Origin: Bacteroidales bacterium
Lineage (GTDB): Bacteria; Bacteroidota; Bacteroidia; Bacteroidales; UBA932
Direction of reading: 5' to 3'
NCBI GenBank assembly: GCA_024402095.1
Contig: JAKSJU010000012.1
Location: forward strand, 1-34,745
Length of the DNA: 34,745 nucleotides
Shown here: positions 1 to 34,745 of the stretch, piece by piece
Position numbering within the stretch: position 1 is the stretch's first letter
How the letters are laid out: each line of letters opens with the position of its first letter
Notes under the pieces: generated by a model
Told to the model about the DNA's origin: nothing
The model's database searches: none
What the model saw: only the letters and a program-made list of their open reading frames with translations
Position numbers and translations under genes: made by a program

Positions 1-3000
1 ATGCCGCCACAGGCGAGCCTCTGCCAGGAGCAGCCATCCTAGTTAAGGGAACTGCTGATGGTGTCGTTGCCGATTTCGATGGTAACTATAGCATCACGGT
101 CCCTGCAAATGCGACACTTGGCTTCACGACTATCGGTTTCAAGAGTGCCGAGGAGGAAGTCAACGGAAGGACAGTTATCAATGTCGCACTTGAAACAGAT
201 ACCGAAATGCTCGAGGAGACAATCGTCGTTGCATACGGTACAGCTACAAAGAGTTCCTTCACCGGATCTGCAGCTGTAGTAAAGAGTGATGCCATCGAGA
301 AGCATGTGGCTACAAACGTTACAAGTTCTCTCGCAGGTACTACTCCTGGCGTTCAGATCCTCAGTTCTTCAGGTGACCCTGCAGCAGGTGGATCCAACAC
401 TATCCGCATCCGTGGTATCGGTTCAATGAGCGCATCAAACAGCCCTCTCGTAATCCTCGACGGTATGCCATATGACGGAGCCCTCTCTGATATCAACCCT
501 AACGATGTTGAGTCCATGTCAGTCCTCAAGGACGCAGCAGCTTCCGCTATTTACGGTGCCCGTGGTGCAAACGGTGTCATACTCATCACCACAAAGAAGG
601 CTGATGCAGGCGAGGCTATGGTCAAGTTCGACGCCCGTTTCGGTAGCAACAGCAGGCTTATCCCTAACTATGATATCATCACAGACCCTGCAGAGTACTA
701 CGAGGCTCACTATAAGAGAATGTACAACTCTCAGATCTATGCAGGCAAGACAGTCGCAGAGGCTTATGCTTTTGCTGACGCCAACCTCTTCGATCAGAAC
801 AACGGTGGTCTCGGATACAAGGTCTATACAGTTCCTGAGGGAGAAAAGCTCATCGGTACCAACTTCAAGATCAATCCTAAGGCTAAGCTCGGATATGATG
901 ACGGTACCTATTATTATCAGCCTGACGACTGGTACAACGAGACTTTCCACAACTCATTCCGTCAGGAGTACAACCTTTCAGTATCCGGAGCTTCAAACCG
1001 TTTCAACTACTACGCATCATTCGGTTTCCTCGATGACGGCGGTATTGTAAACAATTCAGGTTACAAGCGTTATTCTGCACGTGTCAATGCTGAATATCAG
1101 GCAAAGGACTGGGCAAAGATTGTTACAAACGTAGGATATTCTCACACTGACAGCCAGACTAACGGTTCTAACGGAAGCTGGGGATCATCAGGAAACCTTT
1201 TCTACATCTGTAACAACATCGGACCTATCTATCCGCTCTACGTACGTGCAACAGGCACACACGAGATTATGGACGATCACGGTTTCAAACTCTATGACTC
1301 CAACAACACGAACTTCATGCGTCCTAACTTCGTAGGCAACGCTGTCCGTGATAACGAGATGAACTCCAACAACACCGGTGCTGACGTCGTTACCGGAAAG
1401 GTCGGTCTCATCCTTACTCCTGTAAAGGGCCTCACTTTGTCTGCAAACCTCGGTCTGCATGATGACAATACCCGTCAGTCTGTACTCTACAGCCCTTGGG
1501 CAGGTTCAACGACAGACGGTTCCGTTTCAGTAGGACACTCAAGAGTTTTCACTCTCAACCAGCAGTATCTTGCCGAGTACAAGACAGACTTCGGTGCATC
1601 CAAGCACAATCTCGATGTCCTCGCCGGTTATGAGCAGTACAATCTGAAGAGCCAGGGTCTCAGCGGAAGCAACTCATACCTTTTCAGCCCGTTCATCGGT
1701 GAATTGAACAATGCCGACGGTCCTGGTGATTATAAGGGCGTAAGTTCAAATACCAACGTTTATATCACAAAGGGTTTCCTTGCACGTGCACAGTACGAAT
1801 ATGACGGCAAGTATTTCGTTAGCGGTTCATTCCGTCGCGATGCTTCCAGCCGTTTCGCAAAGGGACACCAGTGGGGTAACTTCGGTTCAGTAGGTCTCGC
1901 ATGGCTTGCAAGCAAGGAAGACTTCCTCAGCGGTGCCAATTGGATAGACCTCTTGAAATTCAAGGTCAGCTACGGTATCCAGGGTAACGATAACCTCGGT
2001 TCATACTATCCTTATTCCGACAATTACACCCACTCATACAACGCCGAGACCAAGGAGTATTCACTCGTTCTCAACTATAAGGGTAACGAGGATCTTACCT
2101 GGGAGTCTTCAAAGTCATTCAACGTAGGTGCTGACTTCGAATTCTTCAACGGAAAGCTTAACGGTACTGTTGAGTACTTCTCCCGTACTACATTCGATCT
2201 CCTTTATTCTAAGGACGTTCCTCTTTCTTCAGGTAACCCTACCGGATATATGCCTGTCAATGTCGGCTCAGTGCTCAACAGCGGTGTCGAAATCAGTTTG
2301 GACGGAAATATCATCAGAAAGAAGAATTTCAGTTGGGATTGGAACGTAAACGTTTCCCATTACAAGAATACCATCCTCGCTCTTGATCCAAGTATCCCTG
2401 AAGAGGGTATCAAGGGCTCGAACCGAATCATCAAAGTCGGCGGATCTCTCCGTGATGCATATCTGCACAAGTTCGCAGGACTTGATGATCAGGGTAGGGC
2501 ACTCTGGTATTACGATGAGAAGGATGAGAACGGCAATATCACAACCAAGACAACAACCACTTTCGCAAATTCTACAATGTACGATTGCGGTTCAGTACTT
2601 CCTAAGATCTACGGTGGTTTCGGAACATCACTCAGCGCATACGGAGTCGACTTCAGCGCTCAGTTCTCATTCCAGCTCGGTGGCAGGTACTATGATGGTT
2701 CATATCAGGCACTTATGCACACTCAGAAGAACAACGGACAGGCTTGGCATAAGGACGCCCTCAAGGCTTGGGGCGAGCCGGGTGCTCCTGCAAACACCAC
2801 AATCCCTCGTATGGACGGTGACGTTCAGGTCGGCCAGACCGCTTGCGACTGCTATCTTATCAGTAGCAACTACCTCAGCATCAACAACGTAACCCTCGGT
2901 TACACCTTCCCTGCAAAATGGGCAAGGGCTATCAAGATGCAGTCTCTCCGTATATATGTAGCCGGTGAGAATCTCGGAGTCTTCTCTGCTCGTCAGGGTG

Positions 3001-3113
3001 TCGACCCTCGTTTCTCAGACGGTATCGGTGGATATACCTCAGGTTCAGGTATCAGCACATCCGCTTACTCGGCAATGCGCAACGTCACCGGTGGTATCAC
3101 TCTTACATTCTAA
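1..3113 (+). CDS. SusC/RagA-family TonB-dependent outer-membrane transporter (5' partial)
   Basis: The reading frame is open from base 3, so the start and signal peptide lie outside the window; about 1036 residues are visible. The first ~65 residues are the end of a carboxypeptidase-regulatory-like (CarboxypepD_reg) domain. Next come a TonB-box-like stretch (EETIVVAYGTATK) and the plug domain, with the SusC hallmarks GVQI, IRIRGIGSMSASNSPLVILDG and DAAASAIYGARGANGVILITTKK-type segments. The rest is aromatic-rich beta-barrel ending in the typical C-terminal Phe (GGITLTF). SusC proteins form the outer-membrane channel under a SusD lid and import oligosaccharides or peptides using TonB energy. 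The SusD partner starts 19 bases downstream. Substrate cannot be read from the sequence; the protease encoded downstream hints at peptides. The family call is secure. Confidence 0.97.
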   Translation, partial: AATGEPLPGAAILVKGTADGVVADFDGNYSITVPANATLGFTTIGFKSAEEEVNGRTVINVALETDTEMLEETIVVAYGTATKSSFTGSAAVVKSDAIEKHVATNVTSSLAGTTPGVQILSSSGDPAAGGSNTIRIRGIGSMSASNSPLVILDGMPYDGALSDINPNDVESMSVLKDAAASAIYGARGANGVILITTKKADAGEAMVKFDARFGSNSRLIPNYDIITDPAEYYEAHYKRMYNSQIYAGKTVAEAYAFADANLFDQNNGGLGYKVYTVPEGEKLIGTNFKINPKAKLGYDDGTYYYQPDDWYNETFHNSFRQEYNLSVSGASNRFNYYASFGFLDDGGIVNNSGYKRYSARVNAEYQAKDWAKIVTNVGYSHTDSQTNGSNGSWGSSGNLFYICNNIGPIYPLYVRATGTHEIMDDHGFKLYDSNNTNFMRPNFVGNAVRDNEMNSNNTGADVVTGKVGLILTPVKGLTLSANLGLHDDNTRQSVLYSPWAGSTTDGSVSVGHSRVFTLNQQYLAEYKTDFGASKHNLDVLAGYEQYNLKSQGLSGSNSYLFSPFIGELNNADGPGDYKGVSSNTNVYITKGFLARAQYEYDGKYFVSGSFRRDASSRFAKGHQWGNFGSVGLAWLASKEDFLSGANWIDLLKFKVSYGIQGNDNLGSYYPYSDNYTHSYNAETKEYSLVLNYKGNEDLTWESSKSFNVGADFEFFNGKLNGTVEYFSRTTFDLLYSKDVPLSSGNPTGYMPVNVGSVLNSGVEISLDGNIIRKKNFSWDWNVNVSHYKNTILALDPSIPEEGIKGSNRIIKVGGSLRDAYLHKFAGLDDQGRALWYYDEKDENGNITTKTTTTFANSTMYDCGSVLPKIYGGFGTSLSAYGVDFSAQFSFQLGGRYYDGSYQALMHTQKNNGQAWHKDALKAWGEPGAPANTTIPRMDGDVQVGQTACDCYLISSNYLSINNVTLGYTFPAKWARAIKMQSLRIYVAGENLGVFSARQGVDPRFSDGIGGYTSGSGISTSAYSAMRNVTGGITLTF

Positions 3114-3132
3114 TTTTTAAAAGAGGTATACA

Positions 3133-4770
3133 ATGAAACTTTATAAATACATATCAATAGTCCTTGCCGGTGCAGCCTTTGTCGCTTGCGCTGACATCGA
3201 GAATGCTGTTCCACAGGGTGGTACTCTGCTTGACCAGCAGGTAAAGCAGGCCACTGCTGTAGCTCCTGAGCGTGCCGACGCTTCATTCGTGGGTATGTTC
3301 TTCAAGATTGCTAATCCAAACTGTGTATATGGCAGTGACCGACCTGACGACTTCGGTTTTGCTGCAATCCACTTTTCTACAGACCTTGAGGCAGCCGACG
3401 TGATTATGCCGGATTCAGGTTACAACTGGTTCTCAGTATGTGGAGACCTTACTTCCCGTACTGCAAACTATGCAAACCCTTACGAGCGTTATGCCGCTCC
3501 ATACAACGCCATTGCGAATGCAAACTCTTTCCTTGCACTGTTCGTGGAGGAGAAGCTTATTGAGGACAATGATCTTGAGAGTCTTGCAAAGATAGCTCAG
3601 GCCAAGTCAGTCCGCGCTTATTCATACCTTGCGCTCGCACCTTATTTCCAGTTCAACCAGACTGATGCCGACCTTTCTCTTCCTTGTGTCCCTATCGTCA
3701 CAAACGAGACGGCCGATTTCACGAACAATCCTCGCGCTACTGTCAGAGAGGTCTATGACCTTATCCTTTCAGACCTTGATTTCGCAGTGAAGTATCTTGA
3801 GGGCTATGAGCGCTCCGACAAGTCAAAGGTTGACCAGCATGTGGCATACGGTCTTCGCGCACGCGCAAACCTCAACCTACGCAAATATGCCGAGGCTCTT
3901 GAGGATGCCCAAAAAGCTGCCGAGGGATATACTCCTGCTACCATCGATGAGGTTTCAAAGCCTTCATTCATGGATATCAGCGAGCACAACTGGATCTGGG
4001 GCTACGATTATACCACAGAGTCAGCAGGTGAGTTCCCTTATGCAACTCCTTCATCTTGGATCCGTTCATTCTCTGCCAATGCCTATACACCTGCCTGCCA
4101 GTGCTATGCGCAGATCAACAAGATTCTTTGGGATAAGATTCCTTCAACTGACGTCCGCAAGGGCTGGTGGGTTGACGAGAACCTTGAGTCTCCTCTTCTT
4201 GAGGGACTTGCATGGCCTGGTTTCCCTGACGTTGCAAATGCTGATGACGGTGGAGATTCAAAGACTGTTTACCTTCCTTATACCAATGTCAAATTCGGTT
4301 GCTATACAGTAGGAACACAGCTTAATGACGAGGACTGGCCTATGATGCGTGTCGAGGAGATGATTCTCATCCAGGCAGAGTGTCTTGCAAAGACAGGTAA
4401 GGAAGCTGATGCCAAGGCATTGCTTAATGATTTTATCAGGACATACAGAGATCCTGAGTATAAGGCGGAACTTTCGCACTGCGCAACTATTGCTGATGAG
4501 ATTTGGTATCAGCGTCGTATCGAACTCTGGGGTGAAGGTTTCTCAAACAACGATACACGTCGTCTTGCAAAACCTCTTGTACGTTTCCACGACAACACAA
4601 ACAACCAGCCTGATGCATTCCGTTTCAATATGGAAGCCCGCGACGGATGGTGGCTCATGCGCTTCCCGCAGGCAGAGCTCAACACCAATCTTGCTGTTGA
4701 AGACAACAAGGAAGGTACTATCCCTGTTCAGGACCAGCACAAAGAGCTTAGAGACGGTGTTACAGACTAA
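3133..4770 (+). CDS. SusD/RagB-family outer-membrane lipoprotein
   Basis: This 545-residue protein begins with a lipoprotein signal ending in FVAC (Cys19), a relaxed Bacteroidota lipobox. A purine-rich AAGAGG lies 11 bases before the ATG. The body matches SusD: helical TPR-like repeats (for example the region around LRARANLNLRKYAEALEDAQ), a segment PMMRVEEMILIQAECLAKTG, and the C-terminal signature RRIELWGEGFSNNDTRRLAK. SusD proteins cap the SusC channel at the cell surface and capture ligand. It lies 19 bases after the transporter gene, so the two are surely co-transcribed. Base composition is like the transporter gene. Ligand unknown. Confidence 0.96.
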   Translation: MKLYKYISIVLAGAAFVACADIENAVPQGGTLLDQQVKQATAVAPERADASFVGMFFKIANPNCVYGSDRPDDFGFAAIHFSTDLEAADVIMPDSGYNWFSVCGDLTSRTANYANPYERYAAPYNAIANANSFLALFVEEKLIEDNDLESLAKIAQAKSVRAYSYLALAPYFQFNQTDADLSLPCVPIVTNETADFTNNPRATVREVYDLILSDLDFAVKYLEGYERSDKSKVDQHVAYGLRARANLNLRKYAEALEDAQKAAEGYTPATIDEVSKPSFMDISEHNWIWGYDYTTESAGEFPYATPSSWIRSFSANAYTPACQCYAQINKILWDKIPSTDVRKGWWVDENLESPLLEGLAWPGFPDVANADDGGDSKTVYLPYTNVKFGCYTVGTQLNDEDWPMMRVEEMILIQAECLAKTGKEADAKALLNDFIRTYRDPEYKAELSHCATIADEIWYQRRIELWGEGFSNNDTRRLAKPLVRFHDNTNNQPDAFRFNMEARDGWWLMRFPQAELNTNLAVEDNKEGTIPVQDQHKELRDGVTD

Positions 4771-4787
4771 TTTAAAACTCGCTTAAA

Positions 4788-7082
4788 ATGAAAAAGTTTA
4801 TAAATATCATATTGACTCTCGGGCTTGTCGCCTTTACTGCTTCCTGCGTAAAGGAGTATGGTCCGCATGAGCCGGGTCCTCTTGATGAGGCAGATTGCTA
4901 TGGCGTGTATTTCCCAGTACAGGAAGCGATAGGATCTCATACTTATGATCCTACTATGCCTACTGAAGTTGATGTAGTGGTGGCACGTAAGTCAGCCAGC
5001 AACGATATTGTCGTTCCTATTGAAATAGTAAATGAATCAGGTATTTTCAATATTGGAGAGATTCACTTTGCAGACGGACAAGCTGAGACTGTCCTTCACA
5101 TTGATTTCCCTCAGGCCGGCTTTGGAGAGGAGTATGCAATGTCAGTTGTTATCAGCGATCCGAAGTACGCTTCAAAGTACAATAGCGGTGCAATTTCTTT
5201 CGACTTTTCAGTCATGAGAGTCGAGTGGAAAAAGTTTGTAGGATCTTCATTTAAGGAAGGAGAAACAGGTCACATCTACCAGATATGCTGGGAAGAAGAT
5301 TCTGATACTGATTTGTATTACTATGATACCTCGTTCCCTGGAATCCGCTACTGCCGTCTTGAAAATGCATGGCATGGTAATGTTGAGACGGTTGATTATG
5401 TCTTTTATTGGGATACTAAGTCTAACAGGCTCTTTGTTCCACATCAGTGGACAGGGAATAATAATTCATCCGGGCTTCCTATTTATACCGGTGCTGCATG
5501 TGATTTCTATAACGCATACTATGCATGGGGCGAAGTCTGCCCTAGCGCCGACTATTTCACATGGGCGCCTGCTTGGATAGACAAAAACGGCTTCTTCCAG
5601 CCTTATTATGACGGAAACGGTAACTTCTACCTTGCAGATTGGCTTTATTCTTGTAATGCTGCAGGTGTCCCTACGGGAAGCGGTTATCAGTTTGGTGGCG
5701 ATTCAGAAAAGGATGCCGACGTGTTTATGGCTCCTGGATTTGTTCGCACTGACTACAGTCTTGAGGTTGAGACCGACTATTCTGATGCCGGAGTTGCTCC
5801 TTTCTATTTCACAGCGGGAGTTGACGTATCTACTGTAAAGTATGTCGTTAAAGAAGGCGAACTTACAGCCACACAGGTTTCCAAAGTAGTTGATGCCATC
5901 GCAGATGGCTCAGAAGAGTGCCAGACAATTTCAGAATTCGAATACAATGAAGATGATAATGTCAACGAGGCATATCTTGAGATAGAATTTGATGAAACCA
6001 ATTTCTATACGCTTGTAGCTGTTTCTTTTGATGAAACAGGCGAACCTAAAGAGAGCGCTTCTGCGACTTGTTTCGCAGTTGCTGCAGATGATGATTCATA
6101 TGACGTGCAGATTGTTGCAAGTTTGGAGGATACTCCAGCCCGTTTCCAGGATTTTGATAGAAAGTCTTCACTCGGATTCTATATTGTCGGAAAAGAAATC
6201 ACTGATCTGAAATTCGATATTTTCAAGGCTTCTGATGTTAAGAAGGCTGGACTTGATGCTGTTGTAGCTGAAGTCCGTGAGTTAGATTCTGTTGACGAAG
6301 AAGTATTGGCTACTGTGAATTCTGTGGGTGGATTTGCATCTATCTTCTATGAACTTGATGCCTTGACTGAATACACACTTGTCGTATGGGCTACGAACGG
6401 CTCGAAAGATAAGGTTGTTGTTTCATCGCTTACTACAGAAGGACTCCCTAATGAGGTTATCGCTTCTGGTGCATTCACTGGCGGAAAATTGTTGTTCAAA
6501 GAAGATTTTACCACACCGACGACAGTAGAGTACAATCCAAATACCGAGTACTATGAAATTCCTAACTTCCTTGGTTGTGATGCTCCATTGGTGTTCGATC
6601 TCAATAGCGACAATACAATAGATGTCATCCCTTCGTATACAGGTCTTGATTATGAAGTCGGAGCTCCTATATATGTCTTTGAAGCTTCTGAAGCATATTC
6701 TAAACTTACCAAATACGGATTGCCTGCTGACGCACACAGCTATCTTGACGAGGAAACCGGTAATTATGTTTTCTGTCTGGCTTATTATATTCCTGCTTTA
6801 GAAGGAGGATTTGGTGCAGCATACGAGACATTCGAAGTAGGAGAGAGTGCAGAGGAAGTTGCTGAAAATGCTGAATCTGTGATATCTACTGTTTCTACAG
6901 TAGGATGCAAGCCAGGTGTGGCTTCGCTCATCAGAAAGCCTAAGGTGACGTCTGTCAGGTATGAGCGTGACCCTATGTCCGCATCATTCTCTGTAAAATC
7001 AGTATCTGCCAAGGTGAGAAGTAGAAGTATTGAGAAGAACCATTCTCTTATTCGCATTAACAATACTGATGTAATTTTCTAA
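4788..7082 (+). CDS. large SusCD-associated lipoprotein, function unknown
   Basis: I do not recognise a named family over the full 764 residues. The N-terminus is a clear lipoprotein signal (MKKFINIILTLGLVAFTASC, Cys20). Residues ~35-145 look like an immunoglobulin or Calx-beta-like fold of the kind found in SusCD-linked surface proteins. They combine a cysteine/tyrosine strand after the lipidation site, an acidic IVVPIEIVNESG-type strand and a FGEEYAMSVVISDP strand. The middle (~180-330) is rich in Trp and Tyr, as in surface binding modules. Residues ~430-600 resemble tandem fibronectin-III-like domains. The position, 17 bases after susD, suggests a surface-exposed accessory binding protein of the transporter (SusE/F-like role by position, not by homology). 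It looks more AT-rich than susC. It is the last gene before a terminator. Confidence 0.85.
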   Translation: MKKFINIILTLGLVAFTASCVKEYGPHEPGPLDEADCYGVYFPVQEAIGSHTYDPTMPTEVDVVVARKSASNDIVVPIEIVNESGIFNIGEIHFADGQAETVLHIDFPQAGFGEEYAMSVVISDPKYASKYNSGAISFDFSVMRVEWKKFVGSSFKEGETGHIYQICWEEDSDTDLYYYDTSFPGIRYCRLENAWHGNVETVDYVFYWDTKSNRLFVPHQWTGNNNSSGLPIYTGAACDFYNAYYAWGEVCPSADYFTWAPAWIDKNGFFQPYYDGNGNFYLADWLYSCNAAGVPTGSGYQFGGDSEKDADVFMAPGFVRTDYSLEVETDYSDAGVAPFYFTAGVDVSTVKYVVKEGELTATQVSKVVDAIADGSEECQTISEFEYNEDDNVNEAYLEIEFDETNFYTLVAVSFDETGEPKESASATCFAVAADDDSYDVQIVASLEDTPARFQDFDRKSSLGFYIVGKEITDLKFDIFKASDVKKAGLDAVVAEVRELDSVDEEVLATVNSVGGFASIFYELDALTEYTLVVWATNGSKDKVVVSSLTTEGLPNEVIASGAFTGGKLLFKEDFTTPTTVEYNPNTEYYEIPNFLGCDAPLVFDLNSDNTIDVIPSYTGLDYEVGAPIYVFEASEAYSKLTKYGLPADAHSYLDEETGNYVFCLAYYIPALEGGFGAAYETFEVGESAEEVAENAESVISTVSTVGCKPGVASLIRKPKVTSVRYERDPMSASFSVKSVSAKVRSRSIEKNHSLIRINNTDVIF

Positions 7083-7097
7083 TTTATTAGAATTGGC

Positions 7098-7105
7098 TAT
7101 ATTTG
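7098..7105 (+). promoter_or_regulatory. Bacteroidota -7 promoter element (TATATTTG)
   Basis: TATATTTG fits the TAnnTTTG -7 consensus of the Bacteroidota primary sigma factor. Only a weak TTTC (7076-7079) lies at the -33 position with an 18-base spacer. The predicted start of transcription (~7111-7113) falls inside the hairpin of the upstream terminator. It would drive the subtilase lipoprotein gene. Confidence 0.6.
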
Positions 7106-7141
7106 CAGAGCAGGGCATTCGTCCTGCTCTGTTTTTATTTT
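7105..7141 (+). terminator. Rho-independent terminator of the SusCD operon
   Basis: A perfect 9-bp stem (CAGAGCAGG at 7106-7114 with CCTGCTCTG at 7123-7131), an 8-base loop and a T-rich tail (TTTTTATTTT) follow the large lipoprotein gene by 23 bases. It separates the SusCD operon from the protease gene. Confidence 0.88.
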
Positions 7142-7147
7142 ATCAGT

Positions 7148-9223
7148 ATGAAGAAAACACTTCTTTATTTTTTAATGCTCTGCGTTGCGCTTTCTTCCTG
7201 CGACAAACAGTCTGAAGACAAGCTATACCATAATCCTGAAACCAGCGCTCTGACGAAGGTCAGGAATTACGGTGACGATTATCTTAAAAGCGATGTGCTT
7301 GTCAAGTTCGCTTCCGTACCTGACGAGCAGACACTGAATTCATTGTCAGACCGTGGAGTCAGATCCATCAGACCGCTTTTCAACACTATGTCCGGTAAGG
7401 AGGAACTTATGGCAAAGCACGGGCTTGACAGGTGGTATGTTGCGGAACTTGAAGAAGATGCCGTATTTGATGATGCTGTTGCCTATTTGTGCTTCTCTGA
7501 AGCAGTAAGTACGGTGGAATATAATGCTGTCTCCAGATTAAGCGAAATTGAGACGAAATTTTATCCGGTGGAGCAGGAAGAAGCGGAGGCACAGACAAAG
7601 GCAGAGACCCCGCTCCCTTTCAACGACAAGCTGCTCAGCATGCAGTGGCATTATTATAACGGAGGTAACCCTCTTTTCTCCAGAAACGTTTCGGCCAACG
7701 CTGACATCAATGTAAAGGATGTCTGGGAAACTTTGGGAATGGGTGGAGACCCCGACATTATCGTGGCGGTAGTAGATGAAGGAGTGAAGTACAATCATCC
7801 CGACCTGAAGGATAATATGTGGACGAACCCCGGGGAAATTCCGGGTAATTATCTTGATGATGACGGAAACGGATATGTGGATGATTACTATGGATATAAT
7901 TTTGTGGATGGCGGCTCCATTACCTGGGACAAGGAAGGTGATACCGGCCACGGAACCCATTGTGCCGGTACAATTGCAGCAGTGAATAACAACAATATAG
8001 GCGTTGCCGGTGTTGCAGGGGGAACAGGAAAGAGTGACGGCTGCCGTATTATGTCCTGCCAGATTTTCTCCGGCGAAGGTGCAGCTACTTCCAAAACTCA
8101 GGCTATGGCAATCAAATATGCAGCGGATATGGGCGCATCCGTGATTTCGTGCTCGTTCGGAACTACTACTCCGCTGGCCTCTGACGATGCTTATCTTAAT
8201 GGCGGCGGATCCTTGATGTATGACGTAATCAAGTATTTTGAAGATCCTGACCGCAATTGCAATCCTGTGACTGGCGGAGGGATAGCGGTGTTTACCACGG
8301 GGAACGAGTCTCATAACTTTGCCCATTATCCCGGTGCCATGGCGGATATCATTTCTGTCTCCGCTTTCGGACCTGACATGCTGCCTACTTATTACACCAA
8401 TTATGGTCCGGGCTGCAACATCGCGGCTCCCGGAGGCGAAATGGGACAGGTCTCTTCCACCAAGAGCCTTGTCCTTTCGACGGTTCCGAAAGAAGTTGAG
8501 AGCAATGGACACGACGGCGGCCTGGGTTCGTATGATTACGGATACATGCAGGGAACATCCATGGCTTGCCCGCACGTATCAGGCGTGGTCGCACTGGCCC
8601 TTTCTTATGCAAAGAAGCTTGGCAAGAAATTCACGGTGCAGGAGTTCAAGAATCTTGTCCTGTCATCGACAAATGATATCGATACCAAGATTAGTACGAC
8701 AGAGAAAAAGGATTACGTTGACGTGCCGATCAAGGGCACAGGCTATCATTATCCTGCATCCAATCCTTTGAAAATGGCACCTTTTTATCATCAGGTGGGT
8801 ACGGGAGCAATAGACGCATGGCAGCTTATGATGCATATCGAGGGTATCAATACGCTTGTAGCGAAGGTCGGGGCTACGTCTTGGCTTGACCTTACAGAAT
8901 TCTTCGGCACTTCGTCGGTCAGCCTGACATATCTGTCAGTGGATGTTCCTGAGGAGACAGTCAAGTCTCTCGGGCTTCAAAACATCAAGGCCAGCAACGC
9001 GCGGGTGTATCCGGCAGTTCCCGAAGAAGGATATGCCTATGTCCAGTTCGGACGCCTGTATCTGAATCCTACTAAGGTAGGTTCGGGAAAGATTACAATA
9101 AGGGCGATAGGTGGCGGAGATCACCTTGGCGGAGGCAGCAATCCTCCTGGAGGAATGGAAATGTCTCAGACAATATCAATAATTAGTCGTGAAGTTAAAT
9201 CAGAAAATGGAGGATGGCTGTAA
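7148..9223 (+). CDS. subtilisin-family (S8) serine protease lipoprotein
   Basis: The ATG at 7148 is chosen because it gives a lipoprotein signal (MKKTLLYFLMLCVALSSC, Cys18); a longer frame from 7103 would run through the terminator. The mature 691-residue precursor has an N-terminal propeptide-like region (~35-150, with DVLVKFASVPDEQTLNSL resembling fervidolysin-type prodomains). The peptidase S8 domain follows, with the complete triad: Asp210 (VVDEGVKYNHPDL), His268 (GHGTHCAGT) and Ser471 (GTSMACPHVSG), plus oxyanion Asn386 (TGNESH). The Asp motif reads DEG instead of the common DSG/DTG. A C-terminal extension of ~140 residues looks like a beta-sandwich. The enzyme is expected on the cell surface, cutting proteins. 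Location next to SusCD suggests peptides feed the transporter, but the genes have their own promoter. Confidence 0.94.
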   Translation: MKKTLLYFLMLCVALSSCDKQSEDKLYHNPETSALTKVRNYGDDYLKSDVLVKFASVPDEQTLNSLSDRGVRSIRPLFNTMSGKEELMAKHGLDRWYVAELEEDAVFDDAVAYLCFSEAVSTVEYNAVSRLSEIETKFYPVEQEEAEAQTKAETPLPFNDKLLSMQWHYYNGGNPLFSRNVSANADINVKDVWETLGMGGDPDIIVAVVDEGVKYNHPDLKDNMWTNPGEIPGNYLDDDGNGYVDDYYGYNFVDGGSITWDKEGDTGHGTHCAGTIAAVNNNNIGVAGVAGGTGKSDGCRIMSCQIFSGEGAATSKTQAMAIKYAADMGASVISCSFGTTTPLASDDAYLNGGGSLMYDVIKYFEDPDRNCNPVTGGGIAVFTTGNESHNFAHYPGAMADIISVSAFGPDMLPTYYTNYGPGCNIAAPGGEMGQVSSTKSLVLSTVPKEVESNGHDGGLGSYDYGYMQGTSMACPHVSGVVALALSYAKKLGKKFTVQEFKNLVLSSTNDIDTKISTTEKKDYVDVPIKGTGYHYPASNPLKMAPFYHQVGTGAIDAWQLMMHIEGINTLVAKVGATSWLDLTEFFGTSSVSLTYLSVDVPEETVKSLGLQNIKASNARVYPAVPEEGYAYVQFGRLYLNPTKVGSGKITIRAIGGGDHLGGGSNPPGGMEMSQTISIISREVKSENGGWL

Positions 9224-9224
9224 T

Positions 9225-9635
9225 ATGAAAAAGATAGCACTATTCATTATGTCCGCATTGCTTTTGGTCGGTTGCGGCGGAAGTGATTCCGGTGGAGGAA
9301 AAACACCGATTCCTGTGGACGTCACTGGCGAATGGGAACTTACTGACATTACTGTCAAGTCAGCGCTTGTGGGAGATCAGACAGCTGACGTTTATCTGAA
9401 ATTTCAGGCCGGGGAGTTCACCATTTACCAGAAAATCGGAGAGGGACGTCCGAAGGTCTTTTCAGGTACATACAGCCTTACGGAAAATCTTCTCAGCGGG
9501 AAATACAGCGACGGAAAATTCTGGGGAGCTTCCTATGACGTAGAGATCGAAGGTTCGGTAATGAGGCTGACAACTCACGGAGGGAAGGAAACCGACACTT
9601 ACAGGAAATCGTCAATCCCTTCAGACTGGAAATAA
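9225..9635 (+). CDS. small lipocalin-like lipoprotein, function unknown
   Basis: The ATG at 9225, one base after the protease stop, is chosen because it begins a clear lipoprotein signal (MKKIALFIMSALLLVGC, Cys17), with an AGGAGG-like motif (GGAGG) upstream inside the protease gene. The 136-residue protein has a Gly/Ser-rich tether after the Cys. A small antiparallel beta-barrel-like domain of lipocalin-like type follows (VTGEWELTDITVKS near the start, FSGTYSLTENLLSGKYSD in the middle). Such domains are common in Bacteroidota surface lipoproteins; no enzyme motif is present. One-base spacing indicates translational coupling with the protease, so it may be an inhibitor, chaperone or accessory of it. 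That role is inferred from position only. Confidence 0.85.
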   Translation: MKKIALFIMSALLLVGCGGSDSGGGKTPIPVDVTGEWELTDITVKSALVGDQTADVYLKFQAGEFTIYQKIGEGRPKVFSGTYSLTENLLSGKYSDGKFWGASYDVEIEGSVMRLTTHGGKETDTYRKSSIPSDWK

Positions 9636-9637
9636 GA

Positions 9638-9672
9638 AAAAGGGGGACTCCTAAAGAGTCTCCCTTTTCAGT
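9638..9672. terminator. bidirectional terminator hairpin
   Basis: A 13-bp stem (9638-9650 with 9656-9668, one G-T pair) with a 5-base loop lies between the convergent small lipoprotein and aldo/keto reductase genes. Read on the minus strand the stem is followed by TTTTTCTTATTT, a good U-tract; on the plus strand only TTTTC, which is weaker. The minus-strand gene ends inside the loop. Confidence 0.82.
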
Positions 9673-10964
9673 TGCTCGATATACTTGTCGATGCGTTGCA
9701 ACTCGACAGGTATCCTGATGTGCTGAGGGCATTTATTCAGGCACTGGCCGCAGCCGATGCAGTGGTCGGCCTGACGTACGGTAGGAATGGCCTTATCGTA
9801 TTCCAGAAGATATTTCCGGCGTGTTCTCGCATAGTTCTTCTGCTCGCTGCTTACGACATAAGTGCCTTCTTTGATATTGTCATTGTAGAACTTGAATATT
9901 TCAGGAATATTGATTCCGTAAGGGCAAGGCATACAGTATTCACATCTTGTACATCTGACCAGAGGATATTGCTGGATGCCGTCGGCGACTTTCTCAAGGA
10001 AACTGAAATCCTCGTCTGACAGATTCTTGAAATTGGTGAAAGTCAGCAGGTTGTCACGGAGGTGGTCAATATAGGTCATGCCGCTCAACGCGGTCATCAC
10101 TCCCGGAAAACTGCCGCAGAAACGGAACGCCCACGACGCGATGCTGCGCTGCGGCTCACGCTCCTTGAGCATATCTGCAAGCGGTGCGGGAACGTCTGAA
10201 AGCTGCCCTCCGCGGAGCGGCTCCATAATAACTACAGGAATGCCCTTCTCTACGAGCTGCTCGTACAGATATTTCGCACTTCCTTCTCCGGAATGCGTCC
10301 AGTCTAGGTAATTCATCTGGATCTGGACGAAGTCCCAATGATATTTCTCATGAAGTGCGAGCAGGTCATCCATTCCTTTCCTGCCTCCGTGGAAGGAGAA
10401 TCCGAGGTGGCGGATCCTTCCTGCCTCGCGCTCTTTCAGAAGATAATCCAGGATGCCTGGCTTGATGAACCGCGTTTCCAGAGCCTGGAAATCTCCGATG
10501 GAATGCATCAGGTAATAGTCGATATGGTCGGTCTGATAATTTTCCAGAGACTTGTGATACATGCTGACGGCAGTCTCGTAGGATGCATCGCTGAAGTTAG
10601 AAAGTTTGGTCGCGATGTAATAGCTCTCTCTCGGATGCCTCAGCAGCGCGGTGGCAGTGGCCTTTTCGCTCATGCCCTGCAGATATACCGGGGCCGAGTC
10701 AAAATAGTTCACTCCATGCTCCAGAGCAAGGTCAACCATCTCATTGACCTTCTCCTGATCTATGATGTCCTTGCCGTTTTCATCCTTGATCATAGGCCAT
10801 CTCATCGCACCGAAGCCGAGCAGACCTATGCCCGGGAAATGCTGCGGCACATTGCCGTTGATCTCAAGAGAGGGTGCCTCCGATTCTTTTCCGTGTGTGC
10901 AGGCCATCGCAGCAGCGCCGACCATTCCGGCACCGGATATTTTCAAAAATTCACGTCTGTCCAT
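9651..10964 (-). CDS. Tat-exported aldo/keto reductase with C-terminal [4Fe-4S] ferredoxin domain
   Basis: The start at 10964 gives 437 residues beginning MDRREFLKISGAG, a twin-arginine (Tat) signal; a lipobox-like AMAC follows at residues 19-22, so it may be a Tat lipoprotein. The aldo/keto reductase barrel shows the usual catalytic tetrad: Asp and Tyr in YFDSAPVY, Lys in IATKLS and His in YYLMHS. The last ~100 residues hold two four-cysteine clusters, CTRCEYCMPCPYG and CIGCGQCLNKCP. This is the known FeS-bearing aldo/keto reductase subfamily common in anaerobes. Substrate is unknown. It follows the polyferredoxin gene by 10 bases, and the pair probably forms one electron-transfer chain at the membrane. 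Confidence 0.93.
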   Translation of the reverse strand: MDRREFLKISGAGMVGAAAMACTHGKESEAPSLEINGNVPQHFPGIGLLGFGAMRWPMIKDENGKDIIDQEKVNEMVDLALEHGVNYFDSAPVYLQGMSEKATATALLRHPRESYYIATKLSNFSDASYETAVSMYHKSLENYQTDHIDYYLMHSIGDFQALETRFIKPGILDYLLKEREAGRIRHLGFSFHGGRKGMDDLLALHEKYHWDFVQIQMNYLDWTHSGEGSAKYLYEQLVEKGIPVVIMEPLRGGQLSDVPAPLADMLKEREPQRSIASWAFRFCGSFPGVMTALSGMTYIDHLRDNLLTFTNFKNLSDEDFSFLEKVADGIQQYPLVRCTRCEYCMPCPYGINIPEIFKFYNDNIKEGTYVVSSEQKNYARTRRKYLLEYDKAIPTVRQADHCIGCGQCLNKCPQHIRIPVELQRIDKYIEQLKRETL

Positions 10965-10974
10965 AATGCTTATC

Positions 10975-12345
10975 CTAACTGATTTGATGAACTGAAAGAC
11001 CATCCACAACAATGGCGCTGATAGGCCTTGAAGGGCAAAGATTTTCGCAGGCGCCGCATCCTATGCAGCGTTCCTCGTCGACTACGGGGATACTCCTGCC
11101 GTCACTTTCCACCATTCTGATCGCTCCGGAAGGGCAGTGGCGCGCGCAGTTGCCGCAGCTGACTCCGTCTCTGTTTACGACGCAGAGCTCGGGATTGATC
11201 CTTGCATGTCCGATATGGATAAGAGCTTTCTGCTCTGCGCTTATAGGGAGAATCGCATCTGTCGGGCAGACATCGGCGCAAGCGGTGCATTCAGGCCTGC
11301 AATATCCTTTTTCATAACCCATCTGGGGCTGCATCAGGTGTTTGAGGTCAGTAGACGGGCGCAGTACATTGTTTGGGCAGGCGCTGATACAGAGACCGCA
11401 TCCTGTGCATCTGTCATAGAAATCCTTTACGCTTCCGGCTCCGAACGGCACAAGCCTCTCATTTCTCTGTGGTACTTCCTTCTCAAGGACCTTGGCCAGA
11501 CCTCCGTCAGCCTTGGCGATGGCTGATCCCCCAAGGAAAGCTGTGGCGGCGATGAATGCCCTCTTGCCGGTATCCACACCTTCTTCTTTCTTTTCTTCAG
11601 CCTTGGCCTTCCTGCCGAAGGCGAATCTATATCTGATTGCTCCCGCCTTGCAGTTGTCCAGACAGTCAAAGCAGTCGACGCATCTTGAATAGTCTATCTT
11701 CTGATCGAATGAACTGATGCAGGAAGCCTTGCACTTCTTTTCGCATACACCGCAGTGCACGCATTTGTCAGTATCTATCATCGGACGGAAAAGCGAGAAC
11801 CTTGAGAACAGGCTCAGTACAGTGCCGACAGGACAGATTGAATTGCACCATTCACGTCCCCATAACCACGCAGACACTGCTATCACCACGAAAGTGGATG
11901 CGCCTACAATTATGGCGGTGGCCGATGAAGGGTCGACTACAGTGCGGACCATTCTGCCGTAAGCGCTGTATGGCGCTATCAGGACAACGAACCATTGGAC
12001 GCCGAACATGAGAGCGAGAAGTGTCAGTGCGAGGAAAAAGTCGCGAAGCGCCCTGTTCTCCTTATGGAAATGGAAACGGGCTTTCTTTCCCTTGCGTCTG
12101 GAACTCAAAGAGTTGACGCAGTCCTGAAAGATGCCCATAGGGCAGATTACGGAGCAATAGATTCTTCCGAAAAGCAGAGTCACGACGACTGTTCCGGCGA
12201 TGACGGCGAAATTGAGTGCCAGACAAGAAGGAAGAAACTGCAGGCTTGCCATCCATCCCCACCATTGCTGGCCGATGCCGATGAAAAGCAGCGTTATTCC
12301 TATCAGGAACAGCGTTGCGACTGATATTCTGATTTTACGTAGCAT
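10975..12345 (-). CDS. membrane polyferredoxin, NapH-like domain fused to NapG-like ferredoxin domain
   Basis: The ATG at 12345 is preferred over a TTG at 12366; it gives 456 residues. Residues ~1-200 form four membrane helices with two CxxxCP motifs (CSVICPMG, CNSICPVG), the signature of NapH/MauN-type quinol-oxidising membrane proteins. Two ferredoxin motifs follow (CVHCGVCEKKCK, CVDCFDCLDNCK). After a charged linker there is a KRAFIAATAFLGGSAIAKA segment resembling a Tat signal or membrane helix. Beyond it lie four further cysteine clusters (CTGCGLCISACP, CRPECTACADVCP, CGNCARHCP and CIGCGACENLCP), the pattern of NapG. It likely passes electrons between the quinone pool and the downstream Tat-exported reductase. 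No nap nitrate reductase gene is nearby. Confidence 0.9.
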   Translation of the reverse strand: MLRKIRISVATLFLIGITLLFIGIGQQWWGWMASLQFLPSCLALNFAVIAGTVVVTLLFGRIYCSVICPMGIFQDCVNSLSSRRKGKKARFHFHKENRALRDFFLALTLLALMFGVQWFVVLIAPYSAYGRMVRTVVDPSSATAIIVGASTFVVIAVSAWLWGREWCNSICPVGTVLSLFSRFSLFRPMIDTDKCVHCGVCEKKCKASCISSFDQKIDYSRCVDCFDCLDNCKAGAIRYRFAFGRKAKAEEKKEEGVDTGKRAFIAATAFLGGSAIAKADGGLAKVLEKEVPQRNERLVPFGAGSVKDFYDRCTGCGLCISACPNNVLRPSTDLKHLMQPQMGYEKGYCRPECTACADVCPTDAILPISAEQKALIHIGHARINPELCVVNRDGVSCGNCARHCPSGAIRMVESDGRSIPVVDEERCIGCGACENLCPSRPISAIVVDGLSVHQIS

Positions 12346-12351
12346 AACCTT

Positions 12352-12359
12352 CAAATATA
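12352..12359 (-). promoter_or_regulatory. -7 promoter element for the polyferredoxin gene (TATATTTG)
   Basis: On the minus strand TATATTTG matches TAnnTTTG, with 6 bases between it and the ATG at 12345. Transcription would begin at or next to the start codon, implying a leaderless mRNA. No convincing TTG at -33 is seen. Confidence 0.5.
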
Positions 12360-12382
12360 AAAACAAATTGCCAAAAAAGTAG

Positions 12383-12390
12383 TACTTTTG
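12383..12390 (+). promoter_or_regulatory. -7 promoter element for alaS (TACTTTTG)
   Basis: TACTTTTG fits TAnnTTTG, 26 bases before the alaS ATG, giving a ~20-base leader. A TTG at 12368-12370 is too close (12-base spacer) to be a standard -33 element. It is divergent from the polyferredoxin promoter 24 bases away. Confidence 0.55.
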
Positions 12391-12416
12391 TTGATTGTTT
12401 GATAATTTGCGTAATT

Positions 12417-15023
12417 ATGACCTCAAAAGAGATTAGACAGAAATTTCTGGATTTTTTTGCTTCAAAGGGACACACTGTTGTTCCGTCAGCACCGATGGTA
12501 GTCAAGGGTGATCCGACATTGATGTTCACCAATGCGGGTATGAACCAGTTCAAGGATATATTCCTGGGGAATACAAAAGCGAAATTCTATCGCGCTGCGG
12601 ATTCACAGAAATGCCTGCGTGTGAGCGGAAAGCACAATGACCTTGAAGAGGTCGGACACGATACATATCATCACACAATGTTCGAGATGCTCGGCAACTG
12701 GAGTTTCGGCGACTATTTCAAGACCGAGGCAATAGACTGGGCATGGGAGCTTCTCACCGAGGTTTACGGCATAGACAAGAGTATTCTCTATGCTACGATT
12801 TTCGAGGGATCTGACGAATGCCCTATGGATCTCGAGGCCAAGCAGGCTTGGCTCAAACACCTTCCTGAGGACCATATCGTGCTCGGGAACAAGCATGACA
12901 ATTTCTGGGAAATGGGTGATACCGGCCCTTGCGGTCCGTGCTCCGAGATACATATCGATATCCGCACACCTCAGGAGAAGGCTTCCGGAGTCCTCGGACG
13001 CGACCTCGTGAACCAGTCCGACCCGCACGTCATCGAAATATGGAATCTTGTGTTCATGCAGTTCCAGAGAATGGCTGACGGCCATCTTGAAAATCTTCCT
13101 GCAAAGAATATCGATACCGGTATGGGATTCGAAAGGCTCTGCTCTGTGCTTCAGGGTAAGAATTCCAATTATGACAGTGACGTGTTCACCGGAATGCTCG
13201 GAAAGATTGGCGAGCTTTCAGGACACAAATACGGCGAGTCCGACAAGACGGACGTGGCAATGCGCGTTATTGCAGACCACATCCGCGCTATAAGTTTCTC
13301 GATTGCCGACGGCCAGTTGCCAAGCAACGTAAAGGCGGGCTACGTCATTAGACGAATCCTCAGGCGCGCTGTACGTTACGGCTATACTTTCCTAGGATTC
13401 ACCGAACCGTTCCTTTGCCGCCTTGTGCCTCAGCTTGTGGATGATATGGGCGGGGCGTATCCGGAGATAAAGGATCAGCAGAAACTGATCGAATCAGTCA
13501 TCAGGGAGGAAGAAATGGCATTCCTGCGCACTTTGGACCGCGGTATCAAACTGCTTGACGAATGCATGGCCGCTGCTTCAGGCACGAAGGTCATTTCAGG
13601 GGAAGATGCATTCAAGCTTTATGACACTTTCGGATTCCCGATAGACCTTACAGAACTTATCGCGACCGAGAACGGTTTCAAGGTTGATATCGAGGGTTTC
13701 CAGGTTGAACTCGGAAAGCAGAAGGAACGCGCCCGCAATGCCACAGCCAATGAATTCGGCGACTGGCAGGAGATCTATCCGGGAGAAGTCAAATTCATCG
13801 GATACGATAAACTTGTTTCCGAGCAGGCCAGGCTTCTGCGATATCGTACTGTGGTACAGAAGGGAAAGACGCTTTATCAGCTCGTATTCAATTATACTCC
13901 GTTCTATGCAGAGAAAGGCGGACAGGTGGGAGATACCGGCTATATAGTATCCGCAGACGGAGAAAAGATCAATATCACGAATACCGTTGAGGAGAACAAG
14001 CTTACCATCCATATCGCAGAGAGAATCCCTCAGAATGTCACGAGTCCTTTCGACCTGTTCGTGGATGCTGAACGCAGGCTGAAGACTTCAAACAATCACT
14101 CCTGCACACACCTTCTCGACCAGGCGCTCAGAGAGATTGTCGGCACTCACGTAGAGCAGAAGGGCTCATACGTATGCGATGACTATTTCCGTTTCGACTT
14201 CTCCCATTTCGAGAAGCTTACCGACGCTCAGATAGAGCAGGTGGAGGCGAGGGTCAATGAACTCATACGCGAAAACAACCCTCTCGAGGAAAACAGGTCA
14301 GCTTCGATGGAAGAGGCAAAGGCAATGGGTGCAATCGCATTGTTCGGTGAGAAATACGGGGATAGAGTGAGGGTCGTCAAGTTCGGAAACAGCGTGGAAC
14401 TCTGTGGCGGTTGCCATACCAGTGCTACAGGAAACATCGGACTTTTCAAGATTGTCAGTGAAAGTGCCGTGGCTGCCGGAGTCAGACGTATCGAGGCTGT
14501 CAGCGGGACCGCTGCCTTGGGACGTGTCAAAGAATATGAGGATACGCTCAAACAGCTGCGCTCTATGCTGGGGAATACTGCAAACGTACTTTCTTCTGTG
14601 GAGAAACTTATTGCCGACAATGCGCAGTATAAGAAGACGGCGGAGGAGGATGAGAAAAAGAGAGCATCCCTTCTTGCCGACGAACTTGTCGAGAACGCCG
14701 GGATGGTTTCCGGCATCAAAGTTGTCAGGTATACAGAGTCAAAACGCAATCCTGCTCTTGTGCGCTCCATCGCTGCACTTGTCCAGAAGGCTGCAGACAA
14801 CATCGCTTTCGTGGCTGCATTTGAATTCGAAGGTAAGCCGCAGCTTATTCTTGCTTATTCGGATGATCTCGTGAAAGCCGGACACAATGCCGGAGCTGAA
14901 ATCCGTGAAGTAGCCAAACTGATACAGGGCGGCGGCGGTGGCCAGCCGGGACTTGCAACAGCGGGCGGAAAAGATTCTGCCGGACTTTCCGCTGCACTTG
15001 ACGCAATGATTTCCAAACTGTAG
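12417..15023 (+). CDS. alaS: alanyl-tRNA synthetase
   Basis: This enzyme charges tRNA-Ala with alanine in the cytoplasm. The ATG at 12417 gives 868 residues and the classic AlaRS start ([19 protein letters not shown]), the usual family length; an upstream TTG adds only six residues. The class II catalytic core carries [28 protein letters not shown] and GMGFERL motifs. The editing domain has HSCTH (His561, His565) and CGGCH (Cys663-His667), the zinc-binding HxxxH...CxxxH set that removes mischarged Ser or Gly. The C-terminal DHHA1-type domain ends with [14 protein letters not shown]. Its stop codon shares a base with the GTG start of the next gene, so translation of the fusion protein is likely coupled to alaS. 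Confidence 0.99.
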
Positions 15024-17455
15024 TGAAGAAATTTGACAGGTTCATACTTAAAGCTTTCATAGGGCCGTTCTTTGCGGTCCTGGCTGTTGTCATCTTCATT
15101 TTGATGATGCAGTTCCTGTGGCTATACATTGATGAACTTGTCGGGAAAGGACTCGGCTTAGGAGTTATTCTTGAGTTTATGATGTGGGGAGGCTTTACGA
15201 TAATGCCTCTCGCACTGCCTCTCGCTGCGCTTCTGTCCTCTGTCATGACCCTCGGCAATATGGCCGAAAGCAACGAGCTGATGGCAATGAAGGCGTCCGG
15301 AATTTCTGTCCGCAGGGTGATGGCACCTATAATGATAGCGTCGGTCTTCATCAGCATCGGTGCATATTTTGTCGGAAATAACCTTGTCCCCGAGGCCTAT
15401 AACGAAATCTTTACCCTCAGGGATGATATCGGAAAGACAAAGGATGAGATAAAGATACCGTCCGGTACGTTCTATGACGGTATTGACGGGTATATCCTCC
15501 GTGTTAACGAGACGGACGAAGAGACGGGGATGATGAGAGACGTGATGGTGTATGACCATTCGGCCCACAAAGGCAATATTGCCATTGCTCTGGCTGATTC
15601 AGCCACTATCAAGATGTCAAAGAACAAGGACTATCTCATTTTTACCATGTATCACGGTGCCAATTATCAGGAGGACAATGACTGGACATACAGAGATACC
15701 ACCCTTGCACTGCAGAGAATACATTTCAACCAGCAGGAGATGATTATTCCTCTTGCCAATTACACGTTCGAGAAGTCGGATTCCAGCCGTTTCGGAGACC
15801 AGATAAAGTCAATGAGAGTGTCCGAACTCAACGTCGAGCGTGACTCCCTGCGAAAGCTGACAAGCGAATCCTTCGACAGACATTACCGGGCGATGCTGGG
15901 AGGCCTTTTCATCCTTGGAAGGCAGCTTGATACGGCTTTTGCCGAGCAGAGGCCGAAAACGGTTTATGACAATGACAGTTTCATGAGCTGGAATTCAGTC
16001 TCGGATGAAATTGATGCGGTGGATAAGGCTCTTGAGAGATATACGAACTTTAAAGCCACGTCCATGTCGATGGCTCAGGATGATTATGAATGGAATTTCT
16101 TCCTCCGGAGAGCGGACATCGAGGTCCTTAAGAGAATCGCACAGGCTCTGGCTTGTCTGATACTCTTCTTTGTCGGTGCTCCTCTTGGAGCCCTGATCCG
16201 CAGAGGCGGACTTGGAGCAAGCGCCATCGTGTCCGTACTTTTCTTCGTGCTGTACTGGGTGATAGACGTCATCGGCAATAAACTTGCCAAGGATGGAAAC
16301 GTAAGTGCATTCATAGGTGTATTTATCTCCGCGGCAGTGCTTTTGCCTATCGGTATTTTCCTGACAAGCAAGGCGGTTCATGATTCGGACCTTTTCAATA
16401 TGGATAACATCAAAAACAGATGGAGGCGCCTGATTTCCAAGATTGCGGGTTTCTTCCACCGGACAAGGATCGTGTATATGGGTACGCCTGAGTTTGCAGT
16501 TGCTCCTCTTGACGCCTTGATAAAGAACAAATATAAAGTTGTCGGAGTTGTCACCGTGGCTGACAAGCCAAGCGGAAGGGGCCTGGCCGTAAATGAAAGT
16601 GCGGTCAAGAAATATGCAGTGGAGCATGGCATTCCTGTGCTTCAGCCTGTAAAACTCAAGGATCCCGAATTCTTGTCTGCGCTCAGGGCGTTGAAAGCGG
16701 ACCTTTTCGTGGTGGTTGCTTTCCGCATGCTGCCAGAGGAAGTGTGGTCTATGCCGAAACTCGGCACGTTCAACCTCCACGCTGCACTCCTACCGCAGTA
16801 CAGAGGCGCCGCCCCGATAAATTGGGCCGTGATAAACGGAGAACGTCTCACCGGCGTTACGACTTTCATGCTGGACAAAGATATTGATACGGGTGCCATT
16901 CTTCTCAGGCAGGAATGCCGTATCGACCCTGAGGACAATGCCGGTGACGTCCACGACAAACTCATGGCAATCGGGTCCGAGCTTGTCGTTGAGACTGTAG
17001 AGGGCATTATCCAGAGGAATATTGAGACACGTGTCCAGCGCTCGTTCATCCAGGGATCCGAGATGCTGAAACCAGCACCGAAGATACACAGGGAACTGTG
17101 CCATATAGACTGGGAGGATAACGCACAGTCAATATGCAATCTCATAAGGGGTCTCAGCCCGTACCCGGCTGCGTTTACGGAAATCTATAGAGAGGGTTCC
17201 GATCCGGTTCAGCTCAAACTGTTCAGTGCAGAGCGCTCCGATATGGCCGTTCCTGCCGGGGCAATAGCGTCGGACGGAAAGACATACATCAATATCGGCA
17301 CGCCTGACGGGTCCGTCTCTTTGAAGGAAGTTCAGCTGGCTGGAAAGAAACGTATGGATGTCAGGACATTCCTGCTGGGATTCAGGGAAATTGAAACATA
17401 CAGTACTACCAGAGGCACGTCAAAAGCCGAGATAGAAAAAACCAAGTCATGCTGA
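15023..17455 (+). CDS. fusion of LptF/LptG-type permease with methionyl-tRNA formyltransferase
   Basis: One uninterrupted 810-residue frame encodes two proteins that are normally separate. Residues 1-~475 are a YjgP/YjgQ (LptF/LptG) permease: three N-terminal helices (~10-30, 47-75, 95-118), a large periplasmic domain (~120-370) and three C-terminal helices (~375-460). This part would belong to the LptB2FG ABC transporter that extracts lipopolysaccharide from the inner membrane. After a basic linker (KNRWRRLISKIAGFFHR), residues ~480-800 are a complete Fmt, which formylates initiator Met-tRNA. It contains IVYMGTPEFAV, ADKPSGRG, catalytic Asn584, His586 (FNLHAALLPQYRG) and Asp622 (DIDTG). Because LptF/G proteins have both termini in the cytoplasm, Fmt would sit on the correct side. 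The start is GTG, overlapping the alaS stop by one base; the end overlaps the next gene by seven. No internal ATG at the usual Fmt start is present (a GTG at 16472 is in frame). Confidence 0.93.
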   Translation: MKKFDRFILKAFIGPFFAVLAVVIFILMMQFLWLYIDELVGKGLGLGVILEFMMWGGFTIMPLALPLAALLSSVMTLGNMAESNELMAMKASGISVRRVMAPIMIASVFISIGAYFVGNNLVPEAYNEIFTLRDDIGKTKDEIKIPSGTFYDGIDGYILRVNETDEETGMMRDVMVYDHSAHKGNIAIALADSATIKMSKNKDYLIFTMYHGANYQEDNDWTYRDTTLALQRIHFNQQEMIIPLANYTFEKSDSSRFGDQIKSMRVSELNVERDSLRKLTSESFDRHYRAMLGGLFILGRQLDTAFAEQRPKTVYDNDSFMSWNSVSDEIDAVDKALERYTNFKATSMSMAQDDYEWNFFLRRADIEVLKRIAQALACLILFFVGAPLGALIRRGGLGASAIVSVLFFVLYWVIDVIGNKLAKDGNVSAFIGVFISAAVLLPIGIFLTSKAVHDSDLFNMDNIKNRWRRLISKIAGFFHRTRIVYMGTPEFAVAPLDALIKNKYKVVGVVTVADKPSGRGLAVNESAVKKYAVEHGIPVLQPVKLKDPEFLSALRALKADLFVVVAFRMLPEEVWSMPKLGTFNLHAALLPQYRGAAPINWAVINGERLTGVTTFMLDKDIDTGAILLRQECRIDPEDNAGDVHDKLMAIGSELVVETVEGIIQRNIETRVQRSFIQGSEMLKPAPKIHRELCHIDWEDNAQSICNLIRGLSPYPAAFTEIYREGSDPVQLKLFSAERSDMAVPAGAIASDGKTYINIGTPDGSVSLKEVQLAGKKRMDVRTFLLGFREIETYSTTRGTSKAEIEKTKSC

Positions 17456-18072
17456 GTATAGTTGCCAACGGTCTGTTCCCAAGGACGGCTTTTCCGCGTC
17501 ATCTGCTGGAAACGTCAGATTGCATCATCTGCTGTGACGGTGCGCTCAGTGTGCTGGAAAAGCATGGGATAGTGCCTGATGTGGTAATAGGTGATCTTGA
17601 TTCGGTATGCCACCGTGCCCTGGGCAGATTCAAGGGCATCGTGGTCAAAGACGAGGATCAGGAGACAAATGATTTGACAAAAGCCGTGCATTACGCGGCA
17701 GAGAATTTCCCTGATGAGACAAGAATCCATATTCTTGCCGCTACAGGACGTTCTGAGGCGCATACTATAGGAAATGTGTCGCTGCTGATGGAATATGCGA
17801 AATCCTTTCCCCAGCTGGAAATAGATATGGTTTCGGACTATTCCACTATATTTGCGATGACCGACAGTGATACGCTCCACATTGGGGAGGGCCGCAGGAT
17901 TTCCATTTTCTCGCCTGACCCTACACTAAAGGTGAAATCCACCGGTCTCCGATGGAAGACTGACAATGTTGTCTTTGACAACTGGTGGAAAGCGTCGCTG
18001 AATGTGGCAGATGACGATGCCGTTAAACTTGAGTTTAATCATAAGTCGTTGGCTCTTGTGATTTTAGACTAG
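17449..18072 (+). CDS. thiamine pyrophosphokinase
   Basis: This enzyme transfers pyrophosphate from ATP to thiamine, making the cofactor thiamine diphosphate. The 207-residue product shows the family signatures GDLDS (residues 48-52) and QETNDLTKA (71-79, with the metal-binding Asp75), and an ATGRSEAHTIGN segment that fits the catalytic domain. The C-terminal ~70 residues fit the small beta-sandwich thiamine-binding domain. The ATG overlaps the fusion gene's end by seven bases. Typical family length is ~210-220, so it is complete. It is part of the alaS operon and is not linked to thiamine biosynthesis genes here; no TPP riboswitch is seen upstream, and an intragenic start would leave little room for one. 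Confidence 0.93.
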   Translation: MLSIVANGLFPRTAFPRHLLETSDCIICCDGALSVLEKHGIVPDVVIGDLDSVCHRALGRFKGIVVKDEDQETNDLTKAVHYAAENFPDETRIHILAATGRSEAHTIGNVSLLMEYAKSFPQLEIDMVSDYSTIFAMTDSDTLHIGEGRRISIFSPDPTLKVKSTGLRWKTDNVVFDNWWKASLNVADDDAVKLEFNHKSLALVILD

Positions 18073-18088
18073 ATTTTGATTTAGAATA

Positions 18089-19111
18089 ATGCAGCCGTTC
18101 AGAAGATATATATTCAATCCGGAAACTCTTACCTATGAAAAGAAGGAGCTTCCGAGATGGTTCTACATACTCTGCCGGGTCTCAGGCGTAGTCTTCTTCG
18201 GCGTGCTTTTCTTTTTCTACCTGTGGATATACACGGGTGTGCTTGGCCTGGATCTTCCAAAGACCGCCCGTCTGAAAAGGCAGAATGCAGAGTGGCAGGC
18301 AAAATTCCAGGTTCTCAATCATCAGCTTGACGTTTACAGCGAGACGCTGAAAGGAATTGAAAATATGGATGATGACGTCTACAGGTCTGTTTTCGGCATG
18401 AATCCGATTCCTCCTGAGATCAGGAATGCCGGCTTCGGAGGGGTGGACAGATATGCATATCTCGACGATCTCGGCGCTGATGCCGATCTCAAGGGTACGG
18501 TGATGCGCATGGACATCATGATGAAGCAGGCCGCAGTTCAGAGCAAGGCGCTTGACGAGGTGTCCGTGGTGTCAAAGCAGGCGGGAGATATGATTTCCCA
18601 TATTCCGGCAGTTCCTCCGTTAAGCACAAAAAAAGGGAATTTCAGCATTTCCAGCCCGTTCGGATGGAGGAGTGACCCTATTTCAGGCAGAAGAACCATG
18701 CATTCAGGAATGGACCTTGCTGCAGACAAGGGCGTTAAGGTGTATGCCACCGGAGACGGGGTGGTTGAGTCAGTCGAATATCAATTCTCCGGATATGGGA
18801 ACCAGGTGATAATCAACCACGGTTTCGGATATAAGACAAGATACGCCCATCTGAGTGCGACGGATGTCGTTGAGGGAATGACAGTCAGCAGGGGGGATCT
18901 GGTAGGTCGTGTGGGTAAGTCCGGAAAATCCACCGGTCCGCATCTTCACTATGAGGTGCTGTACAAGGGAGCCCAGGTAAATCCGTACAATTACATGGAC
19001 TTGAAAATGCCTCATGAGGAATATGAAGCTATGATTGAGCGCCGCCTGTCGGATTCGGAACTCAACAGGAGAACAACTACGTCTGACATCATCAGCAGGA
19101 CAAAGAGATAA
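18089..19111 (+). CDS. membrane-anchored M23 (LytM-type) metallopeptidase
   Basis: The 340-residue protein has a short cytoplasmic start, one membrane helix (~27-52), a helical stalk (~55-165) and a C-terminal M23 domain. The zinc ligands are intact: His205 and Asp209 in MHSGMDLA, and His285/His287 in GPHLHYEV. The substrate-site SSPFGWRSDPISGRR hairpin is also present. M23 enzymes cut peptide cross-bridges of peptidoglycan in the periplasm during growth and division, or act as divisome activators when inactive; here active-site residues suggest an active enzyme. It overlaps by one base (taATG) the second M23 gene and follows the thiamine kinase by 16 bases. Confidence 0.94.
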   Translation: MQPFRRYIFNPETLTYEKKELPRWFYILCRVSGVVFFGVLFFFYLWIYTGVLGLDLPKTARLKRQNAEWQAKFQVLNHQLDVYSETLKGIENMDDDVYRSVFGMNPIPPEIRNAGFGGVDRYAYLDDLGADADLKGTVMRMDIMMKQAAVQSKALDEVSVVSKQAGDMISHIPAVPPLSTKKGNFSISSPFGWRSDPISGRRTMHSGMDLAADKGVKVYATGDGVVESVEYQFSGYGNQVIINHGFGYKTRYAHLSATDVVEGMTVSRGDLVGRVGKSGKSTGPHLHYEVLYKGAQVNPYNYMDLKMPHEEYEAMIERRLSDSELNRRTTTSDIISRTKR

Positions 19112-20052
19112 TGCATTACGAATTTGACCATACAAACTTCAAGTTCAAGAAGTCCGGTATCAGCATCTGGAAGCCGGTCAGGCAGTTCTTGATATATCTC
19201 CTTGCGACGGTGTCTGTGACAGTGGTCCTGTATTTCGTACTTTCCCTTTTCATCAGTACTGACGTGGAGAAAAAGCTTTCCCGCGAGAACAGGATGTATG
19301 AGAAGCTTTATCCTACTCTGGAAGAGAAGGAAGATTTCCTGGGAGACGTGATAACGGGATTACAGGTTAAGGACAATGACCTCTATGAGCAGATATTCCA
19401 TTCCGAATCACCCGGTGTGGATCCAGCGGGATCACTAGATTTCTTGTTCGGCAGCGATACTATCCCTGATTCCAAACTTGTCAGATATACCCAGGAAAAG
19501 GCGGACAAGCTGCTGGAAAAAGGATCTTCGGTGGAGGAGAATTTCAGGAGGGCGTTCGAACTTCTTGCGCAGGGTGAAGCAATACCTCCAATGGAGATGC
19601 CCCTGGAAGGACTTTCGTATTCGCAGATAGGTGCTTCTACCGGGATGAAAATCAGTCCTTTCCTGAAGGCTTATGTGTTGCATGACGGTCTTGACCTGAT
19701 AGCTCCCCAGGAGACGCCGGTGCTCTCTGCCGGGAGCGGTATTGTGATTAATGTGACCAGGTCGACCAAGGGAAGCGGAAACACAGTTGTGATAGAGCAT
19801 GATGGAGGATATGTTACAAGATATTCCCATCTTTCCGCAACCAGCGTCAATCAGGGAAACCGCGTTAAGCGGGGCCAGAGAATCGGAACCGTGGGAATGA
19901 CCGGAACATCATTCGCGCCGCATCTCCATTATGAAGTCCTGAAGGACGGGATGAATATGGATCCGATGGGATATATTCTCGCATCGGTCAGTGCAGATGA
20001 GTACGGAAATATGCTATATATGGCAGCAAGTACCAAGCAATCAATGGATTAA
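19111..20052 (+). CDS. second membrane-anchored M23 metallopeptidase
   Basis: This 313-residue protein is a diverged partner of the gene before it, with the same layout: a short N-terminal cytoplasmic part, a membrane helix (~25-47), a helical stalk, and a C-terminal M23 domain. Zinc ligands are His191 and Asp195 (LHDGLDLIA) and His271/His273 (APHLHYEV), so the metal site looks complete. However, the usual SPFGWR...P hairpin before the first zinc His is shortened to ISPFLKAYVL, which may change access to the active site. The ATG overlaps the stop of the first M23 gene by one base, suggesting equal production and perhaps a heterodimer. The function, in peptidoglycan remodelling, is inferred. 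Confidence 0.93.
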   Translation: MHYEFDHTNFKFKKSGISIWKPVRQFLIYLLATVSVTVVLYFVLSLFISTDVEKKLSRENRMYEKLYPTLEEKEDFLGDVITGLQVKDNDLYEQIFHSESPGVDPAGSLDFLFGSDTIPDSKLVRYTQEKADKLLEKGSSVEENFRRAFELLAQGEAIPPMEMPLEGLSYSQIGASTGMKISPFLKAYVLHDGLDLIAPQETPVLSAGSGIVINVTRSTKGSGNTVVIEHDGGYVTRYSHLSATSVNQGNRVKRGQRIGTVGMTGTSFAPHLHYEVLKDGMNMDPMGYILASVSADEYGNMLYMAASTKQSMD

Positions 20053-20058
20053 CTCAAT

Positions 20059-20376
20059 ATGGAAAAATTATTCTATTCAATCAGCGAGGTGGCGGAAATG
20101 CTGGGGGAAAACATCTCCCTTGTGAGATTCTGGACCAATACTTTTGAAAAGTATATCAAGCCGCGCAGGACAGCCAAAGGCAACAGGCAATATACTCTTG
20201 ATGAAATCGAGGTCCTGAAGAAAATCCATTTCCTGGTTAAGGATCAGGGACTGACTCTGGACGGAGTGGCAAAGCAGCTTTCGGTTAAGGACTCGGGTGT
20301 TTCCAAGACCGTGAAGGCCATCGATTCGCTCAAAGAGATAAGAAGCCAGCTGGTACAAATCAAAGCCTCATTGTAG
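20059..20376 (+). CDS. short MerR-family transcriptional regulator
   Basis: This 105-residue protein begins with a MerR-type winged helix-turn-helix: YSISEVAEMLGENISLVRFW, then RRTAKGNRQYTLDEIEVL and a second helical pair (LVKDQGLTLDGVAKQL). Only a short helical tail follows, so there is no effector-binding domain with sensing cysteines. Such short MerR proteins are common next to the M23 and alaS genes of Bacteroidota, and their targets are not evident. It starts six bases after the second M23 gene and is the last gene of the alaS cluster. It could regulate the cluster or distant genes. Confidence 0.9.
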   Translation: MEKLFYSISEVAEMLGENISLVRFWTNTFEKYIKPRRTAKGNRQYTLDEIEVLKKIHFLVKDQGLTLDGVAKQLSVKDSGVSKTVKAIDSLKEIRSQLVQIKASL

Positions 20377-20401
20377 GATAGGAAGATAGGAAAAATATAC
20401 A

Positions 20402-20409
20402 TATATTTG
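20402..20409 (+). promoter_or_regulatory. -7 promoter element (TATATTTG) before the zinc-ribbon gene
   Basis: TATATTTG matches TAnnTTTG and lies 24 bases before the ATG at 20434, giving a ~17-base leader. The nearest TTG (20371-20373) is 28 bases upstream, too far for a normal -33 box. It probably starts the zinc-ribbon, dnaB, rnf transcription unit. Confidence 0.58.
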
Positions 20410-20433
20410 TAAGATATAACATTCATAAGAAAT

Positions 20434-21237
20434 ATGGCTACAACAAAGAAGAAAGTCGTAACTCCGATAGACGAGCGTGAAACCTTCGTCTCTTTGCAGA
20501 AATCTTTTGCCGAGGAGTCTGACATCAGGGAAAAACTTAAAGTTCTTTATGAACTTCAGGCCGCTGACAATGCTATCGAGAAGCTTGTGCAGCTCCGTGG
20601 AGAGCTTCCCGGAGAGGTTGAGGCTCTTGAGCAGGCATACGCAGGACTCCAGTCCAAGAAGGAGCATGTGGAAGAGATGATTGCAAGCTACGAAGCATCC
20701 ATTGAATCAAACAAGCAGCAGATTGTTGAAATAGACGCTGATATCACCAAGTATCAGAGTCAGTTGGAGAATATTTCCAACAGCCGCGAGTATGATTCTA
20801 TCAACAAGGAGCTTGAGAACCAGGGACTTCTCAGACAGATAGCTGAAAAGAATATCAACGAAGCCCGTTTTGCCATTGATGAAAAGAAGCATGACATCGA
20901 AGTTATCGAGAACAAGCTTGCAATCTGCGAGGATGACCTCAATGCAAAGAAAGCTGAACTCGAGACTATCGTAGAGTCAACCTCAAAGGAGGAGCAGGTT
21001 CTTCAGCAGAAGAGGGATGAATGCGCTGCAAAGATTGACGAGAGGACAATGAGCGCATACGAAAGAATACGCAAGAGCGTGCACAACCATCTCGCAGTGG
21101 TGCCTGTATTCAACTCCGACAGCTGCGGCGGATGTTTCAACACTATCACTCCTCAGCGTCTTATTGACGTTGCCGCTTGCAACAAGCTTATCATTTGTGA
21201 ACACTGCGGTCGTATCATAGTTAATCCTGACATTTAA
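20434..21237 (+). CDS. coiled-coil zinc-ribbon protein (CT398-like / C4-type)
   Basis: The 267-residue protein is mostly a long antiparallel coiled coil (~20-205), rich in Glu, Lys and Leu heptads. It ends in a C4 zinc ribbon: CGGC near residue 230 and CEHC near residue 257. This is the architecture of the widespread CT398-like / YbgI-partner zf-RING_7 family, whose crystal structures show a coiled-coil hairpin with a zinc ribbon. The molecular role is unsettled; family members have been linked to nucleic-acid binding and, in Chlamydia, to secretion and sigma-54. It is directly followed by the TTG of dnaB with no gap, and likely co-transcribed with it. Confidence 0.9.
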   Translation: MATTKKKVVTPIDERETFVSLQKSFAEESDIREKLKVLYELQAADNAIEKLVQLRGELPGEVEALEQAYAGLQSKKEHVEEMIASYEASIESNKQQIVEIDADITKYQSQLENISNSREYDSINKELENQGLLRQIAEKNINEARFAIDEKKHDIEVIENKLAICEDDLNAKKAELETIVESTSKEEQVLQQKRDECAAKIDERTMSAYERIRKSVHNHLAVVPVFNSDSCGGCFNTITPQRLIDVAACNKLIICEHCGRIIVNPDI

Positions 21238-22713
21238 TTGGCCGAGCAGAAAAGAAATAAGAAAGATTCGCAGGTGAATCTGAACAGCATAGGACTTGAG
21301 ATGGGCAATAAACCCCCTCAGGCCCTTGATGTTGAAGAGGCGGTTCTGGGAGCGATGCTTCTGGAGCCGACCTGTGTGGATCTTGCTATGGAAGAGCTTG
21401 TGTCCCAGAGTTTCTATGACCCTCGTCACAAGATGGTTTTCGAGGCGATGACTGCCCTCGTGCTTGACCATACTTCCGTAGATATCATAACCGTCAGTGC
21501 CAAACTTAAGCAGCAGGGAAATCTGGAAGCCGTAGGCGGCTCCGTCATGCTTGCAAATCTGTCTGAGAAAGTCGGGTCTGCGGCGCATATGGAGTATTAT
21601 ATCAAAATCCTTAAGCAGAAAGCCATTCAGAGGGATTTGATAAAGGCTTCCTATGAGATTCTCAAGGATTCCTTTGATGACTCCATTTCAGTGGATGATC
21701 TTATGGATAATGCTCAGTCCAAGGTCTATGCTGCAATCCAGAGCAGCACCAAGAAAGAGGTGCAGGAGATCGGGGCCCTCATCAACGAGGCACTTGGAGG
21801 ATTGCAGGACCAGCAGACTAGCACCGGACTCAGCGGAGTACCTTCTGGATTCGTTTCCCTTGACCGCATCACAATGGGTTGGCAGAAGTCTGACATGATA
21901 ATTCTGGCTGCTCGTCCATCCGTCGGAAAGACTGCCTTTGCGCTCAATCTTGCGCGCAACGCTGCGGTGGAGCATCATTTCCCTGTGGCATTCTTCTCAC
22001 TTGAAATGTCAGCGGTCCAGCTCGCCAAGCGACTTATGGTCAGCGAGTCAGGACTCAGCGCGGACAAGATCAAGGGTGGCGTCAAACTGGAAGATTACGA
22101 ATGGGAGCAGCTGGAGTACAAGCTCAAGAATCTCACTAAGGCTCCTATTTACATCGACGATACTCCGAGCATGCCTGTCATGGAATTCCGTACAAAGGCG
22201 AAGAACCTTGTGAAGAACAAGCAGGTTGCCCTTATTATTGTGGATTATCTTCAGCTTATGCAGGGCCCTGCAGAACTCAGGGGAATGCGTGAGCAGGAAG
22301 TGGCGGCGATTTCCAGAACTCTCAAGCAGACGGCTAAAGAGTTGAATATCCCGATTATTGCGCTTTCTCAGCTTTCCAGGGCGGCTGTCCAGAGAACAGG
22401 CGGAAGCGGAAAACCTCAGTTGAGCGATTTGAGAGAGTCCGGCTCCATCGAGCAGGATGCCGATATGGTTCTGTTCATCCACAGGCCTGATTACATCGGA
22501 CTTTCTGATGATCCGGCAGCTAAGGAGAATACCCAGATTATCATAGCAAAGCACAGAAATGGTGAAACGGCCGATATCGATATGCTGTTCAAGAGTGAGC
22601 AGATCCGGTTTATGGAGCTGAGCGATGCTCTTGATGCCCAGGCCCTTCAACAGTCTGCTTTCGATTCGGCAATGAACAGCAGCAGTTTTGAAGATGAAGG
22701 ATATAGCGCATAA
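21238..22713 (+). CDS. dnaB: replicative DNA helicase DnaB
   Basis: DnaB is the ring-shaped helicase that unwinds DNA at the replication fork. The N-terminal primase-interacting domain starts at PPQALDVEEAVLGAML. The C-terminal RecA-like domain has Walker A ARPSVGKTA (Lys231), a Walker B strand VALIIVDYLQLM, and the DnaB motif SQLSRAAVQRTGG...LSDLRESGSIEQDAD. The length, 491 residues, is normal and there is no intein. The start is uncertain: a TTG lies directly after the previous stop and is used here, while the first ATG at 21301 (470 residues) would still retain the whole N-terminal domain. The C-terminus overlaps the next gene by 20 bases. Confidence 0.98.
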   Translation: MAEQKRNKKDSQVNLNSIGLEMGNKPPQALDVEEAVLGAMLLEPTCVDLAMEELVSQSFYDPRHKMVFEAMTALVLDHTSVDIITVSAKLKQQGNLEAVGGSVMLANLSEKVGSAAHMEYYIKILKQKAIQRDLIKASYEILKDSFDDSISVDDLMDNAQSKVYAAIQSSTKKEVQEIGALINEALGGLQDQQTSTGLSGVPSGFVSLDRITMGWQKSDMIILAARPSVGKTAFALNLARNAAVEHHFPVAFFSLEMSAVQLAKRLMVSESGLSADKIKGGVKLEDYEWEQLEYKLKNLTKAPIYIDDTPSMPVMEFRTKAKNLVKNKQVALIIVDYLQLMQGPAELRGMREQEVAAISRTLKQTAKELNIPIIALSQLSRAAVQRTGGSGKPQLSDLRESGSIEQDADMVLFIHRPDYIGLSDDPAAKENTQIIIAKHRNGETADIDMLFKSEQIRFMELSDALDAQALQQSAFDSAMNSSSFEDEGYSA

Positions 22714-23101
22714 GGGACGCATAGTCGAGATAACCCCGGAGTACACCACTGTGGAGATTGTCTCCGGTTCAGCCTGTAGCGAGTGTCATGCTTCAGGCCT
22801 TTGCGGAATTTCAGAATATACCAAAAAAGCAGTGCAGGTGCCTACAAGCGGATGGGACAACTACAAAGTCGGTGACGAGGTGGATGTCCTGCTCAAGGCT
22901 TCAATGGGCCATAAGGCGGTTTGGGTGGCTTATGTCATTCCATTGTTCGTACTGCTCGCGGGACTTTTGGGCTTGAATGCCCTCGGATGCGCAGAACTGG
23001 TTTCCGGACTTGGCGGAATAGCCCTTACGGCATTGTACTACTTCTTTGTCTGGCTTTTCCGGAATAAACTTAAAAACGAATATATTTTTACAATCAAATA
23101 G
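22694..23101 (+). CDS. RseC/MucC-family membrane protein (SoxR-reducing system type)
   Basis: The ATG at 22694 is chosen over a TTG at 22688; it overlaps dnaB by 20 bases and gives 135 residues. The N-terminal part carries a cysteine set, CSECHASGLC, typical of RseC; two membrane helices (~75-95 and ~103-122) follow. RseC-like proteins occur with rnf/rsx genes, where in E. coli the Rsx complex with RseC keeps SoxR reduced. Here it precedes rnfB by 4 bases, so it likely assists Rnf assembly or couples redox signals to it. Its exact action in Bacteroidota is unknown. Confidence 0.92.
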   Translation: MKDIAHKGRIVEITPEYTTVEIVSGSACSECHASGLCGISEYTKKAVQVPTSGWDNYKVGDEVDVLLKASMGHKAVWVAYVIPLFVLLAGLLGLNALGCAELVSGLGGIALTALYYFFVWLFRNKLKNEYIFTIK

Positions 23102-23105
23102 CATT

Positions 23106-23981
23106 ATGTCAACAACGATTATCTGGACCATTGTGATTCTCGCCGGACTCGGCCTGATCCTTTCTCTTGTCCTGTATCTCGTGGCAGCGAAATTCAAAGT
23201 TGAGGAAGACCCCCGGATTGATGAAGTCGAGAAAGTCATGCCGGGTGCCAATTGCGGCGGTTGCGGTTTTGCCGGTTGCCGTGCTTTTGCGGATGCCGCA
23301 GTAAAAGCTCCTAATCTGGACAACAACTATTGTCCTGTGGGAGGGAATGAGGTAATGAAGAAGGTTGCTGCGATATTAGGCTACGAAATAGTTGAAAAAA
23401 CGCCTCAGGTTGCTGTAGTCCGCTGCAACGGAACATGTGAGAACCGTCCGAGAACAAATGTATATGACGGGGTAAAGAGTTGCAAGGTCAAGGCAGCCCT
23501 CTACAGTGGAGACACCGGATGTCCGTTCGGATGTCTGGGTTGCGGTGATTGCGTTGAGGCTTGTCAGTTCGGTGCCATCACCATGGACCCGGCTACCGGT
23601 CTTCCGGTAGTGGACGAGACAAAGTGTACGGCATGCGGTGCCTGCGCAAAAGCTTGCCCGAAGCATATCATTGAATTGCGGAACAAGGGTCCGCGCGGAA
23701 TGCGTGTCTTTGTCTCTTGCGTGAACAAGGATAAGGGTGCCATAGCAAGAAAGGCCTGTACAGCTGCCTGCATCGGCTGCGGCAAGTGTGCAAAAGTCTG
23801 TGCCCAGGAAGCCATCACTGTTGAGGACAATGTCGCTTACATTGATTTTACAAAGTGCAAGCTTTGCAAGAAGTGTGTGGCAGAGTGCCCTACAGGAGCA
23901 ATTCATACAGTAAATTTCCCGGTTCTGCCTCCTAAGCCTGCTGCAGAACCTGTAAAGAAAGAGGAGGTCGCAAATGCGTAA
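23106..23981 (+). CDS. rnfB: Rnf complex subunit B (iron-sulfur)
   Basis: RnfB is the ferredoxin-docking subunit of the ion-pumping ferredoxin:NAD oxidoreductase. The ATG at 23106 gives 291 residues with an N-terminal membrane anchor (~5-27). The [4Fe-4S] domain CGGCGFAGC...C follows. Four more ferredoxin-type motifs are visible: CLGCGDCVEACQ, CTACGACAKACP, CIGCGKCAKVCA and CKLCKKCVAECP; CNGTC plus following cysteines may form another. This is the long, cluster-rich type, as in Acetobacterium, rather than the shorter enterobacterial RsxB. It overlaps rnfC by eight bases (ATGCGTAA). Confidence 0.97.
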   Translation: MSTTIIWTIVILAGLGLILSLVLYLVAAKFKVEEDPRIDEVEKVMPGANCGGCGFAGCRAFADAAVKAPNLDNNYCPVGGNEVMKKVAAILGYEIVEKTPQVAVVRCNGTCENRPRTNVYDGVKSCKVKAALYSGDTGCPFGCLGCGDCVEACQFGAITMDPATGLPVVDETKCTACGACAKACPKHIIELRNKGPRGMRVFVSCVNKDKGAIARKACTAACIGCGKCAKVCAQEAITVEDNVAYIDFTKCKLCKKCVAECPTGAIHTVNFPVLPPKPAAEPVKKEEVANA

Positions 23982-25326
23982 GTTGACATTCAGTAAGGGC
24001 GGTGTCCACCCTAATGACAGTAAATATTCACGTGAATGCGGAATAGAGGTCCTTCCTCTGCCGCAGGTGGTATATGTATCAATGGCCCAGCATCTTGGTG
24101 CACCCGCAAAACCTATTGTCAATGTGGGTGACTTTGTAAAGGCCGGACAGGTCATTGCCGAGCCGGGCGGATTCATCTCAGCCTTTGTGCACTCACCGGT
24201 ATCCGGTACAGTAAAGTCTATCGGTCCTCGCAAAGACCTTGCGGGAAACAATATGACCCATGTGGAGATTGCCGTGGAAGGTGATATCTGGGCGGATGGG
24301 ATTGATTTGAGCGATACTCTGGTGACGGAGATTCCGCAGGACCGCGAGACTATTCTCAAGAAAATCCAGGAATGCGGTGTCGTAGGACTCGGAGGAGCTA
24401 CTTTCCCTGCCCACGTTAAACTCAATCCTGCACCTGGGAAAGTGGCGGAATGCCTTATCATCAATGGAGCCGAGTGTGAGCCTTATCTTACCAGCGATTA
24501 TAGGATTATGATTGAGCGCAGCAAGGAAATCGCCGTCGGAGCTGCGATAATGCAGAAGGTACTGAACGGCTGTCCTTGCGTGATAGGTATTGAAGAGAAC
24601 AAGCCTGAGGCGGTCAATGCCATGTCAGCTGCCATCTCAGACCTCAAGCTTCAGAATATCGAAGTCAAGGTGCTTAAAAAGCGTTACCCGCAGGGAGGTG
24701 AAAAGCAGTTGATTGATGCTGTGATGCATCGTCAGGTACGTTCGGGAGGACTGCCGATTGATGTCGGAGCCGTAGTCCAGAACGCTGCCACTGCGCTTGC
24801 CGTTTATGAAGCAGTGCAGAAGAACAAACCTCTTGTCACCAACACGCTCACCGTAACTGGCGATTGTCTGCCGGAAAACAGACAGCACAATTATCTTTTC
24901 CGCATCGGTATTCCGCTTTCATACATTATCGAGTATGCCGGAGGGGTCCCCGAGGGAGCAGCCAAGATAATCAGCGGCGGTCCGATGATGGGCAAGGCTG
25001 TTGCCAATATCGACGCCGCAACTGTAAAAGGTTCTTCTTCCATACTTTATCTCTCAAAGCAATCGACTTTGAGAAAGGAAGAAAGCAACTGTATCCGCTG
25101 CGGCCGTTGTGCTGATGCCTGCCCTATGGGACTTGAGCCGTTCCTGCTGAACCGTCTAATAAAGGCGGGGGATATGGAAGGACTGGAAGATCGTTCCGTT
25201 CAGGATTGCATCGAATGCGGATGTTGTCTTTACAGCTGCCCGGCGAATATCCCTCTTCTGGACCGTATTCGTCCGGCGAAGGCTGCCGTCCTGGGTATAA
25301 TAAAATCAAGAAATATTAAAAAATAA
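23974..25326 (+). CDS. rnfC: Rnf complex subunit C (NADH/FMN and iron-sulfur)
   Basis: RnfC is the peripheral subunit that exchanges electrons with NAD(H). The 450-residue protein has an N-terminal RnfC/Nqo1-like barrel-sandwich segment (EVLPLPQVVYVSM to VSGTVKSIGPRK). The FMN/NADH domain then contains GVVGLGGATFPAHVKL and IINGAECEPYLTSDYR. Two C-terminal [4Fe-4S] motifs close the protein, CIRCGRCADACPMG and CIECGCCLYSCPAN. It is full length and overlaps rnfB. It would accept electrons from RnfB and reduce NAD, or the reverse. Confidence 0.97.
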   Translation: MRKLTFSKGGVHPNDSKYSRECGIEVLPLPQVVYVSMAQHLGAPAKPIVNVGDFVKAGQVIAEPGGFISAFVHSPVSGTVKSIGPRKDLAGNNMTHVEIAVEGDIWADGIDLSDTLVTEIPQDRETILKKIQECGVVGLGGATFPAHVKLNPAPGKVAECLIINGAECEPYLTSDYRIMIERSKEIAVGAAIMQKVLNGCPCVIGIEENKPEAVNAMSAAISDLKLQNIEVKVLKKRYPQGGEKQLIDAVMHRQVRSGGLPIDVGAVVQNAATALAVYEAVQKNKPLVTNTLTVTGDCLPENRQHNYLFRIGIPLSYIIEYAGGVPEGAAKIISGGPMMGKAVANIDAATVKGSSSILYLSKQSTLRKEESNCIRCGRCADACPMGLEPFLLNRLIKAGDMEGLEDRSVQDCIECGCCLYSCPANIPLLDRIRPAKAAVLGIIKSRNIKK

Positions 25327-25328
25327 AT

Positions 25329-26294
25329 ATGATGGACAAAATGTTGGTTTCTCCAAGCCCGCATATTCACGCGGCAGTGAGCACCCGCACGCTGATGCGG
25401 GATGTTATCATAGCGCTGGTCCCTGCGATAGTCGTTTCTGTGCTGTTCTATGGGTGGTCAGAACTTCTGGTCCTTGCAGTGAGCGTAGCCAGCTGTGTGC
25501 TTCTTGAGTGGGCTGTCACAAAGTGGCTGCTTCACAAGCCATCAACAATATCCGATTTGTCAGCAGTGGTCACCGGCCTTCTGCTTGCAATGAATCTGCC
25601 TTGCACAACGCCTTGGTGGGTTGTATTCATAGGGGCGGTCATCGCAATCTGCGTAGCTAAGCTGACCTTCGGCGGTATAGGACAGAATATTTTCAATCCT
25701 GCTATTACAGGCCGTGTGTTCCTGTTGATATCATTCCCGACCTATATGACTGACTGGACAGTCCCTCAAGGTTTCATTACAAAAGTGGACGCCTTTTCGG
25801 GGGCGACTCTCCTCGGCATAGTGAATGAGCAGGGTGCCGGTGCAGTTGCGGGACTTGATTATCTCCAGACTCTTTTCCTCAATATCGGAGGCTCCGCAGG
25901 TGAAATTTCTGCGCTTGCCCTCCTTGCAGGTTTTGTATATCTGGTTGTACGCAAGGTTATCAAGCCTTGGATTACCCTGAGCATATTCGCTACAGTGGCA
26001 ATCATATCAGGCATTTTCTGTGCAGTTGATCCCGCAACATTCACGGGACCTCTGTTCAACCTTCTTACCGGAGGACTGATTCTCGGCGCCTGCTTCATGG
26101 CGACTGACTATGTCACATCCCCGATGAATAACGTGGCAGGAATAATCTATGGTTTCGGCATCGGATTCATTGTAATGATGATACGTTATTTCGGGTCTTA
26201 TCCGGAAGGTGTTTCTTTCGCAATACTTATCATGAATATGGCGGTTCCTCTTCTCAACAGGGCGTTCCACCAGCATAAATACGGGAGGGCTTAG
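25329..26294 (+). CDS. rnfD: Rnf complex subunit D (covalent FMN membrane subunit)
   Basis: RnfD is an integral membrane subunit that carries a covalent FMN and helps move Na+ or H+. The 321-residue protein has about eight to ten hydrophobic helices. Its N-terminal VSPSPHIHA motif is typical of RnfD. The flavinylation motif reads DAFSGATLL (residues 154-162) with Thr160 as the predicted FMN acceptor. A GGIGQNIFNPAITGRVFL segment is a known NqrB/RnfD signature. Two start codons (25329 and 25332) are adjacent; the first is used. It is spaced two bases from rnfC and rnfG. Confidence 0.97.
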   Translation: MMDKMLVSPSPHIHAAVSTRTLMRDVIIALVPAIVVSVLFYGWSELLVLAVSVASCVLLEWAVTKWLLHKPSTISDLSAVVTGLLLAMNLPCTTPWWVVFIGAVIAICVAKLTFGGIGQNIFNPAITGRVFLLISFPTYMTDWTVPQGFITKVDAFSGATLLGIVNEQGAGAVAGLDYLQTLFLNIGGSAGEISALALLAGFVYLVVRKVIKPWITLSIFATVAIISGIFCAVDPATFTGPLFNLLTGGLILGACFMATDYVTSPMNNVAGIIYGFGIGFIVMMIRYFGSYPEGVSFAILIMNMAVPLLNRAFHQHKYGRA

Positions 26295-26296
26295 TT

Positions 26297-26848
26297 ATGG
26301 CAGCACAGTCAACATTGAGAAATATGGTCCTTTGCCTGACCTGCGTATGTCTTGTCTGCTCGGCAATACTCGGTGTCGTGTATGCGGTCACACTTGACCC
26401 TATCGCCGAGGCAAGCGCAAAAGCTCTCAAGGAGTCCATTGGACAGGTACTTCCTGAAGGTGGAGAGATCTCCGATGCCATGCAGGCCGAAGGTTTCGAC
26501 TATTATGTGAGCACAAAAGAGGGAGAAACGGTTGCATATGCCGTTAAATCGACTTCTGTCGGTTTCGGCGGCCCTCTTACCCTTATGGTCGGGGTGCTTG
26601 CGGATGGTACAGTTTTCAATACTTCCGTACTGTCTCACTCCGAGACACCGGGGCTTGGTGCGAAATGTACTTCCGATGAAGCGTTCATGTCGCAGTGGCG
26701 CGGATTCAGGGGACAACTTAAGGTAAAGAAGGACGGCGGCGATGTGGATGCTATCACAGCATCTACCATTACGTCACGTGCATATACACTTGCTGTTTCA
26801 AATGCAGTTGAGTTTGTCAAAAATATGGAGGGAGCAAAAAATGAGTAA
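26297..26848 (+). CDS. rnfG: Rnf complex subunit G (covalent FMN, periplasmic)
   Basis: RnfG carries a covalently bound FMN attached by ApbE at a threonine. The 183-residue protein has one N-terminal membrane helix (~10-32) and an FMN-binding domain with the core SHSETPGLGAKC. The attachment motif is non-canonical: D151-A-I-T-A-S-T157, where the family consensus is closer to S/T-G-A-T. The acceptor Thr157 is kept but Gly-Ala is replaced by Ala-Ser. It overlaps rnfE by eight bases (ATGAGTAA). No apbE gene is in the window. Confidence 0.95.
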   Translation: MAAQSTLRNMVLCLTCVCLVCSAILGVVYAVTLDPIAEASAKALKESIGQVLPEGGEISDAMQAEGFDYYVSTKEGETVAYAVKSTSVGFGGPLTLMVGVLADGTVFNTSVLSHSETPGLGAKCTSDEAFMSQWRGFRGQLKVKKDGGDVDAITASTITSRAYTLAVSNAVEFVKNMEGAKNE

Positions 26849-27422
26849 ACTTGGTCTTATCACTAAGGGATTTATCAAGGATAACCCTACGTTTGCGCTT
26901 GTGCTGGGAATGTGCCCGACACTTGCTACCACTACTTCCGCTATGAACGGTATGGAGATGGGACTTGCAACTCTCTTTGTACTTGTCCTCTCCAATATGG
27001 CAATCTCTGCTCTCGCGCCGATTGTCCCGGACAAAGTTCACATTCCGGTATATATTGTAGTGATTGCTACTTTCGTTACCGTGCTCCAGCTGCTCATGCA
27101 GGCTTTTGTGCCGGCGGTATATTCTACTCTCGGACTTTTCATCCCTCTTATCGTCGTAAACTGTATAGTTCTCGGAAGAGCAGAGGCTTATGCAAATAAG
27201 AACACGGTGTTTGATTCAGCGCTTGACGGACTTGGAATCGGCATAGGATTCACACTGTCCCTGACAGTGATAGGCATCATCCGTGAGATACTCGGAAGCG
27301 GTTCCGTTTTCGGATGTAAGTTTATTCCGGGAGACGGAATCCTTGCCTTTGTGATGGCCCCGGGTGCTTTCATGGTACTCGGATATCTTATGGTTCTGTT
27401 CAACAAGTATCTCAAAAAGTAA
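26841..27422 (+). CDS. rnfE: Rnf complex subunit E (membrane)
   Basis: RnfE is one of the two homologous membrane subunits (with RnfA) that form the ion path and share a [2Fe-2S] cluster within the membrane. The ATG at 26841, overlapping rnfG by eight bases, gives 193 residues starting MSKLGLITKGFIKDNPTF. The family segment LGMCPTLATTTSAMNGMEMG includes the conserved cysteine near residue 27; a second Cys lies in LIVVNCIVLGRAEA. Six membrane helices are expected. The earlier in-frame upstream sequence lies within rnfG and is not used. Confidence 0.96.
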   Translation: MSKLGLITKGFIKDNPTFALVLGMCPTLATTTSAMNGMEMGLATLFVLVLSNMAISALAPIVPDKVHIPVYIVVIATFVTVLQLLMQAFVPAVYSTLGLFIPLIVVNCIVLGRAEAYANKNTVFDSALDGLGIGIGFTLSLTVIGIIREILGSGSVFGCKFIPGDGILAFVMAPGAFMVLGYLMVLFNKYLKK

Positions 27423-27431
27423 TATTGCCCT

Positions 27432-28031
27432 ATGGAATTCTTATTAATCATCATTTCAGCGATATTCGTAAACAATATCCTGCTCTCACAGTTCCTGGGA
27501 ATATGCCCTTTCTTGGGAGTGTCCAACAAACTGAGCACTGCAACCGGAATGTCCGGAGCGGTATGCTTCGTCATCACACTTTCTACTGTTGTAACTTATC
27601 TGATCAATCAGTATCTTCTGGTTCCTTGCGGACTTGAATTCCTCCAGACCATAGCCTTCATCCTTGTGATTGCGGCTCTCGTTCAGGTTGTGGAGATTGT
27701 GCTCAAAAAGATAAGCCCGTCCCTTTATCAGGCACTCGGAATATTCCTCCCGCTTATCACCACCAACTGTGCAGTACTCGGTGTAGCGATAACAGTGGTT
27801 ACAAAACAGTTCACATTCGGCGGAACAGCCCATATGCTTAACCTTGGAGAGGCTACCGTATATGCACTTGCAACCTCTCTCGGGTATGGTTTGTCCATGA
27901 TTCTATTCGCGGGAATACGCGAACATCTTGCCGGAAACGATGTTCCTAAAGCCTTCAAGGGACTGCCGATAGCACTAATTACTGCCAGTATTATGGCTAT
28001 GGCATTCCTCGGTTTCTCAGGAATGGTATAG
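27432..28031 (+). CDS. rnfA: Rnf complex subunit A (membrane)
   Basis: RnfA is the membrane partner of RnfE. The 199-residue protein begins MEFLLIIISAIFVNNILLSQ. The conserved cysteine in FLGICPFLGVSNK and a second in LITTNCAVLGVA occupy positions equivalent to those of RnfE, consistent with the shared intramembrane [2Fe-2S] cluster. It has six hydrophobic helices. As the last gene of the rnf operon, it ends four bases before the 3' end of the convergent nfnB-like gene. I see no strong terminator between them. Confidence 0.97.
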   Translation: MEFLLIIISAIFVNNILLSQFLGICPFLGVSNKLSTATGMSGAVCFVITLSTVVTYLINQYLLVPCGLEFLQTIAFILVIAALVQVVEIVLKKISPSLYQALGIFLPLITTNCAVLGVAITVVTKQFTFGGTAHMLNLGEATVYALATSLGYGLSMILFAGIREHLAGNDVPKAFKGLPIALITASIMAMAFLGFSGMV

Positions 28032-28035
28032 AAAG

Positions 28036-29412
28036 CTATTTTTTAAGGTAATCATCTATGGCTTTGGCTGCGGTTCTTCCCGCACCCATGGCCAGGATTA
28101 CCGTGGCTGCACCTGTGACTGCATCTCCTCCGGCAAATATGCCGGGTCTTGTGGTAGCGCCGTTTTCATCTGCAACCAGACCTCCTCGTCTTGTGGTCTC
28201 AAGCCCGTTCGTGGTCTTTGAAATAAGAGGGTTCGGTGCTGTACCGAGAGCCATGATTACAGTGTCTGTGGCAATCTCGAATTCGGATCCTTCTACCGGC
28301 ACAGGTGAACGTCTACCGCTTTCATCGGGCTCGCCGAGTTCCATTCTGATGCACTTCAGGGACTTTACCCAGCCATTCCCGTCTCCCAGTATCTCTACCG
28401 GATTGGTCAGCATATCGAATACGATACCTTCCTCCAGGGCGTGATGGACTTCTTCCTTTCTTGCAGGAAGTTCTGCCTCTGTCCTTCTGTAGACAATGTG
28501 AACTTCAGCACCCAGTCTGAGAGCGGTTCTGGCAGCATCCATCGCGACGTTGCCGCCTCCGACTACGCAGACCTTCGACCCTGTATGGATAGGAGTCAGA
28601 TAATCATCGCGATATGCCTTCATAAGGTTGTTACGTGTGAGAAATTCATTGGCGGAAAATACTCCGCAGAGGTTCTCTCCCGGTATTCCCATAAATTTCG
28701 GCAGTCCGGCGCCTGTCCCGATGAAAACTGCATTGAATCCCTCATTGTCCATCAACTGGTCTATTGTGACTGTTCTGCCGACAATAACATTTGTTTCAAT
28801 TCTGACTCCAAGTGAACGGACTTCGTCGATTGCACGTTTCAGGACGGTGTCCTTCGGTAGCCTGAATTCCGGGATGCCATATTCCAATACGCCTCCCGCC
28901 TTATGCAGAGCTTCGAAGATTGTTACTTCGTATCCCCATTTGGCCAGGTCAGAGGCACAGGCCAGGCCGGCGGGGCCACTGCCAATCACGGCAACTTTTT
29001 TCCCGTTGAGGGCTGCTCTTGCGGATACGGAGTCCCCGGATCTGTTGTCTGCTACAAATCTTTCAAGTTTCCCGATAGCGACGGGCTCTCCCTTGACTCC
29101 CAGGATACAGCTTCCCTCGCATTGTGTTTCCTGTGGGCATACTCTTCCGCAGACAGATGGGAGGGAGGAGTCTTCAGCGATTATGGCTGCCGCTCTGTCT
29201 ATGTTGCCTGATTTGACTTCCGCTATGAATTCGGGAATCTTCACTCCGACAGGACAAGCCCCGACGCAGCGGGGATTCTTGCAGTGAAGGCATCTCGAGG
29301 CCTCGAGCATCGCTTCCTGCCTGTCATATCCGAGGCAGACCTCTTCAAAATTGTGTGCGCGCAGTTTTGGATCCTGTTCTCTGCACGCTACCCTGGGTAT
29401 TCTTTCTGTCAT
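28036..29412 (-). CDS. NfnB/GltA-like NADPH-dependent oxidoreductase large subunit
   Basis: The 458-residue protein (start at 29412, overlapping the previous stop as TAATG) belongs to the GltA-like family that includes NfnB, the large subunit of the electron-bifurcating NADH-dependent ferredoxin:NADP oxidoreductase. The N-terminal domain holds two cysteine sets for [4Fe-4S] clusters, CLHCKNPRCVGACPVG and CGRVCPQETQCEGSC. FAD and NADPH Rossmann motifs follow (VIGSGPAGLACASDLAKWG; VCVVGGGNVAMDAARTA), then the C-terminal FAD segment GIFAGGDAVTGAATVI. A longer start at 29436 exists. The NfnA-like partner is immediately upstream, which supports Nfn over plain glutamate synthase; no GltB-type large glutamate synthase domain is nearby. 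Confidence 0.93.
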   Translation of the reverse strand: MTERIPRVACREQDPKLRAHNFEEVCLGYDRQEAMLEASRCLHCKNPRCVGACPVGVKIPEFIAEVKSGNIDRAAAIIAEDSSLPSVCGRVCPQETQCEGSCILGVKGEPVAIGKLERFVADNRSGDSVSARAALNGKKVAVIGSGPAGLACASDLAKWGYEVTIFEALHKAGGVLEYGIPEFRLPKDTVLKRAIDEVRSLGVRIETNVIVGRTVTIDQLMDNEGFNAVFIGTGAGLPKFMGIPGENLCGVFSANEFLTRNNLMKAYRDDYLTPIHTGSKVCVVGGGNVAMDAARTALRLGAEVHIVYRRTEAELPARKEEVHHALEEGIVFDMLTNPVEILGDGNGWVKSLKCIRMELGEPDESGRRSPVPVEGSEFEIATDTVIMALGTAPNPLISKTTNGLETTRRGGLVADENGATTRPGIFAGGDAVTGAATVILAMGAGRTAAKAIDDYLKK

Positions 29413-30272
29413 TATTTTCCCCTCCCGATTCTGCATTTGTGATGCTCCACTGCTTCTGTCTCTTCCGCCCTGTACTGCCCCTGTCTGCGCATCGCTTCAT
29501 CAAAATCTACGTCGTAACCATTGAACTCCGGCCCTTCTACGCATGCGAAGCGTATCTTTCCCTCGACTGTGACCCTGCAGGCCCCGCACATTCCCGTGCC
29601 GTCCACCATAAGTGTATTAAGACTGACGGTGACAGGTATTCCGAGTTTTTTGCAGGCCATAGTGGCGAATTTCATCATTATCATAGGGCCGATGGCGACG
29701 GCCTGAGTATACTTTATCCCTTCGGATACCAGTTTCTCCAGCATGGCGGTGCCCACTCCTTGGAAACCTTGCGAGCCGTCGTCCGTACAGATATATAGGT
29801 TGTCACATACCGATTCAATCTCTTTTGTATATATCAGCAGGTCTTTATTCCTTGCTCCGATAATTACGTCAACCGCTATTCCGTGCTGATGTAGCCATTT
29901 AACCTGAGGATATACCGGCGCAGTGCCCAAGCCTCCGGCGATGAATACATATCTGCTGCCGGAAAGCTCGTCATCTCTTCTGTTGACAAAGTCAGAAGGC
30001 AGCCCCAGAGGTCCCACTACGTCGCAGAATTCTTCACCGGTTTCGTAAGAAACGATGTCCGAACTGGATGCTCCGATTTTTTGGGTCACTATGGTAACAG
30101 AACCTTTATCCCTGTCATAGTCGCTAATAGTAAGTGGGATTCTTTCTCCTTTCTCATCTGCGCGGACAATCAGGAATTGTCCCGGCTGAGCTGCTGCAGC
30201 AAGTCTTGGCGCCGACACCTCCATCCTGCAGATGTTCGGTGTAAGCATTTCTTTGGACAGGATTCTATACAT
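29412..30272 (-). CDS. NfnA-like ferredoxin-NADP reductase subunit (FAD/[2Fe-2S])
   Basis: The ATG at 30272 overlaps the upstream gene by eight bases and gives 286 residues. It is a ferredoxin-NADP-reductase-type protein: N-terminal FAD barrel with IPLTISDYD, NAD-binding domain with FIAGGLGTAPVYPQVKWL, and a C-terminal [2Fe-2S] motif, GTGMCGACRV...FACVEGPEF. This matches NfnA (also known as the beta subunit of sulfide dehydrogenase, SudB, and related to the electron-transfer subunit of dihydroorotate dehydrogenase PyrK). The NfnB-like gene follows directly and no PyrD is adjacent. Together they may bifurcate electrons among NADPH, NADH and ferredoxin. Confidence 0.92.
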   Translation of the reverse strand: MYRILSKEMLTPNICRMEVSAPRLAAAAQPGQFLIVRADEKGERIPLTISDYDRDKGSVTIVTQKIGASSSDIVSYETGEEFCDVVGPLGLPSDFVNRRDDELSGSRYVFIAGGLGTAPVYPQVKWLHQHGIAVDVIIGARNKDLLIYTKEIESVCDNLYICTDDGSQGFQGVGTAMLEKLVSEGIKYTQAVAIGPMIMMKFATMACKKLGIPVTVSLNTLMVDGTGMCGACRVTVEGKIRFACVEGPEFNGYDVDFDEAMRRQGQYRAEETEAVEHHKCRIGRGK

Positions 30273-31125
30273 TTTTTCTTTTGCTGAACAATTCAATGAC
30301 AACTACCAGCGCTACTCCGGCGATGCAGCATATGATTGCTCCTGGAATATGGTAATCTGTCTGTCCCGCTTCCATTTCGTGCCATGGCCATACCTTCACG
30401 AGCGAGCCCAGAACGAATCCGAGAAGGATAAGGAGGGTCTCTTTCTCCCATTTGCCCAGAAGCCAGTGCAGAAGTTTTGCAAAGGCAAGAATGCCAACAA
30501 GGCATCCGAGAGCGAATACAAGAAGAACCGGAAGGTTGAGCTCACTGATGGCCTGCATGATATAATCATATTTACCAAGTATTACCAGTATGAAACTTCC
30601 GGAGATTCCCGGAAGAATCATGGTGCATATTGCTATGGCTCCGCATATGAAAATGAACCAGAAATCATCAGGAGTGTCCGTAGGAGAGAGCGTACAGGTG
30701 ACAATGCCGAGAACTGCTCCTATTGCGACGGCGGCAAGGCATTTTACGTTCCATCCCCTGATGTCCTTGAACATGTAGAAGGATGAAGCGAGAATCAGAC
30801 CGAAAAAGAATGCCCAGGTCAGAATAGGATATGAATTCAGACACAATGTCATCAGCTTGGCGAGTGATATTATACTCAGAATGACGCCGGCTGCAAGAGC
30901 AAGGAGGAAATTACCTTTGATAAGCTTCCAGAATTCTGAAAAATTCCCACTCAGCAGTGCCTTCCATGTCTGCTTGTCAGTAATGGCGCTGATAGCGTCC
31001 ACTATGTCTGAATAGATGCCTGTAAGCAGGGCGATGGTGCCTCCCGAAACTCCAGGGACTACGTTTGCCGCACCCATTGCGAATCCTTTCAGTGCGGTGA
31101 TGAAAGCGGTAGAGAATTTGCTCAT
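30265..31125 (-). CDS. DUF368 membrane protein, PopT-type undecaprenyl-phosphate translocase
   Basis: The 286-residue protein starts with the DUF368 signature KGFAMGAANVVPGVSGGTIA and has about eight membrane helices; a second half-site ILPGISGSFILVILGKYD echoes the first, consistent with an inverted repeat. DUF368 members (PopT) have been reported to return undecaprenyl phosphate, the lipid carrier for peptidoglycan and polysaccharide, to the inner face of the membrane. The start overlaps the upstream gene by four bases (ATGA). The link to neighbouring Nfn genes is not obvious; it may only reflect operon packing. Function from family knowledge; the family call is strong. Confidence 0.93.
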   Translation of the reverse strand: MSKFSTAFITALKGFAMGAANVVPGVSGGTIALLTGIYSDIVDAISAITDKQTWKALLSGNFSEFWKLIKGNFLLALAAGVILSIISLAKLMTLCLNSYPILTWAFFFGLILASSFYMFKDIRGWNVKCLAAVAIGAVLGIVTCTLSPTDTPDDFWFIFICGAIAICTMILPGISGSFILVILGKYDYIMQAISELNLPVLLVFALGCLVGILAFAKLLHWLLGKWEKETLLILLGFVLGSLVKVWPWHEMEAGQTDYHIPGAIICCIAGVALVVVIELFSKRKNV

Positions 31126-31601
31126 TTTATTAATGACAGTATATCAAAAATGGTCCTGAGAGAGTCAATCTGACTGGATTTCTGCTCGTCTGCACCATTT
31201 ACGACAATATCAAAAACATTCTTAGGAAGCTGCACGCGGCCGATTTTTGTGATGGCCCTGCTGCTTGCCGCCGAGAAATGGATAAAAAAATCTGTACTGT
31301 CAAGCAGTGATATGAAGAGGTCTTCTTCGCAGATTCCGTCCGGATTGAGTTCGCTTGACTTAAGCCCACCATACCAGTTGGTGGAAGAAAAATCATTATA
31401 GTAGAAGTGAACTTCTATGCCGTGTTTTTTGAAAAAATCTTCAGCAAGAGCTTTCGAATCTTCCCAGTCCCTCTCCTCAAAGTCAAGGAAAACGGCGGCA
31501 GTCCTGATACGCGAAAGCGGATGCAAACCTGTCGGAATGCAACTTGCGTATCTGGACATCGCTCTGCGTCTCTGCAAACTATGAATGATTTGCTGAATCA
31601 T
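31122..31601 (-). CDS. hypothetical protein (Bacteroidota-specific, DUF6913-like)
   Basis: I do not recognise an enzymatic family. The 159-residue product is soluble, with a basic N-terminus (QRRRAMSRYASC) followed by a core of alternating strands and helices: IRTAAVFLDFEERDWEDSKA, then HGIEVHFYYNDFSST, LDSTDFFIHFSAASSRA and VFDIVVNGADE. It resembles the small proteins found next to PfkB-type kinases in Bacteroidota (DUF6913-type by impression only). The first ATG overlaps the kinase gene by 23 bases; an internal ATG at 31559 would remove 14 residues. It is in the middle of an overlapping operon, so it is expressed with the kinase. Confidence 0.75.
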   Translation of the reverse strand: MIQQIIHSLQRRRAMSRYASCIPTGLHPLSRIRTAAVFLDFEERDWEDSKALAEDFFKKHGIEVHFYYNDFSSTNWYGGLKSSELNPDGICEEDLFISLLDSTDFFIHFSAASSRAITKIGRVQLPKNVFDIVVNGADEQKSSQIDSLRTIFDILSLIK

Positions 31602-32583
31602 TTATCAGTTTCTTGATTTCCTCTTTTGCCTCGCGCCACCTTGGAATGTCAATCTTTGTGCCGATTACTTCCACGACCTTCGCTGCAATGATGGAACCGA
31701 CTTCTCCGCAAACCTTAAGCGGCATACCGAGGGAGTGGGCATAAAGGAATCCTGCTGCATAAGTGTCTCCTGCGCCGGTGGCATCGATGGCAACGCCCGG
31801 CCATGGCTCGATGAAGTGAACCTCATTCCCTTCCTTGACCCAGCTGCCTTCTTTTCCGACCTTGACCACTGCAATCCTGCATTGTTTCGCGATTTCATCA
31901 AGCGCTTCCCGTGGATCGTCCAACTTGGTATAAGCCTTTGATTCCGATTCGTTTGCGAAAACGATATCAACATATCTGTCGACAAGGTCATGAAGGAAAG
32001 CGTCATTGGATTCAACCACATTGTAGGAGGCCATATCTATGGATATTATGCATCCCGCCTCATGCGCGAGTTCCACGGCCCGTCTAATGAGATCCTGGTT
32101 CTGAACAAGATATCCCTCTATATGGAAATAATCATATCCTTCGAAATATTCCGGCTTCAAATCTTCTGGTACGAGTTCCAGTGCGGCTCCCAGATATACG
32201 GCGAATGTCCTTTCTGCGTTCGCCCCGGTAACGAATACCATACTTCTGCCTGATGAGTTCTTGCCTTTGAGGAGGGTGCTTTTTACACCGTATTGCTCCT
32301 GGTCGCTCTTGAAAAGGTGCCCGAGTTCGTCATCGCCAATCTTCCCGATAAAGCCGGCTTTCATTCCGAAGATTGCTGCACATGCTATGGTGTTGGCGGC
32401 TGATCCTCCTGCTACATAATGTACTCCGAGAGGTTTCAAAGTCTGCCATATCTTGTCTCCCGTTGCCATATCCACATGCTGCATGCTCCCTTTCGGGAGG
32501 TGATATCTCTGCAGGAGTTCGTCATCTTCAAGTATGGCAAGAATGTCTGTAAGGGCGTTGCCAATTCCAAGGATTGATTTCAT
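31579..32583 (-). CDS. PfkB-family carbohydrate/adenosine kinase
   Basis: This 334-residue kinase shows the PfkB/ribokinase layout: an N-terminal GIGNALTDILA strand, GGSAANTIACAAIFG and IGKIGDDELG, and the C-terminal ATP-site motif DATGAGDTYAAGFLYA with the catalytic Asp of GAGD. The long insert with PKGSMQHVDMATGDKIW resembles the adenosine-kinase-like branch common in Bacteroidota. The substrate (a sugar or nucleoside) cannot be fixed from the sequence. It is the first gene of the minus-strand operon, with a -7 element 20 bases upstream. It overlaps the next gene by 23 bases. Confidence 0.93.
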   Translation of the reverse strand: MKSILGIGNALTDILAILEDDELLQRYHLPKGSMQHVDMATGDKIWQTLKPLGVHYVAGGSAANTIACAAIFGMKAGFIGKIGDDELGHLFKSDQEQYGVKSTLLKGKNSSGRSMVFVTGANAERTFAVYLGAALELVPEDLKPEYFEGYDYFHIEGYLVQNQDLIRRAVELAHEAGCIISIDMASYNVVESNDAFLHDLVDRYVDIVFANESESKAYTKLDDPREALDEIAKQCRIAVVKVGKEGSWVKEGNEVHFIEPWPGVAIDATGAGDTYAAGFLYAHSLGMPLKVCGEVGSIIAAKVVEVIGTKIDIPRWREAKEEIKKLINDSANHS

Positions 32584-32602
32584 ATAAATCGAGCTTATTA
32601 GA

Positions 32603-32610
32603 CAAAATTA
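32603..32610 (-). promoter_or_regulatory. -7 promoter element for the kinase operon (TAATTTTG)
   Basis: On the minus strand TAATTTTG fits TAnnTTTG, 19 bases before the kinase ATG. No clear -33 TTG is visible. It is divergent from the element at 32633-32640. Confidence 0.5.
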
Positions 32611-32632
32611 CGCAAAATAATCGGTTTTTGAC

Positions 32633-32640
32633 TAAATTTG
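32633..32640 (+). promoter_or_regulatory. -7 promoter element for the UPF0104 gene (TAAATTTG)
   Basis: TAAATTTG fits TAnnTTTG with six bases to the ATG at 32647, so the transcript would begin at or next to the start codon. No -33 TTG at normal spacing is seen. Confidence 0.48.
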
Positions 32641-32646
32641 TATTGT

Positions 32647-33621
32647 ATGAGTTCAAAAGGAAAAAAGATTATAAAGTTTGTCCTTTCTTCCCTTCTTGCG
32701 GCTTTTTTTGTCATAATAGCATTCAGGGGAGTGTCATGGAAGGACTTTTGGCAGGGTATTCTCGAAGCAAACTGGTGGTATGTCGGCCTTTCACTGGTAG
32801 CTTCCGTATTTGCGCTTCTTTTCAGGGCGCTGCGCTGGCGTGACATGCTCATGACACTAGAACCGGATACCAGGGTACTTAAAGTCTGGGACGCCGACAA
32901 TATAGGCAATATCACCAATCTGGTGCTCCCGGGTGTAGGAGAATTCTTGCGCTGCGGTATGCTCTCCACCAAAAGATCCCCATACGAAAAGACTCTCGGG
33001 ACAATCCTTATGGAACGCATTTGGGACGTCATGGCTGTGGCTTGTATGATATTGCTGGCACTTGCCATCAATTGGGACCGTTTCGGACGCTTCTTCATCG
33101 ATAACGTAGTGAAACCGGCGTCCGGAAGAATGACGGTGGGAATAGGTTGGATTGTGCTGATTGTTCTGGCGCTGATAGCCCTGTTCATGGTGCTTGTATT
33201 CAAATTCCGCGACAGGAACAGGTTCTGTGCGAAGATAGCGGATGCTGTCAAGGGTCTTATGGCCGGATTCACCTCTTTCAAGAGCATGGAACACAAGTTC
33301 AGGTTTGCAATGTACACTGTCGGCGTATGGATTATGTATGTGCTTATGAGCTATTTTGTGCTGAAGGCCATACCTGCCGTAAGTAATCTCGGGATGGAGG
33401 ACGGACTGTTCATTTCGGCAGTAGGAAATATTGCTTCCGTCATTCCGGTGCCGGGAGGCATTGGAGCATATCACTATATCGTGTCCCTGGCGCTGTCGGG
33501 ACTTTATTCAGTGGACTGGGGCATAGGCATCCTTTTCGCTACCATCTGCCATGAATCTCACGCTATTCTTGTCCTTGTGCTTGGCGTCATATCTTATATT
33601 CACAATTCGCTTCACAAATGA
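32647..33621 (+). CDS. UPF0104 / lysylphosphatidylglycerol-synthase-like membrane protein (flippase-like)
   Basis: The 324-residue protein has seven to eight membrane helices and the UPF0104 (LPG_synthase_TM) features: FRALRWRDML, NLVLPGVGEFLRCGML, TILMERIWDVMAVAC and the C-terminal VIPVPGGIGAYHYI. Relatives form the membrane half of MprF (phospholipid flippase) or act in lipid-linked sugar transfer; there is no soluble aminoacyl-transfer domain here, so only the membrane part exists. The ATG at 32647 is chosen over a TTG at 32638, which falls in the promoter element. Its stop overlaps the asnA start by four bases (ATGA). Confidence 0.9.
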   Translation: MSSKGKKIIKFVLSSLLAAFFVIIAFRGVSWKDFWQGILEANWWYVGLSLVASVFALLFRALRWRDMLMTLEPDTRVLKVWDADNIGNITNLVLPGVGEFLRCGMLSTKRSPYEKTLGTILMERIWDVMAVACMILLALAINWDRFGRFFIDNVVKPASGRMTVGIGWIVLIVLALIALFMVLVFKFRDRNRFCAKIADAVKGLMAGFTSFKSMEHKFRFAMYTVGVWIMYVLMSYFVLKAIPAVSNLGMEDGLFISAVGNIASVIPVPGGIGAYHYIVSLALSGLYSVDWGIGILFATICHESHAILVLVLGVISYIHNSLHK

Positions 33622-34628
33622 AACTTATCATTCCTGAAAGTTATAGGAACATCCTTGGAACTGCTGAAAACACAGAAAAAGCCATCAAGGCGGTCAAGGA
33701 TATGTTTCAGAACAATCTTTCTGCCCAGCTGGCTCTTCTGCGCGTCACGGCTCCGATGATGGTTCTTTCCGGAACAGGACTCAATGATGAATTGAGCGGG
33801 GTGGAGAGGCCTGTGACTTTCCCCGTGAAGGATATGGGGGACAGAAAGGCAGAAATCGTCCATTCCCTTGCAAAATGGAAACGAGTGAAACTTTCTGAGA
33901 TGCAGGTCCTGCCGGGAAGGGGTATATATACTGATATGAATGCTCTCAGGCCCGATGAGGAACTGGACAACATACATTCCATATATGTCGACCAGTGGGA
34001 TTGGGAGAAAGTCATCAGACCTGAGGACCGGAATGTGGATTTTCTGAAACAGACTGTCCGCAGGATTTACGAAGCGATAAAGGTTACGGAAAACAAGCTT
34101 TACGTGGAGTTCCCGCAGATTGTGCCTCAATTGCCGGAAGAAATTACTTTCATTTCATCTCAGGAATTGCTTGACAGATATCCTGAACTGGATTCCAAGG
34201 ACAGGGAGGATGCTGTGGCAAAGGAGTTCGGCGCAGTTTTCATCATAGGGATAGGGTCTGCTCTAAGTGACGGGAAACCGCATGACAGCCGTGCTTCGGA
34301 CTATGATGACTGGAACCTGAACGGGGACCTGCTTCTGTGGAACCCTATTCTGGGGCATGCATTCGAAGTGTCAAGCATGGGTATCAGAGTGGGCAGGGAG
34401 TCATTGCTGAGCCAGCTGGCCGCCAAAGGAGAGGAATGGAAGAAGGACCTTATGTATCACCGGATGCTGCTTGAAGGAAAACTTCCTTATACTATCGGAG
34501 GAGGCATCGGCCAGTCCCGTCTCTGCATGTTCCTGCTTAGGAAAGCACACATCGGAGAGATACAAAGCAGCATATGGCCGGAAGAAATGAGAACTTCCTG
34601 CCATATTGCCGGTATAGAATTGATTTGA
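33618..34628 (+). CDS. asnA: aspartate-ammonia ligase (asparagine synthetase A)
   Basis: AsnA makes asparagine from aspartate, ammonia and ATP in the cytoplasm; it is the ammonia-dependent enzyme, unlike the glutamine-dependent AsnB. The 336-residue length equals the family size. Visible signatures are SAQLALLRVTAPM near the start, SGTGLNDELSGVERPV, HSLAKWKR, LPGRGIYTDMNALRPDE, and the class II synthetase C-terminal motif GGGIGQSRLCMFLLRK. It is related to AspRS-like class II enzymes. It overlaps the preceding gene by four bases and is followed 34 bases later by a tRNA gene with its own promoter; no terminator is evident. Confidence 0.98.
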   Translation: MKLIIPESYRNILGTAENTEKAIKAVKDMFQNNLSAQLALLRVTAPMMVLSGTGLNDELSGVERPVTFPVKDMGDRKAEIVHSLAKWKRVKLSEMQVLPGRGIYTDMNALRPDEELDNIHSIYVDQWDWEKVIRPEDRNVDFLKQTVRRIYEAIKVTENKLYVEFPQIVPQLPEEITFISSQELLDRYPELDSKDREDAVAKEFGAVFIIGIGSALSDGKPHDSRASDYDDWNLNGDLLLWNPILGHAFEVSSMGIRVGRESLLSQLAAKGEEWKKDLMYHRMLLEGKLPYTIGGGIGQSRLCMFLLRKAHIGEIQSSIWPEEMRTSCHIAGIELI

Positions 34629-34653
34629 TATTAATAGAATTTGCGTATATTTG
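34624..34653 (+). promoter_or_regulatory. tRNA-Arg promoter (TTTG - 18 bases - TATATTTG)
   Basis: A complete Bacteroidota promoter: TTTG at 34624-34627, 18 bases, then TATATTTG at 34646-34653. Transcription should begin at about 34660, just before the mature tRNA. The -33 part overlaps the asnA stop region. Confidence 0.78.
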
Positions 34654-34662
34654 CAGTCCGCT

Positions 34663-34736
34663 GGTTCCGTAGCTCAGCTGGATAGAGCAACAGATTTCTA
34701 ATCTGTGGGTCTAGGGTTCGAATCCCTACGGAATCA
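34663..34736 (+). tRNA. tRNA-Arg (anticodon TCT)
   Basis: The 74-base gene folds as a full cloverleaf: acceptor GGTTCCG with CGGAATC (one G-T pair), D arm GCTC/GAGC, anticodon stem ACAGA/TCTGT around loop TTTCTAA, T arm TAGGG/CCCTA with TTCGAAT loop. The anticodon TCT reads AGA (arginine). The discriminator base is A. The CCA end is not encoded and must be added afterwards. Confidence 0.97.
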
Positions 34737-34745
34737 CTTAGAATT

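Follow-up and report, generated by a model that had tools for sequence, protein, structure and literature searches.

Permeases of the LptF/LptG family sit with their termini on the cytoplasmic side of the inner membrane, and methionyl-tRNA formyltransferase (Fmt) is usually regarded as a freely diffusing enzyme. A formyltransferase domain within a larger fusion is familiar from the formyltransferase-decarboxylase ArnA (PDB 1z7e), which presumably serves lipopolysaccharide (LPS) modification. The tying of translation enzymes to a membrane has been described as well: PMC4893482 reports that cyanobacterial aminoacyl-tRNA synthetases have recurrently acquired a CAAD anchor, which GluRS probably gained when adjacent genes fused.

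The protein described here, from a 34,745-nucleotide stretch of a Bacteroidales bacterium (contig JAKSJU010000012.1; hereafter the window), joins an LptF/G-type permease in frame to Fmt. With the permeases of LptB2FG(C) (PF03739; PDB 5x5y, 6mjp and 8frl) it shares a match over the whole domain and six predicted membrane segments, of which the third and fourth are separated by a large part, yet it differs in bearing a C-terminal enzyme and in scoring below both equivalog cut-offs. It likewise retains both domains of Fmt, N-terminal and C-terminal, together with its N, H and D residues (TIGR00460; PDB 1fmt/2fmt), whereas, unlike free Fmt, its Fmt half lacks a start of its own and has its N-terminus joined to a membrane protein. 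The resemblance to ArnA extends to a formyltransferase domain within a fusion, but the ArnA model NF005998 gives 144 bits where its cut-off is 777, and ArnA has no permease part. A parallel in kind is offered by the CAAD-anchored synthetases (PMC4893482), in which a translation enzyme is membrane-tied, the tie was gained repeatedly and once probably arose through fusion of neighbours; the anchor there is a CURT1/CAAD domain, whereas here it is a whole transporter, and a Pfam search found no CAAD domain in the fusion protein. Our literature search retrieved no paper on a fusion of a formyltransferase with LptF or LptG, which is an absence from the search and not from print.

Results

Domain architecture of the fusion protein

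A single open frame of 810 codons (15023..17455, plus strand), beginning with a GTG at 15023 and kept across the genus, encodes the permease followed by a complete Fmt; by comparison, the longest open frame among 500 base shuffles of this DNA was 200 codons. Three Pfam families are present in the protein, all above cut-off: LptF_LptG (residues 6-448), Formyl_trans_N (482-658) and Formyl_trans_C (687-787). Together with the NCBIfam fmt match, likewise above its cut-off, these bear out the sequence-only reading of one 810-residue frame holding a permease and a full Fmt. Upstream lies alaS, encoding alanine--tRNA ligase (12417..15023, plus strand; TIGR00344, 888 bits), whose TAG stop at 15021-15023 shares one base with the GTG start of the fusion, and downstream lies the thiamine pyrophosphokinase gene tpk (17449..18072, plus strand; TIGR01378, 111 bits, cut-off 76.4), whose first 7 bases are shared with the end of the fusion. 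Because genes overlap at both ends of the fusion, the compact row of alaS, fusion and tpk is probably an operon. A promoter and terminator scan gave 12 promoter-like sites against a shuffle mean of 9.5 and 8 terminator-like sites against a shuffle mean of 7.3; one terminator-like site, at 16375-16391 within the end of the permease, was taken as chance.

Around this row, two tandem M23 peptidase genes stand 3' of tpk (18089-20052), with a MerR-type regulator then at 20059. Further on, an Rnf-type electron transport cluster spans 23046-28031 (RnfC, an RnfD-type protein, an FMN-binding protein, two Rnf-Nqr membrane proteins and a ferredoxin protein). Divergent from alaS, an iron-sulphur pair on the minus strand (9651-12366) comprises a ferredoxin-domain aldo/keto reductase and a NapH-like polyferredoxin.

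The permease domain (15038..16366, plus strand; residues 6-448) matches LptF_LptG (PF03739) with 232.6 bits (cut-off 27.9; 8.7e-69) over positions 1-351 of the 353 in the profile. Scored against the two narrower models, the permease half reaches 164 bits with the LptF model TIGR04407 (equivalog cut-off 230) and 110 bits with the LptG model TIGR04408 (cut-off 240). Because both scores fall below their cut-offs and the first is the higher, the permease half is best described as LptF/G family, nearer LptF, and 'LptF-like' is to be read as merely the nearer label; the family named in the earlier reading stands, and the nearness to LptF is a correction to it. The hydropathy profile shows membrane segments in two groups of three, set about 250 residues apart and followed by a basic tail, in agreement with the six helices and large intervening domain proposed before. 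Three segments on either side of the 250 residues put both ends of the permease on one side of the membrane, and the even number of segments and the basic tail fit an Fmt tethered at the inner membrane.

Of 121 genus genomes, 120 contain PF03739. The search for a second permease gene in the window's own genome returned one other PF03739 copy besides the fusion, a 377-aa permease adjoining and overlapping tgt. This second LptF/G permease (G000 C11:6995-8044, read as L184:1481-2614) overlaps the end of tgt, so that each of the two LptF/G permease genes touches or overlaps a neighbour with a role in tRNA metabolism. PMC11130926 reports that its LptG/F candidates gave no complementation of queuosine-precursor uptake in E. 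coli, with expression problems as a possible cause. Elsewhere, the permeases at L158:1644-3539 (another family) and L139:1038-2870 (genus g21) carry a C-terminal extension of roughly 140-150 residues at the place of Fmt, that of L158 with a hydrophobic stretch near its end as judged by eye. At G243 C48:3552-4990 (L144; g2) the permease matches in two pieces in different frames, is broken or misassembled, and has a separate fmt beside it.

The fused copy and the Fmt supply of the genus

The Fmt half (16463..17386, plus strand; residues 481-788) scores 236.4 bits with TIGR00460, above the equivalog cut-off of 201.5. N584, H586 and D622, the residues picked out in the sequence-only reading, align with positions 108, 110 and 146 of the 1fmt chain (N, H and D), which we take to be catalytic, and are invariant across 67 aligned fusions. 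No second Fmt was found in the window's genome (1.33 Mb in 66 contigs, 84.7% complete), where the earlier reading had suggested looking for one. The one other Fmt-like match, on contig C7 of that genome (G000), was rejected as PurN; it adjoins a PurM-like ORF, called PurM by eye.

Among the 121 genomes of the genus, TIGR00460 is above cut-off in 111, at 112 places; the genome with two fmt matches (G059) has both within frames of at least 825 aa. The fmt match lies in a listed open frame of at least 791 aa in 108 genomes, a figure that mostly rests on open-frame length and so is weak evidence, since in one genome elsewhere (G332) two in-frame stops lie between permease and fmt within such a listed frame; it is backed by stop-free matches and by junctions read directly. 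In two incompletely assembled cases, one with an N gap (G025) and one whose contig starts inside the permease (G101), the permease end and Fmt share a frame. No unfused Fmt above cut-off was seen among the 121 genomes, one of which (G093) has a contig that ends inside Fmt with the junction out of view. From this lack of a free copy it is very probable that the fused one serves the cell as its Fmt. Five of the 121 have no fmt match (G014, G046, G062, G082, G119) and five have one only below cut-off among the matches listed (G004, G010, G047, G100, G117). These ten are mostly incomplete genomes; for G047 and G082, listed as 95% complete, the lack of a match above cut-off may reflect a missing contig or true loss.

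Distribution of the fusion

The in-frame permease-Fmt fusion is real and has been conserved over many species in a large, uncultured group of Bacteroidales; the genus of the window is conceivably Cryptobacteroides. All 49 distinct junctions of the genus that were read directly are fused in frame, and the fmt-permease query matched in 198 of 200 sampled genomes of the genus. Among the matches listed, at least 150 rows from 149 genomes cover the query, starting no later than residue 16 and reaching at least residue 721, and 147 of them are free of internal stops; the three listed rows with a stop inside (G080, G126, G138) proved fused when the DNA was read directly. Three of four named loci from Bacteroidales metagenome-assembled genomes (MAGs) are also fused (two from horse faeces, one RUI352), and the split one, L122, appears to be a contig of G208, from another genus of the family. 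Neither a frameshift nor a stop was found at 16440-16480, where the earlier reading had said that one would tell against the fusion, and the 49 of 49 in-frame junctions together with the conserved frame rule out a sequencing error, artefact or frameshift at the junction in the genus.

A search for the junction across Bacteroidales, as the sequence-only reading had proposed, thus finds it conserved through the genus and recurrent in the family. In total, the fused junctions that were read number 76 and come from nine of the family's genera. The states of the genera were assigned from a family sample of 199 genomes and 25 genera and by reading DNA, and cover all but g9, g13, g20 and g24. Of the rows that entered the tree described below, every one is fused in g1 (10/10), g17 (3/3), g16 (6/6), g15 (5/5), g6 (6/6), g3 (1/1) and g5 (1/1), and one of three is fused in each of the mixed genera g2 and g23. 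The remaining rows are split, in g4 (9), g14 (4), g11, g12, g25 and g21 (3 each), g10, g19 and g22 (2 each), and g18, g7 and g8 (1 each).

Most family genera that were read have lptF and fmt side by side, whether separate, overlapping or fused, and many family loci show the order alaS-lptF-fmt, frequently together with tpk. Counted from the first start codon, split pairs are separated by gaps of 6 to 62 bases or overlap out of frame by 4 to 41 bases; in g7 and g8 about 1.2 kb lies between the two genes, and in g12 and g19 the permease frame extends over the first fmt codons. Outside the family, no row among the matches listed runs free of stops through both halves (order 295, class 395 and phylum 296 genomes, in overlapping samples). 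In G403, a genome from a different family (f15), lptF and fmt are adjacent yet separate, 24 bases apart, and in four other-family genomes chosen for having both genes on one contig the genes are 1.2 to 3.7 kb apart. Further fusions suggested by the listed open-frame length (G332, at 953 aa, G931, G1154, G1137 and G1126) were rejected on reading the DNA.

Repeated change between fused and split states

The relationship of fused and split loci was assessed with a tree of 77 rows built from AlaS, permease and Fmt (a quick tree under LG+G4, with a weak root and one long branch, G403). The fused state requires five changes on this tree, at least three of them forced by strongly supported branches. 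A single origin, with all 34 fused rows constrained to a clade, was rejected by the AU test (dlnL 819, p 5e-68), as was a single clade without the g23 row (dlnL 138, p 2e-6); fused and split states were called before the tree, while the AU tests were run, and the second grouping picked, after the tree had been seen. The rejection of a single origin means that fusion or fission recurred, and the fused state has accordingly been made or unmade more than once in the family, with gain and loss not distinguishable. The isolated fusions of G200 and G258 rest on single genomes and are the weaker cases.

The arrangement of the split genes suggests how such changes could come about. As the tail-to-head lptF and fmt stand at short gaps or overlap out of frame, a single frame would result from the loss of a stop or from a small indel, and in g12 and g19, where the permease frame already covers the first fmt codons, a small indel would suffice to join or part the genes.

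The linker

Permease and Fmt are connected by a basic linker (16388..16462, plus strand; about residues 456-480) with neither a stop nor a conserved start codon. Over 52 linker rows, an acidic residue stands 25 codons before MGT (D in 46, E in 6), an R-I pair is invariant 4 and 3 codons before MGT, just ahead of the first strand, and the mean net charge from -22 to -5 is about +6.5. Linker codons vary more than Fmt codons at positions 1 and 2, and this faster change indicates that the linker sequence is loosely constrained. A scan for amphipathic helices gave a shuffle p of about 0.03 for the 18-mers of the window, with p<0.05 in just 14 of the 52 rows.

Discussion

We consider it probable that the locus encodes an uncleaved protein of two functions, made by the in-frame union of neighbouring genes, in which Fmt is anchored to the inner membrane; the two activities, the absence of cleavage and any advantage gained are inferred. 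The permease half would act as an LptF-type partner in the LPS exporter of the inner membrane, its C-terminus facing the cytoplasm. From there the Fmt half would formylate initiator Met-tRNA at the membrane, held on a basic linker of about 25 residues. Such a tether would be compatible with both jobs and may be near-neutral, and a near-neutral tether may persist because two changes, a new stop and a new start, are needed before the genes can separate.

A different account of the same open frame is that it yields two products, with Fmt also or mainly released, either from a start inside the linker or because a protease cuts the linker once the protein has been inserted. Near the junction of the window, in-frame start-like codons are indeed found at ATG 16400 (residue 460), GTG 16472 (residue 484; already marked in the sequence-only reading) and ATG 16478 (the M of MGTPEF), of which the first two are the candidate starts. 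Across the 76 distinct fused junctions, 49 have some ATG, GTG or TTG 3-20 codons upstream of MGTPEF, and the nearest ATG is at -11 in 20 of the 49 genus junctions. These codons are, however, not conserved: 27 of the 76 lack any ATG, GTG or TTG at 3-20, in 27 the nearest 35 codons contain no ATG, and the GTG two codons upstream of MGTPEF recurs in 11. Split junctions, by contrast, have a start codon 3-20 codons upstream in 45 of 45 cases, including five outside the family, and an ATG at 3-12 in 35. The former start Met of Fmt is thus lost in the fusions, with no start codon conserved in its place, and translation from GTG16472 would moreover remove the R-I pair that is invariant in the 52 linker rows. 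The basic, exposed linker would be a plausible protease site; taking both routes together, we regard release of a separate Fmt as rather unlikely.

An uncleaved fusion could also have been selected for its tether, which would place formylation near membrane-bound ribosomes or tie initiation to envelope export. The persistence of the fusion through a genus of more than 200 species and its recurrence in the family speak for such coupling, as do the recurrent gain of CAAD membrane anchors by synthetases in the cyanobacterial account cited above (PMC4893482) and the overlap of the genome's other LptF/G permease with a tRNA-modification gene, tgt. Against it, sister genera that share this gene order manage with separate genes, which shows that the union is dispensable, and adjacency alone makes fusion easy. 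We therefore hold selected coupling to be improbable and favour an easy, nearly neutral union of neighbours over it. Equally doubtful is the furthest form of the idea, in which the LPS exporter would carry the sole Fmt of the cell and be a working anchor for initiator-tRNA formylation. Translation initiation would then be focused on the site of envelope export and perhaps gauge its activity, a state reached repeatedly from the same neighbourhood. As for gene decay or an artefact of assembly or sequencing, all four named loci come from MAGs and the other genomes are MAG-like in completeness and contig number; an open junction common to genomes at about 45-69% protein identity and the invariance of the catalytic residues in the fusions nevertheless make this explanation scarcely credible.

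For annotation, an ORF named after one of its halves would hide the other. Within the family, the pair occurs both split and fused without a change of gene order, which offers a natural comparison for how neighbouring genes become one protein. For the organism, the sole Fmt detected is built into an inner-membrane transporter, which allows a direct test of whether placement at the membrane is required for initiator-tRNA formylation, is tolerated by it or benefits it.
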